NCBI GenBank assembly: GCA_949285935.1
Contig: CASEAH010000070.1
Span: 1 to 64,000, forward strand
Direction of reading: 5' to 3'
Source of the DNA: an uncultured Oscillospiraceae bacterium
Lineage (GTDB): Bacteria > Bacillota > Clostridia > Oscillospirales > Ruminococcaceae
Length of the DNA stretch: 64,000 bases
Below, in pieces: positions 1-64,000 of the stretch. The notes beneath the pieces were generated by a model, which had not been told where the DNA came from, did no database searches, and saw only the letters and a program-made list of their open reading frames with translations. Every line of letters begins with the position of its first letter. Within the stretch, counting starts at the first letter, position 1. Both the position numbers and the translations under genes were made by a program.

Positions 1-450
1 CACCGTTATGCTTCCCAGGCTGGTGGCTCCGGTGCCGCCCCGGGCCGCAGGCAGCGTTCCGGCAGTGGCCTTGCTCATATCCAGCGCCGTCACCGGAATG
101 GTGATATTGGCGCTGCCGTCAAAGCCGGTGGCCGTGCCGGTAGCGCCCCCGCTCAGGGCAATGGTCCGCTTTGCAGCCAGTTTGGAGGCGCTTCCCACAT
201 TCATTTGTGAAAGGCCGGTCAGATCCCCCGAGCCGTGGGTGTGGGCAATTTGGGCTTTTTCCGCCAGACCTGCTTCAATCCGTCCTTCCAGATCATTGAG
301 GTTTTGGGCGTTCAGGGCATCTCCCTCTTCCACAATCAGCCCTTCCTCCCGGGCCACATCGTACACATCCGTGGTGCCGGTAGCGGTCAGTCTCCTCCGT
401 CCCGGATACTCCGCCTGCCGGTCCACCCATGTTTTTTTTGCATATGCCAC
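1..450 (-). CDS. phage tail fibre-like protein (partial, C-terminus outside window)
   Basis: Read from a GTG at 448-450 directly after the stop of the upstream phage gene. About 150 residues are visible. They contain a short-tail-fibre style repeat region ending in an ARGGTGATS motif, which is common in phage tail fibre and side-tail-fibre proteins before the receptor-binding part. The HTHGSGDLTGL stretch is also typical of such fibres. The receptor-binding C-terminus lies left of the window. It is the last visible gene of the structural block. Confidence 0.7.
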   Translation of the reverse strand, partial: MAYAKKTWVDRQAEYPGRRRLTATGTTDVYDVAREEGLIVEEGDALNAQNLNDLEGRIEAGLAEKAQIAHTHGSGDLTGLSQMNVGSASKLAAKRTIALSGGATGTATGFDGSANITIPVTALDMSKATAGTLPAARGGTGATSLGSITV

Positions 451-852
451 TCAGATCACTCCTATCTCTTCTCCGCTCCATCTTTCTCCCGCCCGCGGTA
501 CCGTCTCCCGGTTGGCTGTCAGCAGGCTGTGGATATCCCCCAGGATCATTTCAGCCTCGTTCCATTTTTCCCAGGTATTCAGAGGGGCTTCCGGGGTGGC
601 GGGGGTGGTGCTTCGGGTATAGTACGCTGCTCGCAGCCCTGCAATATTCCTCAGGACCCGTTCCATCTCTCCCGAAGTGGGAAAATCTGTCCGCGCCCAT
701 CTTTTGGTTTGCAGTTCCTCCTCCAGGGCTTCTCCCAGCCACTGGCAGTTCTCTTCCAGCCGGTTCAGGTCCTCCGCGTTGCAGAAAGCCTTTTTCCGTC
801 TCAGGATAATATCTTCCCCCGTCCGGTCCGTCACCGGTGTCTGCCATGCCAT
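451..852 (-). CDS. phage tail-associated hypothetical protein
   Basis: 133 residues beginning MAWQTPVTDRTGED. The ATG overlaps the stop of the upstream tail gene as TGATG, which fixes this start over a longer in-frame one at 885. The protein is soluble, rich in charged residues and Trp, with no signal peptide or membrane segment. Proteins of this size lie between the tail hub and the fibre in many Clostridia prophages, so a baseplate or fibre-attachment role is likely. I do not recognise a named family. Confidence 0.6.
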   Translation of the reverse strand: MAWQTPVTDRTGEDIILRRKKAFCNAEDLNRLEENCQWLGEALEEELQTKRWARTDFPTSGEMERVLRNIAGLRAAYYTRSTTPATPEAPLNTWEKWNEAEMILGDIHSLLTANRETVPRAGERWSGEEIGVI

Positions 853-2585
853 CACATCACCCCCATCGTTTCTCCCGTGTAACATTCTCCGGCCCGGTAC
901 TGCCAGATGGTGGTCAAGGGAATGCCCGCTATCTGGATCCGTGCCAGTCCGCCGCCCGTCAAGTCTATTTCCATCGCTTCAATATAGCCCTTCAGGAGCG
1001 CTCCATCCCGGTGCTGGACAATGACCATCCGGGATACTTCTTCCTCCCCCGGGAGAATGGTAAAACCGCTTTGATACCGCCAGGCATAGTAATCAAGGAC
1101 TCTTTGAGCCACCTCCTGTGCCTGAGCGCCGGCCATAAGAGTAGCGTCTTCCACCGTCAAAACATTTTCCGCCTGGGTCAGGGGCAGATCCGGTACCCTC
1201 ACGGATACGATCCTTTTTCCCTGCACATACTCGCCTCCCCGAAGGGTCACTTCCCCTTCCCCTTCCAGAAAAAGGTCGGCATAATTGGGGCCCCATTTTT
1301 CCAGACTTCCTCCGGAAATTTCCAGTCCCCATACAGGTTTGTCCAGCAGGATCCGGTGTTTTCCGGCGGGCAATGTTTCCCGGAACAGTTCCCGGGCTTC
1401 TCCTTCCCGCCGCCAACTGTGCAGGGTAAGGTCCACCCCGGTCACTGTCTCGCGCAGTCTGGTGGTTTGTCCTTCCAACTTTCTGGCAAGGGGAATCAGG
1501 GCAGAAGGCCGCACCTCAATCGGTTCCACCTGAAGTCCTTCCCCTCCGCCGTGTACCGCCGCCCCCAATGCAAAAGCTGTCCTCTGCAAAGCTTCCCGGC
1601 AGGAGCATAGCGGCAGCCATCCGCTGAGAGGTATGTCCGCAAGGGTTCCGGATATTTCGCATTCCATATTGGCCGCGCTCATGATTTCCTGAATCAGGGC
1701 TTTGCCTGACATTTCCTCATAAATGCCTCCGAGAAATTCTCTGCTGTCAAGCAGGCCCACAGCATCCTGGGCTTTCATCCGGATTCCGCCTTCCCCATCG
1801 TTTTCCCAGTTTTGCAGGTAATAAATTTCCGGAGCTTTTGCCTTACCCTCCACCCATTGGGTCACTTCCAGCCTCTGACTTTGCTGCAGCAGGGAGAAGG
1901 TTCCCTGGGGATTGAGCAGATGGAAGGCTTTTTCATCGCTGTGCAGGGTAAATTCCAGCGCCCCCGCGGGCAGCCGGGCCGCAATGGGGTCTGCTTCCCG
2001 GGTGATTCGTGCGGATACAATAGCGTCCCCGCTTAAAATTCGGGTAGCACCATAATCCAATCCGGTAATTTTCAAATAGCGTCCCGGCTGCGCGGTGCCG
2101 TAAAATTCCAGCAGGATCCGTCCGTAATTTTCCACCTTCTGCTCCAGGACCCACTGGAAACCGTTTCCGGTAAAATCCCCCGTGCATAGAAGATTTCCCG
2201 CAAGGTCGTACCAACGCGCTCTGACCCGGGAGGGCCACCCACCCCAGGGATCAAAGCGCAGGGTGAGTCCCACACTGCTGTGCGGGGCGGTAAAGCTGCT
2301 TTCCAGACGCAGCGGTTCAACAAAATTGCCGCTTTCATCGCTCTGTTCCCGGGACCACACCCCCCACCCGCTCCCGGATGGGTCATCCGGGAAGGGTTGG
2401 AAGCTGCCGTCCAGCAAAAAATAATCCTCTTCCAGGGTTGCCACGGCAGGAAGGGATACGCCTTCCTCCTGCCGGAGATCTTCCAGACGGGCAAAGGGCT
2501 GCAAGGGGTCCTGAAACTCCAGATGGCTGTCCTGACGCGCGGAGGTATCGTAAAGCCCAAATGCAATTTCAACCCAAGTATTCAT
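852..2585 (-). CDS. phage tail/baseplate protein (Tal-like position)
   Basis: 577 residues starting MNTWVEIAFGL at the ATG 2583-2585. A GGAGGAACAA ribosome site precedes it; the in-frame codon at 2624 lies inside the upstream gene. It is large and beta-rich, without membrane segments. Its position directly after the small protein that follows the tape measure is where distal-tail and tail-hub proteins sit in siphoviruses. The assignment is by position and size; no peptidase or glycosidase motif is evident. Confidence 0.6.
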   Translation of the reverse strand: MNTWVEIAFGLYDTSARQDSHLEFQDPLQPFARLEDLRQEEGVSLPAVATLEEDYFLLDGSFQPFPDDPSGSGWGVWSREQSDESGNFVEPLRLESSFTAPHSSVGLTLRFDPWGGWPSRVRARWYDLAGNLLCTGDFTGNGFQWVLEQKVENYGRILLEFYGTAQPGRYLKITGLDYGATRILSGDAIVSARITREADPIAARLPAGALEFTLHSDEKAFHLLNPQGTFSLLQQSQRLEVTQWVEGKAKAPEIYYLQNWENDGEGGIRMKAQDAVGLLDSREFLGGIYEEMSGKALIQEIMSAANMECEISGTLADIPLSGWLPLCSCREALQRTAFALGAAVHGGGEGLQVEPIEVRPSALIPLARKLEGQTTRLRETVTGVDLTLHSWRREGEARELFRETLPAGKHRILLDKPVWGLEISGGSLEKWGPNYADLFLEGEGEVTLRGGEYVQGKRIVSVRVPDLPLTQAENVLTVEDATLMAGAQAQEVAQRVLDYYAWRYQSGFTILPGEEEVSRMVIVQHRDGALLKGYIEAMEIDLTGGGLARIQIAGIPLTTIWQYRAGECYTGETMGVM

Positions 2586-2598
2586 TTGTTCCTCCGTT

Positions 2599-2967
2599 TC
2601 AGCTTCTGGCGGGGGCGCGGGCAATAAAGTTTACCGTCAGCCCCCGGAAGCAGCTTTTTCCGTCCCGTTCCCGAAGCAGCTCGTCTCCCACACCGGCAAA
2701 ATAGGCGGTAAAGGTATCGCTTCCGTTTTCCGCCGGTACCGTAACAGTATGGAATTCCACCGGCTCGGTAAGTTTTCGCCACAGCCTGCGATACTCGCCT
2801 GTATCCAGAGTTGTTCCCAGCTTCAGCTGGTAGTTGAAGTAGACGCCGATCAGTTCCCGGCGCAGCACACCGTCCTCGGTGCGCTCGGCATATTTATCCA
2901 GGAAGTCCGCCTTCCTTTTGAGGGAGATCACCGGAACGTCATACTCCTGTCCGTCAATATAAAGCAA
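2599..2967 (-). CDS. small phage tail protein
   Basis: 122 residues starting MLYIDGQEYDV from a TTG at 2965-2967, with a GGAGGGGG site upstream. The start overlaps the end of the tape measure gene by 14 bases, which suggests translational coupling. It lies between the tape measure and the putative hub, a typical place for a distal-tail or tail-assembly protein. Function is inferred only from position. Confidence 0.6.
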   Translation of the reverse strand: MLYIDGQEYDVPVISLKRKADFLDKYAERTEDGVLRRELIGVYFNYQLKLGTTLDTGEYRRLWRKLTEPVEFHTVTVPAENGSDTFTAYFAGVGDELLRERDGKSCFRGLTVNFIARAPARS

Positions 2968-4321
2968 CGCTTCCCCCTCCTTTGATCAGGCTCTGGCCCT
3001 GGCGGTTTTCTTCCTGTTCCAATTCAAAGCGAAGCCAGCGCACCAGTTCCCCGGTGCTGCCCCGGGCGCTCACGTTGAGCCGCAGCTGTCCCTGCCCGCT
3101 CTCCTCCCGGACAATCTGCCGGATCAGGCCTTCCGGGGCCTCCAGATTCCGCCCATGTTTCTGATCGCCCAGCACCGCCAGGAATTCCGCGCCGGGCGGG
3201 ATGACTGCTCCGGTGGCCAGCATGGGGATCTGATACGGTTCTATGGGGTCGATGCTCACTCCGAAACTTTTTCCGCCAATGTAGGGCACCCAGTCCGGAA
3301 CATCGAAATGGATGCGATTCATCTGACGGATGAGGAAATTGATTCCGTCGGTAGCAGCTTTGATCATGGCATTGATCAGGGCAATGATCGCATTGGCTGT
3401 TCCTTTGGCAAAGGCCTGCATGGCATTCCATTGCCCGCTGAAAATCTCCTGCACTCCCTGCCATGCCCGTGACCAATCTCCTGTAAAGGTGCCTGTCAAA
3501 AAGTCGATCACCCCGGAAAAAGTGGTCATAATACCGGCCGCCACTCCGGCGATGGTCTCTCCCATGGCTTTGGTCATGTCTCCCACGGCTCCCACGGTGA
3601 GTGTGGCTCCCGGCAGCAAAACCGTAGTAAACGCATCCGTTACCGGCGTGATAAAGTTTTTAAGGATGGGGGGAGCCTGGGCGATGAGCTGTGCCAGATA
3701 AGTCATCAGACTGTTAAAATTGGGAACGATCTGCTCATTCCAAAAGGTTTCCAGCAGCAGGGATGCATCTTCCAGGATCGGTCTGACTGTTTCCTCCCAC
3801 CCTTCGCTGATTAAAGTAGTCAGCGCGGGGATCAGTTGTCCGATATTCCCGGTAATCAGAGCTTGAGCCGCAACCCAGGAGGCAGTAATGCTTTCCAGTT
3901 TCTCCCGCCACATCTGGTCCATCCCCTGCGTAAGTTGGGAAAACGCTCCTCCGATGCCATCCAGGTCATCGGTAAAACCAGCGGCATCCAGGCTGAGTTC
4001 CGGCGTATGCTGTGCACCGGGCTGCCCACCTCGCCCCTTATCCATCCCGGGGAATTTCTCCGCATTGGTGAGTTCTTCCGACGACCCGGAGGCTGTCGCT
4101 TTTTTCTGTACCAGCACATCCAGCTGGTCAAAGCTGGCCAGCGCGCCCTTAGCGGATTTTGAAACTGCGGCGGTAGTCTTTGCCAGCTGTTCCTCCGCCT
4201 TTACCACCTTGTGCATGGTTTTGGCGGTGTCATTCATTTCCTCCAGCAGGGTCCGGCTCCCTTTGCGCAGCCACTCCAGATCCGTACCGGCCGGCGTGCG
4301 TTTGGGTTCTTTGTCAGCCAT
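2954..4321 (-). CDS. phage tail tape measure protein (short)
   Basis: 455 residues starting MADKEPKRTPAG with a GGAGGTGGAG site. The middle is hydrophobic, Ala/Gly/Thr-rich and helical (GNIGQLIPALTTLI, ITPVTDAFTTVLLPGA). The C-terminal part has LATGAVIPPGAEFLAVLGDQ, a motif I know from C-termini of tape measure proteins in Clostridia phages. The protein sets tail length and is injected with DNA. It is short for the family, many members being 700-2000 residues, which implies a short tail. It follows the Gp15/chaperone pair as expected. Confidence 0.8.
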   Translation of the reverse strand: MADKEPKRTPAGTDLEWLRKGSRTLLEEMNDTAKTMHKVVKAEEQLAKTTAAVSKSAKGALASFDQLDVLVQKKATASGSSEELTNAEKFPGMDKGRGGQPGAQHTPELSLDAAGFTDDLDGIGGAFSQLTQGMDQMWREKLESITASWVAAQALITGNIGQLIPALTTLISEGWEETVRPILEDASLLLETFWNEQIVPNFNSLMTYLAQLIAQAPPILKNFITPVTDAFTTVLLPGATLTVGAVGDMTKAMGETIAGVAAGIMTTFSGVIDFLTGTFTGDWSRAWQGVQEIFSGQWNAMQAFAKGTANAIIALINAMIKAATDGINFLIRQMNRIHFDVPDWVPYIGGKSFGVSIDPIEPYQIPMLATGAVIPPGAEFLAVLGDQKHGRNLEAPEGLIRQIVREESGQGQLRLNVSARGSTGELVRWLRFELEQEENRQGQSLIKGGGSVALY

Positions 4322-4916
4322 TCTCCACCTCCTCATTGGATCCATGTTGGTTCAGTTTCCGATAAAATTCTTCGATCCGTGTCATCTCCTCAGCAGTACC
4401 CGGCTCTGCGGGAGGGAAGGCGGCGGGGCCCAAAGCCGCCGCCAACCTTTTTTCCTCCCGGGTGGCAGTTCCCTGAATCAACCGTCTCCGCAGGTTTACC
4501 AGCCGGCAAAAGGTACAATCCTCTCCCAATTCCCGAAAGAGAGCGCAGAATTTCCACCAATGGAGTTCCTGTTCCCGGCTCAGGTCCACCCCATGACAGC
4601 TGAGGATCCCGGAAAAAATCAGTTCTCCGTCCCGGACAAAACTGTACAGCCTGGGACCGCCGGGAACTTTGGGGGGATCATAAGTCCCGCTCAGGAACCG
4701 GATCCCCAGTTCCAGGGCCTTATGCAGGCCTTGGGCGGTAGCCGGCAGTCGGGGGTACAACAGCTTCAGCAGCAGCGCCTGCCGTTCTCCCGGCGTCAGT
4801 TCCGGATCCTCAAAGGCTTCCAGGATGCGCAGCCCTGTTCGGAATCCGGTGTTCAGCGGATACCGCTGCCCCTGGATCTCCACCTCCCGGGGCAAATCTC
4901 CGGTCAGAAGGTTCAT
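4314..4916 (-). CDS. phage Gp15-family protein
   Basis: 200 residues starting MNLLTGDLPREVEIQG. The pattern of an N-terminal 'YPLNTGFRTGLRILEAFED' segment and a Trp-rich 'ELHWWKFCALFREL' segment is characteristic of the bacteriophage Gp15 family, which lies immediately before the tape measure. Its start overlaps the preceding tail-chaperone stop as ATGA, and its end overlaps the tape measure start. This is the arrangement of tail-assembly chaperone pairs, where the second protein binds the tape measure. The exact biochemical role is not established. Confidence 0.8.
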   Translation of the reverse strand: MNLLTGDLPREVEIQGQRYPLNTGFRTGLRILEAFEDPELTPGERQALLLKLLYPRLPATAQGLHKALELGIRFLSGTYDPPKVPGGPRLYSFVRDGELIFSGILSCHGVDLSREQELHWWKFCALFRELGEDCTFCRLVNLRRRLIQGTATREEKRLAAALGPAAFPPAEPGTAEEMTRIEEFYRKLNQHGSNEEVENG

Positions 4917-5323
4917 CGCAGCACCCCGCCGTCTTCATCGGTGTATGCGGCCAGTTTTTTCTCCCGGGCCTTCCGCACATAGGGCACCACGCCCTCAAAG
5001 AACTGCTGATACATCCTCAGGGAATTGCCGCTTCCAAAAGCAGTCTCACAGGTTCCCTCGCCAAAGAGCCCGTCAATTTCTTTCCTCAGCCAACCGCACA
5101 TCTCTTCCATGAGGACTATCGTCCCCTGGGCATCTCCCTCCTGAAGAGCGGCTGCTCTGGCACGATATTCTTCCTCTTTTTGAGCAAAACGTCCGGCCAG
5201 GCCATAAAATCCCGCCGCAAAGGCCACGTCCTCGGGATCAAAGGCAATGATCCTTTCCGGGTCTCCGTTGACGGCCAGTTCTACACGGCCGCTTTCAATT
5301 TTCAGGGTTTCCACCGTCCGCAC
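4913..5323 (-). CDS. phage tail assembly chaperone-like protein
   Basis: About 136 residues from a GTG at 5321-5323, one base after the stop of the tail tube gene. A TTG at 5362 is an alternative start but has no good ribosome site. The ordered acidic sequence (IIAFDPEDVAFAAGFYGL, then a helical KEEEYRARAAAL segment) and its place between tail tube and Gp15 fit a tail assembly chaperone. I cannot see a slippery sequence that would fuse it to Gp15; the two overlap by ATGA instead. Confidence 0.6.
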   Translation of the reverse strand: MRTVETLKIESGRVELAVNGDPERIIAFDPEDVAFAAGFYGLAGRFAQKEEEYRARAAALQEGDAQGTIVLMEEMCGWLRKEIDGLFGEGTCETAFGSGNSLRMYQQFFEGVVPYVRKAREKKLAAYTDEDGGVLR

Positions 5324-5324
5324 C

Positions 5325-5816
5325 TCACTCTCCGGGGGTAAAGGCCTTGGTTTCGGGGTCAAAGGTTCCCGCCACGGGGTCGCCGATCAGGTTGACGGTA
5401 AAGTTGAGTTTTGCGCTTTCTCCACCCACTCCGCCAAAATCATCGATCTGGATGGAACAGGTGTTTTTCTCTGCCGGGTAGCCGCTTCCGGTATTTTCCT
5501 TATACAGATACACGATGCAGCATTCCGTTCTGGCGTCTGCCAGAACGCTGCGCTTCATCCTCAGGCCGTCCACAAAGTCAAATACGGGGTCTCCCGCGAT
5601 GGCGGTCATGGGCGTGGCGATATTGAGCCGATAGCTTTCCACATCGGTGACGCCGCTGTCCTGATGGACATAAACCTCCTCGCTCACCTGGGGATTGTAG
5701 GCAATCACCTGTTCGGTGACGCCGTCGCCGATCAGGGACCATACAGGCTCTTCACTCTGGGCCCCTGCGGTATTAAGGAAAATTGCCAGCTTACTTCTTT
5801 TGATCTTTCCTGCCAT
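5325..5816 (-). CDS. phage major tail (tube) protein
   Basis: 163 residues starting MAGKIKRSKLAIFLNTAG, with a GGAGAGAG site. Beta-rich and of the size of tail tube proteins. The ordering head-completion, tail tube, chaperone, Gp15, tape measure is the standard siphovirus tail order. The internal 'AEKNTCSIQIDDFGG' and 'KLNFTVNLIGDPV' segments are typical of the phage tail protein found in Firmicutes prophages. The subunit should form the hexameric rings of the tail tube. Confidence 0.75.
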   Translation of the reverse strand: MAGKIKRSKLAIFLNTAGAQSEEPVWSLIGDGVTEQVIAYNPQVSEEVYVHQDSGVTDVESYRLNIATPMTAIAGDPVFDFVDGLRMKRSVLADARTECCIVYLYKENTGSGYPAEKNTCSIQIDDFGGVGGESAKLNFTVNLIGDPVAGTFDPETKAFTPGE

Positions 5817-5820
5817 AAAG

Positions 5821-6273
5821 TTACTCTCTCCTTTTCTCAGTGAATATCAGTGTCAGTTCCAACCGGTAGCTTCTGCCCTTGCCGCCGGAGGATTCCATGA
5901 TGCGGCTTTCTCCGGGCTGGATTCCTTCCGCCCTGCAAAACTCCGGCAGCTGAGGCAGTTCTTCCGCCTGGTCCTTCTCCCGGATCCACTGGGTCAGCCG
6001 TTCCATAAACTCCTGGTTTTCTCTCCGTTCCTTCTCATCCGATGCCAGAGAATTGCGGTACACCCAATATTTCCGTGAGATGGTGCGGTTGCCTGCCACA
6101 TCTTCCCGCACCAGTTCCTCCCCCGCCGGGGAGACCGCCAGACTTCCGGCTTTCTCCCCGGTGAGGTCGGTGGTGATCCTGGTTCCCGCTTCCAGCTCCG
6201 GATACCCGGCCAGGAAGAGGCGCAGCCCCTCGGCAACGCTTCGGGGCGCCGCATCTGTTACAGCAGCGACCAT
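5821..6273 (-). CDS. phage minor capsid/tail terminator-like protein
   Basis: 150 residues starting MVAAVTDAAPRSVAEG, preceded by AAGGAG. The start overlaps the upstream gene by 16 bases. The N-terminal helix followed by a beta-rich domain ending in 'YRLELTLIFTEKR' fits tail terminator/tail completion proteins (also called minor capsid protein in Firmicutes phages). Such proteins cap the tail tube and join it to the head. The call rests mainly on size, fold impression and position before the tail tube. Confidence 0.6.
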   Translation of the reverse strand: MVAAVTDAAPRSVAEGLRLFLAGYPELEAGTRITTDLTGEKAGSLAVSPAGEELVREDVAGNRTISRKYWVYRNSLASDEKERRENQEFMERLTQWIREKDQAEELPQLPEFCRAEGIQPGESRIMESSGGKGRSYRLELTLIFTEKRRE

Positions 6274-6689
6274 AAGTACTCCTTCCCCCGCACTTCCAGA
6301 TGGGCCATTCCGCCGCCGAAGCGCCGCATGGCTACCGCGGTCACGGTCATCACATCATCCCATTCTTCCAGGATCCGGCTGGAGCCTTCCAGTTCTGCCG
6401 GGCATTCTCCCCGTACGATCCGGTCGCCCGGCTGTACGGTCCAGCACTTGCTCTTATCCGCAGCCTTTTCCCATACTTTGGGCGGCAGGTATTCTTTCCC
6501 GCCGGTACGGGCATGGTTGGGGATCAGGAGCATGGCGCTGTCGCCTCCCGCTACCCCGGTGCGTCTCATAACAGCGCCCCGGGTCCCATCCCAAAAGACG
6601 CCCTCCACCACGGTGCGTTCCCAGCGTTCCTCATCCGCCGCGGTGTATTTGTTGTAAACGGTGCATGTTTCTCCCAGCACCGCGGTCAC
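6258..6689 (-). CDS. phage head-closure-like protein (DUF6751-like)
   Basis: 143 residues from a GTG at 6687-6689. The order (YNKYTAADEERWERTVVEGVFWDG, then a C-terminal VTAVAMRRFGG) resembles the DUF6751-type proteins found after the head-tail connector in Clostridia phages. These probably plug or extend the connector. No catalytic motif is visible. The family name is from memory and less certain than the positional role. Confidence 0.6.
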   Translation of the reverse strand: MTAVLGETCTVYNKYTAADEERWERTVVEGVFWDGTRGAVMRRTGVAGGDSAMLLIPNHARTGGKEYLPPKVWEKAADKSKCWTVQPGDRIVRGECPAELEGSSRILEEWDDVMTVTAVAMRRFGGGMAHLEVRGKEYLWSLL

Positions 6690-6725
6690 ATCCTTTCCTG
6701 TCCATATGAGGCGCCGGCAGTTTCC

Positions 6726-7058
6726 TCAGCACCACCGGCACAGCAGCCCCGTATTCCCCAGCCAAAGAGACGCCGTCTCGTAAAGCCGCCGGTCCAGAGA
6801 GCTGTTTCCCGTATCGGCGTAGGTCTGTTTCCAGCTGCCCACTGTCTGGCTTTTCAGCGCGCCTCCCTGTTCCTGCCTCCACAGCACCTCGGCAACCGCA
6901 CAAACCGCCTTGCGCACGGGCTCCTTCTCAGGGTCGGCCCGGTTGCCGGTGACTCCGGTCAGCCACTGTTCCGCAGCGCCTTCCACCCGTGTCCAGGCGT
7001 CGACGGGCACCAGAGTCCCGCCATAGGCGTCGGTATAGTAATCATAGTCGGCGTACAT
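6726..7058 (-). CDS. phage head-tail connector protein (gp6/gp15-like)
   Basis: 110 residues starting MYADYDYYTDAYGG. A small helical protein with 'WTRVEGAAEQWLTGVTGNR' near the N-terminus, in the usual slot directly after the coat gene where the DNA-packaging/connector (gp6-like) protein is found. It would bind the portal ring. It is 21 bases downstream of the coat gene, so it is part of the same transcript. Confidence 0.65.
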   Translation of the reverse strand: MYADYDYYTDAYGGTLVPVDAWTRVEGAAEQWLTGVTGNRADPEKEPVRKAVCAVAEVLWRQEQGGALKSQTVGSWKQTYADTGNSSLDRRLYETASLWLGNTGLLCRWC

Positions 7059-7079
7059 TCTGCGTCTCCCTTCTGTCGG

Positions 7080-8192
7080 TCAGCCCAGCACCCGCACAGC
7101 CAGTTCAGGATGCATGGTTTTGAAGGAGTACAGCACGTCCATGGACAGCATTTCCTTTTTGTAGGTCATATTGTAGCCCCGCACCACACGCAGGCTCAGG
7201 CCGTTATAGTTGGTGACGTAGCTTTCCACGCCGGCAGGCTGTGTAAGGGGCCGGGTAACAAAGGCAAACGCCATGGGATGGAAGGCCAGGTTGGCGGTAT
7301 GCTTCCCCATCAAAGTCACTTCGGTGTCATCGGGCAGTTCCGGCAGAGCAGGGTACACCTCCACACCGGCAGTGGCATTGGCGGAGGCCTCCGCGCTGTC
7401 CTTGGTGACCACATAATTTTTCCCGCCGATGGTAAGCACATCGCCCTTGATAAACTTACCTGTCAGAGCCGTTCCATCAATATTGATGACGGTGTCTCCC
7501 GCCTCACAGCCGCCGTTGAGCTTGAGATCGGTTCCATTGGTAACGCCGCTTTCATGGACGCGCACTGCCTGGGACATATAGTTGTTCAGTCCGAATACCC
7601 TGCCGATGGAGCCATCCCGCAGCGCCTCGCTGCTGCCGGATTTTTCGGCGTTGACCAAAGCGTCAATGGTGGTAAACTGGGTATCCGCCTCGGTATCCCA
7701 TACCGCATATCGGGGGCTGACCGGCACGCAGTTCTGGTTCAGGGCGCAGCGCACCGCTGCCAGATCCTCCAGGGTACCGGGGGTTTTCCCCGCAGTGCCG
7801 ACGCAGCCGGGGATGTCTGCATACAGAGCCAGACCATCCCGGTTGATCTTCTGAGCCAAAGCGGCGGCAGCAGGCTCAATGAACTGCCGCTGAATGTCCC
7901 CCACGTTGCTGGCGCCCTGGAGAGCGGTGATATCCACATCCACAGTAGCGATGCGGTCAAGGGTCACCTCCACCGACTCCTCTTTGATGTCCTGAGGGGT
8001 AACGCCTACCTTTTCATCAAAGTCCCGGGCTTCCAGAACAACAGGCTTGCGGACCTGGATCTTGTCTCCCAGGTTCCGGGCAAAGTCCCCGGAAAAATCC
8101 CGGTAAATGAGGCTGGGAAACACCAGATTTTCCATCAGCCTGGGCAGGGCATTTCTTGCGATTTCTTTAATAGTAATAAACTCATTTGCCAT
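7080..8192 (-). CDS. major capsid (coat) protein, P22-type
   Basis: 370 residues starting MANEFITIKEIARNALPRL. The N-terminal 'LENLVFPSLIYRDF'-like segment, 'GDKIQVRKPVVLEARDF' and 'DRIATVDVDITALQG' are typical of P22 coat-like (gp5-type) capsid proteins of Firmicutes phages. A domain insertion with 'GDTVINIDGTALTGKFIKGD' resembles the variable I-domain region. The C-terminus 'MDVLYSFKTMHPELAVRVLG' is also characteristic. It follows a scaffold gene as expected for a HK97-fold procapsid. Confidence 0.85.
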   Translation of the reverse strand: MANEFITIKEIARNALPRLMENLVFPSLIYRDFSGDFARNLGDKIQVRKPVVLEARDFDEKVGVTPQDIKEESVEVTLDRIATVDVDITALQGASNVGDIQRQFIEPAAAALAQKINRDGLALYADIPGCVGTAGKTPGTLEDLAAVRCALNQNCVPVSPRYAVWDTEADTQFTTIDALVNAEKSGSSEALRDGSIGRVFGLNNYMSQAVRVHESGVTNGTDLKLNGGCEAGDTVINIDGTALTGKFIKGDVLTIGGKNYVVTKDSAEASANATAGVEVYPALPELPDDTEVTLMGKHTANLAFHPMAFAFVTRPLTQPAGVESYVTNYNGLSLRVVRGYNMTYKKEMLSMDVLYSFKTMHPELAVRVLG

Positions 8193-8272
8193 TCTTCAAA
8201 TTCCTCCTCTGATCGTTTGGCTCCCGGTACGGCTGCCGCCGCCCGGGATGTGTCTGTCCGGTCTTTCCGGAA

Positions 8273-8701
8273 TCAGCCGCCCAATTTCACCGCGTAGTAT
8301 TCTTCATCACTCATGCTGTCGTAGTCGCAGCCGGGGCCGGGGCTATGGCTTCCGCCCGTGGTCACCCGGAGTCCGCCGCTCCCGTCGCCAAAGAGATATC
8401 CGTCGCTTTGACGGAGCGCCTTCAGTTGTTCTTCCAGTCCACTTACAGTACCGTCCGCCTCCAGCCGCAGTGCAGCAGTCTCCAGCATTCCCCGTACCGC
8501 CCGGACATTTTTGGCGCCGCTCTTCCATAGCGCCCGCTCCACCGCGCCTTCCAGCCGGAGATGGGCCGCGTCCTCATCATACCGCTGACGCATCGCCTCC
8601 ATTCTGCTTTCCAGAATCTGCCGGTCCTGCCCGCCCAGGGCCATAACCGCCTGGATTTGTTCTTCGCTCAGTCCCAATTGAGCCAATTGTTCCGCACGCA
8701 T
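8273..8701 (-). CDS. phage scaffolding protein
   Basis: 142 residues starting MRAEQLAQLGLSEEQIQ at the ATG 8699-8701, with AGGAGGAG upstream; a longer in-frame start is not supported. The body is highly charged and helical (a coiled coil around residues 20-100, with 'LESRMEAMRQRYDEDAAHL'), as in Phage_GP20-type scaffolds. Scaffolds are transient internal supports for procapsid assembly. The gene is directly upstream of the coat gene, as is usual. Confidence 0.8.
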   Translation of the reverse strand: MRAEQLAQLGLSEEQIQAVMALGGQDRQILESRMEAMRQRYDEDAAHLRLEGAVERALWKSGAKNVRAVRGMLETAALRLEADGTVSGLEEQLKALRQSDGYLFGDGSGGLRVTTGGSHSPGPGCDYDSMSDEEYYAVKLGG

Positions 8702-8944
8702 CGTTCTCCTCCTTTCCTGCATTTTTGTCCTGCTGTCGAGTTTCGGGGCAAGAAACCCTCTTTGCCTTGGCTCGAAAAATCCAGGTCCAGGCACTCTGTT
8801 TCTGCCTTTTCTCACCCCGTCTCCTATCCGTCAGCTTTCTAAACTCCCAGCCTTTGTTTCCACGATCCCGGGGCATGGGGCCCTCTGTTTTTTGCCCATG
8901 TCCCCAACAACTTCGGCAGATAGGTTTCATAACAGGAACACCGG
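8702..8944. other. non-coding or undetermined gap inside phage block
   Basis: 243 bases between the portal stop and the scaffold start. Phages of this type often carry a minor head protein here. I see no reading frame with a convincing start and family-like sequence; the only ORFs run into the flanking genes. It may be a deletion scar or a very small unknown gene. Confidence 0.4.
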
Positions 8945-10381
8945 TTATCCGGCGGCTGACTTTTGCAGGTCCTGCGCTGCTTCAAGGGCGGCTTTCCTCG
9001 CTTCTGCTTCCGTTTCGCCATACCAGCGCATACGGTATTCCCACCGGCGCATCAGACCGTTTTGTACTTCTTCACGGTCCCGTTCCCGCTGGCTTTCCCG
9101 GTCGATCAGGTATCCATCCTCGAGGATCACCGCAATGGGGCAGTCGGGTCTGACGTCCATTCCCAGGGCTTCCCGTCCTGCCCACAGAATGGCCCGAAGG
9201 ATCTCTTCCACTGCGCGGCGCACGGCCAGGCCATGCTTGGCAGCGTTCTGTACCAGTTCCTGCCTGTCTCCCATATACTGAGTCGCCGTAAGGATTTCTC
9301 CCCGTTCAAACTGATAATGCCTGGTACCCAGGCCGCACTTGAAGCTGAGATAATCCAGCTGCGCCTGAAGGCCGCCGGTATTCTCCTCCACCCGCAGGGA
9401 GGGGTTAAACTCGTGAATGAGCCGTTGGGCGTCCAGCCCGTCGTTGTCCCCCATGTTCATGAAAAGCTGCTGGGCCACATCGTCGGGGGTGATCATAGTC
9501 CCGTCGGCGTCACGCGCGGTCAGGGACTGGTTCAGAAAAACTTTTTTTCCGCCCAGCTTAAAATCTCTGCAAAAGTTATTGAAGCAGAGATCCACTCCTT
9601 TTAAGCAATCAATGGCGTTGGCAAATATGGACAGCCCCAATCCCGTGCCTTCGTCCACGTTGTTGACAATGGCAGGGCGGAGGATGGAAAACAGCGGCAG
9701 ATCACTGCCAGTTTCCATTTCCCGGGCCATCCCCTGCGGGAGGGAACGGGGTTTCAGTTCGCCGTTTTCTTCTTTGAAGTACCGGTTCCGGATCACATAA
9801 CCGTTTCTGCCCAGAGTATGGGTTTCCAGGTAAATAAGCCGCTCTCCCCCCTCCAGTGTTTCAGAAACAAAAGCTGCCTCCCGGATTTTTCCCTGCTGCA
9901 CCGTAAGGGGGATAATATTGCGGGCGGAAAGAAATTCCACACCAATCTGTCCGCCGTGGGGGAGAATTCTTCCGTCCCGAACCTCCACACCGCCCAGGCG
10001 CAGCACCATGGCTCCTGTCCCGCTCATAAAGGCCTTTTCCACCAGGGTGTTGGCCTGATGCCAGAAGTCGCACTGTCCCAGAACGCCGCCCTGTCCGTCC
10101 TTCCCCTGGAGGAAGTCGCTGCTTTTTCGGTGTCCCACCGTGATACGGGTCTGTTCGTTCAGCAGCAGGGAAGCCCAGTCCTCGCAAACCTTTTTGGCCA
10201 TTCCCAGGGTATACATTTCCCTGCGTATCAGCTGCGGGCCGCTGCGTTCCCGGAACTGGTGAAAGGGCCGGTAGCATCCCCGCCACCAGGCCTCCCATTC
10301 CCGGATACGGGCATAGTAGGCTCCGGAAAGATTTCCTCCTGTCTCCCGGTTCAGCAATTCTATAATTAATTGGATATTCAA
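8945..10381 (-). CDS. phage portal protein (SPP1 gp6-like)
   Basis: 478 residues starting MNIQLIIELLNRETGGNL; the ATG overlaps the terminase stop by four bases. The central 'SIFANAIDCLKGVDLCFNNF' and 'DYLSFKCGLGTRHYQFE' segments, with a 'TATQYMGDRQELVQNAAKH' stretch, are typical of the Phage_prot_Gp6 portal family of Firmicutes phages. It forms the dodecameric DNA entry ring, docking the terminase and later the connector. Length fits the family. Confidence 0.88.
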   Translation of the reverse strand: MNIQLIIELLNRETGGNLSGAYYARIREWEAWWRGCYRPFHQFRERSGPQLIRREMYTLGMAKKVCEDWASLLLNEQTRITVGHRKSSDFLQGKDGQGGVLGQCDFWHQANTLVEKAFMSGTGAMVLRLGGVEVRDGRILPHGGQIGVEFLSARNIIPLTVQQGKIREAAFVSETLEGGERLIYLETHTLGRNGYVIRNRYFKEENGELKPRSLPQGMAREMETGSDLPLFSILRPAIVNNVDEGTGLGLSIFANAIDCLKGVDLCFNNFCRDFKLGGKKVFLNQSLTARDADGTMITPDDVAQQLFMNMGDNDGLDAQRLIHEFNPSLRVEENTGGLQAQLDYLSFKCGLGTRHYQFERGEILTATQYMGDRQELVQNAAKHGLAVRRAVEEILRAILWAGREALGMDVRPDCPIAVILEDGYLIDRESQRERDREEVQNGLMRRWEYRMRWYGETEAEARKAALEAAQDLQKSAAG

Positions 10382-11694
10382 ATCGCGCCTCCTTTTTGGT
10401 TTTCCTGTCCCCCGGCCAGCTGCCGGATAAAGCGTTCAAAGCTGTATTCAAAGGCATCCAGGATGTCAATATCACTGGTAAAATTGTCCAGCCTTACGTC
10501 CCCTTCCCTGGACGGATCCCATACTGCCTCCTCCAGTCCCCGCCGCAGCAGGCTGCATTCTTTGTTGAGCTGCAGCCGGTCTGCGTTCAGGAGGGTATTG
10601 GTACAGCAGATCCGCTGAAAAATGGGGACCTTTGCACAATCTCCCACCTTGATTCTCAGTCCGGCGGCGGCACAGGCTCTTCTCAGTCCGTTGATGAGAT
10701 ACTGGGCCTCACAGTCGGCAAAGCAGTACCGCACCTCCCGCCCGGGGCAGATGCCCTCCACCTTCTGCACAAAGGCAATAAATTCCCGGTTCACCCGTTG
10801 TCCGTCGATCTCCCCCTTTTCCCCCCGGACACAGTGATCCGCCAGCACGGTCAGTCCCCGGAATCCCCGATGGATGGCCGTAGCTGCAAAGGTAGTCATA
10901 GACCTGCTTCCTCCAAAATCCACACCAATGGCGATAAACTCGGTATTCTCCGCCAAAGCCCCGCGCTGTCCCGGAGTACTCAGGTCGGTCAGCCATCTCT
11001 GGGGGTCGTCGGCAAAGCTGCGATATACCGCTCCCTGGGCCGCCACCCATTCTCCCAGGATGTACCGGCGGTAAAAAACTCCGGTATACTCCCGTTTCAG
11101 CTCCCGGACATATTGGGGGTCCAGGGCAGGATTATCCTCCAGCCGGAAGGTCATCCGCAGCAAATCCAGCTCTTGCTCCCGGCTCAGATAATCCTCCATC
11201 AGCCAGTGCCTCGGACTGTCCGGGTTTGTGGTAGCCAACAGCTTGGCTCCCGGCTGTGAAAGCCTGGACAGCAGCATGGCAAAAAAATTTCGGTCCAGCA
11301 GCGTCACCTCATCGCAGTAGGCTCCCGCCAAGGTCAGTCCCCGGATTTTTTCCTGTGAACGTGCGTCGCCGCCCCCTTCCAGGAAAATTTTTCTTTCAAA
11401 GAGTTTTCCTTTTTTAGAGGCCAAACTGTAAGCAAAGTGTTCCGGCCCTACCATTCCCATCAGCGGCTCCAGAACATTGCGTTCCAGCGCCGCCAACGTG
11501 CGTCCTGCCATCAGGTATCTCCCCTCCGCAGGACGGGAAGCCACCCACAGTGCCCATACCGCCAGGCTGATATAGGTCTTTCCTGATCTTACCGAACCTT
11601 CCAGAAGATTGAGCCGCTTCAGACCGTTGTTCCTCAGCAGCCGTATGAGTTCCTGTTGTCGGGGGCTGTAACAAGATTTTTCGGCTTCCCTCAC
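10378..11694 (-). CDS. phage terminase large subunit (PBSX-type)
   Basis: 438 residues. Walker A GSVRSGKT at 33-40, Walker B-type acidic pair in AYCDEV around 128-129, and the TTNPDSP coupling motif at 155-161 form the packaging ATPase. The C-terminal nuclease shows GVDFGG (Asp259), an acidic 'CFADCEAQ' near 320 and 'SDIDILDAFEY' near the end. The pattern matches PBSX/XtmB-type terminases that cut and package phage DNA. The start overlaps the small-subunit stop by four bases. Confidence 0.92.
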   Translation of the reverse strand: MREAEKSCYSPRQQELIRLLRNNGLKRLNLLEGSVRSGKTYISLAVWALWVASRPAEGRYLMAGRTLAALERNVLEPLMGMVGPEHFAYSLASKKGKLFERKIFLEGGGDARSQEKIRGLTLAGAYCDEVTLLDRNFFAMLLSRLSQPGAKLLATTNPDSPRHWLMEDYLSREQELDLLRMTFRLEDNPALDPQYVRELKREYTGVFYRRYILGEWVAAQGAVYRSFADDPQRWLTDLSTPGQRGALAENTEFIAIGVDFGGSRSMTTFAATAIHRGFRGLTVLADHCVRGEKGEIDGQRVNREFIAFVQKVEGICPGREVRYCFADCEAQYLINGLRRACAAAGLRIKVGDCAKVPIFQRICCTNTLLNADRLQLNKECSLLRRGLEEAVWDPSREGDVRLDNFTSDIDILDAFEYSFERFIRQLAGGQENQKGGAI

Positions 11695-12083
11695 GTTTCT
11701 TCAGGTCCTTTTCCGTCATTTGCTGCCGGCAGGCCTTCCAATCTTGCCAGGACCCGCTGCAGCTGCTCCTCTCGCTGGGCGTCGGTGCTGTCGGGATGGA
11801 GGCTGATCCAGTCCTTGAGAGCCGCCGCCAGCTTTCTCAGGCTGTCTATATCCACATCTCCTTCCTGCATTTCGGTTTTTTCCCGTTCCTCCACCATTTC
11901 CCGGAGAAGTTTGGCACTGTTCTGGTCATATTCCAGCTGTTTTTCCCGCACCTTTACCTTGATGGGGTGATGGGTCAGCTGATCCATAGCCTGTTCCAGC
12001 TTTTCCCCCAGCTGCTGGGTCAGATGCTCCACCCGCTCTGCCGGTGTTTTTTGCCTGCGGCGTTTTTTTGCCGTAGCCGCCAT
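11691..12083 (-). CDS. terminase small subunit-like protein
   Basis: 130 residues with a basic N-terminus (MAATAKKRRRQKTPAE) followed by a helical, strongly charged segment around 20-100. It is the first gene of the packaging-head operon and overlaps terminase large by ATGA. Small terminase subunits bind the packaging site and are poorly conserved; the call is by position, charge and coiled-coil look. An AAAGGGGG ribosome site precedes the ATG. The SOS-type operator upstream probably controls this gene and everything after it. Confidence 0.65.
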   Translation of the reverse strand: MAATAKKRRRQKTPAERVEHLTQQLGEKLEQAMDQLTHHPIKVKVREKQLEYDQNSAKLLREMVEEREKTEMQEGDVDIDSLRKLAAALKDWISLHPDSTDAQREEQLQRVLARLEGLPAANDGKGPEET

Positions 12084-12118
12084 TTTCGTCCCCCTTTCCC
12101 TCCGGGTCGCCCCGGATT

Positions 12119-12132
12119 AGAACATATGTTCT
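12119..12132. promoter_or_regulatory. LexA (SOS) box: AGAACATATGTTCT
   Basis: A perfect 14-bp palindrome, AGAACATATGTTCT, carrying GAAC-N4-GTTC, the half-sites of the Gram-positive LexA/DinR box (consensus close to CGAACATATGTTCG). It begins about 35 bases upstream of the first packaging gene and just downstream of a -10 hexamer, where bound LexA would block transcription. Sequence match is direct; binding is inferred. Confidence 0.8.
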
Positions 12133-12144
12133 TCTTCAAGACCT

Positions 12145-12173
12145 ATTGTACCATGGAATTTTGGAAATGTTAT
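12145..12173 (-). promoter_or_regulatory. promoter of phage packaging/structural operon
   Basis: On the minus strand a TACAAT -10 (12145-12150) lies 17 bases after ATAACA (12168-12173), a weak -35 with four of six consensus bases. The expected transcription start falls a few bases before the LexA-type palindrome. The -35 is poor, so an activator may help. Confidence 0.55.
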
Positions 12174-12935
12174 CCTTTTTGAAAAATATTTTGCAATCCA
12201 GGCCTTTTTCCTTTTCTCCGCTTTTCATCAAATCCCGGGAAACTACTCCAACTGCTTTTACAGCCAAGACCTCCGTTCCCTATCGCAGCTTCCCTGTTTG
12301 TACCATCTCCTCCCAATATTCTATTTCTTTGCCAGATGAATCGCCGCAAAACAAAGACGTTCCAGATGTCTGTGCAAACCAAGCACCCATGACACCCGGC
12401 TGTGCCGGTGGTTTACACCGCTTCTCCTTAGACCCGCCTGCTGCCAGCAGCGCCTGATTATTCCATTTGCCGGGGCACTCTGCTTTTGCTTAAATAACGG
12501 TAGGATTCTTCCACGATTGCTTTCTGATGGTGAATCCCAACCAGCCCTATTGCTTTTTCTCATTCTTCATTTCCCGCGATATTTTTTCGGGCGGAGTGAA
12601 AACCTTTTACACTCCCCCACACAACCGATGGTTTCCTGACACAACAAAAAACAGCGCCCCTTCTGAGCCTAAACCGCTCAAAAGGCGCTGTTTTATGTAA
12701 TAGCAGAACTGATAAATTACCAACTTGACAAATAAAAATATCCCGTAAAAAGCCTTCGCTTCAAGTGTCCCAAAAGCATGGCGCTGATGATAACCCTTGA
12801 CGCACCCGCTTCCCGGATGTCCGTATCAAGTCTTGTGCTCCCAAAGGGACCCGGACTTTTTATGTTTCACCGCCAGGAAGCTCCCGGAGCACCCCTGCAA
12901 ACAGCCGGCAGCTATGAAAGCCGGTTTGTAGGGCA
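12174..12935. other. intergenic region between phage block and DUF401 gene
   Basis: About 760 bases without a confident gene. It contains the terminator at 12646-12694 and two short minus-strand open frames (12458-12559 and 12280-12489) that look like a frameshifted, decayed coding sequence. No integrase, repressor or attachment repeat was recognised here, although this is where the early region of a prophage might be expected. Confidence 0.5.
12646..12694 (-). terminator. intrinsic terminator downstream of DUF401 gene
   Basis: Hairpin with arms around AACAGCGCC...GGCGCTGTT and GAGC/GCTC inner pairing, flanked by A/T runs on both sides, so it may act in both directions. It is about 240 bases beyond the DUF401 stop. 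The stem resembles the one after the NAD synthetase gene at 57608. Confidence 0.65.
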
Positions 12936-14144
12936 TCACAGGAACATCCCCAGGAGCATGCTGTAACCATAAGCCACGATGCTGAAGAGAACCACCATCG
13001 GCGTTGCCCGAACCACCAGATCGCCCAGGCTGGTCTGGTAATACCGTGCCGCCACAAAGGAGCATACATGGGTGGGCGAGATCTGCATGGCTCCCCATGT
13101 CACACACATCAGCATCACCAGCAGCGGCAGCCCCCCCTGGGGGATGGCCGCCAGCGCCATGGGCAGACAAAGGGCAATCATCGCCTGGGATCCGCTCACA
13201 ATGGTTCCAAAGAAAAAGATCAGCCCAAAGGCCATGGTGATGGGGATGGGGAATTGCCCAAAAAAGTCGGGCAGCAGAGACACCACCCCGGTATAGGTGA
13301 TGATTCCTTTAAAGAGCATGATCAGATACATATTTACCAGCAAAACCGGCTCTGCCGATTCTTTCAGCAGCCCCGGGATCTCTTTTGCCCTGAAGCGGTC
13401 CACCACATAGTTGACAGCTATAACGATAGGGGTTGCCATACATACCGAAAGGTTAAAGGTTATGATGATCAGCACCACCGCAATGAGGGACCACAGGTTT
13501 TTCACCAGATTCAGCCCTTCCTGCTTGCGATTCACCGGATGCTCCAGCGGCGGCATCCATGCAGGGATTTTTCTCAGGTAAAAAAGATAGGCCAGCAGGC
13601 AGGCAGCCAGCACCATGGGAAGCATGCTCAGCACAAACAGGCCGGCGTTGACGCCGCTGAGGGTAAGCGCCAGCAGCACGGCGCTGAAGGTGGGCAAAAA
13701 CATCTCCGGTATATGCCGGTAGTAGCAGGACACCACCATTTTTTCTTTTTTATCCAGATATTCGCCGCAGGTGGTGTCCACCATATCGGCGCAGATGGTC
13801 ATCACAGCGGCAGAAGGCAGCAGGCCCAGAATGGCGGAAGACAGCGCTGCATTGAGGCGCCGGTTGCGCAGCAGGCAGTCAAAGGACCTTTGCGCCTCCC
13901 GAAGGCGGCTGCGATGCTCCAGCATTTTTTGCAGGAACGTGACAAAGTAAAAGCTGAGCAGCACATTGATGGTATCTGCCGCAATGGTCTGTCGTGCGAA
14001 TACAGAGACTGCATCCGCAAACGGCACACGGAAAAGCAGTACTGTGGCGATGATTCCGCCGCCGATGGCCATGAAAAGAGGCTTTTTCATCCAAAGGATT
14101 GCTATAATGACGAGAAAGACGATTCCAAGATATAAAATTTCCAT
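12936..14144 (-). CDS. DUF401 family membrane protein
   Basis: 402 residues starting MEILYLGIVFLVIIAI at the ATG 14142-14144 with AAGGATG upstream. About ten hydrophobic segments, beginning at residues 3-20 and 27-45, and the 'GSQAMIALCLPMALAAIP' and 'ISPTHVCSFVAARYY' stretches, point to the DUF401 group within the ion-transporter-like permeases. Substrate unknown. It follows a PatB/MalY-type lyase gene in the same direction, across a terminator hairpin, so uptake or export of a sulfur-containing amino acid or product is possible. Confidence 0.75.
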   Translation of the reverse strand: MEILYLGIVFLVIIAILWMKKPLFMAIGGGIIATVLLFRVPFADAVSVFARQTIAADTINVLLSFYFVTFLQKMLEHRSRLREAQRSFDCLLRNRRLNAALSSAILGLLPSAAVMTICADMVDTTCGEYLDKKEKMVVSCYYRHIPEMFLPTFSAVLLALTLSGVNAGLFVLSMLPMVLAACLLAYLFYLRKIPAWMPPLEHPVNRKQEGLNLVKNLWSLIAVVLIIITFNLSVCMATPIVIAVNYVVDRFRAKEIPGLLKESAEPVLLVNMYLIMLFKGIITYTGVVSLLPDFFGQFPIPITMAFGLIFFFGTIVSGSQAMIALCLPMALAAIPQGGLPLLVMLMCVTWGAMQISPTHVCSFVAARYYQTSLGDLVVRATPMVVLFSIVAYGYSMLLGMFL

Positions 14145-14214
14145 ATGACCCATCCTTAACGATATTGCTCCCGGCGCTGTGCAGGGAACGGGGGACACCC
14201 CTGCAAAAGGCACA

Positions 14215-14263
14215 AAAAATGCCCCGACGCTTTGTAAAATCTTTCTGCAAGGCGCCGGGGCTT
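14215..14263 (-). terminator. intrinsic terminator after aminotransferase-like gene
   Basis: Arms GCCCCGACGCTTTG (14221-14234) and CAAGGCGCCGGGGC (14248-14261); on the minus strand it is followed by a T run (ATTTTTT). It lies between the lyase stop and the DUF401 start, so DUF401 may be partly uncoupled. Confidence 0.8.
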
Positions 14264-14277
14264 GGAACAGCGGATGA

Positions 14278-15495
14278 TTACCGGTTGGCTTTCAGTTCAT
14301 CATACGCTTTTTTCAGTTGTTTCATGGCTTGTTCCACCGTCTTGCGGGGGCATGCCAGATTTACCCGGATAAAGCCCTCTCCGCCGGGTCCAAACCAGGT
14401 TCCAAAGTCTCCGGCAATTTTGGCTTTTTCCATCATAAAGGCATCTGCCTCCTGGGTTCCCAGGCCCAGCCCCCGCAGATCCATCCAGATCATATAGGTT
14501 CCCTCCGGTTTGCGCACCCGGATCTCAGGCATATCCTTCTCGCAGCACTGGATAACATAGTCCATATTGCCGCCTACATAGTCCACCAGGGTATCCACGT
14601 AAGCGTCTCCGGTACGGAAAGCCACCTCGCCGGCCAGAGGGCCAAAGACATTGGAGGCAGGCAGACGGTTGGCAAAGATCCGTTTTTTCAGCCGCTCACG
14701 GATCTCTTCGTTGGGTACGATCACAATGGAAGCTCCCAGCCCCGCCAGGTTAAAGGTTTTGCTGGGGGCATAGGTGGCGATCATGTTGTTGGCAATCTCG
14801 GTGCTGAGGGAACCGGTGGGAACATGCTTGTGCCCCTTCATGATCAGGTCACCATGGATCTCGTCAGAAACCACCAGCACCTGATGTTTGCGGCAAATTT
14901 CGCAGGCTTTTACCAGTTCTTCCCGGGTCCAGACCCGGCCCACCGGGTTGTGGGGGCTGCTGAGGATCAGCATTTTGTTTTTGGGATCAGCCGCCAGCTG
15001 CTCCAGATTCTCATAATCCATCACATAGTAGCCGGGCTCTTTTTCAATGAGGCAGTTGCGCACAATAGCCCGTCCGTTATTTCTGGGGCCATCGGCAAAG
15101 GGGTAATACACCGGCGACTGGATGATAACCCCGTCACCGGGATCGGTAAACTCCTGGACAGCGGCATTGATAACAGGCACTACGCCCGGAGTAAAAAATC
15201 CCCAGTCAGGATCGGGCTCCCATCCGTAACGGCGCTTCATCCAGGCCACTCCGGCCTCAATAAACTTGCGGACCAGGCTCATGTCTGTATATCCGTAAAT
15301 TCCGTGCGCAGCGCGGGTCTTCACCGCCTCGATCACTTCCGGCGGGCAGCGGAAGTCCATATCCGCCACCCACATGGGCAGAACGCCCTGGGGGTCATAA
15401 TCGGGGAACTGCTTACCCACACCCATCCATTTGGAACTGTAGCTGTTGCTGGTTTCCGTGCGGTCTGTCACTACGTCAAAATACGAAGCGTCCAT
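14278..15495 (-). CDS. MalY/PatB-type PLP enzyme (cystathionine beta-lyase-like)
   Basis: 405 residues from the ATG 15493-15495 (MDASYFDVV), preceded by AAAGGGA; an ATG at 15513 is an alternative. Fold-type I aminotransferase features: 'LPMWVADMDF' near the N-terminus as in PatB/MalY, 'SSPHNPVGRVW' for the substrate and PLP site, 'VSDEIHGDL' with the cofactor-contacting Asp, and Lys in 'YAPSKTFNLAG' for the Schiff base. PatB enzymes split C-S bonds of cystathionine or cysteine conjugates to pyruvate, ammonia and a thiol. The neighbouring DUF401 membrane protein may handle the substrate. Confidence 0.85.
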   Translation of the reverse strand: MDASYFDVVTDRTETSNSYSSKWMGVGKQFPDYDPQGVLPMWVADMDFRCPPEVIEAVKTRAAHGIYGYTDMSLVRKFIEAGVAWMKRRYGWEPDPDWGFFTPGVVPVINAAVQEFTDPGDGVIIQSPVYYPFADGPRNNGRAIVRNCLIEKEPGYYVMDYENLEQLAADPKNKMLILSSPHNPVGRVWTREELVKACEICRKHQVLVVSDEIHGDLIMKGHKHVPTGSLSTEIANNMIATYAPSKTFNLAGLGASIVIVPNEEIRERLKKRIFANRLPASNVFGPLAGEVAFRTGDAYVDTLVDYVGGNMDYVIQCCEKDMPEIRVRKPEGTYMIWMDLRGLGLGTQEADAFMMEKAKIAGDFGTWFGPGGEGFIRVNLACPRKTVEQAMKQLKKAYDELKANR

Positions 15496-16160
15496 CACAA
15501 AATCCCTTTCCATATGTTTTTTGGCTTCTCTGTATTTGTGTAAGCTTCCCCGAACCGTTTCCGCGATCCGTGAAGCAGGCAGCCCATCTCGTATCGCTTT
15601 TCCGGGACCAGTTTCATTTTTCTCCAAAGGCTCGGACAGATAAAACTCCCTTCTGCCCGCCGGGTGGAAAGCCTGTATCGTGTAGAGCTGGCGTGCTATG
15701 CCTACCGCATTTTCAGGCTTTCCCTCCGCCTTTCTGTTTCGTCCCGCAAAAGTTTTTTTATGTAAGAAGTTTCATGACTAAACTATCTCACAACCACCTG
15801 CTTTTGTCAATATCGCTTTGCTGTTCAAAAAATTTATTATCTGCATTGGAAATAATTTTTCGGTTATTTTCTCTGATTTTCTAACATTTTGATTTTCTAC
15901 TTATTTATATATGATCTTTTTGCAGACAAATTTGAGAAAATCTCTGTTTAGATTCCACAAATTCTCTCGAAGAATATTTTCTTCCGCTTTTTAAGGATTC
16001 CGCGTCCTTTCTAAACAGGCACCTCCCTGGCAATCCGTTTTATTTTTTATGCTTCTGCCCTTTTCCGTTTTTTGTTTTCACTGTAAACTACTGTGATTTT
16101 TATTTTTCTCTAAAAATTATCGCCTGCTTTTCTTTCCCTTCTTGGCACATGGGCTGCTCC
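15496..16160. other. AT-rich divergent intergenic region
   Basis: About 665 bases between the divergent lyase and MarR genes. It becomes strongly AT-rich between 15800 and 16140. Apart from the promoter of the MarR gene at its right edge I see no gene, RNA motif or clear repeat. A promoter for the lyase should be in the left half but no consensus hexamers stood out. Confidence 0.5.
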
Positions 16161-16206
16161 TTGACAAAGCATCCCGTTCCTTTTATACTGCTATCAGTAC
16201 CGTACT
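16161..16206 (+). promoter_or_regulatory. consensus promoter and candidate operator for MarR gene
   Basis: TTGACA at 16161-16166, 17-base spacer, TATACT at 16184-16189: a near-perfect vegetative promoter. The inverted repeat AGTAC-C-GTACT (16196-16206) covers the expected transcription start and could be the binding site for the MarR protein encoded just downstream. Confidence 0.8.
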
Positions 16207-16228
16207 TTTTATGGAGATTTTATTGGAA

Positions 16229-16792
16229 ATGGATACAGAAATTATTTCCTCCTCGGAATTGGCCGAAAAATCCCATACCCTGTATAAGCTGGTGGATTAT
16301 TTTTCCCTGTACGAAGCCATAAGGAAAGACTACGGCACCGGCGAATTTTTCAGTATGACAGAAATACACATGCTGGAGTACATTGAAAATCATCCCGGTA
16401 TTTTGGCGACCGAGCTGGCCCGGGGATACCGGCGGAGCAAAAGTCTGATCTCCCGTATGGTCAACCTGTTCGAAAAATTGGGCTATCTCACCCGCATTCC
16501 GGACGCCTCCGACAGCAAAAAGAAATACCTGTATCTCACCCAAAAAGGGAAGCAGCTCAGCGATGTCCATACCCGATATGATGAAAACAGCCGTCTGGTG
16601 ATTTATCGGTATCTGCGCCGCCGCTGCACCCATGAAGAAGTGGAGAGTTTTTATAAAGTGGCGGGCATTTACGCTCAGTTTTTGGAGGAAAAATGGCTGC
16701 ATCTTTCTGCGCGGGACGCGGAAGCAGAAAACAAAGAAAACAAAAAGGAGGAACAAAACAATGAAGCTGGTACCCGGCAGCAGGATCTCTGA
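16229..16792 (+). CDS. MarR-family transcriptional regulator
   Basis: 187 residues from the ATG at 16229; ATG 16211 is an alternative, while longer in-frame starts lie upstream of the promoter and are excluded. Winged-helix pattern: 'FSMTEIHMLEYIENHPGI', recognition helix region 'ELARGYRRSKSLISRMVN', then 'LEKLGYLTRIPDASDSKKK' and 'LYLTQKGKQL', the wing and C-terminal helix of MarR proteins. The C-terminus is a charged tail. The gene overlaps the next, a peroxiredoxin-like gene, by about 30 bases, so it probably represses itself and that gene in response to an oxidant or aromatic ligand. Confidence 0.82.
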   Translation: MDTEIISSSELAEKSHTLYKLVDYFSLYEAIRKDYGTGEFFSMTEIHMLEYIENHPGILATELARGYRRSKSLISRMVNLFEKLGYLTRIPDASDSKKKYLYLTQKGKQLSDVHTRYDENSRLVIYRYLRRRCTHEEVESFYKVAGIYAQFLEEKWLHLSARDAEAENKENKKEEQNNEAGTRQQDL

Positions 16793-17300
16793 TTTTTCTT
16801 TTGAAGCTTTGGATGGACATCACGAAAGTTTTCTCGCCTCTTTAACCGCTCCCAGGACTGCCCTGCTCTTTCATCGTTTTGCAGGCTGCCGTCTTTGTCA
16901 GCTGGCCATTCGCAGCGCCTCTCTGGCGTATGACCGCCTGCGTGCCCAGGGATGGGAGGTTTACATTGTGGTGCAGTCCTCTCCTGCCAACGCTGCGGCG
17001 GTGGCGGAAAAGCTGCATGTCCCTTTTCCCATTGTCTGTGACCCCTCAGAGGTTCTTTATCAAAAATTCGAGATCTTACCCGCCGCTTCCCGAGAAGCCA
17101 TGGGAGATGCTGACAAGGTGGCAGAGCTGGTGGCGGAAGCCGGCCGTCTGGGCCTTGAACCGGGTGCGAAGGAAGGCAATCCGCTGCAGCTGCCCGCAGC
17201 AGTGGTGCTGGATGAAACGGGAAAGGTCCTGTACAGCCATTATGCCAAAACCAGCTGCGACATGCCGGATATTGAGCAGCTGCCGTCCCTTGTTGGGTAA
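16761..17300 (+). CDS. peroxiredoxin/AhpC-TSA-like thioredoxin-fold protein
   Basis: 179 residues starting MKLVPGSRISDF after an AGGAGG site inside the MarR gene. Thioredoxin fold of the AhpC/TSA type: 'ALLFHRFAGCRLCQLAI' carries a CRLC active site (Cys-x-x-Cys) where peroxiredoxins have their peroxidatic Cys, then 'VVQSSPANAAAVAEKLHVPFPIVCD' and a C-terminal 'VVLDETGKVLYSHYAKTS'. This is the family annotated as redoxin domain proteins. It likely reduces peroxides or disulfides in the cytoplasm and is paired with the MarR sensor. Confidence 0.78.
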   Translation: MKLVPGSRISDFSFEALDGHHESFLASLTAPRTALLFHRFAGCRLCQLAIRSASLAYDRLRAQGWEVYIVVQSSPANAAAVAEKLHVPFPIVCDPSEVLYQKFEILPAASREAMGDADKVAELVAEAGRLGLEPGAKEGNPLQLPAAVVLDETGKVLYSHYAKTSCDMPDIEQLPSLVG

Positions 17301-17320
17301 AATAAAAAAATAATTTTGCA

Positions 17321-17354
17321 AGATCCCCCTGCACATAGTGCAGGGGGATCTTTT
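17321..17354 (+). terminator. intrinsic terminator after redoxin gene
   Basis: Perfect hairpin GATCCCCCTGCAC / GTGCAGGGGGATC with a 3-base loop, followed by TTTT. Confidence 0.9.
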
Positions 17355-17721
17355 CGTACAGAAAAATTCCAGGCATCACCCTTATTTTTCCTCATACCCA
17401 AGACATCCCAGAAGAAAAAACAAAAATGAAATATAAAGTTTGGGTCTCTTCATTTTTCTCTGCAATATTCCCCCTGATCCGTTGCTGAATCAGCCTTTGG
17501 AACGTCCTGCTTTTTGTTTTGAACATGGCGTGTACGTGTTTCAGAATTTCCGGATTCTTCTTATTTGGGGGCCTCCAGCATGAATTTTTCTTAATATTTT
17601 TGAGGCAAATTGCTCAAAAAGACTTGATTTTAATTGTCTAATAGGCTATACTGTTGAATTAATAACGCCGGTCAGAAACATATGTCCTTCATACAAAGAC
17701 ACTTTAAGGGGCGATAGTAGG
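17355..17721 (+). promoter_or_regulatory. leader region and promoter of the opp operon
   Basis: TTGATT at 17624-17629, 17-base spacer, TATACT at 17647-17652, about 70 bases before the first permease gene. The 270 bases upstream are AT-rich and show no gene. A short repeat of TTGAGGCAAATTGCTCAAAA (17600-17619), an imperfect palindrome, lies just upstream of the -35 and could be an operator. Confidence 0.7.
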
Positions 17722-18639
17722 ATGGCAAAATACATCTTAAAACGAATTATATTGATGATGGTCACTTTGCTGGCCATTACGCTGCTGACATTTATCATTA
17801 TGCATGCCGTCCCCGGTGGTCCCTTCACCTCAGACCGAAATCTTCCGGAGGCGGTGGAGGCGCAGCTCAACGCCAAATACAATTTGGACCAGCCTTTGAT
17901 GGTTCAATATGTGGATTATCTCAAGGGACTGCTGCGGGGAGACTTTGGTCCTTCCTTCAAATATCAGGGAAAAAGCGTCAACGATTTTATCCGTGACGGT
18001 TTTCCTGTATCCGCACGGCTGGGTGGTGTCACGGTTCTGTTTGTGCTGCTGGCTGCGCTTCCTCTTGGGATCGTGGCGGCACTCTGCAACGGACGCTGGC
18101 AGGATATTCTCACCATGACCATCGCCACCATTGGCGTAACGGTCCCTTCCTTTGTGGTGGCCACTCTGCTGATGTACATTTTCTCCTACAAGCTGGGCTG
18201 GACTCCCACCATTGGTCTTGATTCCTGGTCCAGTTACATTTTGCCGGTCATTGCGCTGGGCGGCTATTCCCTGTCGTTTATCGCCCGGCTCATGCGCTCC
18301 AGCCTGCTGGAGGTCATGGGTCAGGACTATATCCGTACCGCCCGTGCCAAAGGTCTTTCCGAGACCAAGGTAGTTTTCCGCCACGCTTTGCGCAATGCCC
18401 TCATCCCGGTGGTGACCATTCTGGGCTCCACCATCGCCAATCTTCTTACCGGCTCTTTTGTGGTGGAAAAGATTTTTGCTATTCCGGGGCTTGGCGTCCA
18501 TTTCGTGGACAGCATCAACAACCGGGACTACACCGCCATAATGGGCGTCACCATTTTTTACGCCGCGTTCCTGGTGGCCATGATTTTTCTGGTGGATCTG
18601 TTCTACATTCTCATCGATCCCCGCATCAAATACGAATGA
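17722..18639 (+). CDS. oppB: peptide ABC transporter permease (OppB/DppB-type)
   Basis: 305 residues. An N-terminal membrane anchor (7-30), about 100 residues outside, then five membrane segments with the 'RTARAKGLSETKVVFRHALRNALIPVV' EAA loop that contacts the ATPases. The order with oppC, two ATPases and a binding protein is the full Opp/Dpp system for importing di- or oligopeptides. Ribosome site AGGGGCGATAGTAGG. Substrate cannot be told from sequence, so Dpp or nickel variants are possible. Confidence 0.88.
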   Translation: MAKYILKRIILMMVTLLAITLLTFIIMHAVPGGPFTSDRNLPEAVEAQLNAKYNLDQPLMVQYVDYLKGLLRGDFGPSFKYQGKSVNDFIRDGFPVSARLGGVTVLFVLLAALPLGIVAALCNGRWQDILTMTIATIGVTVPSFVVATLLMYIFSYKLGWTPTIGLDSWSSYILPVIALGGYSLSFIARLMRSSLLEVMGQDYIRTARAKGLSETKVVFRHALRNALIPVVTILGSTIANLLTGSFVVEKIFAIPGLGVHFVDSINNRDYTAIMGVTIFYAAFLVAMIFLVDLFYILIDPRIKYE

Positions 18640-18688
18640 CCGACCGGGAACCATCTCCCATCCATGATCCAAGGAAAGGCGGACAGCA

Positions 18689-19846
18689 ATGGAAGAAAAG
18701 AAGGAACTTTGGGCGCCCTTTGTCGCTACAGATGAGGGCCGTGAGAAAATATGGAGCAAGGAGCGGAGTTTTGCGCAGGATGTATGGTTCCGTTTCCGAC
18801 ACAAAAAAAGCGCGCTGCTGGGGCTGGTGCTGATCGGACTTTCCCTGGTGTTTGCCCTGGCAGGGCCGCTGATGACCACCCGTTCCTACAGCGACCAGAC
18901 TCTGGACTATGTCAGTATCCCTCCCTGGTTTCGGGTCTACACCATGGAGGATGGGACTTTTCTCTATCTTACCTCCTCCATGCGCCCCATCCAGGTGGCG
19001 GAAGACGGCACGCTGGGCGCCCCTCTTGTCCGGATTCAGGACGACATGGTGACAAAAAAAATCACCTATGAATACGGCGCTGACGTAGTGACAGTGGATT
19101 ATTCCCAAAAGCCCCCGGCTATTCTGGATGCTGCCGGACAGCGGATGACCGCCGGCAAGATGGTCTGGAATAAAACATATCCCCTTGGCACCGACAACCT
19201 GGGGCGTGACCTGCTGGTGCGCCTGATGTACGGAGCCCGTATCTCCCTGCTGGTGGCGTTTGTGGCGGCCGCTATCAATCTGGTCATCGGCGTACTGTAC
19301 GGCGGTGTTGCCGGTTACTTCGGCGGCAACGTGGATCTGGTGATGATGCGCATCGTGGATGTGATCAGCACCATTCCCCTTACCCTTTATGTGATCCTGA
19401 TCATGGTGGTAATGGGGCAGGGCCTGCACAGCATCATTATTGCCCTCAGCTCCGTCTACTGGGTGGATATGGCCCGTGTGGTGCGCGGGCAGGTCCTTTC
19501 CCTCAAGGGCCAGGAATTTGTTTATGCTGCCCGTACCATTGGTTCTTCCACCGGCAAAATTCTCCTCAGCCATCTGATCCCCAACGCCATGGGGCCCATT
19601 CTGGTCACCGCTACCATGCTGATCCCTTCGGCCATTTTTATGGAAGCCTTTCTCAGCTTTATCGGCCTGGGCATCCCGGCACCCATGGCCAGCCTGGGCA
19701 CCATGTGCAATGATGCCATCGCGGCTCTCCGTGTTTGCCCTTATCAGTTGTTCTGGCCGGCAGTTGCCATCTGCCTTATCATGTTTGCCTTTAACTTTGT
19801 AGGGGACGGCCTGCGTGACGCTCTGGACCCCAAGCTGAAAAAATAA
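18689..19846 (+). CDS. oppC: peptide ABC transporter permease (OppC/DppC-type)
   Basis: 385 residues. Helix at 40-62, then an extracytoplasmic segment of about 100 residues (larger than in most OppC), followed by the permease core with 'GTDNLGRDLLVRLMYGARISLLVAFVA' and the EAA loop 'YAARTIGSSTGKILLSHLIPNAMGPI'. The 'PLGTDNLGRD' motif is typical of OppC/DppC. It pairs with OppB to form the channel. It starts 49 bases after oppB with GGAAAGG upstream. Confidence 0.88.
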   Translation: MEEKKELWAPFVATDEGREKIWSKERSFAQDVWFRFRHKKSALLGLVLIGLSLVFALAGPLMTTRSYSDQTLDYVSIPPWFRVYTMEDGTFLYLTSSMRPIQVAEDGTLGAPLVRIQDDMVTKKITYEYGADVVTVDYSQKPPAILDAAGQRMTAGKMVWNKTYPLGTDNLGRDLLVRLMYGARISLLVAFVAAAINLVIGVLYGGVAGYFGGNVDLVMMRIVDVISTIPLTLYVILIMVVMGQGLHSIIIALSSVYWVDMARVVRGQVLSLKGQEFVYAARTIGSSTGKILLSHLIPNAMGPILVTATMLIPSAIFMEAFLSFIGLGIPAPMASLGTMCNDAIAALRVCPYQLFWPAVAICLIMFAFNFVGDGLRDALDPKLKK

Positions 19847-19903
19847 ACGTTTCTCCAGCCGCCGGCTTGTGCCGGCAGCCCTTTTGGAAAGGCACGGTGT
19901 TTT

Positions 19904-20920
19904 ATGGAACCTATTTTGGAGGTCAAAGACCTGCATACTAATTTTTATACCAGCAACGGCGTGGTGCAGGCGGTACGCGGCGTCAGCTTTTCCTTGGAAA
20001 AGGGAGAGATCCTGGGCATTGTGGGAGAGTCCGGCAGCGGTAAAAGCGTTACCTGCATGTCCATTCTCCAGCTTTTGAGCAATACCGCCCGGGTTACCCA
20101 AGGTGAGGTCCATTTCCAGGGAAAAAACCTTGTCACCCTCAATAAAAAGGAGATCCGTCAAATTCGGGGCGGCAAGATCTCCATGGTCTTTCAGGACCCC
20201 ATGTCCTCCCTCAATCCTCTGATGCGGATCGGCGAGCAGATTGGGGAGATGATCCGGGAGCACAACCGGGGCATGAGCAAGAAAGAAGTGGAGGCAGAGG
20301 TCGTCCGACTCATGGGTCTGGTTCGGATCCCGGAACCGGAAAAACGGCTTCGTTCTTTTCCCCATGAGTTTTCCGGCGGAATGCGGCAGCGGGTCATGAT
20401 TGCCATGGCGCTGGCCTGCCAGCCGGATGTGCTCATTGCCGATGAACCCACTACCGCCCTGGACGTCACCATTCAGGATCAGATCCTGAAGCTGATGCGG
20501 AGCCTGCAAAAGGAATTTCAGCGTTCCGTCATTTTTATCACCCACGACCTGGGTGTCGTTGCGGAACTTTGCTCCCGGGTCATCGTCATGTACGGCGGAC
20601 TGATTATGGAAGAAGCCCTGATCGACGATTTGTTTGAGCATCCTGCTCATCCTTATACCATGGGCCTGCTCCGTTCCATCCCCGGAGCCAGTCAGGACAG
20701 ATCGCAGCGGTTGGTACCCATTCCCGGTTCGCCGCCGGATATGCTGAACCCGCCCAAGGGCTGTCCCTTTGTCCATCGTTGTCCCTATGCCCGGAACATT
20801 TGCGCTCAGGAGCTGCCGCCCTATACGCAGCTGGACGCGACCCATCGTTCCATGTGCTGGCTGCTGTCTCCCGACGCACCGGCAGATAACAATCCCTTCA
20901 AGGAGGTGCGGGAAAATTGA
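19904..20920 (+). CDS. oppD: peptide ABC transporter ATP-binding protein (OppD-type)
   Basis: 338 residues. Walker A GESGSGKS (41-48), signature FSGGMRQR, Walker [13 protein letters not shown] and the switch His in 'FITHDLGVV'. The C-terminal oligopeptide-transporter extension with '[14 protein letters not shown]' supplies cysteines for the Fe-S-like cluster of OppD. Powers import together with OppF. A small hairpin in the 57-base gap before it may lower read-through. Confidence 0.92.
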
Positions 20921-21903
20921 GCGGAACCAATCCTGAACTGATTCTGGAAGTCCGGGACCTGACCATGCACTTTCCCGTCCCGGGCAAACGGATCGACGGC
21001 AAACGTCCCGTGGTCCATGCGGTGGACGGCGTTTCCTTCTCCATCCGCCGGGGGCATACCCTGGGCCTGGTAGGGGAATCCGGCTGCGGAAAATCCACCT
21101 GCGCCCGCACCATTATCCGTATCTACGACCCAACCTCCGGTCAAATCAAACTGGACGGCCAAAATATCGAAAATCTCACGCAGGCGCAGCTAAAGCCCCT
21201 GCGGCAAAAGATGCAGATGATTTTTCAGGATCCCTATGCCTCCCTCAACGCCCGGATGACCGTGCGGGACATCGTGGCAGAGCCGCTGGCAGCTCATGGG
21301 ATCGGAACCGAGCGGGAGCGCACCGAGCGGGTCCATGAGATGCTGGCCAAGGTGGGGCTTTCCAAGGAGCATGCCAACCGGTACGCCCACGAGTTTTCGG
21401 GCGGCCAGCGTCAGCGGGTGGGAATTTCCCGGGCGCTGATCCTTCATCCCGAACTGGTGATCTGTGATGAACCTATTTCGGCCCTGGATGTTTCCATTCA
21501 GGCCCAGGTAGTCAATTTGCTGAAGGATATCCAGGATGAGTGGGGCATTACCTACCTGTTTATCGCCCATGATCTTTCCATGGTCCGGTATGTTTCGGAC
21601 GATGTGGGGGTCATGTATTTGGGCAAGTTGGTGGAGCTGGCAGACTCCGATGAAATTTATGCCCACCCCCTCCATCCCTACACCCAGGGATTACTGGCCT
21701 CCATCCCCGTTCCTTCCCCCCGCCTTGCCCGGCAGAAGGAAGAGGTCTCCATTGAAGGCGACATTCCCAGCCCCATCGCTCCCCCCACCGGCTGCCGGTT
21801 CCACACCCGCTGCCGATATGCCCAGCCCATCTGTTCTCAGGAGGAGCCGGTGATGCGGGATGTGGGCGGCGGCCACCAGGTAGCCTGCCATCTCTGCAAA
21901 TAA
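20917..21903 (+). CDS. oppF: peptide ABC transporter ATP-binding protein (OppF-type)
   Basis: 328 residues from a TTG that overlaps the oppD stop (AATTGA) behind an AAGGAGG site, so translation is coupled. Walker A GESGCGKS (53-60), signature FSGGQRQR, Walker [14 protein letters not shown] and 'FIAHDLSMV'. C-terminal '[19 protein letters not shown]' is the oligopeptide-transporter extension with its Cys motif. OppF is the second ATPase of the pair. Confidence 0.92.
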
Positions 21904-21979
21904 AACGGATGATTTTCCTCCCGCACCGCGGGTTGGATAGATGTGTTTCCCAAGACGTATTTTAAAGGAGGAAATCCCC

Positions 21980-23641
21980 ATGAAAAAGAAACTGTTGGCC
22001 CTGCTGACGGCAGTCCTGATGCTTACCAGCCTGCTTGCCGGCTGCGGCGGAACCCCCGCTTCCGGCAGCAGCGGTTCCCAGAGCGGTGAAGCAGCGCCCG
22101 TCAAGCAGGAAGTGGTCTTTGCTTTGCAGAACCTTCCCGACATTCTGGATCCCAATGTGACCAACAATTCCTTTGCCGCGCCCTTCCTGGACAACCTGTT
22201 CGAAGGTCTGGTTGCCTACGACAAGGACAACAACCTGGTTGCCGGCAACGCCGAAAGCTGGACCATCAGCGAAGACGGCCTGACCTACACCTTTACCCTG
22301 CGGGACGGCCTCAAATGGTCGGACGGCAGCGATCTGACCGCCCAGGATTACCTGTACACCATGAAGCGGATCCTGACCCCCTCCACCGCCGCCCTGTATG
22401 TCAATATGCTCACCGATTATGTGGCCGGCGCTCAGGAATACTATGACGCTCTGGCCAACGGACAGGAGCCGGACGAAGAGGCTCTGGGCATCAAGGCTCC
22501 CGATGACAAGACCCTGGTGCTCACCCTGAAGGCCCCCGCTCCTTACTATCTGGGCATCCTGGCCATGTACACCTTTGTACCTACTCAGCAGGCAGCCGTG
22601 GAAGCCGCTCCCGAGACCTGGGCCCAGAGCGCCGAAAACTACATTTCCAACGGCCCCTTCAAGATGACCCAGTACAATTTCAACGAGTCCATCGTTCTGG
22701 AAAAGAACCCCAATTACTGGAACGCCGAAAATGTCAAGCTGGAGAAGCTGACCTTCCGGTTTATCCTGGAGCCCTCCACCGCCCTGTCCGCCTTTGAAGC
22801 CGGCGAGATTGACGGTTTCCGCACCATTCCTCCTGCCGATCTGCCCCGCTTGAAGGCCGAAAGCGACGCTCTCCAGGTAGCTCCCAGCTTTGCGACCACC
22901 TATTATATGTTCAATTGCCAGAATGAGGTTCTCAAAGATGTCCGGGTGCGGCAGGCTCTGAGCCTGGCCGTTGACCGTACCGCCCTCATCGAAAATGTAC
23001 TCCAGACTACCGACACTCCCGCCTATGCGCTGGTATCCCCCGGCTATTCCGTAGACGGAGTGGACTACACGGAGGGCCGTTCCACCTATGGTCTGTCCCC
23101 CACCGCGGATGTAGAAGCCGCGCAGAAGCTTCTGGCCGAGGCCGGCTATCCCAACGGCGAGGGCTTCCCCAAGCTTCGCCTGTCCTACTATACCGACGCC
23201 AATGTCAAAAAGATTGCTGAGGCTCTCCAGGAGATGTGGAAAACCAATCTGGGCATTGATACGGAAATCACCGTTGCCGACTGGGCCGTATATTACGACT
23301 CTGTCCAGGCGGGCGATTATGATATCTGTGCCATGGGCTGGTCTGCCGACTATCTGCACCCCACCACTTTCTTCCCTCTCTTCGTCACCGGTAACGTCAA
23401 CAACAACTCCTTCTATTCCAATCCGGAGTATGACGCTCTCTACGCTCAGGCAGCTGTTATGACCGATGCCCAGGCAGCCATGGAAGTGATGCACCAGGCA
23501 GAAGATATGCTGATGGCGGATATGCCCTTCCTGCCTCTGTATTACCGTGCCACCACTTATATGCTGCGTCCCGGCGTCAAGGACGTGAATATGTCTCCTT
23601 TGGCTCAGCTTTATTTCAAGGACGCGTATGTAGCGGAATAA
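21980..23641 (+). CDS. oppA: peptide-binding lipoprotein (OppA/DppA-type, SBP_bac_5)
   Basis: 553 residues from the ATG behind AAAGGAGG. Signal peptide with lipobox LLAGC, lipid anchor at Cys22, then a Ser/Gly linker. The mature part has the family-5 solute-binding pattern: 'LPDILDPNVTNNSFAAPFLDNLFEGL', 'AESWTISEDGLTYTFTLRDGLKWSDG' and 'NPNYWN'. It delivers extracellular peptides to OppBC. Separated from oppF by 76 bases. Confidence 0.9.
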   Translation: MKKKLLALLTAVLMLTSLLAGCGGTPASGSSGSQSGEAAPVKQEVVFALQNLPDILDPNVTNNSFAAPFLDNLFEGLVAYDKDNNLVAGNAESWTISEDGLTYTFTLRDGLKWSDGSDLTAQDYLYTMKRILTPSTAALYVNMLTDYVAGAQEYYDALANGQEPDEEALGIKAPDDKTLVLTLKAPAPYYLGILAMYTFVPTQQAAVEAAPETWAQSAENYISNGPFKMTQYNFNESIVLEKNPNYWNAENVKLEKLTFRFILEPSTALSAFEAGEIDGFRTIPPADLPRLKAESDALQVAPSFATTYYMFNCQNEVLKDVRVRQALSLAVDRTALIENVLQTTDTPAYALVSPGYSVDGVDYTEGRSTYGLSPTADVEAAQKLLAEAGYPNGEGFPKLRLSYYTDANVKKIAEALQEMWKTNLGIDTEITVADWAVYYDSVQAGDYDICAMGWSADYLHPTTFFPLFVTGNVNNNSFYSNPEYDALYAQAAVMTDAQAAMEVMHQAEDMLMADMPFLPLYYRATTYMLRPGVKDVNMSPLAQLYFKDAYVAE

Positions 23642-23654
23642 TTCATCTTTAGTT

Positions 23655-23699
23655 TCAAGGCGCTGTGCCTTCTCCTCCGGGAGGGGGCGCGGCGCTTTG
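23655..23699 (+). terminator. possible weak terminator after oppA
   Basis: An imperfect GC-rich inverted repeat (AAGGCGCTGTGCC and GGCGCGGCGCTTT around CTCCGGGAG) directly after oppA. No clean T run follows, so read-through into the cyclophilin gene is likely. Confidence 0.4.
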
Positions 23700-23734
23700 C
23701 CGACAGGATTTCATACCGTTAAGGAGGTTTTCCC

Positions 23735-24241
23735 ATGCCCACAACTGCGGTAATCACCATGGCCGACGGCGGCTCCATGGTTTTTGAACTGTACCCCCAA
23801 AAGGCGCCCATCACCGTCGAAAATTTCCGCCGTCTGGCCGGCGAGGGCTTTTTCAATGGTCTGACCTTTCATCGGGTGGTAAAGGGCTTTGTGATCCAGG
23901 GCGGTTCGGCGGACAACACCTGTATGTGTCCCACCGATTTTACCATCAAGGGAGAATTTAAGGAAAACGGTGTCGACACGGGACTGGAGCATATCCGCGG
24001 AGCCATTTCCATGGCCAGAGACGACGATTTCGACAGTGCCGGCACCCAGTTCTTTGTGGTCCACCAGGATGCTCACCGTCTGGATGGAAAATATGCGGCT
24101 TTCGGCCAGATGATCCGGGGTTTTGATGTCCTTGACCGCATTGCTTCCGTTCCCACCCTCTCTCCCGCGGAAGAAAACCGGCCGCTGACACCCCAGGTCA
24201 TCCGCTCTGTCACTGTAACCGATACAGAAGATCTTCCCTGA
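23735..24241 (+). CDS. peptidyl-prolyl cis-trans isomerase, cyclophilin type
   Basis: 168 residues with AAGGAGG upstream. Cyclophilin landmarks: 'FRRLAGEGFFNGLTFHRVVKGFVIQGG' with the catalytic Arg and Phe, 'GAISMARDDDFDSAGTQFFV' and 'LDGKYAAFGQMIRGFDVLD'. No signal peptide, so it acts in the cytoplasm on prolyl bonds. It lies 93 bases after oppA. Length and motifs fit bacterial PpiB. Confidence 0.93.
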   Translation: MPTTAVITMADGGSMVFELYPQKAPITVENFRRLAGEGFFNGLTFHRVVKGFVIQGGSADNTCMCPTDFTIKGEFKENGVDTGLEHIRGAISMARDDDFDSAGTQFFVVHQDAHRLDGKYAAFGQMIRGFDVLDRIASVPTLSPAEENRPLTPQVIRSVTVTDTEDLP

Positions 24242-24274
24242 TCCTTTCACAAAATCAGAATCTTTTTCCTCTCC

Positions 24275-24304
24275 AGCCTCCGGGATCCTGTCCGGAGGCT
24301 TTTG
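24275..24304 (+). terminator. intrinsic terminator after cyclophilin gene
   Basis: AGCCTCCGG / CCGGAGGCT arms around a short loop, followed by TTTT. Confidence 0.85.
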
Positions 24305-24939
24305 TATGTCAGGAAAGGGCTTCCTGTCATCCCTCAAAATCTGTTCCATTTTTTCTGAAGTTTCCGGATAGTGAAACCTGTAAGTTTCCATCAACGGAGT
24401 AGTTTCCTATTTGGCGTACTGCTGAACTTCCATCCTTTGCCACTGCCCATCAAGCCTTTAGCCCTTTCATGCTTTCCCCGTCAGGCTGCATCCCTGTGGC
24501 AGCACATATCCCCAAATCAACGGCTGGATGAAGCAGAGGCTGATGCCGTCCCTTGGCAGGCGTATAAAGCATCCATAAAAGTCAGGGCAAAGCGCCATCC
24601 CCAGCACAGGATCGGCAGCAGCACCCCTAAAACTTTTCCAGCAGGGTTTCCACGATTTTTTCATATATCATCTCTCATATCCGGCGCAGCCTTCTTACCG
24701 GGCTCAGCGGCACTGTACCTCAAAATGATTCGTAGGGATTTGCCGCTCTCCCTCCTTCGGCTATGGGGAGCAGCAAATAAAAATCTCATGAGCATCCTGC
24801 CTTTGAAATTTCGGATTTTGACGTTTTATTTCTATTTTTGCTCTCTTCTCCGTCCCTCTTAAATCATCTCCTCCAGATGTTTTATTTTATCAGGCCTTTA
24901 CATACACTGTTACCAAACCGTTTTGCCGGGAGGTAACAT
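24305..24939. other. intergenic region, possible decayed gene
   Basis: About 635 bases. One long plus-strand ORF (24371-24862) lacks a ribosome site and has a low-complexity, unlike-protein composition. On the minus strand around 24560-24660 short frames read like a hydrophobic protein remnant broken by stops. I see no intact gene. Confidence 0.45.
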
Positions 24940-25500
24940 ATGAAAAAGCGCACACTGAATCAACCCGACCGATGGATTTTATGGGGTATTCCCTTCCTGT
25001 TTGTCATCGGGTCGCTGCTTCATTTTGCTTTCGATTTTCTGGGGCAAAATCCTGTTGTTGGGCTTTTTGCTCCCGTTAACGAAAGTGTATGGGAGCATAT
25101 CAAAATGGTCGTATGGCCCACCATTTTATGGTGGACAGTTTATTACCGCATCCAGGGGGAGCGACAGGGTATCCTGAAAGACACTTGGCTCTGTGGGGCT
25201 CTTGCAGCATTGCTGGTTTCCATGGCAGCTATTCCCATGCTCTACTATTTTTATACCAGCGCCTTTGGTGTGGAAATTCTCTGGGTGGATATTTTGATCC
25301 TGTTTTTGGCGATTTCAGCAGGTCAATTATGGGGGCTGCATGTTTATCGATATGGAAAAGGTTGTGACCCAGCTACCGTCCTGGTTATTTTTGGAATTGT
25401 GACGCTTCTTTTTATGTTTTTCACCTTTTTCCCGCCGCATTTCCCCCTGTTTCTGGATGCTCCTTCCGGCAGCTATGGAATACAAGCCAATTTCAGATAA
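24940..25500 (+). CDS. DUF6512-like membrane protein
   Basis: 186 residues starting MKKRTLNQPDRWILWG with a GGGAGG site. About five membrane segments: near 12-30, 52-68, 85-106, 115-133 and 147-167. The 'PVNESVWEHIKMVVWP' segment after the first helix is characteristic of the DUF6512 family of small Clostridia membrane proteins. Function unknown. It stands alone. Confidence 0.75.
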   Translation: MKKRTLNQPDRWILWGIPFLFVIGSLLHFAFDFLGQNPVVGLFAPVNESVWEHIKMVVWPTILWWTVYYRIQGERQGILKDTWLCGALAALLVSMAAIPMLYYFYTSAFGVEILWVDILILFLAISAGQLWGLHVYRYGKGCDPATVLVIFGIVTLLFMFFTFFPPHFPLFLDAPSGSYGIQANFR

Positions 25501-25683
25501 CCTGGCAGGGTAAGTTTTATCATGCCCTGCCCCTGCTGTTTCGGGTATTGCACACACTTTTTTCCTTTCGCCTTCTCATTGACGTTTTTCCTGCAAGTCA
25601 TTTTGCCAAATGATTTCCCCCATCCCCCGCTTTCCCAGCCAACCCCTGAGATTGCTCCATGACGCAAGCTTTTCCATGCCAAT

Positions 25684-25724
25684 AAAGATCCGCCCCTTTC
25701 CATACGGAAAGGGGCGGATCTTTT
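25684..25724. terminator. bidirectional terminator between DUF6512 and allB
   Basis: Perfect hairpin AAGATCCGCCCCTTTCC / GGAAAGGGGCGGATCTT with loop ATAC, flanked by A and T runs; serves the two convergent genes. The remaining 180 bases of this gap show no gene. Confidence 0.85.
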
Positions 25725-25735
25725 AACTGGTAAAA

Positions 25736-27088
25736 TTAGTCTTTCTGGGGACGGAGGAAGCGACCGGTGGTACCGGCAAAAACCTTTCCGTCCTTGTAAA
25801 TGGTGGAGCCCCGCAGCAGCGTCTGACAAATTTTTCCCCGGAAGGTACGTCCCACCATGGGGGAGACCTTGTGGAGATACTGGAGATCCTCGCTGCGCAG
25901 CACAAAGGACGCATTCATATCCACCACGGCAATATCGGCATCATATCCTTCCGCGATGGCGCCCTTTCCGGGAACATGGAAGCGCCGGGCAGGGTTGGCG
26001 GCGATCAGATCCGCTGCCTGAGGCAGAGTCAGCCATCCCTTGGCGCAGCCGTCCAGCAGGGTATTGAGGGTAGACTGGCATCCGGAAATTCCGCCCCACA
26101 CCTTGAAGAAATTGGGATCCCGCTTCAGTTCTGCCGGAGCGGGGGAATGATCGGAGCAGACCATCTGGATCTTACCTTCCCGCAGGCGTTCCCACAGGCG
26201 CTCCAGATTGTCGCCATACCGCAGAGGAGGGCAGCATTTGCCCAAAGGTCCGATTTCGGGCAGTTCTTCCGCCCGCAGGGTCAAATACTGAGGCACTGTC
26301 TCGCAGGTGACGTCGTAGCCTTCAGCCCGGGCCTGCGCCACCAGTTCCACGCCTTCCCAGGTGCTGACATGGGCCACATGCAGGGCACAGCCGGTTGCCT
26401 TAGCCATGGCGATCACCTTGCCAATGGGTTCGATTTCGGTAATCGGGGGCCGGGAATCCACAAAATCCAGCGCGCCGGTCCGTCCCTGAGCCGTCAGGCG
26501 TTTGGTAAAGCCGTCAATGAGAACTCCGTTTTCACAATGGATGGACAGGGGCAGCCCCAGCTTGGCAGCCATTTCCATGCCATGGTAGAGGGTATCGTCA
26601 TCCGCTCCTTCAAACTCTGCCAGTCCGCTGAAGCAGGTAAAAGCCTTGAATCCGATGACGCCCCGCTCGGCCAGTCTGGGCATCTCGTCGATCTTTCCGG
26701 GGACCAGGCCGCCGTAGAGGGCATAATCGGTGAGGCAGCTTTTTTCAGCGGCAGCCAGCTTCAGGTCAAAAGCCTCCACGTCTGTAACCACCGGCAGAGA
26801 GTTCAGGGGCATATCGGCAAAGGATGTCATGCCTCCGGCAGCCAGAGCTGCTGTTCCGGTGGCCAGGGTTTCCCAATCGGTATGTCCGGGCTCATTGAAA
26901 TGCACATGACAGTCAAAGCCTCCGGGAAGCAGGGTTTTCCCCGTGGCATCCAGCTCTTCTGCGGCGCTTCCGTGCAGATCAGGGCCCACGGCCGCAATTT
27001 TACCGTCTTTGACCGCTACATCGGCCACCTCTACTCCACCGGCGCTTACCACAGAGCCGCCGCGGATTATCAGATCATATTCCGCCAT
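25736..27088 (-). CDS. allB: allantoinase / dihydroorotase-like amidohydrolase
   Basis: 450 residues from the ATG behind AGGAGG. Binuclear-metal amidohydrolase: HVH at 61-63, Lys148 in 'GFKAF' (carboxylated bridging lysine), His184 in 'SIHCENG', His240 in 'LHVAHVST' and Asp313 in 'CSDHSPAP'. The DCHVHFNEPGHTDWE context and length fit allantoinase AllB, which opens allantoin to allantoate in purine degradation, more than pyrimidine dihydroorotase. No other allantoin genes are in the window, so hydantoinase or dihydroorotase activity cannot be excluded. Confidence 0.78.
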   Translation of the reverse strand: MAEYDLIIRGGSVVSAGGVEVADVAVKDGKIAAVGPDLHGSAAEELDATGKTLLPGGFDCHVHFNEPGHTDWETLATGTAALAAGGMTSFADMPLNSLPVVTDVEAFDLKLAAAEKSCLTDYALYGGLVPGKIDEMPRLAERGVIGFKAFTCFSGLAEFEGADDDTLYHGMEMAAKLGLPLSIHCENGVLIDGFTKRLTAQGRTGALDFVDSRPPITEIEPIGKVIAMAKATGCALHVAHVSTWEGVELVAQARAEGYDVTCETVPQYLTLRAEELPEIGPLGKCCPPLRYGDNLERLWERLREGKIQMVCSDHSPAPAELKRDPNFFKVWGGISGCQSTLNTLLDGCAKGWLTLPQAADLIAANPARRFHVPGKGAIAEGYDADIAVVDMNASFVLRSEDLQYLHKVSPMVGRTFRGKICQTLLRGSTIYKDGKVFAGTTGRFLRPQKD

Positions 27089-27360
27089 AACGAATACCTC
27101 CTGCAATATAATATCCGGTCCGGCAGGGTACCGCCGGACAGTGTTGCCTGTTTTGGGAAAGGGGACATAAGGTCTCTTTCCCCATCTTTCATTATACTCA
27201 AACCTTATGGGACAGGGCTATGTCCCCGTGGCGCATTTCTCCCCTTCTTTTTGGCTTCAGATGCTAAAGCCCTCTTTTTTTCCACCGGGAGATAACCGAC
27301 ACCTTTTTCCCCCTTTTTCCATAGGATAAAGAACCGCGATCCTGAAAATGGGGTGATCCT

Positions 27361-27993
27361 ATGGATATGTTCCAGGGGGCTGCACTGGCCCTGGCTCTCT
27401 GTCTGGATTCTTTTGCTGCGGCATTGGCCCTGAGCGCCGCCGGAATCCATGTCTCTCTTCTTTCCGGCAGCGTCATCAACGGTATCTCTGCTGTATTGTT
27501 GGCAGTGTCTCTGGCAGCAGGGCGGGTACTGCGGCCCGTCCTCCCTCAGGGGGCCGCCCGGTATGCCGGTTTTCTGTTGCTGGCCGGTCTGGGTTTGACC
27601 CGTCTGCTGGACAGCGCCATCAAGGAGCTGATCCGCCGCAGTCAAACCGGCTCCGCCAGTATCTCCTTCCGCTTTCTCAGTTTTGACTGTGTTCTCCGGG
27701 TATTTGCCGACAGCACCGCGGCAGACGCCGACCGTTCTCAGGCCCTCACCCCCGGGGAAGCAATTCCACTGGCGGCAGCTCTTTCCCTGGACAGTCTGGC
27801 TGCCGGAGCAGGAGCGGGCATGGCCTCCCTTGCCTTGTCCCCGGTAATGATGGCTTTGCTGGCTTTCTTTTCGGGATCTGCCTTCATGGGCCTGGGGTGT
27901 GCCCTGGGCAGGCGGTTCAAATCGTCGGGTCCGGATCTGTCCTGGCTGGGAGGGATTGTTCTGCTGCTTCTTGCGGTTTCCAGGCTGCTGTAA
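27361..27993 (+). CDS. ytaF: YtaF-like sporulation membrane protein (MntP superfamily)
   Basis: 210 residues, six hydrophobic segments in two groups of three. Each half begins with the MntP-type 'LALCLDSFAAALALS' and 'AAALSLDSLAAGAGAG' Asp-containing motif. The long loop between halves fits YtaF, a sporulation-associated relative of the manganese exporter MntP. A GGGTGATCC site precedes the ATG. It suggests a spore-forming lineage. Its 3' end overlaps the convergent GIY-YIG gene by 77 bases. Confidence 0.8.
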   Translation: MDMFQGAALALALCLDSFAAALALSAAGIHVSLLSGSVINGISAVLLAVSLAAGRVLRPVLPQGAARYAGFLLLAGLGLTRLLDSAIKELIRRSQTGSASISFRFLSFDCVLRVFADSTAADADRSQALTPGEAIPLAAALSLDSLAAGAGAGMASLALSPVMMALLAFFSGSAFMGLGCALGRRFKSSGPDLSWLGGIVLLLLAVSRLL

Positions 27994-28231
27994 GGGCCAG
28001 CTTTTGCTGGCGGCTCATTTTTTTCACCGCCGCCTCCAGCCGCATAGCCTCCCCCGGCGTACCGCAGACCTGACACCAGACCAGTGTCACCGGGCGCCGG
28101 CTCCTGGTATATTTCGCCCCTTTTCCGGCGTTGTGGGTTTCCAGGCGCCGCTCCAGATCGTTGGTCCATCCGGCGTACAGGGTTCCGTCAGCACACCGCA
28201 CCAGGTATGCCCAGTTCTCCTTTTTTTCCAT
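27917..28231 (-). CDS. GIY-YIG domain protein (UPF0213/YhbQ-like)
   Basis: 104 residues from the ATG behind AAAGGAG; a longer frame upstream is not supported. 'WAYLVRCADGTLYAGWTNDLERRLETHN' is the GIY-YIG core (here AYLV and LYAG) with its catalytic Arg, followed by 'GKGAKYTRSRRPVTLVW' typical of UPF0213. Small single-domain members are nuclease-fold proteins of uncertain function, possibly in DNA repair. The C-terminal tail is encoded inside the 3' end of ytaF on the other strand. Confidence 0.88.
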   Translation of the reverse strand: MEKKENWAYLVRCADGTLYAGWTNDLERRLETHNAGKGAKYTRSRRPVTLVWCQVCGTPGEAMRLEAAVKKMSRQQKLALTAAWKPQEAAEQSLPARTDPDPTI

Positions 28232-28765
28232 TCTCTTCTCCTTTTCCAAAACTATTGTATCGCTTTTCCTGCTAAAAAGCCATAGCATACGGCTCCTGCT
28301 CCGGCTGAAAATTTCACTTCTGTGGGCGCAGCAGAACAGGCTCTGAAGAAAGGCCGTCCCCTCGCACTTTGTTATACTCCAAGGCCAAATCGGCTTTGCA
28401 GGATCGGCCATGGGGTCCGGGCAAATGTTTTCCCAACACTCTTTATACATCACCGGATCCAAAGCCGGGTCATGGAGTTGCCTCAACTGTACACTCCTGT
28501 GCTTATGGGATGCCATTCCTTTTCGGCGTTAAACTGGAATTTCCGGTTCCTTCCCACTTACAAGCATCATCGTTTGCCGCCTCCTGCTTCGTTCCTCTGA
28601 TCAAAGGCTACGGGAAAGTGCTTCTCCATCGCAAAGCGTACATAAACCCTGTCCTTGCCGAATAGATATAAAGCAAAGGACAGGCCCGGCCTTCTTGTGA
28701 CGGTGCGGGCCGGCCAAAGCAAGGCCCGGCTCTGCCGGATCCGGAGGAAGGACGGGATTACCTGT
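28232..28765. other. intergenic region before Ca2+ ATPase
   Basis: 534 bases between divergent genes. No intact gene. A minus-strand open frame continues upstream of the GIY-YIG start (to 28516) and includes Trp/Cys-rich sequence but has no ribosome site. The last 60 bases are GC-rich with a GGACAGG/CCTGTCC inverted pair near 28650-28690. Confidence 0.4.
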
Positions 28766-31438
28766 ATGGAAGAGTACAAGGGACTTTCTGCCAAAGAAGC
28801 GGAACGTTTGCTGATCGAGGTGGGGGAAAATGCGATCCGGGCCAAAAAGCGGGCCGGAGCTTTGGGAATGTTTGCGGGGCAGTTTCGGGACGCTCTCATT
28901 ATGATCCTTTTGGGGGCAACGGTGCTTTCGGTTCTGATGGGAGAAGCCGCGGAAGCCCTTACCATCATTGCCATCGTTTTTCTCAATGCAGTATTGGGGT
29001 TTGCCCAGGAGTACCGTACCGAGCGCACCCTGGAAAAACTGGGGGAACTTTCCGCCCCTACGGCCAAGGTGATCCGGGATGGCCGCAGCCAGGTCATCAG
29101 CGCCCGGGAGGTGGTACCGGGAGACGTTGTCCGTTTGGCCGCCGGGGACCGGGTCCCTGCCGATGGTGTTCTGCTGGAGGCCATGGGCCTTTCCTGCGAC
29201 GAGTCCATGCTCAGCGGCGAATCGGTAGGGATCCAAAAAGAGCGGGACGCTTCGGTTTTCATGGGGACTCTGGTCACTGCGGGGCGGGGTGTTTTCCGGG
29301 TCACCGGCACTGGTTCCGACACGGAGATGGGCCAGATCGCCGGCATGCTTGGCAGTATTGAAACCGGTCAAACGCCGCTCCAGAAGCGTTTGGCCCAGCT
29401 GAGCGGCACCATTGGTGTGGGCTGTCTGCTCATTTGTGCTGTGGTGGCTCTTACCGGTATCCTCCGGGGAGAGCCGCCTCTGGATATGCTCCTTACCGGC
29501 ATTTCTCTTTCGGTAGCGGCAGTCCCGGAAGGCCTGCCCGCCATTGTCACCATCGCCCTGGCCCTTTCGGTGGGACGGATGGTCCGCCGGGGCGCTCTGG
29601 TGCGCCGCCTCCATGCTGTGGAGACGCTGGGCTGCGCCAATGTCATCTGTTCCGATAAGACCGGTACTCTCACCGAAAACCGAATGACCGTCAAGGCTCT
29701 GTGGACGCCGGAAGGAGAGCTGGCGGTGGGAGGCAGCGGCTTGCAGGCTTCGGGGGAATTTACCCGTTCAGGCCGTCCGTTCCGCCCCGAAGAGGAAAGC
29801 GGTGGAGCTCTGTCCCATCTGCTGGAAACCGCATTGCTCTGTACCAACGCTACGATAACCCGACGTCGGGAGCCCCGGTGGCGGGAGATGGTTGGCTTGC
29901 CCCGGCCCGAAGAGGAATTGGAGGTTTTTGGAGAACCCACCGAAGCGGCTTTGCTGGTACTCTGCGCCAAAGCGGGTCTCTGGCGGGAAGAGAATTCCTG
30001 CCGGGTGGAACAGGAAAACCCTTTTGACTCTGCCCGGAAAATGATGTCGGTGTCCGTCCGGGACGGGGAACGCCGCCGGCTGCTGGTAAAGGGCGCTCCC
30101 GATGTGCTTCTGGACCGGTGCGCCTATTGGATGGAGGGGGACCGGATCCGTCCGTTGACTCCCGACCTGCGGGCTGCCGCTCTGGCCCAAAACACCTCCA
30201 TGGCGGAAAATGCCCTGCGTGTCCTGGGCTTTGCCTGGCGGGAAATGTCCGGACCTGATGATCTGGAAGAAAACCGGCTGATTTTCACCGGACTGGCAGG
30301 ACTGCTGGATCCCCCCCGCCGGGAAGCCTTTGAAGCGGTCCGCCGCTGCCGGGAGGCTCATATCCGTCCGGTCATGATCACCGGAGACCATGCCATCACC
30401 GCCCGGGCCATCGCCCGGGAGCTGCGGATTTTTAGGGAGGGAGACCGGATTCTCACCGGCCGGGAGCTGGATGAACTTTCCGATTCCCGGCTGGCGGAAC
30501 TGCTGCCCCGGGTATCCGTGTTCGCCCGGGTCACTCCGGCCCATAAGCTGCGGATCGTCCGCGCCTTCAAAAATCTGGGCTGCATTGTGGCTATGACCGG
30601 CGACGGCGTCAATGACGCTCCCGCCGTCAAGGAAGCGGACATCGGGGTCTCCATGGGGATCACCGGCACCGATGTGACCAAAGAGGCCTCCTCTGTCATT
30701 CTTCTGGATGACAATTTTGCCACCCTGGTGGCGGCGGTGGAGGAAGGCCGGGTCATATATCAAAACATCCGCAAGTTTATCCGCTACCTCCTCTCCTGCA
30801 ATATCGGAGAAGTCTTCACCATGTTTTTTGCCATGCTGCTGGGGATGCCGGTCCCCTTGCTGCCCATCCAGATCCTGCTGGTAAACCTGATTACCGACGG
30901 CCTGCCGGCGGTAGCTCTGGGTCTGGAACCCGCCGAAAAGGATGTCATGCGCCGGCGCCCCCGACGGGCGGAGGAGTCTGTTTTTTCCGGTGGATTGGCG
31001 GCCGTCATTATTCTTCGGGGTCTGCTGATCGGCCTGACCACCCTGGGCGTTTTTGTGGCTTTTTTCCGGCAGGGAGCCTCTCTCGAAGCTGCCCGCACCG
31101 CGGCCCTGCTGGCTCTGGTGGCCACCCAGCTGATCCATGTTTTTGAATGTAAAAGCGAGACCCGCAGCCTCTTCGCCATCAATCCTTTTAATAACCTGAA
31201 ACTGGTGGCAGCGGTAGCCGTGTCGGCGGCAGTGATGTACGGCGCTTTGTATCACCCGGTCCTGAACCGACTGTTTATCACCGTTCCTCTGTCCACGGAG
31301 CAACTCGTCAAGGTGCTGGGATGCTGTGCTTTGGTGCCCCTGATCTCTGGAATCTTTATGGCATTGCGCCGGCCGGCAGTTTCCGATTCTCCCCGCAGTG
31401 CTTCCCGGCTTATTTCCGGAGAGTCCACTCAGTGGTAA
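28766..31438 (+). CDS. calcium-translocating P-type ATPase (PacL/SERCA-like)
   Basis: 890 residues from the ATG 28766; GGAGGAAGG lies about 14 bases upstream. P-type signature: 'LSGES' in the actuator domain, phosphorylated Asp297 in CSDKTGTLT, 'KGAP' in the nucleotide domain, TGDHAITA and MTGDGVNDAPA. 'VAAVPEGLPAIVT' in M4 is the Ca2+-site PEGL motif and 'NLITDGLPAVALGLEP' in M6 carries the N..D ligands. Ten membrane helices are expected. It pumps Ca2+ out of the cell at the expense of ATP. Confidence 0.9.
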   Translation: MEEYKGLSAKEAERLLIEVGENAIRAKKRAGALGMFAGQFRDALIMILLGATVLSVLMGEAAEALTIIAIVFLNAVLGFAQEYRTERTLEKLGELSAPTAKVIRDGRSQVISAREVVPGDVVRLAAGDRVPADGVLLEAMGLSCDESMLSGESVGIQKERDASVFMGTLVTAGRGVFRVTGTGSDTEMGQIAGMLGSIETGQTPLQKRLAQLSGTIGVGCLLICAVVALTGILRGEPPLDMLLTGISLSVAAVPEGLPAIVTIALALSVGRMVRRGALVRRLHAVETLGCANVICSDKTGTLTENRMTVKALWTPEGELAVGGSGLQASGEFTRSGRPFRPEEESGGALSHLLETALLCTNATITRRREPRWREMVGLPRPEEELEVFGEPTEAALLVLCAKAGLWREENSCRVEQENPFDSARKMMSVSVRDGERRRLLVKGAPDVLLDRCAYWMEGDRIRPLTPDLRAAALAQNTSMAENALRVLGFAWREMSGPDDLEENRLIFTGLAGLLDPPRREAFEAVRRCREAHIRPVMITGDHAITARAIARELRIFREGDRILTGRELDELSDSRLAELLPRVSVFARVTPAHKLRIVRAFKNLGCIVAMTGDGVNDAPAVKEADIGVSMGITGTDVTKEASSVILLDDNFATLVAAVEEGRVIYQNIRKFIRYLLSCNIGEVFTMFFAMLLGMPVPLLPIQILLVNLITDGLPAVALGLEPAEKDVMRRRPRRAEESVFSGGLAAVIILRGLLIGLTTLGVFVAFFRQGASLEAARTAALLALVATQLIHVFECKSETRSLFAINPFNNLKLVAAVAVSAAVMYGALYHPVLNRLFITVPLSTEQLVKVLGCCALVPLISGIFMALRRPAVSDSPRSASRLISGESTQW

Positions 31439-32121
31439 CCATCCTGCAGGCCATATTTTTTCCTTATTTGGGTCTTTTTCCCGCTTCACATCCGGTTTTC
31501 CATCATCCAGCTGCCGGTTGAACGAGGGGCATGCTCCGGCCTTAAAAGGGGTACACTTCCTTTCCCCCATTAAGATGCACTGAGGATCAAACTGATGCGC
31601 ACACTTTCGCTGTTTGGACCGCAAAAGATCTGCAACCCGGATGCTTTCATGAAATCGGTTGACTCTCCTCCCATTTAGCCAAGCCCTGAAAGCCAAAATT
31701 TTTATTCACACATGTAAAACCTGTGAAGCGGTTCCCTGCCAGCATCATTCAAAAGCCCCTGCTTCCGAAAGGTTATCGGAAAAGCAGGGGCTTTTATGAA
31801 AGGGAAGTTGTTTTTATTTCCGGTGGCATAAGGCCAATCCTACGCCTCAGCTCAGGCACTTCAGATGCTTTTCCGCAAAATCATATCAGGCAGCAGGGTG
31901 CACTGGATCCGTTTTTCAGGAACCCTGTAGCTCCTCCCATATCCGGCCGCAGTTGTTCGCTTCCGTGGGGAATACCTCCCGCAAATTTCCCTGCGCCGTA
32001 AACCCATTTATTTTCACATTTCTGCCGGGCTTTTATGGCTCCGGTCTCCCCCGCGCCTGAATTTGTCATCCTGGAAAATCTCCTGCTGCCTCTCCTGCGG
32101 AAAACGTTTTGCCTGTGAGGA
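31439..32121. other. intergenic region with one terminator
   Basis: 680 bases with no convincing gene on either strand. The strong hairpin at 31751-31795 is the only clear structure, far (310 bases) from the ATPase stop. The ORFs here are short and unlike protein. Confidence 0.5.
31751..31795 (+). terminator. strong intrinsic terminator
   Basis: AAAAGCCCCTGCTTCCGA / TCGGAAAAGCAGGGGCTTTT arms, followed by T's; symmetric enough to act in either direction. It may serve the ATPase or, on the minus strand, the GNAT gene, although both are over 300 bases away. Confidence 0.75.
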
Positions 32122-32682
32122 TCATCCTATTTTCTTCAGTAGGATACATCTCTCCAGGCCGCCGTATTTTTCCTTACGGGCTACTTCCCGGTAGCCTAAG
32201 GCTAAAAAGCTGCGCAGGCTGGCGGGATTTCCCGGGGCCACGGTAGCCATAGACAGTTTGTAGCCCCGCCGTATTGCCTCCTGCTCCGCCCGGTCCAAAA
32301 GGATCTTCTGGATTCCCCGGCCTCTGAACCGCTCTGTTACCACTACCGACTCCATATGGGCTACCTGATCCAATTGATCTGCCGGTACGCCTGCGTCCCG
32401 TCCCAAATTGTCCTCTGCCTGCCCGGGCAAACGTACCATCAGATAGGCGGCTGGCTCTCCATCCACCTGGCATATCAAAATGAACCCTTCTTTTTCCAAA
32501 TGCCGCTCGGCAAAAGCTTCATCCTCTATTGCAAAAAGCGTCTGATCTTCCAAAGAAGCAAGAGCTTCCAGCTCTATCCGTCGGATCCATTTCAAATCGC
32601 TTCTTTCACCCTTACGGATAGTGTATGCGCTCTGTGGATTTCTCTCTGTCTCAAGATTTAAAATATTTTTTCCCTGTTCCAT
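32122..32682 (-). CDS. GNAT-family N-acetyltransferase
   Basis: 186 residues from the ATG behind AAGGAGAG. The acetyl-CoA motif 'VVVTERFRGRGIQKILLDRA' (R-x-x-G-x-G/A type) follows the beta strand 'HMESVVV', and the later 'GNPASLRSFLALGYREV' is the usual C-terminal GNAT segment. The N-terminal 30 residues are an extra, poorly conserved part. Acceptor unknown. Confidence 0.85.
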   Translation of the reverse strand: MEQGKNILNLETERNPQSAYTIRKGERSDLKWIRRIELEALASLEDQTLFAIEDEAFAERHLEKEGFILICQVDGEPAAYLMVRLPGQAEDNLGRDAGVPADQLDQVAHMESVVVTERFRGRGIQKILLDRAEQEAIRRGYKLSMATVAPGNPASLRSFLALGYREVARKEKYGGLERCILLKKIG

Positions 32683-33090
32683 ATTGTCTCTCCTTATCAC
32701 TGCTGCGGCAGAGAAAACTTTTATTCGGTTATTTTATCATACCTTTCTGCAGCAGTCTGTGCAAGTCTCTCCAAAATATGATGCTTTAAGATCTTCCTTT
32801 CCGGGCAGGACAGCTATTTGCATTGCACCATAGGTGTACAAGCATTTATCAATAAGTGAAACCAGCACCATCACAAACATTCCGTAAAATTTTATGCAAT
32901 TATACCGCATCACATTTTAATTAGCAAAACTTTATACAAGAGCAAATTTATTTGTTAAAAATAAACATTATTATTGATTATTTTGAAAAATAATGGTATA
33001 ATCAAAACAAATTTTAGGTCTGTTTTCATATGAACTGGGTAACGTTCAAAATTTTAGCTGCAGCCACACATGATCAAGGAGGGTTTTTGT
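32683..33090 (+). promoter_or_regulatory. AT-rich intergenic region with DUF1847 promoter
   Basis: Very AT-rich between 32840 and 33030. TTGATT at 32974-32979, 17-base spacer and a perfect TATAAT at 32997-33002 form a strong promoter about 90 bases upstream of the DUF1847 start. No gene seen. Confidence 0.8.
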
Positions 33091-33720
33091 ATGGCACATT
33101 GTGCGGAATGTCAAGGCAAATTCTGTCGGGAAGGCGATTTCACCAAAGCACCCAAGGACTGTCCCAGTCTGGGCACCACCCAGGAAGGGATCATGGCTCA
33201 ATACCAGGGTGTAGAGCTGGAATGGGCCCGTAAAGGTGCCGGCGCCGGCGATATTAATTTCCCCAACCAGACCCGTGTGGAAGAAATTATGGACTTTGCC
33301 CATCGGATGGGCTACAAAAAGCTGGGACTGGCTTTCTGTATCGGCTTGTCAAAAGAAGCGGCCATCGTAAGCAAAATTTTCCGCGCCAACGGATTTCAGG
33401 TAGAATCTGTTTGCTGCAAAATCGGTTCTGTTCCCAAGAGCATGCTGGAATGTGCCCCTGAGGAAGGCGTAATGGGCAACGGAAAAATGTGCCATCCCAT
33501 CGGCCAGGCAGAAGCTCTGGACCAGGGAGGCTGCGAACTAAACGTCACTCTGGGCTTGTGTGTTGGCCATGATACCCTGTTCATGCGCCATTCCAAGGCT
33601 CCGGTAACAATCCTGGCCACCAAAGAGTGGACCTGCAACCATGACGCCCTGGCTCCGGTACGCGCTTCGGAAGACGAATTTAAGCGGGTCTACCATTTTA
33701 TTGCCAAAGACGAGAAGTAA
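33091..33720 (+). CDS. DUF1847 protein (Cys-rich)
   Basis: 209 residues starting MAHCAECQGKFCREGD behind AAGGAGG. Cys4, Cys7, Cys12 and Cys24 near the N-terminus suggest a metal site; more conserved-looking Cys occur in 'VESVCCKIGSV', 'GKMCHPIGQAE', 'LGLCVGHD' and 'WTCNHD'. Composition and order match DUF1847, found mainly in anaerobes and of unknown function, possibly a redox or Fe-S protein. A strong promoter precedes it and a terminator follows. Confidence 0.85.
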   Translation: MAHCAECQGKFCREGDFTKAPKDCPSLGTTQEGIMAQYQGVELEWARKGAGAGDINFPNQTRVEEIMDFAHRMGYKKLGLAFCIGLSKEAAIVSKIFRANGFQVESVCCKIGSVPKSMLECAPEEGVMGNGKMCHPIGQAEALDQGGCELNVTLGLCVGHDTLFMRHSKAPVTILATKEWTCNHDALAPVRASEDEFKRVYHFIAKDEK

Positions 33721-33748
33721 ATTTTTTATATTCTGCATCCCAATAATC

Positions 33749-33777
33749 ATGCCCCCGGCTTTACCGGGGGCATCTTT
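33749..33777 (+). terminator. intrinsic terminator after DUF1847 gene
   Basis: ATGCCCCCGG / CCGGGGGCAT hairpin with 5-base loop and a following CTTTG. Confidence 0.85.
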
Positions 33778-33918
33778 GCACTTTAACTAATAATTCAAAA
33801 TGCTCCCTGCCGAATCAAAAAGTCCGTTGAAAGCGTTTTGTGCCATATGGTAAACCCGAGTTTGTCAATACAGTCACACACTGAAAGTTTTTTGTCTGGG
33901 GGCCCTATGTGGCAGTAA

Positions 33919-34083
33919 ACCGGCTGCCATATAGACCTTTCAAATGTCCAATTGCGACATTTGGGAGAGTATTTCAAAAGCATGGATACATACGGCGTAT
34001 ATAGCCATGATATGCAAAATAATAAGCACCGCACTGCCGAAAAACTGAACACTATCTGGGAAAAGGTTGTGGCCTTAAAATAA
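33919..34083 (+). pseudogene. tyrosine-recombinase (phage integrase) remnant, C-terminal
   Basis: After a stop at 33916-33918 the frame reads IDLSNVQLRHLGEYFKSMD and then DTYGVYSHDMQNNKHRTAEK, ending at a TAA at 34081. This is the last part of a tyrosine recombinase: the RHLG(H) block, then 'TMDTYGVYSH', whose Tyr is the catalytic nucleophile position. The box expected to read LGHSS..TTMDTY is shortened, and a different frame just upstream has GKPEFVNTVTH, so frameshifts and deletions have destroyed it. It points at the 3' end of tmRNA, a known integration site. No other parts of the element were found. Confidence 0.7.
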
Positions 34084-34106
34084 AAGTGTGTACTAAAGTG
34101 TGTACT
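34083..34106 (+). repeat. tandem 12-mer AAAGTGTGTACT x2
   Basis: Two perfect, adjacent copies of AAAGTGTGTACT starting at the integrase stop. Similar GTGTGTAC repeats occur near phage attachment regions; here they may be integrase arm-binding sites of the lost element. Confidence 0.7.
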
Positions 34107-34120
34107 CTAAAAACAAAAAC

Positions 34121-34163
34121 ACCCCGCAGAACAGCTATTCAAGCCATTCTGCGGGGTAATTTT
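34121..34163. terminator. terminator between integrase remnant and tmRNA
   Basis: CCCCGCAGAA / TTCTGCGGGG hairpin followed by TAATTTT on the plus strand; on the minus strand it is followed by TGTTTTTGTTTTT, a better U tract, so it may end the tmRNA transcript. Confidence 0.75.
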
Positions 34164-34218
34164 GTGGTGGAGCGGTGTACGCAGAATCCGAACCCACCGA
34201 ATTCGGATTTGCACTTTT

Positions 34219-34564
34219 TGGTGGAGGCGAGGAGAGTCGAACTCCTGTCCGAAAACCCATCCACACAGCTTTCTACGAGTGTATCCGCTTTTTTGCATTC
34301 CCTTGCCCCACCGCCAAACGGCAGGCTGTAAGGCTTGGTATCCTCAAATGCAACCCAGGGCCAGAGGAACGTCCCCGGGTCGTTCACCACTAATCGACGC
34401 CCTTACCGGAGCCGTGGTACTCACCGGCAGGACGGCAGCCTAATTAGGCCGCGTAGGCGAAATTAGATTCGTCGTTTAATTTTAAAGTTGCCCGTTTTAT
34501 AGAGGTCGAGCGCCTCTACCCGCTTACTGTGTTTCAGAATCCCCGTCGAAACCGGTACGCCCCC
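34219..34564 (-). ncRNA. ssrA: tmRNA (ssrA)
   Basis: 346 nt, minus strand. 5' end GGGGGCG pairs with the 3' CGCCTCC before ACCA; the tRNA-like end and the GGTTTCGACGGGGATTCTG motif near the 5' end are diagnostic. The internal open frame encodes a degradation tag ending NDESNFAYAA followed by TAA. It rescues ribosomes stalled on broken mRNA, together with SmpB encoded just upstream in the same direction. Confidence 0.95.
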
Positions 34565-34615
34565 AAATATGGGCCCCCGAGGGGCAAAGTTGTTTCTGCG
34601 CTGTTGCAAAGCAAT

Positions 34616-35083
34616 TCACCCGGCAGAACGATTTTTCATCGCCCGCTCAATGTCCCGTTTGGCGTCTTTGCGCGCAGCATCATCCCGTTTGTCATAAAGC
34701 TTCTTGCCCCGGCAAAGTCCTACCTCAATTTTAACCCGGGGTCCTTTAAAGTATGCCTGAAGAGGAACCAACGTAAAGCCTTGCTGCTTGGTAAGCCCAA
34801 AAAGCCGGTTCAGCTCCCGCCGGTGCAGGAGAAGCTTCCGGGGCCGCAGGGGGTCTTTGTTAAAAATATTTCCCTGCTCATAGGGGCTGATATGCATCTG
34901 CTTGACAAACAGCTCGCCATCCTGGAAATCGCACCAGGCGTCCTTAAGGTTCAGTCCACCCTGGCGGAGTGATTTGACTTCCGTACCGGTAAGTTCGATC
35001 CCCGCTTCCAAGCTTTCTTCCACAAAGTATTCATGGCGTGCCTGACGGTTGTAGCTGATTTGTTTGATGCTTTCCCTGCCCAT
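34616..35083 (-). CDS. smpB: SsrA-binding protein SmpB
   Basis: 155 residues from the ATG 35081-35083 behind GGGAGGG. 'NRQARHEYFVEESLEAGIELTGTEVKSLR' and 'ISPYEQGNIFNKDPLRPRKLLLHR' are SmpB hallmarks, ending in the basic tail 'DDAARKDAKRDIERAMKNRSAG', which enters the mRNA channel. It carries tmRNA to the stalled ribosome; the tmRNA gene is 50 bases downstream. Confidence 0.96.
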   Translation of the reverse strand: MGRESIKQISYNRQARHEYFVEESLEAGIELTGTEVKSLRQGGLNLKDAWCDFQDGELFVKQMHISPYEQGNIFNKDPLRPRKLLLHRRELNRLFGLTKQQGFTLVPLQAYFKGPRVKIEVGLCRGKKLYDKRDDAARKDAKRDIERAMKNRSAG

Positions 35084-35147
35084 ATGTCGCCCTCCCTTCA
35101 GGGACCTATATTGTAGCATTTCTGGAGCAAAAGTCAAGGACTTCTCC

Positions 35148-35540
35148 TTATTCCCGAAAAACCCATAGCCTGCTTGCCACAAAATTCAAGCAAAGGGTAA
35201 AACCGGTAGCCAACACCTTAGCCACCATTTTGTGAAGTCCCATCCGGTCCAGGAAAAGGTATAACAGCCCGGTGCTGACTCCCAGCATCAACAAATTGAA
35301 GCATACGAACCGTATCAAAGCAGGGCCAAAAAACCGTGCCCGGGATCGAAAAGTCCAGCTGCGGTTGAGCACATAGCTGTTGAGCATCCCGCAGCTGTAG
35401 CTGACCACCTGGGATAAATAGGGATCAAACCCCATAAACTGAGCCAGCAAGGCGTAAACTCCCATATCGATCAGGGTGTTTCCCACCCCCACAATGGCGA
35501 ATTTTCCTGCCTTCAGGGCTTCTGTTAATCGTTTATCCAC
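35148..35540 (-). CDS. GtrA-like membrane protein
   Basis: 130 residues from a GTG at 35538-35540 with AAAGGAG. Four membrane helices, near 13-33, 40-60, 76-96 and 103-123. The N-terminal 'KFAIVGVGNTLIDMGVYALL' and 'SYVLNRSWTFRS' signatures are those of GtrA proteins, which act in moving undecaprenyl-linked sugars during wall or surface polysaccharide modification. It is the odd member in this recR-smpB stretch. Confidence 0.88.
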   Translation of the reverse strand: MDKRLTEALKAGKFAIVGVGNTLIDMGVYALLAQFMGFDPYLSQVVSYSCGMLNSYVLNRSWTFRSRARFFGPALIRFVCFNLLMLGVSTGLLYLFLDRMGLHKMVAKVLATGFTLCLNFVASRLWVFRE

Positions 35541-35583
35541 CGATCCATCTCCTTTTTCTCCCGACACAGAGTGTGGCAAAGGG

Positions 35584-36180
35584 TCACAACTCGCTGCGTC
35601 CTTCCAAAGCCCGGTACAGGGTGACCTCGTCGGCATATTCCAGGTTGCCTCCTACCGGGATCCCATAGGCCAGCCGGCTGACCTTGACGCCCAGCGGCTT
35701 GAGCAGCCGAGCCAGATACATGGCGGTGGCCTCTCCTTCCACAGTGGGGTTGGTGGCCATGATGGCTTCCCGCACCCCTCCTGCCTGGACTCTTGCCAGC
35801 AGTTCCTTAATGGTAAGCTGTTCCGGTCCTACGCCGTCCATGGGGGAAATCAGGCCGTGGAGCACATGATAGACGCCGTTATATTCCTTAGTCCGCTCAA
35901 AGGCCAACACATCCCGGGGATCTTCCACCACGCAGACCAGAGAGGTGTCCCGCTCCTTTGCGGCACAGATGGGGCAAAGTTCCTCATCGGTAAGATTGCC
36001 GCAGATGGAGCACTTTTTGATTTTGGTACGCGCATCCAAAATGGCCTGCGCAAATTCCCGGGCCTTTTCTTCAGGCTGGTTGAGAATGTAAAAGGCAAAT
36101 CGCTGGGCGGTTTTGCGTCCCACGCCCGGCAACCGGGCAAATTGCTCCACAAGCCGTACCAGCGGCAGGGCTCCATCCAC
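35584..36180 (-). CDS. recR: recombination mediator RecR
   Basis: 198 residues from a GTG at 36178-36180 behind AGAGGAGG, giving the usual family length; a longer frame upstream is excluded. '[17 protein letters not shown]' helix-hairpin-helix, zinc Cys57/60/69/72, then the Toprim domain with '[13 protein letters not shown]' and '[23 protein letters not shown]'. RecR loads RecA at DNA gaps with RecF/RecO. Operon dnaX-ybaB-recR is widely conserved. Confidence 0.96.
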
Positions 36181-36217
36181 GGGCAAATCCTCCTCTGTTT
36201 TTGTTTCCGCCTCCGGC

Positions 36218-36568
36218 TCAGAACAGGCCGGGAACTCCGGACAGCGAACCGGTGATTTTCCCCATCCGCGCTTCATAGTCCTGGGTGGCGGTTCTCAGAG
36301 CTTCGTTTACCGCCGCTACCACCAGGTCTTCCAGCATCTCCACATCCTCGGGGTCCACCGCTTCCGGCTTGATCTTCACCGACTGCACCTGCTTATTGCC
36401 GGTGACCACCGCCTCTACCATACCGCCGCCAGCAGTGGCGCTGTACTGCTTTGCGTCCAGTTCTTCCTGAACGCGGGCCATTTCTTCCTGCATTTTCTGG
36501 GCCTGGCGGATCATCTGGTTCATGTTTCCGGGGCCTCCGCCCACACCCTGAGGCAGTCTTGCTTTCAT
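36218..36568 (-). CDS. YbaB/EbfC nucleoid-associated protein
   Basis: 116 residues from the ATG behind AAAGGAG. '[23 protein letters not shown]' followed by '[40 protein letters not shown]' is the YbaB family core. A dimeric DNA-binding protein in the dnaX-recR operon. Confidence 0.95.
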
Positions 36569-36616
36569 CTTTAGTTCTCCTTTATTTTGTATTGTTGCAA
36601 GCATTTCCGGCGCCGC

Positions 36617-38236
36617 TTATTCCACGGTTACCTGGACGCCCTCCTCCTGGGCCGACCGCAAAAGATCGTCCAGCGGGCTGGGGGCGGGAGATTCCTCCTT
36701 CCGGACAGCGCCGGAATAAGGTCCAATGCCATATTTCCTACCCGTCACCTCGGCGATGGCGGATTTGAGGCAGGCTTTTGTATAGTCATTGCTGCGCATC
36801 AGTTCCGTAAAGACCGGGTTATCGCATCGGATGAGTACCCGGTTCCCGCAGATATAGGCGGCGGAACCGCTGAGGGCTCCCCGCAGCGCTTTATTGGTCG
36901 TATTGAGCCGGGCCAGGATCTCTTCCCACCGCTCCATGGGCTCCTCCGTTTCGGGAGAAGGTTTGGGAGGCGGAGCGGCGGTCCGGGAAGGCTCTCCCAC
37001 CGGCTGCTGTACCGGCGGCAAAGCCTGCTCCGGCTCCGGCGTCTGTTCCGGGAAAGCAGCTGGAGCAGCACCCTGAGAGATTCCCGCCTGCATCCGGTTA
37101 AGCCGTGCCTCCAGCTCCTCGATCCGTGCGGTAAGGGCCTCGGGGGAGGCGCCCAGGCGGGGATCGCACAGCTTTGCGGCGGCAATTTCCATCTCCGTAC
37201 GGCGGGAAGCGGTTCGGGTCATAGCGGCCTGGGCCTCCTGCAGGGTCTTGATGGCGTAGACCAGCCGGGCGGGAGCCGTGCGTGCGGCCTGCTGCACATA
37301 CCGTTCCAGCACCTCGGGCAGGCAGACGATAAATTCTCCCGGATCCTTGGTGGAGGCCGCCATCAGCAGATTGCGGTAATGGGCTACCAGCTGCTGGCAA
37401 AGCCTGTCAAACTCCACCGCTTCGCTGCCCACTTTTTCAATGATTTCCAGTGCCCGTGGCAGACTGCCTTCCGCCACCGCGTCGGCAATATCGAAAAGAT
37501 ATTCCTGCCCCACCAGCCCGGCAGCTTTGCTCACCGACTGGGTCGTAATCTCTCCCCCATGGGCAATGCACAGATCCAGCAGTGACAGGGCGTCCCGCAT
37601 GCCGCCGTCGGCCAGCCGTGCCACCATGGTCAGGGCCTCTTCTTCATAAGGGATCCCTTCCTCCCGGGCCACATAAGCCAGCCGTCCGGCAATGGTACGG
37701 GTATCGATACGGCCAAAGTCAAACCGCTGGCAGCGGGACTGGATGGTAGCAGGGATCTTCTGAATCTCGGTGGTAGCCAGTATAAAAATAACATGAGCAG
37801 GGGGTTCTTCCATGATTTTCAGCAGCGCGTTGACTGCTCCCATGCTGAGCATATGGGCCTCGTCGATGATGTAGACCCGATATCGCGCCACGTTGGGCAG
37901 AAAAGCGGCTTCCTCCCGCAGATCCCGGATGTTATCCACTCCGTTATTGCTGGCGGCGTCAATTTCCGCCACATCCACCAGGGAGCCGTTGTCCACCCCC
38001 CGGCAGATCTCGCACACGCCGCAGGGGCTGCCGTCCTGGGGGTCCAGACAATTCACCGCCTTGGCAATCAGCTTGGCGCAGGTGGTCTTGCCTGTTCCAC
38101 GGCTGCCGGTCAGAAGATAGGCATGGGAGGGCCTGCCGCTGCAGATCTCATTTTTAAGCGTTGTGGTGATATGCTCCTGGCCCACCACATCCTCAAAGGT
38201 CCTGGGCCGCCATTTACGGTAAAGCGCCTGATACAC
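36617..38236 (-). CDS. dnaX: DNA polymerase III subunit gamma/tau
   Basis: 539 residues from the GTG at 38234-38236, behind GGAGGGAGGGG (YQALYRKWRPRTFEDVVGQ). Walker A 'TGSRGTGKTT', the zinc cysteines in CLDPQDGSPCGVCEIC, 'DEAH' Walker B and the sensor motif 'LATTEIQKIPATIQSRCQ' identify the clamp-loader gamma/tau protein. The Pro-rich linker (about 400-440) and C-terminal domain are the tau part. It starts right after the SRP RNA gene. Confidence 0.96.
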   Translation of the reverse strand: MYQALYRKWRPRTFEDVVGQEHITTTLKNEICSGRPSHAYLLTGSRGTGKTTCAKLIAKAVNCLDPQDGSPCGVCEICRGVDNGSLVDVAEIDAASNNGVDNIRDLREEAAFLPNVARYRVYIIDEAHMLSMGAVNALLKIMEEPPAHVIFILATTEIQKIPATIQSRCQRFDFGRIDTRTIAGRLAYVAREEGIPYEEEALTMVARLADGGMRDALSLLDLCIAHGGEITTQSVSKAAGLVGQEYLFDIADAVAEGSLPRALEIIEKVGSEAVEFDRLCQQLVAHYRNLLMAASTKDPGEFIVCLPEVLERYVQQAARTAPARLVYAIKTLQEAQAAMTRTASRRTEMEIAAAKLCDPRLGASPEALTARIEELEARLNRMQAGISQGAAPAAFPEQTPEPEQALPPVQQPVGEPSRTAAPPPKPSPETEEPMERWEEILARLNTTNKALRGALSGSAAYICGNRVLIRCDNPVFTELMRSNDYTKACLKSAIAEVTGRKYGIGPYSGAVRKEESPAPSPLDDLLRSAQEEGVQVTVE

Positions 38237-38279
38237 TTTTTGCCCCTCCCTCCTGCCGCGGGCCTTGCCCTTGAAAAAA

Positions 38280-38450
38280 GGGACGGACAGACGGCAATCC
38301 CCATTGTCATACGGATATCCGGTTGGCTGCGGCACCCGCAAACGCATCGCTTAATGCTGCTCGGTTCCCCGCCTGACATGGTTCGCGATGCTGCGTCGCA
38401 CAGGACCAAATACCCGCATGACAATGGACACTGCCCGTCCTGTCTGTCCC
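38280..38450 (-). ncRNA. ffs: signal recognition particle RNA (ffs/scRNA)
   Basis: About 171 nt. 5' GGGACAGACAGG pairs with 3' CTGTCCGTCCC, with further pairing of CATTGTCAT and ATGACAATG inside. The apical domain has the conserved GTCAGG...GGAA...GAGCAGCA pattern that binds Ffh. A T run follows the 3' end. It lies just upstream of dnaX, as in many Firmicutes. Confidence 0.92.
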
Positions 38451-38468
38451 TTTTTGGCTGACTTTATT

Positions 38469-38497
38469 AGTATACACGAAAAACGGCCGAAACTCAA
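38469..38497 (-). promoter_or_regulatory. SRP RNA promoter
   Basis: Minus strand TTGAGT (38492-38497), 17-base spacer, TATACT (38469-38474); 19 bases before the RNA 5' end region. Read-through may also serve dnaX. Confidence 0.8.
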
Positions 38498-38558
38498 CCC
38501 CGGAAGAAAAAATTTTGCCCTTAGTCAGCCTTCCGGGTTCTTTAAGGGCTGGAGCCGC

Positions 38559-39542
38559 TCAAACCAACCGCTGGGGCCAGTCTTTTCCTTCTGCCATTCT
38601 CACAAGGCCCTCCAGCCCGCCCCATACCATGCTGGCTACCGCCCGGTCGGTATAGAAGGCCATATGCTGGGTCATGATCACATTGGGGAACTGCCGCAGG
38701 TAAGCCATTTCCCGGTTTTTGATAATGTCCCAGCGGCGGTCCTGATGATAGATCCCTTCTTCTTTTTCAAACACGTCCAGCCCCAGACCGCCGATTTTCC
38801 GATCCTCAATTCCCTGGATCATGTCATTCATATCCATCAGTTCTCCCCGGGCGCAGTTGAGAAGGATCACACCGTCCTTCATTTTGGCCAATGCGCTGCG
38901 GTCGATCATATGATATGTGCTTTCCATCAAAGGCGTATGGAGACTGATGACATCACAGGCGGCATACAAATCTTCCAGCGAAACGTATTCCACTCCTTCC
39001 ATCGGCGTCGGGTGGGGATCAAAGGCCATCCGACGGCAGCCAAAGCCTGCCAGATTCCGCAGTACAGCCCTGCCGGTCCGTCCGGCGCCCACGATTCCCA
39101 CCGTCAGATCCCGCAGCTCTTTTCCCTGGAGTCCGGCCAGGGAGTAATCGTTTACCTGACCCCGCCACATGGCAGGCTTATAGTTCCGCAGCAGCATCAG
39201 CAGAAGCATCACCGTGTAATCGGCCACTCCATCCGGCGCATAGCTGGCGTTGCATACCTGAAGTCCCAGTTCCCGGGCGGCGTTCAGGTCGATGTGATCA
39301 CAGCCAATGGTCCGGGTAGAAAGAAAAGCCACCCCCTGCTCCCGAATTTTGGTCAGCAGCTCCCGGTTCAGGACACTTCTCCCCAGGGTACTGATCCCCT
39401 GGGCCCCCTTCGCCAACGCCAGGGTAGACTCATTGAGGGTCTCTTGTGTCACCTCCAGTTCCAGTCCCAGCCTGTCTGCCGCCGCAGCCAATTCCTGCCG
39501 CTCATCCTGCCGTGCTTCATAAACTGCAATTTTTATATTCAT
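38559..39542 (-). CDS. D-isomer 2-hydroxyacid dehydrogenase (D-lactate dehydrogenase-like)
   Basis: 327 residues with AAGGAG upstream. NAD-binding 'LTVGIVGAGRTGRAVLRNL', catalytic Arg in 'LLNCARGEL', Glu in 'GLGLDVFEKEEG' and His in 'NVIMTQHMAFYT'. The FEKEEGIY and 'HIDLNAARELGL' segments match D-lactate/VanH-type enzymes, which reduce pyruvate or related 2-oxoacids with NADH. It lies downstream of the HPr gene across a terminator. Confidence 0.85.
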   Translation of the reverse strand: MNIKIAVYEARQDERQELAAAADRLGLELEVTQETLNESTLALAKGAQGISTLGRSVLNRELLTKIREQGVAFLSTRTIGCDHIDLNAARELGLQVCNASYAPDGVADYTVMLLLMLLRNYKPAMWRGQVNDYSLAGLQGKELRDLTVGIVGAGRTGRAVLRNLAGFGCRRMAFDPHPTPMEGVEYVSLEDLYAACDVISLHTPLMESTYHMIDRSALAKMKDGVILLNCARGELMDMNDMIQGIEDRKIGGLGLDVFEKEEGIYHQDRRWDIIKNREMAYLRQFPNVIMTQHMAFYTDRAVASMVWGGLEGLVRMAEGKDWPQRLV

Positions 39543-39571
39543 ATCTCCTTTTCTTTAAAGCGTCAAAGCAA

Positions 39572-39605
39572 AAAAAGAAGGGGAGCGTTTTACGCTCCCC
39601 TTTTC
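39572..39605 (-). terminator. terminator after HPr gene
   Basis: AAGGGGAGCGT / ACGCTCCCCTT hairpin; a T run on the minus strand (CTTTTTTT). Confidence 0.85.
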
Positions 39606-39616
39606 CCGCATGCGGG

Positions 39617-39889
39617 TCAATCCTCGCCGAATTTGGAATCGATCAGCGCCACCAGGGCGTCCACTGCTTCCACCTCGTCCTCGCCTTTGGCATAGACCTC
39701 CACTTCCTCGCCCTGGGCCAACCCCAAGGCAAGCAGCATCACAATGGACTTTGCGTTGGCTTCTTCCTCGTCGTCCACCTTGCGGATGACGATCTTGGAC
39801 TTAAACTTGCTGGCCAGCCCGATAAAATCAGAGGCCGGACGGGCATGCAGACCCGCGCTGTTCTGAATGGTGGTTTTTTTGGAATACAT
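39617..39889 (-). CDS. ptsH: HPr-family phosphocarrier protein
   Basis: 90 residues. Phosphorylated His15 in 'GLHARPAS'; Ser48 in 'NAKSIVMLLALG' stands at the HPr-kinase site. Cytoplasmic carrier of phosphate from enzyme I to sugar permeases or regulators. It directly follows the enzyme I gene. Confidence 0.93.
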   Translation of the reverse strand: MYSKKTTIQNSAGLHARPASDFIGLASKFKSKIVIRKVDDEEEANAKSIVMLLALGLAQGEEVEVYAKGEDEVEAVDALVALIDSKFGED

Positions 39890-39947
39890 AACGATCCCTC
39901 CTGTATACTGTGGAAATAGATCCAGGGTTATCCAAAGATTCCCTTGC

Positions 39948-41672
39948 TTACAAAAGATCTGCCAATTCCCGGGTAAGATATTCCTCTACCTCATGGGCAG
40001 TGGCCATCTGCCGCACCTGGGTAGCCAGCTCCTCCGCCCGGGGAATGGTCAGCCCGGAAATCAGTTTCTTGGTACGGGCTACCGATGCCAGGCCCATACT
40101 GAGCCGGCGCATTCCCAGACCGATGAGTACGGCGGGAGCCAGCTTGTCGCCTCCCAGCTCTCCGCAGACGCAAATGGGTTTTCCCGCTTTATTGAACTGC
40201 TCCACCACATATCCCATCAGCCGGAACATAGCAGGGTGATAGGGCTGGTAGTACTGGGTGACATCCGGATTCATCCGGTCCACCGCAGTGGCGTACTGGC
40301 ACAGGTCATTGGTACCGATGCTGGCAAAATCCACTTCCTGTGCGGCCAGGTCGGCCATGAGGGCGATGGACGGGATTTCGATCATGATCCCCAGCTTGAC
40401 GTTGGGGCTGTAGGGGACTCCCTCAGCATCCAGTTCCGCTTTTGCTTCCTTCACAAAAGCCTTGGCCCTGCGGATATCATCCATACTCCCCACCATGGGG
40501 AACATGATCCACAAATTCCCGCATACCGAAGCCCGCAGGGCAGCCCGCAGCTGCGTGCGGAATACCTCCGGTTTGTGGAAGCACAGGCGGAGGGCCCGGT
40601 TCCCCAGGAAGGGGTTCTCCTCTCTGGGCAGTTCCATGCAGTCCAGCTTTTTATCGCCGCCGATGTCCAGGGTGCGCAGCGTAACCGGACGGTCGCCGAA
40701 CTGAGCCAGCACTTTTTTATAGATCTCTACCTGCTCTTCCTCGGTGGGCAGCTGCTCCCGCCCCATATAAATAAACTCGGTGCGGAACAGTCCCACGCCG
40801 TCCACATACCGGGAGCCTTCCAGCTCCTGGGGGGAAGCCGCTCCCAGGTTCAGTTCCACCTCAATGTCAACGCCGTCGGCAGTGCGGGGCTGAGCCGAAA
40901 GATATTGCCGCACCTGCTCCATATGGGCTGCAAACGCTTTTTTTCTACTCTCGTATTCCCGTTTCTGGTCCTCATCCGGATCGGTGATAAGCAAACCATC
41001 CACCGCGTCCACAATCAGGGACTGCCCGTGGGACAGGTTCTCCATCGCCCCCGACACCCCCAGCAAAGCGGGTATCTCATAACTGCGGGCAATAATGGCG
41101 CTGTGGGAGGTGGCTCCCCCCACCTCGGTGACCAGGGCCAGCACCTTGGACCGGTCCAAAGTGGCGGTATCAGAGGGGAACAGGTCGTGGGCCACTACCA
41201 CCACCGGTTTTTCCAGAGCCGCCAGGTTTTTCTCCGGGACGCCGGCCCAGATCCGCAGGAGGCGGGTCTTCACATCCCGAAGATCGGCCACCCGCTCCCG
41301 GATCAGGTCGTCTTTGGCCTTGCTCAGGATCCTGATATATTTTTCAAACACCTTGTGGATGGCCCAGTCGGGCATCATGCAGTCCTCGCCGATGCACTCC
41401 CGGATATCCTCGTCCATGGCCGCGTCAAAAAGGATATCGATATGGGCCGTAAAAATCCTGGCTTTATCCGGATCCCCAGCCCCAGTCAGGCAATCCCGGA
41501 TGTCTTCCAGTTCTGTGCGGGCAGTTTCCCGAATCCGGTCATACTGCTCCAGATACCGGGACGCTTCTTCCGGAGGGAACTCACTCTGCTCCACCTGGGG
41601 AACAAAAGGAACATATAAATACGCCTCACCCAGAGCAATACCTTCGGATACAGGGTTGCCTTTTATCATCAT
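39948..41672 (-). CDS. ptsI: PTS enzyme I (phosphoenolpyruvate-protein phosphotransferase)
   Basis: 574 residues from one of two adjacent ATGs (41667-41672) behind GGAGG. Active His190 in 'GGATSHSAIIARS'; the PEP-binding TIM barrel carries 'LFRTEFIYMGR', 'FRTQLRAALRAS', 'GIMIEIPSIALMAD' and the catalytic Cys motif 'CVCGELGGD'. It transfers phosphate from PEP to HPr. No sugar-specific EII permease is in the window. An HD protein lies 73 bases upstream. Confidence 0.95.
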   Translation of the reverse strand: MMIKGNPVSEGIALGEAYLYVPFVPQVEQSEFPPEEASRYLEQYDRIRETARTELEDIRDCLTGAGDPDKARIFTAHIDILFDAAMDEDIRECIGEDCMMPDWAIHKVFEKYIRILSKAKDDLIRERVADLRDVKTRLLRIWAGVPEKNLAALEKPVVVVAHDLFPSDTATLDRSKVLALVTEVGGATSHSAIIARSYEIPALLGVSGAMENLSHGQSLIVDAVDGLLITDPDEDQKREYESRKKAFAAHMEQVRQYLSAQPRTADGVDIEVELNLGAASPQELEGSRYVDGVGLFRTEFIYMGREQLPTEEEQVEIYKKVLAQFGDRPVTLRTLDIGGDKKLDCMELPREENPFLGNRALRLCFHKPEVFRTQLRAALRASVCGNLWIMFPMVGSMDDIRRAKAFVKEAKAELDAEGVPYSPNVKLGIMIEIPSIALMADLAAQEVDFASIGTNDLCQYATAVDRMNPDVTQYYQPYHPAMFRLMGYVVEQFNKAGKPICVCGELGGDKLAPAVLIGLGMRRLSMGLASVARTKKLISGLTIPRAEELATQVRQMATAHEVEEYLTRELADLL

Positions 41673-41745
41673 AACCAGGGCCTCCTTTGCTTTTGGGCGG
41701 ATCCGTTCCGCCACGTAGTCATGGTCCGGAAAAACATCTGACCCG

Positions 41746-42330
41746 TCAGGATTGGGGGAACTGGGTTTCGCCCAGGCCGATGGCATCCGCCACCTCGCGC
41801 ATCCCCAGCACTGTCTCCCAGATGATCTCATCCAGATCCATTCCCAAACGGGCGGCGCCGTCCTGGATCACTTCCCGATTGACGCCGGCGGCAAATTTTT
41901 TATCCTTGAATTTTTTCTTCACGGACTTCAGTTCCATATCCATTACACTGTGGGAGGGCCGCATCAAAGCGGCGGCAGTGATCAGGCCGGTCAGTTCGTC
42001 AATGGTGTACAGCACCAGTTCCATCCGTTCCACCGGCTCCACATCGCTGCACAGTCCCCATCCGTGGCTGGCAATGGCGTGGATATAATCCGGATCCACA
42101 TCCGCTTCGCGGAGCAGTTCCTGGACCTTTGAGCAGTGTTCTTCCGGCCATTTTTCATAGTCCAGATCATGCAGCAGTCCCACCACGCTCCATTTTTCCA
42201 CGTCCGGTTCTCCCAGGAGGCGGGCAAAATGGCCCATCACTCCTTCCACGGACAGCGCATGCTTGCGCAGGGATTCACTTTCATTGTAACGGCAAAAAAG
42301 CTGCCAGGCTTCTTCCCGGGTGGGTCTCAT
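41746..42330 (-). CDS. HD-domain hydrolase
   Basis: 194 residues. HDIG-type metal-hydrolase pattern: His in 'LRKHALSVEGVM', HD in 'VGLLHDLDYEKWPEEH', and a further 'HAIASHGW' and 'MELVLYTIDELTGLI' with the later Asp. Small single HD proteins of this type are phosphohydrolases with unknown substrates. Same direction as ptsI and HPr, so it may be co-transcribed. Confidence 0.85.
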   Translation of the reverse strand: MRPTREEAWQLFCRYNESESLRKHALSVEGVMGHFARLLGEPDVEKWSVVGLLHDLDYEKWPEEHCSKVQELLREADVDPDYIHAIASHGWGLCSDVEPVERMELVLYTIDELTGLITAAALMRPSHSVMDMELKSVKKKFKDKKFAAGVNREVIQDGAARLGMDLDEIIWETVLGMREVADAIGLGETQFPQS

Positions 42331-42821
42331 TTTTGTCTCCTCCTGACACGGGCTATCCCCGTTCCTTTTGTATTATATTAGCACAAATCCCCGGTATTTA
42401 TCAACGAAGGAAAAGGATTTTTTCTTTGCTCTCCTGCCGCTTCTTTCCTTCTGTCTTCTTAAAGAGCCCCTCTTGTCCGAGGCAAGCGCCGGTCCAAAGA
42501 CCCGCAAATCGTAATTTTGAGAGGCTCTTCCCACGCGGGGGATCGTCCCCTTTTGCAGGATGCAGTCCGGCGCCGGAAGATCCACGGCTTCCCGCTTCAC
42601 GGGGGCGGGTACAGACAATTCTTTCAAAAGTCACCCAAAATCTTCCGGCCCAACGCCCGCCCACCATCTGGTAAGCACCGTCAAAAGTTTCCGGCTTGGA
42701 AATCCGCTGCCTCCCTCATGTTTGGCTCCATATGGAACGCAAAAGCTTTTTATGGGGCTGGTCTGGGGGACACTCACATCAACAAAACAAGGGAGCAGCT
42801 TCTGCTCCCCTGTTTCCCCCG
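42331..42821. other. intergenic region
   Basis: 490 bases with no convincing gene; short ORFs on both strands lack ribosome sites. It should contain the HD-ptsI promoter near its left end. The terminator of the DHHW gene is at its right end. Confidence 0.5.
42781..42815 (-). terminator. terminator after DHHW gene
   Basis: GGGAGCAG / CTGCTCCC hairpin with a CTT loop; minus-strand tail TTGTTTTGTT. It overlaps the left edge of the 42.3-42.8 kb gap. Confidence 0.7.
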
Positions 42822-43994
42822 TCAGTAAGTGAGGCGGGCAATGTTTCTGTCTGATTCAAAGCTCTGATAATTGTACAGCACCAGCACATCGTCAAACTGT
42901 ACCCGAGCGGTCAGCTCACTCATTTTTTCCGTCAGGCTCCGCAGGTCCACCACATAGACCTCGTCATAACTCCAGGTGAGGAAAGGGGCAAAGCTGTTGC
43001 CGTAGGAATCCTTGATGACCAGGACCCGGCTGGTCCTTCCTTCCTGATGGTTCAGATTGCACTGGGAGGGAATGACTGTCAGGCCGTTGTTGCCGTAGAG
43101 GAAAGCCGCATATTTGTCCCGTTCCTGCCATTTGGCGACCTCATACATCCCTTCCACCGGGATCTCCTGCTTCTGGCTGTTGAGGATGGTGGTCTTGCCG
43201 TCAATGGTCACCTCCCCCACCGGGAAGTCATACCAGGTGATGGTGTCGCTGCGGGTATCAAATTTTTTGCTTTTGCTGTAATAAGTCCCCAGAAAGCCCT
43301 CCACATTATGGGCATAGGGCTCGATCTGCTCCGGCCCGGCCGCTGCCAGCCCCCGGCTTTGGGCGTAAGCCTGATAGGCGTAAAAGGCGCCCAGGGTAGT
43401 CCAGTGGTGGTCTGTACGGTAATAGATATATTCATCCCGGTGCTGGGTCATGACCGAAAGCAGATCCAGGGTATCGACCCTTCCTTTGACTCCCTCATAG
43501 ATCTGCCGGATATAGGGCTCCTGATCCACTCCGGGAAAGCTGACGGGAGTTTTGTTTTCCAGCACCTGGTAGGAATTGGGGATGATCCCCACCGTTACAT
43601 GGCCCTGATAGGTTTCCAAAAATTCCTGCAAATATCCCAGGTTGTTGCCAAGAGTCTCCTCATCAGCCGTCGGGGCCTTCTGGAACTGATAATCGTCACG
43701 GCCATAGGCAACACCGTTGTTTTCGATCTTTCCAAGGGCTGTCTCGCTTACCGATTTCAAAGTGATCCAGGCGTCCCGGGCCACAAACTGGTCGTTGATA
43801 AATTTTTCATAATCCAGAGTATATTCATTTTCCACCAGGGCCTTGATGGAAAACTTGGGCCGCTGCTTGAGGTAACGGTTTTCCATTTCCGAGAACTCCC
43901 GGCCGGTGGCAAACATATCTGCCACAAAGAGCCCCAGGATAAACAGGGCAAAAAAGACCAGAAGGGGATACTGTTTCAGGCTTTTCTTTTCCAT
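42822..43994 (-). CDS. DHHW-family protein (AlgX/AlgJ-like acyltransferase partner)
   Basis: 390 residues. N-terminal membrane anchor (10-30), then an SGNH-hydrolase-like extracytoplasmic domain: 'YYRTDHHWTTLGAFYAYQAY' carries the DHHW signature and 'VLVIKDSYGNSFAPFL' the Ser-containing motif. Such proteins accept acyl groups from an MBOAT protein and place them on surface polysaccharide. The MBOAT gene is directly upstream (18 bases). Confidence 0.88.
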   Translation of the reverse strand: MEKKSLKQYPLLVFFALFILGLFVADMFATGREFSEMENRYLKQRPKFSIKALVENEYTLDYEKFINDQFVARDAWITLKSVSETALGKIENNGVAYGRDDYQFQKAPTADEETLGNNLGYLQEFLETYQGHVTVGIIPNSYQVLENKTPVSFPGVDQEPYIRQIYEGVKGRVDTLDLLSVMTQHRDEYIYYRTDHHWTTLGAFYAYQAYAQSRGLAAAGPEQIEPYAHNVEGFLGTYYSKSKKFDTRSDTITWYDFPVGEVTIDGKTTILNSQKQEIPVEGMYEVAKWQERDKYAAFLYGNNGLTVIPSQCNLNHQEGRTSRVLVIKDSYGNSFAPFLTWSYDEVYVVDLRSLTEKMSELTARVQFDDVLVLYNYQSFESDRNIARLTY

Positions 43995-44012
43995 ATCCTT
44001 GCGCTCCTTTCG

Positions 44013-45404
44013 TCAAAACCGGAAGTAAAGGAAGGGATTGTAGGTGGCGTCTACCAGATAGGCCACCGAAATCACCAGCACCGCCGCCAGGAAAAGTCCC
44101 TTGGCCAGCCCCGGCCTTCCCGGGTGCCGGGCTTCCAGGCGGGCTCCAAGCCGGCTGAGGAGGGGGGTGGACAGAATGATCCCCAGCAGCAGTACGACCC
44201 CGTAGTTGCGCAGGTAATACATCCAGTCGGCGCCGCCCTGCCACAGGAACATGGCGCTGAAATATTCTCCCAGCCGGGCAAAATCCGTAATGGCAAACAG
44301 GACCCAGCTGATGAGCAGCAGAGGGATCATGTATACTCTGCTGAGGACAGGATGGGCGTTGAGCCGCGGCAGCAGGAAGTTCTTTTCCAGCACCAGAAAG
44401 ACAAAGAAATACAGGCCCCACAGGACAAAATTCCAGCTGGCGCCGTGCCAGAAGCCGGTAGCGGCCCAGACCACAAAGATATTCCACATATTCCGCGCCT
44501 TGGAGCAGCGGTTGCCGCCCAGAGGGATATACAGGTATTCCCGGAACCAGGAACCCAGGGTCATATGCCACCGCCGCCAGAACTCCGTCATACTCTTGGA
44601 AATGTAGGGATCGTCAAAGTTCTGGGGGAAATTAAAGCCCAGCATCTTGCCCAGGCCGATGGCCATGAGGGAATAACCGGAAAAGTCAAAGTAGATTTGC
44701 AGGGAAAAGGCCAGCGCCGCCAGCCAGGCCAGCGGGGTGGAGATGGCGGGATAGCTCATGGCTTCCACCTCGGTCCACAAAGCGCCCACGCTGTTGGCGA
44801 TGAGCACCTTGCGCCCCAGGCCCAGAATGAAGCACTCCACTCCCTGCTGAATCTGGGCCAGATCCATCCGCCGCTCCTTCAATTCCCGGCTGATGTCGGT
44901 GTACCGGACGATGGGGCCGGCAATGAGCTGAGGGAACAGAACCACAAAGGCGCTGAAATCCACCAGATTTTTTTCGGCAGTGACCTTGCCCCGGTACACG
45001 TCAATGGTATAGGACATGGTCTGGAAGGTATAGAAGCTGATCCCCAGAGGCAGGGTCAGCTTAAGGTAGGGAATGGACAGCCCCAGCAGGGCATTAAGGT
45101 TCTGGATAAAAAAGTCGGTGTATTTGAAGAAGAAAAGCATTCCCAGGTTAAAAAACACCGACAGCATCAGCCAGGCCCTGCGGCGTCCCTGCCGCTGTCC
45201 GGCGGCCATGATCCCGTTGGAGGCGATGTAGTCCACCGCGATGGACGCGGCCATAATGGGGAAATATTTGATCTCTCCCCAGGAATAAAAAATAAGGCTG
45301 CCGATGAGAAGCACCAGATTCTTGAACCGTCTGGGGGTCAGGTAATAGACCAGCATCATCACCGGCAAGAATCGAAACAAGAAAAGCAGGCTGCTGAATA
45401 CCAT
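44013..45404 (-). CDS. MBOAT-family O-acyltransferase (AlgI/DltB-like)
   Basis: 463 residues from the ATG 45402-45404 behind GGAGG; a GTG further upstream would place the ribosome site inside the protein. About ten membrane segments. 'EFWRRWHMTLGSWFREYLYIPLGGNR' and the active-site 'FWHGASWNFVLWGLYF' (His) are the MBOAT signatures, closest to alginate acetylase AlgI. It moves acyl groups, usually acetyl, across the membrane to the DHHW partner encoded next. Confidence 0.93.
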   Translation of the reverse strand: MVFSSLLFLFRFLPVMMLVYYLTPRRFKNLVLLIGSLIFYSWGEIKYFPIMAASIAVDYIASNGIMAAGQRQGRRRAWLMLSVFFNLGMLFFFKYTDFFIQNLNALLGLSIPYLKLTLPLGISFYTFQTMSYTIDVYRGKVTAEKNLVDFSAFVVLFPQLIAGPIVRYTDISRELKERRMDLAQIQQGVECFILGLGRKVLIANSVGALWTEVEAMSYPAISTPLAWLAALAFSLQIYFDFSGYSLMAIGLGKMLGFNFPQNFDDPYISKSMTEFWRRWHMTLGSWFREYLYIPLGGNRCSKARNMWNIFVVWAATGFWHGASWNFVLWGLYFFVFLVLEKNFLLPRLNAHPVLSRVYMIPLLLISWVLFAITDFARLGEYFSAMFLWQGGADWMYYLRNYGVVLLLGIILSTPLLSRLGARLEARHPGRPGLAKGLFLAAVLVISVAYLVDATYNPFLYFRF

Positions 45405-46027
45405 GTGGTGTATTTCCTCCGTTTTCACATCCTCAGGCCGAGGGAAGTTTTGCTTTTCCTATTGTAGCAGTTTTCACGCAAATGTCCATGCTGTATTCTG
45501 TTAAGAAAGCAGCCAAACCGGGGCCACGCAAAAAAATTGCCCGGCAGGAGCTCCCCCGCATATCCGGCCTTCCCTTCAGGGGGCCACCCATACAAGGCAA
45601 TGAAGCTCCTTTCCTCTTCTTATGCGCGGCGCAGCTCATAACTTAAAATCCAACACATTCCCGATTTGAGAAGATATCCTTGGGGAGTTTCCCCCAAAGC
45701 ATCCCTCCGGAGAGATGGGACTGACAGTGGCTTTCACCGGGCGCACGGCTGCGGACAGGCCGGATAGATAACATCGGACAAATCTCCCGTTTTTCCACCA
45801 TACTGTTAAAATCTGCCAAAGGCCCGCTTTTAAGGACCGGTTAAAACCCGGAAGGGCTTCCGGAGAGCTGACCATATTCCCCGGCTCCAACAGATACCCA
45901 GCGGCAAAATGCAGGAGACTTTTCGTTTTTACGTCCATGCTTTGGGCAATTACGGAAAAGCAGAGTCTTTTAAGCATTCGGAGCCGGTCCCGCTGGGACC
46001 GGCTCCGAATCTGGGTAGACATCCCGC
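45405..46027. other. intergenic region
   Basis: About 620 bases. A 128-codon minus-strand ORF (45636-46022) starts inside the terminator hairpin of the DUF4358 gene and has no ribosome site. Nothing else is recognisable. Confidence 0.5.
45976..46010 (-). terminator. terminator after DUF4358 gene
   Basis: 16-bp perfect arms ATTCGGAGCCGGTCCC / GGGACCGGCTCCGAAT, loop GCT, then TGCTTAAAAG on the minus strand; T run is weak. Confidence 0.75.
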
Positions 46028-46558
46028 TTATTTGTTAAAGCTGTCGTTGATCTTGGTTTCAATCTCGGAAATTTCCTGAGCAGGATCCTTGTCCATCCGT
46101 CCGGCGATGATCAAAAAGGCGTAGTCGCCAATGGTGATCACCTTGCCGGCTTCTGCCTTTTCCTTCTGGTCGGGCAGATACTGCTCAAAGCTTTGGCGAA
46201 CCATTTCCAACCGGTCCTCCAGGGCCTTCTGAACAGTTTCCAGTTTTCCCTCAGCGGCCTTGATTCCGATCAGGTTGTCGGCACTGTTCATCACCATGCT
46301 GAAATTTCCCGCATATTCTGCCACATCGGCAGGATCCAGTCCCAGCATATCCTTAAGGTTCTGCTCATCCAGAGGGGCTGCCATGGCGATCTCATATTCG
46401 CTGCTCAGATCCTCGATCAGAGAGCTGAGGGTCACCCCATCTTTCAGGGCGGGGGCAGAAGAAGAGGAGGAGGTTCCACCGTTCCCGCAGGCGGTGGTAA
46501 GGAGCATCATGGCGCAGAGGGCGCCGGCCAAAATTCGTTTCATCATATGGGTGTTCAT
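46028..46558 (-). CDS. DUF4358-like lipoprotein
   Basis: 176 residues. Signal peptide with lipobox LLTTAC (Cys24), Ser-rich linker, then a small domain with 'LSSLIEDLSSEYEIAMAAPLDEQNLKDMLGLDPADV' and 'AFLIIAGRMDKDPAQEISEIETKINDSFNK', typical of DUF4358. These lipoproteins are often near MBOAT/DHHW pairs, as here, 600 bases upstream of the MBOAT gene. Function unknown; probably a helper of surface acylation. Confidence 0.8.
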   Translation of the reverse strand: MNTHMMKRILAGALCAMMLLTTACGNGGTSSSSSAPALKDGVTLSSLIEDLSSEYEIAMAAPLDEQNLKDMLGLDPADVAEYAGNFSMVMNSADNLIGIKAAEGKLETVQKALEDRLEMVRQSFEQYLPDQKEKAEAGKVITIGDYAFLIIAGRMDKDPAQEISEIETKINDSFNK

Positions 46559-46698
46559 AACCTTTCTTTATTGATGTAAGCACCGGTCTCAGATCCAACA
46601 TTTACCGGTCCGGCATCCTTTCAGTGGCGTTTAATATGTGTTTTGCTGCACTGCTTCTATTATTTTCTTTTGTCGTCATTCTATGCGCCGCAGCTGCG

Positions 46699-47358
46699 TC
46701 AAATACTTTTTTTGATAAAATCCAGCAGTTCCAGCGGCTGGGATGCAACTGCCACATAGGGGATCCCCTCCAGGCTGCCCGGTTCGGAAAAGCCAAATCC
46801 ATAGGTCAGGGGTACAAAATCCACTCCTGCCTCCATAGCGCCCACGCCGTCATACCGGCTGTCCCCAAAGAGTACTGCCTGGCTCTTGTCCTGACAGCCC
46901 AGCGCCTCCAGGCACTCCATTACCATGGCGGCCTTATCCGGCTTTTTGGTTTCGTTGGGGGCCGCCAGATGATCCACCTCCCGCAGCAGGTCAAAGGCCT
47001 CCAGAGTCATGATTGCCATTCTCTCATGCTTCAGGGTAGCCACCGCTGCCCGTCCGCCCCGGGCGCGGATCCAGCGCAGCCCCTCCACCACTCCGTCGTA
47101 GACCCGGGCCATCTGCACTCCGACATCGCCATAAATGCTTCGGTAGGTGGTCAGCATTTTCTCACACAGCTCCGGGTCGGCTTTGTGATACCGTACAAAA
47201 GAATCTGCCAGCGGCGGGCCGATAAATTTTTTGAGGATCTCTTCAGGAAGATGCTCCACTCCCACCAACTCTTCCGTGCGGCGGAGTGTGGCCAGAATTC
47301 CCGGAGATGTATCCACCAAAGTTCCGTCCAGATCATATAAAAAATAACGGTAACTCAT
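46699..47358 (-). CDS. HAD-family hydrolase (phosphoglycolate phosphatase-like)
   Basis: 219 residues behind GAGGAGG. 'FLYDLDGTLVDTSPGI' has the nucleophile and acid Asp, 'AVATLKHERM' motif II, 'KKPDKAAMVMECLEAL' Lys, and 'VLFGDSRYDGVGAMEAGVDFV' the last acidic pair. A helical cap domain follows motif I as in Gph/PGMB. Cytoplasmic phosphatase; substrate not determined. Confidence 0.9.
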   Translation of the reverse strand: MSYRYFLYDLDGTLVDTSPGILATLRRTEELVGVEHLPEEILKKFIGPPLADSFVRYHKADPELCEKMLTTYRSIYGDVGVQMARVYDGVVEGLRWIRARGGRAAVATLKHERMAIMTLEAFDLLREVDHLAAPNETKKPDKAAMVMECLEALGCQDKSQAVLFGDSRYDGVGAMEAGVDFVPLTYGFGFSEPGSLEGIPYVAVASQPLELLDFIKKSI

Positions 47359-47384
47359 ATTCGGGACCTCCTCTTATCCCCTGC

Positions 47385-47978
47385 TCACCGCCGGATCATG
47401 GCAGCAGCGTACCGGACATAGCTCCGGATGGCTTCCAGATCTTTGGGGTCTGGCCGATGGTCCGCCTGGTCTCCGGTATAACATGCCAGACCGTAGGCAG
47501 GCTGCACGCTGCCGGTAAGGATAGAGGGCGCCGAGATCACCACCATTCCCATATGCATGGCAAAGGTGTTCAGCGCGCCCAAACACAGGTCTGCGCCGCC
47601 CTGAGGGGTGCCAGCAGTGGCAAAGCCTCCAAAAAATTTGCCTGCCAGCCGGGCCTCTGCCCAGTAGTCCACAAAGCTGTCCATAAACATCTTTACCGGT
47701 CCGGACACATTGCCGAAGCAGGTGGGAGAGCCCAAAAACAGCGCCCGGCAGTCCAGGATCTCTTCGGGCCCGGCCAGTTCAGGGACAGCCAGGATCTCCT
47801 CCCGGTATTCCCTTGCGCAGGGGAATATCCGGGAAATCCGCTCATAGTCCGGATCATGGAGCCGACGGAAGTCCACCGCCATTCCCAGATCCTCCAGGGC
47901 GTCCCGGTACTCCCGGGCCATCCGGTATGTATTGCCGCAAACGCTGTGAAAAACCACAGCGATTTTCTGTTCTGTCAT
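47385..47978 (-). CDS. flavodoxin-like NAD(P)H:FMN oxidoreductase (WrbA-like fold)
   Basis: 197 residues from the ATG 47976-47978 behind GGAGG. 'FHSVCGNTYRMA' is the FMN phosphate loop, 'FLGSPTCFGNVSGPVKMFMD' binds the isoalloxazine ring and 'LAGKFFGGFATAGTPQGGADLCLGAL' is typical of WrbA-like proteins. Likely a cytoplasmic flavin reductase or quinone reductase. It is 26 bases upstream of the HAD gene, so the two are probably co-transcribed. Confidence 0.82.
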   Translation of the reverse strand: MTEQKIAVVFHSVCGNTYRMAREYRDALEDLGMAVDFRRLHDPDYERISRIFPCAREYREEILAVPELAGPEEILDCRALFLGSPTCFGNVSGPVKMFMDSFVDYWAEARLAGKFFGGFATAGTPQGGADLCLGALNTFAMHMGMVVISAPSILTGSVQPAYGLACYTGDQADHRPDPKDLEAIRSYVRYAAAMIRR

Positions 47979-48845
47979 AGGTTTTCCTCCCAATGCAATT
48001 TTTTCCATTGTATCCCATATCCCGGGCGATGTCAAAGCATCCCTTCCGCCCATCTTTTTGCTGCCTGACCGGGGCAAAGCAGCCGTCCTGCTTTCTCCTC
48101 CCCACAGTTTTGTCCTCCCGGTCACTCTGCCGGACTGTCCTCTGCCCTGGCCCGTCTTTATTTCCACAGACTGGAGGATCCATCAGCTTCTGCCCTTTTT
48201 ATGAATTTCCTGTGTCAGCTTTCATGCTGCGCTTCTTCCCTTCTCATGAGATCCTTTTATTTCTTCCTGTCAAGCCAGTCACCAGCCGCTTTCGATCTTC
48301 AACAGCTTTCCTCCGATAAACAAAAGATCCTTTTTTCTCTTTACCTGTTTTTTCTCCCGCTTTTCACTTTGCCTGTTTCGCCATCTTGCCCGGGCACAGG
48401 CGGTGTCGTTTTACCGGGGTACATCAGGTGATTTCAGGGCATTTGCTCAATCCCATAACCGGGGGCACAACAGCTTCCTGCGCTCTTCACATCGTCCGAA
48501 CAGTGACGCTGGACGGTGCTCCAAACCACAATTGCTTTTTACGCAGCAATCCGTAAAATGCACACAACGCGTTCTTCCCAGCAGATGCCCTGTTCTGCCG
48601 TTTCAGGACCTGTATCCAAAGAATCTGCTTTCTGTACATAAATTCCCCCAGCTTTGCATTGGTTTTAAAAGGTGTTCCGGGTCGGAGAAATTTTCTCAGG
48701 ACAACGTCTCCCTGCGGCCGCATATTTTGCAATTTTTGTCAGGGTTGTACTTTTTTTCGCCCTGTGTTACAATCATTTTGTTGCGATGCGATATTTTTAT
48801 CGCCATTCCGCCCTTATTCTTACAGAAAGCAGGTGTGCGTATTCC
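47979..48845. other. intergenic region with MATE promoter
   Basis: About 870 bases between divergent genes. No intact gene. TTGTAC (48745-48750), 17-base spacer and TACAAT (48768-48773) form a likely promoter for the MATE gene. A 30-base stretch at 48428-48457 recurs, with five mismatches, at 54852-54881. Confidence 0.55.
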
Positions 48846-50252
48846 ATGGCGCAGCAGCCTTCCGCCAATGTTCTTCAGTTGGGCAAAACTCCCACCACCA
48901 CTGTTCTCAAGCTTTCCTGGCCGGCCATTCTGGAACAGATCGCCTTTACGGTTCTGAATTTTTCGGATACGGCTATGGTGGGCGTTTTGGGAGCCACCAG
49001 TACCGCCGCAGTAGGGATCGTTTCCCCGATTCTGTGGCTCACCAACGGTCTGATCGCTGCTCTCAGCGTAGGACTTTCCGTTCAGGTGGCCCATGCCATC
49101 GGAGCCGAGGACTATCAGCACAGCCAGCGGGTCATCCGGCAGTCTATGGGATTCTCTCTGCTGTTTGGCGCCATTCTGTCTCTGCTGTGCCTGGTGCTCA
49201 CCCCTGTTCTTCCCACCCTGCTGGGTGCCGAACCGGAGGTGGCCCCTCTGGCCCGCAGTTATCTGTGGGTGGTCAGCTTTTCCATGCTTTTTAACTCCGT
49301 GGAAGTTGTATTTGCTGCCATTCTGAGGTGCATGGGCAATACCCGTGCACCCATGTTTGCCAATATGACCGCCATTTTGCTCAACGTAGTCCTCAATTTC
49401 CTTTTCATTTATCCTTCCCGCACGGTTTTATGGATGGGTCGGGAGTTCTTTATCCCCGGCTGTGGCTTTGGTGTGGCGGGAGCGGCTCTGGGCACAGTTA
49501 TCTCCATCGCCATAGCGGGCGTACTGGTCGTAGGGACCATTGCTTCCGGCCGGGTCGGAGAAGGCCTGGCTCTTCGTTGGGAGGGATTCTGGGCTCTGTT
49601 CCGGCTGGACGGTGATATTCTGATGCGATGCGCCCATTTGGGCGTGCCGGTCGCCCTGGAGCGGGCTACCATGGCTCTGGGGCAGATCGTCTACATCCGC
49701 ATTGTGGCCTCCATGGGCACGGTAGCCGTGGCGGCGCACCATCTGGCCAACCAGGCGGAAAGCCTTTCCTACCTGCCCGCCTTTGGTTTTTCCATTGCTG
49801 CCACCACCCTGGTGGGACAGGCAGTGGGCGCCCGGCTCAAGGATGAGGCAAAAAACTTTGGCAGGATCGCCGCCAATATGGGGCTTATCTGTATGACCTT
49901 TACCGGACTTCTTCTGTTTACTCTGTCCGCCCCGCTGATTTCTCTCTTCACCCGGGATACGGAGGTCATTGCGCTGGGCAGCCGCCTTTTGAAGATCGTG
50001 GCCTTCGCCCAGCCGCCTCAGGCGCTGGCCATCATCTATGCCGGCGCCATGCGGGGAGCGGGAGATTCCCGCTGGCCCTTTTACATCAATCTGGTGGGCG
50101 TATGGGGGATCCGGGTTCTGTTTGCCTCCATCTTCACCTTTGCCATGGGCCTGGGTCTGGAATGGGTTTGGGTCGCTATGCTGATGGACATTTGTTTCCG
50201 GGGTGTGGTGTGCCGCCGGCGTTTTGTCAGTCAGCGCTGGTTCCACGAATAA
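48846..50252 (+). CDS. MATE-family multidrug exporter
   Basis: 468 residues from the ATG 48846, about 70 bases after the promoter; the ribosome site is weak. Twelve membrane segments in two bundles. 'LSWPAILEQIAFTVLNFSDTAMVG' and 'GAMRGAGDSRWPFYINLVGVWGIRV' are typical of MATE (NorM/DinF) transporters, which expel cationic compounds with Na+ or H+. Substrate unknown. Confidence 0.9.
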   Translation: MAQQPSANVLQLGKTPTTTVLKLSWPAILEQIAFTVLNFSDTAMVGVLGATSTAAVGIVSPILWLTNGLIAALSVGLSVQVAHAIGAEDYQHSQRVIRQSMGFSLLFGAILSLLCLVLTPVLPTLLGAEPEVAPLARSYLWVVSFSMLFNSVEVVFAAILRCMGNTRAPMFANMTAILLNVVLNFLFIYPSRTVLWMGREFFIPGCGFGVAGAALGTVISIAIAGVLVVGTIASGRVGEGLALRWEGFWALFRLDGDILMRCAHLGVPVALERATMALGQIVYIRIVASMGTVAVAAHHLANQAESLSYLPAFGFSIAATTLVGQAVGARLKDEAKNFGRIAANMGLICMTFTGLLLFTLSAPLISLFTRDTEVIALGSRLLKIVAFAQPPQALAIIYAGAMRGAGDSRWPFYINLVGVWGIRVLFASIFTFAMGLGLEWVWVAMLMDICFRGVVCRRRFVSQRWFHE

Positions 50253-50284
50253 TGGTTTCATTTTTCTTCATTCATGTTCTGCCG

Positions 50285-50314
50285 AAGCCTCCGGTGATGA
50301 CCGGAGGCTTTCGC
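50285..50314 (+). terminator. terminator after MATE gene
   Basis: AAGCCTCCGG / CCGGAGGCTT hairpin with a following TTCGCTTT tail. Confidence 0.8.
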
Positions 50315-50810
50315 TTTGCCTGAAGCAAAAAGTCATCTCTTCTTTTCCCACAGGATGATGGCTTTTTCATTGCCGGGGATCCGGCCCCACAAGCAGCCGC
50401 AACACCTGATGACGGCATGGCAGCATCCGCACAGCACTGCCCGCTTACAGCCACAAACCAATAACGCCAGGGAAAATATCTGCCTTTTCTTATAAAGCCC
50501 ATCAAAAGGATGCTGTCATGGGGGTTCATCAAAGCTCTCCATCCAGTCAGGCTGCGTCTCTGGGAAGCCCGTAACCAAAGCCATCCGTCCCGCGAGCGGT
50601 TTGTACAGGTTCTGTACGGGTCTGTTACCGGCCTGTGTCCCGCAGCCCCCATGTTATTTTACCTGCACTGCCTGTTTCACACCCGGCCAAACGCTGCTGT
50701 TTCAAAAATGCTGCCACGGATCATGGATGGCAGCGGACTGTTTCATCCCATTTTAAAAATAAAGCTTTTGCCAAATTCTTGGATGAACAGTGCCGATGTT
50801 CCTACATCAT

Positions 50811-50843
50811 GCAAAAGGGACCGTCTGCGACGGTCCCCTTTGC
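50811..50843 (-). terminator. terminator after C_GCAxxG_C_C gene
   Basis: GCAAAAGGGACCGTC / GACGGTCCCCTTTGC hairpin with a TGC loop, about 20 bases beyond the gene stop on the minus strand, followed there by ATGATG; the T run is within the stem. Confidence 0.8.
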
Positions 50844-50864
50844 ATGAAAAGCGATGCCATATTT

Positions 50865-51341
50865 TTAATTTTTGTCTGTCTGTGCAGCCATTTCCTGCTC
50901 CAGAATCGTAGCGGCATGGGCCACCAGTTCCTTGCAGGGACGCTTTTTATAGTATTGCGGGGTCCGGGCCTCCGGATCTTCCCCGGGTGCGGTCTCCACT
51001 CCTGTAAGCAGCTCTCTGCAAACAATGGAGCGGTTTTCCTCCCGAAAACGGTCGCACAGCCGGCGAACCAAAGCATAGTGAGCAGCCTTCTCATCTTTGG
51101 CTTTGGGGTCGGCATATCCCCACAGGAGCCCCGCCGCCAACACCATTCCCGACACAGCGCCGCACACCTCCCGCATACGGCCGATGCCGCCGCCCATGGA
51201 AGAAGCCAGGAGCATGGCGCTTTCCCATTCCAGACCGGTCTCAGGTACAAAAGCCCCCAGCACAGCCTGGCAGCAATTGTAACCCTCTTCAAAAAGTTCC
51301 GCAGCCCGGTCGGCCCTGGGCGTGCGCTGAGGATCGTTCAT
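50865..51341 (-). CDS. C_GCAxxG_C_C family Cys-rich protein
   Basis: 158 residues. Cys23-Cys24 in 'GYNCCQAV', Cys60 in 'REVCGAVSGMVLAAG' (the GCAxxG-like block), then Cys96, Cys108 and Cys136 give the spaced cysteines that name the family. Such proteins are thought to bind a metal or redox centre. It follows the Mrp/NBP35 gene by 20 bases, which supports an Fe-S link. Confidence 0.9.
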   Translation of the reverse strand: MNDPQRTPRADRAAELFEEGYNCCQAVLGAFVPETGLEWESAMLLASSMGGGIGRMREVCGAVSGMVLAAGLLWGYADPKAKDEKAAHYALVRRLCDRFREENRSIVCRELLTGVETAPGEDPEARTPQYYKKRPCKELVAHAATILEQEMAAQTDKN

Positions 51342-51361
51342 TTTCTTTCCTCCGTTCCCGG

Positions 51362-52195
51362 TTATTCCATATTCTCGATAAGCTCGGCGGCGCCGTCCAG
51401 CCAGCCGCCCTCAAAAAGCTCCACAACACCCTGGTCGCAGGCTTTTGCAAGATCCGGATCCATGGGGACCCGGCCCAGGATCCGCAGCCCATGCTGGGAG
51501 GCCACCTCATCCAGATGGCTTTCGCCAAAGACTTTCAGTTCCTCATCGCAGTGGGGGCATTTGACATAGCTCATATTCTCCACGATGCCCAGGATGGGGA
51601 TGTTCATCATCTTGGCCATGTTGACTGCCTTGGCCACGATCATGGATACCAGCTCCTGAGGAGAGGTGACAATCACGATCCCGTCCAGGGGAATGGACTG
51701 GAACACTGTGAGAGGGACATCGCCGGTTCCCGGAGGCATGTCCACAAACATAAAGTCCACATCGCTCCAGATGACATCGGTCCAGAACTGCTTGACAGTA
51801 CCCGCAATAATGGGCCCGCGCCATACCACGGGAGCTGTATCATCCTCCAGCAGGAGGTTGACAGACATGATGTCGATGCCCGTCTTGGACTTGCAGGGCA
51901 GCAGCCCCCATTCAGAACCCTGGGCCTTTTCCCGGATGCCGAAGGCCTTAGGGATGGAGGGTCCGGTAACATCGGCGTCCAAAACAGCGGTGTTATAGCC
52001 CTTGCGGTTAAGCAGTACAGCCAGCATGCTGGTGACCATGGTCTTGCCCACGCCGCCCTTGCCGCTGACCACGCCGATGACCTTGCGGATATTGCTCATC
52101 TGGTGAGGAGCTTCCAGAAAACTTTTGGGATCCTGCTGCCGCTCACTGCAGTTCTGGCTGCAGCTGCCGCAGTCATGGTTACAGGTCTCGCTCAT
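51362..52195 (-). CDS. Mrp/NBP35-type Fe-S cluster carrier ATPase
   Basis: 277 residues from MSETCNHDC (ATG 52193-52195); an ATG at 52207 with GGAG is an alternative. N-terminal cluster site Cys5, Cys9, Cys12, Cys16; deviant Walker A GKGGVGKT (45-52); 'FVDMPPGTGDVPLTVFQ' Walker B region; and C-terminal 'YVKCPHCDEELKVFGE' with the bridging CxxC. It carries and hands over Fe-S clusters in the cytoplasm. Upstream partner of the C_GCAxxG_C_C gene. Confidence 0.93.
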   Translation of the reverse strand: MSETCNHDCGSCSQNCSERQQDPKSFLEAPHQMSNIRKVIGVVSGKGGVGKTMVTSMLAVLLNRKGYNTAVLDADVTGPSIPKAFGIREKAQGSEWGLLPCKSKTGIDIMSVNLLLEDDTAPVVWRGPIIAGTVKQFWTDVIWSDVDFMFVDMPPGTGDVPLTVFQSIPLDGIVIVTSPQELVSMIVAKAVNMAKMMNIPILGIVENMSYVKCPHCDEELKVFGESHLDEVASQHGLRILGRVPMDPDLAKACDQGVVELFEGGWLDGAAELIENME

Positions 52196-52490
52196 TCTTC
52201 CATACATCTCCTTTTATTTTGTTGGGAAGGTGGTGCCGTCCCCATAAAATATACCATTTCGGTGCCAATTATACTGCGAATGTACCCTGCGGTCAAGAGC
52301 AAATCCTCACCATCCCCCGCCCGGTTGGCAACCCCGGAGGTGCCTGGGAGAACAAACCTCCTGTTTTTTCCGTTTTGGGGATTTTGAACACCATTGGGGC
52401 CGCCGCGGCATAGTATGCCCTGAAGGGAAGCGCCGTTTTCCGTTCCGGGCCGTCTCCTCCCTCACCAGTTTTATGGAAGGAGGTCTTTTT
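52196..52490. other. divergent intergenic region (Mrp / peroxiredoxin)
   Basis: 295 bases holding the 5' regions of both genes. I see no clear hexamer pair or operator. An AAGGAGG ribosome site at 52477-52484 sets the start of the next gene at TTG 52491. Confidence 0.5.
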
Positions 52491-53147
52491 TTGACCAGCC
52501 AACATCTGAGCATCGGCATGGATGCTCCTGATTTTACCGCTACCACCACCTTTGGTCCTATCCGGTTCTCTGACTATCGGGGAAGATGGGTGGTATTTTT
52601 CTCTCACCCCGGGGATTTCACCCCGGTATGCACCACTGAATTCGTCGCCTTTGCCCGGGCCTTCGCCCAGTTTGAGGACCTGGGGGTGCAGCTGCTGGGA
52701 CTGAGCATCGACAGCAATCCCTCCCATTTGGCCTGGGTCTACGCCATCTACATGGCCACCGGCATTCAAATACCCTTTCCGGTGGTGGCCGACCGCACCG
52801 GAGAGATCGCCCGCCTGTATGGGATGATCGCTCCGGCAGCCAGCAATGAGGAAACTGTCCGCAATGTTTTCATTATTGATCCCGACCAGAAGATTCGTGC
52901 CATCCTGGTATACCCTCTCACCAACGGCCGCAGTATTCCGGAAATTCTGCGTCTGGTAACCGCTCTCCAAACCACAGACCGTGATAATGTTCTGACTCCC
53001 GCCAACTGGCAGCCGGGGCAGCCTGTGATGGTTCCTCCCCCCAAAACATACAGCGACCTGTTGGCCCGCCAGGCCGACCCCGGCGCTCAGAATCTGGAGT
53101 GTCAGGATTGGTTCTGGTGCTACCGGCAGCTGCCGCCGTCGCCGTAA
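52491..53147 (+). CDS. peroxiredoxin (1-Cys/Prx6-type AhpC/TSA)
   Basis: 218 residues from a TTG at 52491, six bases after AAGGAGG; the in-frame ATG at 52473 precedes that site. 'FFSHPGDFTPVCTTEFVAFAR' holds the peroxidatic Cys with its Thr, and the Arg lies in 'PVVADRTGEIARLYGM'. The long C-terminal part and 'GRSIPEILRLVTALQTTDRDNVLTPANWQPG' match Prx6-type enzymes. It reduces peroxides in the cytoplasm. Confidence 0.92.
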   Translation: MTSQHLSIGMDAPDFTATTTFGPIRFSDYRGRWVVFFSHPGDFTPVCTTEFVAFARAFAQFEDLGVQLLGLSIDSNPSHLAWVYAIYMATGIQIPFPVVADRTGEIARLYGMIAPAASNEETVRNVFIIDPDQKIRAILVYPLTNGRSIPEILRLVTALQTTDRDNVLTPANWQPGQPVMVPPPKTYSDLLARQADPGAQNLECQDWFWCYRQLPPSP

Positions 53148-53161
53148 CGGGGGGTGAAGAA

Positions 53162-54601
53162 ATGGAACTTCTGAAAGTCGGAAGCCGTGGGCCGCAGGTG
53201 GAGCTTCTTCAGCTGGGGCTGGAGCGGGCCGGTTACCACCCCGGCCTTTTGGATGGGGTCTTCGGGCCTGCTACCCGCCGCTCAGTGGAGGCCTTTCAGC
53301 GCAGCCAGGGGCTGAATCCTGACGGCATTGTGGGGCCCCTTACCTGGAAAGCGCTGGATCCCTGGCTTCTGGGGTATGTGGTCCATGTCATCAAAGCAGG
53401 AGACACCTTTTCATCCATCGCCGCCGCCCACGGCACTACCATTTCCGCCATTGCCGTCGCCAATCCGGATGCCGATCCATATAACCTTCCCATCGGAGGG
53501 GCGCTCACCGTTCCTCTGGGATTTCCACTGGTGCCTCAGACCATCCGCTTCACCTCCACCCTGCTGGATTATCTGGTCCGGGGTCTTGGGGCCCGGTATC
53601 CCTTTTTGAGGGTCAGATCCATTGGCCGCAGTGTCATGGGCCGCCCCCTCACCACTTTCTCCATCGGCCGGGGCAAAACCCAGGTCTTCTATAACGCGGC
53701 CCATCATGCCAATGAATGGATCACCGCTCCGGTTTTAATGAAATTTCTGGAAGAATATTCCGCAGCCTATGCCGGGCATGGACAGATCGGAGACGTTTCG
53801 GCAGAACGGCTGTATGAAGGGATCACTCTTTTTATAACGCCGCTGGTCAATCCGGACGGCGTAGACCTGGTGACAGGGGCTTTGGCCCCGGGAAGCTACT
53901 ATTACAACCAGGCTCGCACTCTTTCCCGGAATTATCCCGATATTCCCTTCCCCAACGGTTGGAAAGCCAACATCAACGGCGTGGATCTGAACCTTTCCTA
54001 CCCTGCCGGCTGGCAGCAGGCCAGGGAAATCAAGTTTGCCCAGGGCTTTACTCAGCCCGGTCCCCGGGATTTCGTGGGTATATCCCCTCTGTCCCAGCCG
54101 GAAAGCCGGGCGGTCTATACTTTTACCCGCAGCCAGGATTTTGCCCTGACCCTTTCCTACCACGCCCAGGGAGAGATTATTTACTGGAAGTATCTGGACT
54201 ACCTGCCTCCCCGCTCCCGGGAAATCGCCCTGGAAATGGGAGAAGTCAGCGGTTACGCCGTGGAGGAAACGCCTCCGGAATCGGGCAATGCCGGCTACAA
54301 GGATTGGTTTATTCTGACCTATGACCGTCCCGGCTACACCATCGAGGTCGGGCGTGGGGAAAGTCCCCTGCCTCTGAGCCAGTTTGACCAAATTTACCGT
54401 GACAACCTGGGGATTCTTTTAATCGGCATGACCTCCATGCTGCCTGAATCCATGGAACCAATCGTACCCATTTCTCAAAAAAAATCAAAGCCTCTCTCAT
54501 CTCCATCCATGCCGGCGGGCCGCCGCCCCCGCTGCCTGGAACCTCCCTGCTCTCCCCCTTCTGCCTTGCCCTCATCTCTGTGGAGACATTCCAAACAGTA
54601 G
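53162..54601 (+). CDS. peptidoglycan-binding, LysM and M14 carboxypeptidase
   Basis: 479 residues from the ATG 53162. Domains: PG_binding_1 at about 1-65 ('LLDGVFGPATRRSVEAFQRSQGL'), LysM at 72-115 ('HVIKAGDTFSSIAAAHGTT'), then a zinc carboxypeptidase with ligands in 'AAHHANEW' and a His in 'LTLSYHAQG' and Glu in 'GYTIEVGRGE'. Resembles the gamma-D-glutamyl-diaminopimelate peptidases of spore and cell-wall turnover. No signal peptide is visible. The last 45 residues are Pro/Ser/Arg-rich and unlike the family, starting just after an A8 run. Confidence 0.88.
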   Translation: MELLKVGSRGPQVELLQLGLERAGYHPGLLDGVFGPATRRSVEAFQRSQGLNPDGIVGPLTWKALDPWLLGYVVHVIKAGDTFSSIAAAHGTTISAIAVANPDADPYNLPIGGALTVPLGFPLVPQTIRFTSTLLDYLVRGLGARYPFLRVRSIGRSVMGRPLTTFSIGRGKTQVFYNAAHHANEWITAPVLMKFLEEYSAAYAGHGQIGDVSAERLYEGITLFITPLVNPDGVDLVTGALAPGSYYYNQARTLSRNYPDIPFPNGWKANINGVDLNLSYPAGWQQAREIKFAQGFTQPGPRDFVGISPLSQPESRAVYTFTRSQDFALTLSYHAQGEIIYWKYLDYLPPRSREIALEMGEVSGYAVEETPPESGNAGYKDWFILTYDRPGYTIEVGRGESPLPLSQFDQIYRDNLGILLIGMTSMLPESMEPIVPISQKKSKPLSSPSMPAGRRPRCLEPPCSPPSALPSSLWRHSKQ

Positions 54602-54618
54602 TATGGCGTTTGCTCCCT

Positions 54619-54660
54619 GCCGCCCCCGTCGTTTGTACCCAAAACGGCGGGGGCGGCTTT
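54619..54660 (+). terminator. terminator after M14 peptidase gene
   Basis: GCCGCCCCCGTCGTT / AACGGCGGGGGCGGC hairpin followed by TTT. Confidence 0.85.
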
Positions 54661-55263
54661 CCGGCTGCTTTTTGCTTTATGAAAAAGAAATTTTCCGGCT
54701 TGTCGGGAATGATGGGTTGTCCTGAGAGCAAAAACGAACTGTTTACAACCAGTTGGGGCATGGAAAACCGCCGGCGAAAGACCCATGTCTGATTCATATG
54801 ACATTGGCCGAAGGATACCAGCGGACAAATCCAATTTCAGGAGATGCGGCGGTGATTTTTGGGCATTTGCCTAATCCTATAGCTTGGCAAGGTATCGCTC
54901 CTGCTGTTTTTCAGAAATTTCAGAATATCCGGCGGCATCATGCAGCCAAGTCCCGTTTGACACGGCCCCAGGGAAATTTTTATAAAAACGGTACTCCCCA
55001 TCCGCGGCCCCCCTGCAGCCGGGACGGCATGATCAGCAACGATTCCTTTTTGTTTCTTCCAGGTGTCTCCAATCTGTCAAAACGCCTTTTGTATGGATTA
55101 TCTCTCAGCTTTCCGTTTACCCAGGTTGCTTTCAGCAAAACAAAAGCAGCTTTTCCCCGTCAAGGGTATCCCTTGTTCCAGACACAACCTTTCTCAAATC
55201 CCATGATGCAGAACAGTGTCGCTGCTGCATCAGGTGGATATAAAAAATTTTGAAAAAACCATC
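54661..55263. other. intergenic region upstream of tRNA-Val
   Basis: About 600 bases, no intact gene. A 167-codon plus-strand ORF (54753-55253) has no ribosome site. Includes the second copy of the 48.4 kb repeat-like sequence at 54852-54881. Confidence 0.45.
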
Positions 55264-55292
55264 TTGATTTGTCTGGAAGTTTATAGTATAAT
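55264..55292 (+). promoter_or_regulatory. tRNA-Val promoter
   Basis: TTGATT (55264-55269), 17-base spacer and TATAAT (55287-55292), 18 bases before the tRNA. Confidence 0.88.
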
Positions 55293-55310
55293 AATCAAGC
55301 AGCAACAAAT

Positions 55311-55387
55311 GGAGGCGTAGCTCAGCTGGTCAGAGTGCCTGCTTCACACGCAGGAGGTCCTGGGTTCGAGCCCCAGCGTGTCCACCA
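55311..55387 (+). tRNA. tRNA-Val(CAC)
   Basis: 77 nt with encoded CCA. Anticodon stem CCTGC/GCAGG with loop TTCACAC, anticodon CAC (Val). T arm CTGGG-TTCGAGC-CCCAG. The acceptor stem GGAGGCG/CGTGTCC has a G-G mismatch at 4-69 and a G-T at 5-68; otherwise paired. Confidence 0.93.
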
Positions 55388-55388
55388 G

Positions 55389-55428
55389 AAACAAAAGCCA
55401 TTCTCTTACGAGAATGGCTTTTGTTTTA
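55389..55428 (+). terminator. terminator after tRNA-Val
   Basis: AAACAAAAGCCATTCTC / GAGAATGGCTTTTGTTT hairpin, loop TTAC, then TT. Confidence 0.88.
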
Positions 55429-55643
55429 AGATATTTTGTCTTTTCTCCCACCAGACAACACCCATTGGAGCACTCGGAACCCATGCCAAAGCGCAGCCGG
55501 CAGCTCACTGCCGGAACATATTTGATAACTCTCCCGGGATAGCTGGGTGTGAGGCGTTGTCTAAAGTCCTGCTAACAATGTATATGGATTTAAAATTGCC
55601 CGGGCGGTCCCCGGTTGCAGATTAATATCGGAGGATTGAGAAT
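55429..55643. other. region before NAD synthetase
   Basis: 215 bases with no recognisable gene; an ATATCGGAGGATTGAG ribosome site ends it. No consensus promoter found. Confidence 0.4.
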
Positions 55644-57557
55644 ATGAAGGACGGATTCGTCAAAGCAGCGGCGGTTTCCCCCCAGCTGCGCGTGGCAGAC
55701 TGCTCCTACAACGCGGATCAGATCATCCGCGCCATGGAATCGGCGGCAGCCCGTCAGGTGCGTCTGCTGGTGCTTCCTGAGCTTTCCATCACCGGATATA
55801 CCTGCGGGGATCTGTTTTCCCAGCAGCTTCTGCTGGATGCCGCCGCTGGCGCTTTGGAAAAAATTGCGGAAGCCTCAGTGGGAATGGGGATGCTCACCCT
55901 GGTGGGACTCCCTCTGGCAGTAGGCTCCAAACTCTACAATTGCGCGGCAGCGGTACTGGACGGCGAGATTCTGGGTGTCATTCCCAAAACCTGCCTGCCC
56001 AATTATGGGGAATTTTATGAGGCCCGGCAGTTCACCCCTGCTCCGGAAGCCAACTCTTTCTGCAGCATCGGCGGCCGTGAGGTCCCCTTTGGACCGCATC
56101 TTCTTTTCCGCTGCCGGGAACTGCCCTCCTTCTGTGTGGCGGTGGAGATTTGCGAGGATCTTTGGGTCCCCCAAGCGCCTTCCATAAAGCACGCTTTGGC
56201 GGGAGCCACTGTAATCTGCAATCTTTCCGCCAGCAGCGAGGTGGTGGGAAAGGCGGAATTCCGTCGTCAGATGGTGGCCGCTCATTCCGCCAGACTCTTG
56301 TGCGGATACATCTATGCCGACGCGGGCAGCGGCGAATCCACTACCGACCTGGTCTTTTCCGGGCATGATTTCATCTGTGAGAACGGCGCTCTGTTGGCGG
56401 AAGCTCCGCCATTTTCCGGTAAAACGGCGGTAAACGACCTGGATGTGCAGCGCCTGACTGCTGAACGCCGCCGCATGGGCACCTACCCGGAACAGGAAGA
56501 TCCCGCCTACCACACCGTTTTCTTCTCCATGAAAACCAAAGATTGTCCTCTGAACCGTGTTTTTTCTCCCATGCCCTTTGTTCCGGAGGATCCGGCCCAA
56601 CGGACGGCCCGCTGCGAGGCGATTCTCACTGCCCAAGCCATGGGGCTTAAAAAGCGGTTGGAGCATACCCATGCCCCCACAGCGGTTCTCGGCATCTCGG
56701 GTGGGTTGGACTCCACCCTGGCACTGTTGGTGACGGTGCGGGCCATGAAGCTGCTGGACAAGCCTCTTTCCTCTGTTGTCGCCGTCACCATGCCCTGCTT
56801 CGGTACTACCGACCGGACGCTGACCAACGCCAAAACTCTCTGCCAGGAACTGGGCGTCACCCTGCGCACGGTGGGGATTGCCGCGGCGGTGGAGCAGCAT
56901 TTTCGGGACATCGGCCAGGACCCTGCACGACAGGATGTCACCTTTGAAAACGCCCAGGCCCGGGAGCGCACCCAGGTGCTGATGGATCTCGCCAACCAGA
57001 CAGGGGGTATTGTCGTGGGGACTGGGGACCTTTCCGAGTTGGCTCTGGGGTGGGCCACCTACAATGGCGACCACATGTCCATGTATGGCGTCAACGCTTC
57101 TATCCCCAAAACCCTGGTCCGGTATCTGGTCCGGCATGCGGCGGAGCAGGCGGCGCCCCGCCTTCGGGAGGTACTGCTGGATATTCTGGACACGCCTGTC
57201 AGCCCTGAGCTGCTTCCTGCTTCACCGGACGGCGTGATCTCCCAGGTCACCGAAGATCTGGTGGGTCCTTATGAACTCCATGACTTCTTCCTGTATTATA
57301 TCCTCCGCTTCGGCTTTGCTCCCGCCAAGGTGTACCGTCTGGCCCGTTTGGCTTTCAACGGCCGCTTTGAAGACGCTGTCATTCTCAGGTGGCTTCGTGT
57401 CTTTTACCGTCGTTTCTTTTCCCAGCAGTTTAAGCGTTCCTGTCTTCCCGACGGCCCCAAGGTGGGCACGGTTTCTTTGTCTCCCCGGGGCGACTGGCGG
57501 ATGCCCAGCGACGCCTGTGCGGCCCTGTGGCTGGACCAGCTTGACCAACTGAACTGA
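55644..57557 (+). CDS. nadE: NAD+ synthase, glutamine-hydrolysing
   Basis: 637 residues behind GGAGG. N-terminal nitrilase-like glutaminase with Glu46 (LPELSITGY), Lys115 (PKTCLPNYGEFYE) and Cys170 (EICEDLW); C-terminal synthetase with PP-loop SGGLDS (352-357), 'TGDLSELALGWATYNGDHMSMYGVN' and the later 'VTEDLVGPYELHDFFLYY'. It makes NAD+ from deamido-NAD, glutamine and ATP. Length fits the long two-domain type. Confidence 0.96.
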   Translation: MKDGFVKAAAVSPQLRVADCSYNADQIIRAMESAAARQVRLLVLPELSITGYTCGDLFSQQLLLDAAAGALEKIAEASVGMGMLTLVGLPLAVGSKLYNCAAAVLDGEILGVIPKTCLPNYGEFYEARQFTPAPEANSFCSIGGREVPFGPHLLFRCRELPSFCVAVEICEDLWVPQAPSIKHALAGATVICNLSASSEVVGKAEFRRQMVAAHSARLLCGYIYADAGSGESTTDLVFSGHDFICENGALLAEAPPFSGKTAVNDLDVQRLTAERRRMGTYPEQEDPAYHTVFFSMKTKDCPLNRVFSPMPFVPEDPAQRTARCEAILTAQAMGLKKRLEHTHAPTAVLGISGGLDSTLALLVTVRAMKLLDKPLSSVVAVTMPCFGTTDRTLTNAKTLCQELGVTLRTVGIAAAVEQHFRDIGQDPARQDVTFENAQARERTQVLMDLANQTGGIVVGTGDLSELALGWATYNGDHMSMYGVNASIPKTLVRYLVRHAAEQAAPRLREVLLDILDTPVSPELLPASPDGVISQVTEDLVGPYELHDFFLYYILRFGFAPAKVYRLARLAFNGRFEDAVILRWLRVFYRRFFSQQFKRSCLPDGPKVGTVSLSPRGDWRMPSDACAALWLDQLDQLN

Positions 57558-57977
57558 GCAGCAGGCCATCAGGCTGTTATAAAACAATCGGCAAAACAGT
57601 ATCCCATACCGGCGCCTTTTGAGCGGTTTCAGCTCAAGGGCGCCGGTTCCATTTATACTTCTGTGCAGCGAGGCCCTCCGGTCCTGCCGGGAAGGGTAAA
57701 AGCCTTCCGCTGCAGAGACAGAAGGAACGGAGAAATAAACAGCAGTTCTGCCACACCGGAAAAGCTTTTCTGGTATACAAATGTCCCCTTTCCAGTTTGC
57801 GGGGTGGGCAATCCCAGGGGCAGATTTTCAGCACCCCTTGAGAAGCCTGCCGGTATGCCGCCCTCACAGAAACTGCTCAAGCTCCCAGCCTGACCGGGAT
57901 TCCGGCTTTTCACACAGATTTTCACCAGGAGCCTCTGCATTCACATTTTGCGGGTTTGTAAACTTTTGGAAGCACCC
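57558..57977. other. intergenic region
   Basis: 420 bases between nadE and the thiol-relay operon. Apart from the terminator at 57608-57652 no gene or repeat is evident. It ends at the promoter of the relay operon. Confidence 0.5.
57608..57652 (+). terminator. terminator after nadE
   Basis: ACCGGCGCC...GAGC / GCTC..GGCGCCGGTT hairpin; similar stem to the one after the DUF401 gene. The T run is weak (TTCCATTTAT). Confidence 0.75.
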
Positions 57978-58006
57978 TTGACAGCAGCCCTTACAGTTGC
58001 TATGAT
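57978..58006 (+). promoter_or_regulatory. strong promoter of the thiol-relay operon
   Basis: TTGACA (57978-57983), 17-base spacer, TATGAT (58001-58006). An inverted repeat TTACAGT (57991-57997) / ACTGTAA (58017-58023) straddles the -10 and start site, a possible site for the Rrf2 protein encoded downstream. Confidence 0.85.
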
Positions 58007-58071
58007 ATCGCCATAAACTGTAATTTTTTTATTAACATTTCATCTTTCATTTTTCCTGGAAAGGAGCCTTT

Positions 58072-58746
58072 ATGAAAACTCTGGTGAGACTGGCAGTCGT
58101 CCTGCTGGCACTTGCTCTGCTGGCATGGGCAATGCTCTCCCCTTCTGCAGCCTGCGATATAACACTTCCTGTTTCTTCAGAAAACATACCGCCGGCTTCT
58201 GTATCTGTCCCCAACCCGGGATGTACCAATAATCTGCCATATCCCCTCCAAATGTCCGGAGAAAGCACCGCCACGGATTTTACCCGGTGGGAAGCTACCG
58301 ACCTGGACGGTGCAACGGTCACCCAGGAGATCCTGAAGGGCAGCCGGCTGACCGTGGTCAGTGCGTGGAGCAGCTGGTGCGGCACCTGCATCCGCGACCT
58401 GAAAGCCCTTCAAAAGATTTATGAGGTGTATTCCCGGGAAGACTTGAATGTGATCGGCATTGTGGCCAGTGGCCAGGACCGGGAAGGGAAGATCAGTCAG
58501 GAAGAAATCGCCATTGTCCGGCAGCTTCAGGAGCGCACCGGAGCCGAATTTTTACAGCTGATGCCTTCCGACGACCTGATTGCCATTAAACTGAAGGATC
58601 TGGGGCAGGTTCCTGAGTTCTTTCTGCTGGACGCTCAGGGGAAGTCCGTGGGAGAAAGCCTGCTGGGCGGCCAAAGCGTCTCCCAGCTTACCGATTGGAT
58701 CGAAAGTGCTTTTGATATTTTAGAACAGGAGGAATCCATCTCATGA
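58072..58746 (+). CDS. TlpA-like thioredoxin, membrane-anchored
   Basis: 224 residues with GGAAAGGAG. Signal/anchor helix 4-22, then a TlpA-type thioredoxin domain with active site WCGTC (Cys103, Cys106) in 'VVSAWSSWCGTCIRDL', and a later 'LGQVPEFFLLDAQGKSVGE' with the cis-Pro. An extra Cys28 and Cys51 lie in the linker. It exchanges electrons with disulfides outside the membrane. First gene of the relay operon; overlaps the next by ATGA. Confidence 0.85.
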   Translation: MKTLVRLAVVLLALALLAWAMLSPSAACDITLPVSSENIPPASVSVPNPGCTNNLPYPLQMSGESTATDFTRWEATDLDGATVTQEILKGSRLTVVSAWSSWCGTCIRDLKALQKIYEVYSREDLNVIGIVASGQDREGKISQEEIAIVRQLQERTGAEFLQLMPSDDLIAIKLKDLGQVPEFFLLDAQGKSVGESLLGGQSVSQLTDWIESAFDILEQEESIS

Positions 58747-59372
58747 AAGATCGGAAATATGTATTCCTTGCCCTGGCAGCCCTCGCAACCGCGGCCTCAT
58801 TGATGCTGGCCGGATGTTCCGCGCCCGAAGATTCTTCTGCTTCCGGTTCTTCTCCCGCTTCTGCAGGCGACTCCTCCAACTCCCAAAGTCCGGAAGAGTC
58901 CTCCCCTCTTCTGGGGGAATTTACCGCCAACGATCTGGAAGGAAATGAAGTGGATCAAAGCATTCTGGAGGACCACAAGCTGACCATGGTGAACGTCTGG
59001 GCCACTTTTTGCGGTCCCTGCCTGAACGAGATGCCCGATCTGGGGGCCCTGCATACCGAAAATGCCGATAAGGGCTTCCAGGTGGTGGGAGTAGTCATCG
59101 ATGTGCTCAATCGGGACGGCGCCCTGAATCAGGAACAGGTGGACCTGGCCGCTGAAATTGTGGGAAAAACCGGGGCTGATTATCTCCACCTTCTTCCCTC
59201 TGACGATCTGATTGTCGCCCTGCTGGGGAACGTATCAGCTGTTCCCACCACAGTGTTTGTGGACGAATCGGGCAATCTGGTGGGAGAAGTGCAGCTGGGC
59301 GCCCGTTCCAAAGAACAGTGGCAGGAGATGATCGACCAGCTTCTGGAGCAGGTTTCCGGGGAGGACGCATGA
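58743..59372 (+). CDS. TlpA-like thioredoxin lipoprotein
   Basis: 209 residues; ATG overlaps the first TlpA stop. Lipobox MLAGC (Cys25), Ser-rich linker, then thioredoxin domain with FCGPC (Cys90, Cys93) and cis-Pro in '[15 protein letters not shown]'. Paralogous in layout to the first TlpA but anchored by lipid. Two such thioredoxins with different CxxC loops (WCGTC and FCGPC) suggest successive steps or different partners. Confidence 0.87.
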
Positions 59373-59518
59373 TGAAAGGCCGGGTGCGTAATCTGGCCGC
59401 AGCAGGGATTTTTCTGCTGGGAGCGGCCCTTTTGGTATTGGGAATTCTAAGAGGAGAGGTTTCTACCGTCTTTACCAAGGCCACTAATATATGTCTGGAG
59501 TGTATCGGCATTGGGTAA
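59369..59518 (+). CDS. CD1871A-family CxxC mini-membrane protein
   Basis: 49 residues starting [16 protein letters not shown] overlaps the TlpA stop. One membrane helix (9-27) and a C-terminal 'ICLECIGIG' with CxxC at Cys42/Cys45. This is the CD1871A family of tiny CxxC proteins found in Clostridia beside TlpA and Fe-S membrane proteins; function unknown. The CxxC sits where it could pass electrons between the membrane Fe-S protein and the thioredoxins. Its stop lies in the start of the next gene. Confidence 0.88.
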
Positions 59519-60410
59519 ATTTCTTTTTAAACAAAGCCGCCGGCTCCGGCTGGTGGTACAGGCCTGCTTTACAGCTCTCACCAACGGATACGCCGCAGGC
59601 TTTGCCCAGGGTAAAATCTATACCGGCCCCACCAAATCCCTCTGTGTGCCCGGGCTCAACTGTTACTCCTGTCCCGGCGCTCTGGGCGCCTGCCCCATCG
59701 GTTCTCTTCAGGCCGTGCTGGGCAGCCGCAGCTATCAGATGGCTCTGTATGTCACAGGCTTTCTCATGATGACCGGCGCCGTTATGGGACGGTTTGTCTG
59801 CGGATGGCTCTGCCCTTTCGGCCTTGTGCAGGATCTGCTGCATAAGATTCCCTGGGGCAGAAAAATTTCCCGTCTTCCGGGAGAAAAATGGCTGCGGATG
59901 CTGCGCTATGGGGTACTGGCGGGGTTCGTGGTGCTGCTGCCTATGTATGCGGTGGATATTGTGGGACAGGGTCAGCCCTGGTTCTGCAAATATATCTGTC
60001 CCTCCGGCACCCTTACCGCCGGGATCCCTTTGGTACTTTCCAATCCTGCGCTGCGGGAAGCCATCGGATGGCTCTTTGCATGGAAAAACCTGGTACTGCT
60101 GGTTTTGATTTTGCTGTCTGTCCCGCTGTACCGCCCTTTCTGCCGTTATTTGTGCCCTTTGGGGGCTATTTACGGCTTTTTCAATCCCATTTCCTTGTAC
60201 CGATATCGGGTGGATCCGGCCAAATGCACCTCCTGCGGTGCCTGCCAGCGCAGCTGCCAGCTAAAAATTCCGATATGGCGCACTCCCAACAGCCCCGACT
60301 GTATCCGCTGCGGTGATTGCAGGGCAGCCTGTCCCCACGGTGCTATCACCACCACTTTTCAACGTCAAGAAGCCCCCTCCTCCGGGAAGGGGGCCAAGGA
60401 GGAATCATGA
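59511..60410 (+). CDS. NapH/MauN-like 4Fe-4S membrane protein
   Basis: 299 residues from a TTG overlapping the previous gene. Four or more membrane helices between about 70 and 220. Cys motifs: '[17 protein letters not shown]', 'CGWLCPFGL' and 'CRYLCPLGA' in the membrane part, then a ferredoxin tail with '[11 protein letters not shown]' and '[15 protein letters not shown]', each able to hold a 4Fe-4S cluster. Members of this group route electrons across or along the membrane. Here the likely partners are the CD1871A protein and TlpA lipoproteins. Confidence 0.92.
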
Positions 60411-60712
60411 CTCGTTTTACACTGATTTCCATTTTGCTCTTTGCCGGGCTGGCAGTCTCCCTCCCTGTGCTGGCGGTAAGCCTGTTTCGCCTGGTTTCTT
60501 CCCGCAAAAAAATTTTTCCTCTGCTCTACGGGGCGGTTTCGCTGATGACGATTTTTTCTCTCACCCGCACGCTGGTACAGCAAAGCAGCGGCATTGCCTG
60601 TGCCATGCCGCCCCAGCGTACGCTGCTGATCTACGGCGGAATTACACTGCTCCACCTGTATTTCCTTTTGGATTCTTTCCGGGAACTGAAGGAGGATCAT
60701 CATGACCAGTGA
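60407..60712 (+). CDS. small membrane protein of the relay operon
   Basis: 101 residues; ATG overlaps the Fe-S gene stop, with AAGGAGG upstream. Three membrane helices (about 6-26, 37-57, 72-90), a Cys in 'SSGIACAMPPQ' and a charged tail. I do not recognise a family. Its location inside the operon suggests a structural or quinone-facing part of the complex. Confidence 0.75.
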   Translation: MTRFTLISILLFAGLAVSLPVLAVSLFRLVSSRKKIFPLLYGAVSLMTIFSLTRTLVQQSSGIACAMPPQRTLLIYGGITLLHLYFLLDSFRELKEDHHDQ

Positions 60713-61160
60713 TTTTGCCGTGGCGCTCCATGTGCTGGTTTATCTGGATCATCGGGGCGGCACGCTGTCCAGCGAAGCTCTGGCCGCCAACGTCTGCACC
60801 AACCCCGCCCGGATCCGCAAGGTCATGGCCAGGCTGAAGAAAGCCGGTCTGGTAGATACCAAGGAAGGGGCCGAGGGAGGATATCACTTTACTTTAGATG
60901 CCGATGAGGTGGATCTCCGTCAGGTAGCGGAGGCGGTGGAGGAGCGCCTGGTCTCCTCCGCCTGGCGTCCCGGCAGCCGCGAGGGAAACTGCCTCATTGC
61001 CTGCGGCATGGGGCCGGTCCTGGACGAAATGTATCAGGAACTGGATGAACTATGTAAAGAACGTCTGGCCGGGCTTACCATCCGGGATATTGAAGGCAGA
61101 ATTTTTAAGGGGGCAGCAGCCCCACATCAAAAGGAGGATTCTTTTCATGCTGACCTATAA
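60702..61160 (+). CDS. Rrf2-family transcriptional regulator
   Basis: 152 residues. Winged helix with 'DFAVALHVLVYLDHRGG', 'ALAANVCTNPARIRKVMARLKKAGLVDTKEGAEGGYHF'; Cys97, Cys101 and Cys118 follow, a spacing that could hold an Fe-S cluster or form a redox switch, as in IscR and NsrR. It overlaps the preceding and following genes, so it is part of the operon and may control it through the repeat at 57991-58023. Confidence 0.88.
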   Translation: MTSDFAVALHVLVYLDHRGGTLSSEALAANVCTNPARIRKVMARLKKAGLVDTKEGAEGGYHFTLDADEVDLRQVAEAVEERLVSSAWRPGSREGNCLIACGMGPVLDEMYQELDELCKERLAGLTIRDIEGRIFKGAAAPHQKEDSFHADL

Positions 61161-61398
61161 ATTCGATACCCAGCTGCTGATTGAAGGAGAAAATCTTTCG
61201 GAAGACGCCATCAACGACTATATTCTGGAGAATATTCCCGGAGACTGCCTGCTGGCAGTAGGAGATGAAGAACTGATCAAGATCCACTTCCACACCAACA
61301 TCCCCTGGAAGGTGCTGGAATACTGCGCCTCTTTGGGAGAGATCCATGATGTGGTCATCGAAAATATGGAACGCCAATCACTGGGACTCAAAGGGTAA
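61147..61398 (+). CDS. free-standing FakA/DAK-phosphatase C-terminal-like domain
   Basis: 83 residues from the ATG behind AAAAGGAGG, overlapping the Rrf2 stop. 'YKFDTQLLIEGENLSEDAI', 'GDCLLAVGDEELIKIHFHTNIPWKVLEY' and 'GEIHDVVIENMERQ' resemble the C-terminal domain of FakA-type fatty acid kinases (DegV partner), in which the HVHTN-like segment is conserved. The kinase domain itself is absent. A ligand-binding or adapter role in this operon is possible. Confidence 0.72.
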   Translation: MLTYKFDTQLLIEGENLSEDAINDYILENIPGDCLLAVGDEELIKIHFHTNIPWKVLEYCASLGEIHDVVIENMERQSLGLKG

Positions 61399-61551
61399 GC
61401 ATATAATAATTTCTGCCTCTGGCGCTGGCATGTTGCCTCTGTTCTGGCGCCGCCGGCTGCGATGTTTCCATCTGGCCCCAGATGCAGGATTCCCCTTCAT
61501 CCCGGCGTCAGATGTCCGGCAACAGGCAGGAAGCCATTTCTGAAAATTCCG

Positions 61552-61596
61552 GCAGTTCTCAGGCAGCAGCACAAGAGGCTGCTGCCTGAGAACTGC
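61552..61596. repeat. 19-bp perfect inverted repeat
   Basis: GCAGTTCTCAGGCAGCAGC and its exact reverse complement around a 7-base loop (ACAAGAG). Neither side has a clean T run on the plus strand; on the minus strand it is followed by CGGAATTTT. May be a transcript end or an RNA processing site. Confidence 0.8.
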
Positions 61597-61633
61597 TACC
61601 GTGATCCGCATAAAGAATGCAAAACAAATCATG

Positions 61634-61684
61634 AAAATCGGCCCTCAAAGGAGGCGGTTCTGCTTCCTTTGAGGGCCGATTTTT
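61634..61684. terminator. bidirectional terminator
   Basis: AAAATCGGCCCTCAAAGGA / TCCTTTGAGGGCCGATTTT arms around a 12-base loop, with A and T ends, serving both convergent genes. Confidence 0.88.
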
Positions 61685-61747
61685 CCACATTCTTTTTCGG
61701 CGAAGTTATTTTGCAACAGCGCTTTGACAAATGGCAGGTCTTTATAT

Positions 61748-63544
61748 TTACGCTGCCTGCTTTTCTTCCTCTTCCAGGGCGGCTTCCATGTACTCTTCCA
61801 CCTGCCGCTCCACCAGCACAAAGGGGGCCGGTCCGCAGTCCAGAATCGTCTGATGGAACTCCTGCGGGTCAAATTTCCCCTGCAGCGTCTCTTCCGCCTG
61901 GCGGCGCAGGCGGTTCATTTCCAGTTCTCCCAAAGCATAGGGAACGCTGTTGCCCGGATCGGACAGTATACTTTGAAAGATCTCTTCCGCGCCATCGGAA
62001 TAAAACCCCCAGTCATCCAGGCACTGTGCTACCTCCGCGGTATTCCACCCCTCATAGTGGACCCCCACATCAATCCTGGCAGAAATCAGGGAGGATATGA
62101 GATCGTCGCACCGAAGTACGGTACTGGCCTCAGGACTGTATCCCAACCACTCGTAGCAGTTGGCGTCGGCATAGTTGGCCCAGCCCTCGGTGTACCCCAG
62201 ACAGCCGGTAAGGTACCGGATCGGGTCAGGCTGCCGGGAATTAAAATAATTTCTCTGGAGCAGATGTCCCGGGTATCCTTCATGGGCCAGCGTTTCCACC
62301 AGGCGTTCCCCCTGGGTCTGGCCCTGGTATGCCGGATCGCCATTGATGTAGATAAAATTATCGCTGGGCGCATCCAGAGGAGGCGTCAAATAATAGGCGG
62401 GGGCTGTACTGGCCTCCAGGCTTTCGGGGACCTCCCGCACCTGATATTCCACTTTTTCCAGAGCGGGGAACTCCTCTTCCGAACTCTCCCGCAGGAACTC
62501 CAGAATTTGATCCGGTGTTTCCCAGGGGATTTCCCGGCTGCCAAACTCTTGGATCTCCTCCAAAACTCCGGGGTCCGTTTGTACTACGGCAATCATTTGC
62601 CGGATGGATTCCTCCAGGCCGGATTCCAAAAGATCGATTATTTCTTCCATGGTACCGTCCACCCCGGAGGAAGCCCGAACCATATAGGCATAATAATCCG
62701 CGCCATTTTTGTACTGCCACAGACCTTCCGCCGGGGAGCAGGTGCTGCGCAGCGCATCCAGACCATCCAAAAATTCCTGTCCGGCGGGTACCACCTGTTC
62801 TACCCAGATTTTCCTGTTTTCGTCCAGATATTGTTGTTTCTCCGCCTCAGGAAGATCCTCCACCCTATTCAGACGCTCCTCAAAGGAGCTGATGACAAAG
62901 CTTTCCCCGGGATTTTCCAAAACAGCGGCTCCCGCTTCCAGTACCTGGTCCAGCACCGCCTCGCACATAAACATTCCCGCCTCGCTCCTGGCCTGCTCCA
63001 GAGTCAGAGCTTCTTCCAGAACCCGGGGCAGATCCGCCAACAGCGCCAGATAGTTTTCAGCGTCTTCCGCCGAAGTGATCCGGTAATCAGCCAAAAGCTG
63101 AGGATAGGTGGTCAGCACTCCGTCGTTAAGGGTGGCATAGGAGATAAACAGCCCCATTCCCTCTGATTCCAGTTCTGTTTCCAGCTGGTGCCGCAGGATG
63201 TCCCAGGTCATCTGCTGATCCGGTGTCAAAGTGTCCCGGTCAAAGGATTTCAGCCGTTCCAGATCCTCCCGTACCTGTTCTTCATAGCGCAGGATGCCAT
63301 CCAGAGTATGATCTCCCAGATCCGGGCGTTCCGTAATTCCCCATGCCTGGGGATCGGTAAGGCAATAGCTGAGGGTCAGGCCGTCTCCGGACACATCCCG
63401 GACAAAAAGCTCCCGGGTAAAGGCCGCAAAAGCCTCCTCCCCGGTCTGACCGGAACCGGCGGCGGGTCCCCCCGTCCCCCCGCAGCCAGGCAAGAGAATC
63501 AAAATCGCAGCCAATACCGCTGCGGCAATTTTTTTCATCTTCAC
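61748..63544 (-). CDS. DUF885-family lipoprotein (putative metallopeptidase)
   Basis: 598 residues from a GTG at 63542-63544 behind AAGGAGG; the ATG at 63538 is alternative. Signal peptide with lipobox ILLPGC, then a large helical domain. 'LAHEGYPGHLLQRNYF' is the HExxH-like metal motif of DUF885, and 'YTEGWANYAD' carries the third ligand region. Probably an extracellular peptidase on the lipid-anchored surface. Stands alone. Confidence 0.85.
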   Translation of the reverse strand: MKMKKIAAAVLAAILILLPGCGGTGGPAAGSGQTGEEAFAAFTRELFVRDVSGDGLTLSYCLTDPQAWGITERPDLGDHTLDGILRYEEQVREDLERLKSFDRDTLTPDQQMTWDILRHQLETELESEGMGLFISYATLNDGVLTTYPQLLADYRITSAEDAENYLALLADLPRVLEEALTLEQARSEAGMFMCEAVLDQVLEAGAAVLENPGESFVISSFEERLNRVEDLPEAEKQQYLDENRKIWVEQVVPAGQEFLDGLDALRSTCSPAEGLWQYKNGADYYAYMVRASSGVDGTMEEIIDLLESGLEESIRQMIAVVQTDPGVLEEIQEFGSREIPWETPDQILEFLRESSEEEFPALEKVEYQVREVPESLEASTAPAYYLTPPLDAPSDNFIYINGDPAYQGQTQGERLVETLAHEGYPGHLLQRNYFNSRQPDPIRYLTGCLGYTEGWANYADANCYEWLGYSPEASTVLRCDDLISSLISARIDVGVHYEGWNTAEVAQCLDDWGFYSDGAEEIFQSILSDPGNSVPYALGELEMNRLRRQAEETLQGKFDPQEFHQTILDCGPAPFVLVERQVEEYMEAALEEEEKQAA

Positions 63545-63940
63545 AAAGCAACCTCCTTGTTTTAAAGGCCCCAGGCGGCGGCTATACCCTGCCAAAGACT
63601 TTTTGCCGGTCCATCCCCAAGGATCCGGAAAGCTGCCGCTTTCTTTTTGTGGGCAGCATTTTTCGCTTCCCATGGGACACTACCCGTCGGCCGGCTTTCC
63701 AGGAGCATTTCAAAAACATTTGCCGGCTTTCGTCTGCCGTCCGTTTCTTCTATCTCTCAGGAAATCCTTCCCACCGTCGCCCCAGCCTTTTCCAAGTGCT
63801 CCTATGGTAGCATATTTTCCGTTCTTTGGAAAGATTCATTTTCCTCTTCTTCCGGCCGCTCTCATTGATTTTTCTGCCGCCCCGCGTTATGATAAAGATA
63901 TCCAAAGATAAGTATATCCAAATAAAGGAGGAATCTCCCC
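63545..63940. other. intergenic region
   Basis: About 400 bases between divergent genes; no gene. It ends with the SDR promoter. Confidence 0.5.
63865..63893 (+). promoter_or_regulatory. promoter of SDR gene
   Basis: TTGATT (63865-63870), 17-base spacer, TATGAT (63888-63893). The near-start region has two copies of ATATCCAAA, possibly an operator. Confidence 0.8.
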
Positions 63941-64000
63941 ATGATGAAAGATAAAGTGGTTCTGGTCACCGGGGCTTCCGTAGGCATCGGGCGGGCAGCG
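63941..64000 (+). CDS. short-chain dehydrogenase/reductase (partial)
   Basis: First 20 codons, behind AAAGGAGG. 'VVLVTGASVGIGRAA' is the NAD(P)-binding TGxxxGIG motif of classical SDR enzymes. The rest is beyond the window. Confidence 0.85.
   Translation, partial: MMKDKVVLVTGASVGIGRAA

Follow-up and report, generated by a model that had tools for sequence, protein, structure and literature searches.

A predicted LexA operator at the promoter of a phage-derived packaging, head and tail gene block in an uncultured Oscillospiraceae bacterium

Which regulator switches on a block of phage packaging, head and tail genes that lies beside host genes in the chromosome of an uncultured Oscillospiraceae bacterium? 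We addressed this question in a stretch of 64,000 nucleotides (hereafter the window), which begins at base 1 of contig C70 (CASEAH010000070.1). Just ahead of the block, AGAACATATGTTCT (12119-12132) reads directly from the sequence as an exact palindrome of the GAACN4GTTC type. A sequence-only reading had proposed that this palindrome is a LexA box placing the whole late block directly under the SOS regulator, rather than under a CI-type phage repressor. Our analysis leads to a similar view: the palindrome would be a LexA operator at which LexA blocks a late-gene-only, PBSX- or GTA-like cassette until DNA damage, with no phage repressor involved. We give this reading a probability of about 0.8, and base it on the motif, the promoter match, the gene content and the host genes on one side of the block.

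On the minus strand, the elements ahead of the block run in the order ATAACA (12168-12173), 17 bases, TACAAT (12145-12150), 12 bases, the box AGAACATATGTTCT, a GGAGGG...GGGGG stretch (12090-12103) that is the probable ribosome-binding region, and the first ATG at 12083, which 36 bases separate from the palindrome. The sequence therefore bears out what had been described here, namely an exact palindrome directly after a TACAAT -10 and 36 bases ahead of the first gene. The promoter-like site (12145-12173, minus strand) was found by a consensus scan, with 9 of 12 consensus matches and an extended -10 (TGG-TACAAT); since shuffled sequences average 0.8 such sites, this match alone is weak evidence. 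A separate late-gene activator directly upstream of a better promoter would have spoken against LexA control, but this site was the sole one of its kind in 11700-13100 and no activator was recognised. The operator of predicted LexA type abuts this promoter, itself a consensus match, and would be placed at about +6 to +19 from the presumed start point. Farther upstream, the minus-strand fold of 12636-12700 reaches -31 kcal/mol (z -6.55), with T's at its end. A terminator of this hairpin type (12643-12690, ends approximate, minus strand), which a simple terminator scan missed, therefore probably parts the block from the upstream host gene.

The short pattern GAACN4GTTC was rejected as evidence when taken alone, as it occurs once in the window against 0.71 expected and 17 times in the genome against 13 for the reversed pattern. 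We found the fuller motif RAACATATGTTY at three sites in this 2.44-Mb genome (before lexA, at C64:25622 and before the block) and at 13 sites in 8 of the 10 genus genomes searched, with 0 for the reversed control. Because this fuller motif is rare, its reversed control gives 0 and one of its sites lies before the genome's own lexA, the motif stands above chance. The genome encodes both LexA and RecA, and its lexA box is AAACATATGTTT at -134. Among genus lexA loci scoring over the family cut-off, 8/8 have an AAACN4GTTT box at most 350 bases upstream. For uvrB, 7/9 genus loci have a box or a one-mismatch near-box in front, and near-boxes precede recA in 8/8, two of them weak. By eye, the genus motif also stands ahead of radical SAM genes of DNA-repair type and, in two genomes (G148 and G029), ahead of a small conserved gene. 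At C64:25622 (L009), the 14-mer recurs letter for letter ahead of a gene for a 66-aa protein without a Pfam match, to which the boxed small genes of G148 and G029 are, by eye, similar.

A position weight matrix built from 26 sites, including two wrong picks (L058, L066) and one low-scoring site, ranked AGAACATATGTTCT first in the window with 20.9 against 14.8 for the next, a score that is partly circular, as the C64 site used in training has the identical 14-mer. The second-best site, a weaker box-like GAAACATATGTCCT (17675-17688), lies just ahead of an oligopeptide-permease-type gene (17722), and AAAACATATGTCCT at 8018 in L020 resembles it. Elsewhere, AGAACATTTGTTCT precedes a large serine recombinase by about 350 bases (L018, G000:C27, 3930-5749). 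Any perfect palindrome may serve as an operator, and AGAACATATGTTCT might belong to some other dyad-binding regulator; its core, however, is shared with the boxes of lexA and of most uvrB genes in the genus, and we regard a regulator other than LexA as very improbable. From these comparisons, we strongly infer that AGAACATATGTTCT is a LexA-type operator on the block.

The block spans 12083 to base 1 and consists of 15 uninterrupted minus-strand frames plus one frame cut by the contig end. Because window base 1 is base 1 of C70 and the block reaches this physical start, its 12 kb are a lower bound; of the supposed 12-kb head/tail operon, the packaging, head and tail content stood and the length is a minimum. 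The first gene (11691-12083, 130 aa) has its best PHROG match at E 0.0032, to a family without assigned function, and is called a small terminase by position only, because it shows no similarity to the first gene of the related locus L258, with which it was compared. Behind it lie a large terminase (10378-11694; PF03237, phrog_2), a portal protein (8945-10381; phrog_533, 8.5e-93), a head scaffolding protein (8273-8815; PF06810, phrog_194), a P22-type major coat protein (7080-8192; PF11651, phrog_283), a head-tail adaptor (6726-7058; phrog_541), a DUF6751 phage protein (6258-6689; profile matches) and a tail completion protein (5821-6273; phrog_3266). The probable major tail protein (5325-5816) matches phrog_3099, which has no assigned function, and weakly the major tail family phrog_820. 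It is followed by two phage proteins of the tail region (4913-5362, phrog_11299; 4314-4916, phrog_706), a tape measure protein of 463 aa (2954-4345; phrog_1535), a phage protein (2599-2967; phrog_1194), a probable tail-tip protein assigned by gene order (852-2624; phrog_13879), a further phage protein (451-885; phrog_18725) and, by eye, the start of a fibre-like gene (1-450), whose frame runs off the contig.

Upstream of the block stand host genes, a DUF401 permease and an aminotransferase; between these and the block we recognised, mostly by eye, no CI-type repressor, integrase, replication gene or late activator. A tmRNA gene and a tRNA-Val gene were located far from the block. One rival explanation is an ordinary prophage whose early and lysogeny genes lie beyond the contig end, with the LexA box adding an SOS input to a normal repressor circuit. 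We consider this unlikely, if still worth weighing. The contig ends within the fibre-like gene, and a search with the first 300 bases of C70 returned only C70 itself and no overlapping contig. Moreover, the coat gene is absent from all nine other genus genomes searched (six of the nine under 90% complete), as for a recent arrival; therefore, the block does not descend from an old inheritance of the whole genus, and long vertical inheritance at one locus was not seen for it. By eye, relatives such as L161 and L172 carry phage early-type genes upstream. However, in prophages of that type the early-type genes stand upstream of the terminase, in the place where this genome has host genes, and the two relatives nearest to the window, L258 and L262, also have host-type genes directly upstream. 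Another contig, C99, holds a different phage tail module with an amidase and was rejected as a part of the block, to which it is not joined.

The block might also be a decayed prophage remnant without function, its promoter carrying a LexA-like palindrome by happenstance. Consistent with a deletion, the 1.4-2.4 kb that separate portal from scaffold in L161 and L172 are missing here. The compact portal-scaffold order is, however, common to L258 and L262, none of the 15 genes that precede the contig end has an interrupted frame, and AGAACATATGTTCT matches the genus consensus perfectly. We consider decay improbable.

If LexA governs this block, similar boxes might stand ahead of terminase homologues in other genomes, where the sequence-only reading had suggested looking. 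A coat alignment search picked up 48 loci from named genomes, with 38 more from viral contigs; 87 loci were examined, and the non-redundant set in which a large terminase was detectable, with room upstream, numbers 35. Some RAACN4GTTY occurs in 14 of these 35 operons, which come from other Clostridia, and ten carry LexA-type boxes (L270, L281, L283, L285, L287, L288, L289, L291, L292 and L293), a count that leaves out L256, L258, L290 and L306. The strict GAACN4GTTC pattern was found 17 times in 45 kb upstream of the terminase; downstream of it, 439 kb contain 9. When the letters of GAAC were permuted, each of the 11 remaining arrangements occurred at most once upstream, and GAAC came first among 256 half-sites; this count was designed after the boxes had been noticed, in loci that are related to one another. 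In the relatives' own genomes, lexA scored over the cut-off in 13 of the 16 asked, and GAACN4GTTT lies 80-178 bases ahead of it in 13/13 (three with a further site). Boxed relatives often have one box within the spacer of TTGACA-N17-TATAAT and another just after it; across the five loci that were compared, the promoter sequence is TTGACAGAAC....GTT.......TATAAT, and the second box follows about 36 bases on.

Host-type genes lie upstream in nine loci (L258, L262, L281, L283, L286, L287, L288, L292 and L293), six of them boxed, and phage early-type genes in six (L161, L172, L256, L294, L315 and L316), with one odd-centred site, in L256 (all by eye). The window's nearest relatives by terminase, L258 and L262, show no convincing box, and the window's box is isolated within its own branch of the terminase tree. 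On that tree (58 rows, 16 labelled as boxed), the label needs at least 5 changes, against a mean of 14.2 for shuffled labels, none of 500 being as low; labels were assigned by visual judgement, which passed over the hits at L258, L306, L256, L290, L359, L360, L364 and L026. These changes are suggestive of several gains or losses of the box. Among 37 family terminase loci, a sample without the window, nine have some RAACN4GTTY; upstream, 46.7 kb contain 13 sites, and the remaining 98.7 kb contain 8. The reversed control gave 8 and 15, respectively, leaving a mild excess, and strict GAACN4GTTC gave 2 and 1. The large-terminase relatives in the family (best 49%) were set aside: they are mosaic phages with few boxes and no coat match in the 11 mapped.

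Similar small genes stand behind the boxes of L281, L285, L289, L292 and L293, and the three tested match activator families (phrog_36/248). Zinc-ribbon-like small frames lie directly behind LexA boxes in L292 (3292-3570), L281 (5564-5815) and L378 (15097-15354). The locus L292 is a complete late-gene-only cassette of 12.7 kb between host genes, in the order boxes, zinc-ribbon-like frame, activator, TerS, TerL, portal, scaffold, coat, tail genes, holin, amidase and host P-type ATPase. L285 and L292 lie at one locus: the same host gene follows the amidase in both (83% identical, dS 0.67), and eight element genes show dS of 0.44-0.90 and dN/dS of 0.03-0.24. In this they are reminiscent of GTA-like elements such as FpGTA and PBSX. 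L281 and L283 have upstream jag- and yidC-like genes in common (52% and 60%), and dN/dS is 0.10-0.20 in five genes of L287/L288. By eye, L372 and L373 are both near mnmG-rsmG-recX-like genes, the L372 cassette being traced for about 9 kb as far as a GH25 lysozyme and that of L373 looking degenerate. Short boxed phage-late cassettes, L378 and L380 (G372:C9, G332:C10), lie near recX-like genes in two genomes of one genus, one of the cassettes being degenerate. Domestication, which had been suggested for the block itself, is thus weakly supported in this genome, given a coat gene in 0/9 genus genomes and a contig-cut end, and better supported in some distant relatives; that the block is late-only and domesticated is plausible.

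Boxes of this type also precede other phage-like genes within the genus. In G153 (L227, C291, 5620-6989), a TACAAT followed by the same 14-mer stands at the head of a three-gene cassette of one gene without assigned function, a holin (PF05105) and an amidase (PF01520), near a FeoB-like host gene; this is possibly an SOS-driven lysis cassette. In G140, a late-only-looking element (G140:C5) is without a strong box and has one GAACCTTGGTTT about 2 kb upstream. The same genome has, by eye, a LexA-type box between a lone ArpU-like activator gene and a divergent S24-type repressor gene (L228, G140:C6:1120337), and this locus may act in trans on the late-type element.

PBSX of Bacillus subtilis is governed by its own Xre repressor and a sigma-like factor. 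In contrast, the block described here would be under LexA directly. PBSX is a mitomycin-induced chromosomal particle element that packages 13.4-kb host fragments (PMC12946183). GTA-like packaging was reported in 2026 in Oscillospiraceae and Ruminococcaceae, with a gene cluster given for Faecalibacterium (PMC12946183). This FpGTA comprises late genes only: an operon of 10.5 kb encodes TerS, TerL, portal, scaffold and coat, and lysis genes are present as well (PMC12946183). The block resembles it in late-gene content, and FpGTA differs in being split in two operons (PMC12946183). The coordinates given for FpGTA I and II are CP030777: 2536737-2546346 and 2672270-2677176 (PMC12946183). In the text of that paper, the words 'LexA' and 'promoter' have 0 occurrences, yet GTAs are called likely SOS-inducible (PMC12946183). 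The repressor of the Caulobacter GTA, RogA, is LexA-like and not LexA (PMC9632790).

At promoter P3 of phage GIL01 (Bacillus thuringiensis), which drives capsid and lysis genes, host LexA binds its boxes, and lysogeny involves no dedicated phage repressor (PMC6182141). The block is alike in having a LexA-type box at a late promoter and no recognised phage repressor, LexA binding being shown in GIL01 and predicted here. Unlike the block, GIL01 is a complete temperate phage of tectivirus type with replication genes, and its P3 also uses the phage activator gp6 and the LexA partner gp7 (PMC6182141); no such genes were recognised in the block, which consists of tailed-phage genes in the chromosome. 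On plasmid pBS32, the gene for the sigma factor SigN is directly repressed by LexA, a mobile-element case that parallels the ArpU-type genes behind boxes in relatives, and a predicted phage structural promoter there is SigN-insensitive (PMC6751061). The LexA boxes of C. difficile are GAACN4GTTY, in a paper whose text has 0 occurrences of the word 'phage' (PMC4234289). LexA control of late genes is therefore known from GIL01; for late-only tailed-phage cassettes in Clostridia, we found no report of such control in the open-licence literature, outside of which most subscription papers fall.

In the mechanism that we propose, LexA in the undamaged cell would cover the initially transcribed bases at the 12145-12173 promoter, keeping the packaging, head and tail block silent. 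DNA damage would activate RecA and lead to LexA self-cleavage, whereupon the vegetative RNA polymerase would transcribe the genes from terminase to tail, no phage repressor intervening. In all likelihood, the block is a late-gene-only cassette for particles of phage origin, comparable to PBSX and GTAs; on this view, it would be late-only up to its unseen end and would form particles that package DNA. The claim that the late block is directly under LexA thus holds up as an inference from the genus operator type, the sole promoter-like site, the want of a recognised CI-type repressor or late activator upstream and the recurrence in relatives, and direct SOS control is likely. The comparisons further suggest that several related phage-like blocks are wired alike, DNA damage directly turning them on.

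More tentatively, and at somewhat less than even odds, Clostridia may carry recurrent lysogeny-free particle cassettes of about 9-13 kb directly under host LexA, with one box in the TTGACA-N17-TATAAT spacer and a second box downstream, or a single box after the -10. This wiring would have arisen several times, and the cassettes would be the missing clusters behind GTA-like packaging in Oscillospirales, with DNA damage triggering host-DNA packaging and lysis; the LexA-boxed cassettes are candidates for this role. If this is true, it is the DNA-damage repressor of the cell itself, without an intervening phage repressor, that times the making of phage-like particles in Clostridia, many of them from animal guts, and DNA damage caused by antibiotics would be tied to DNA packaging and lysis.
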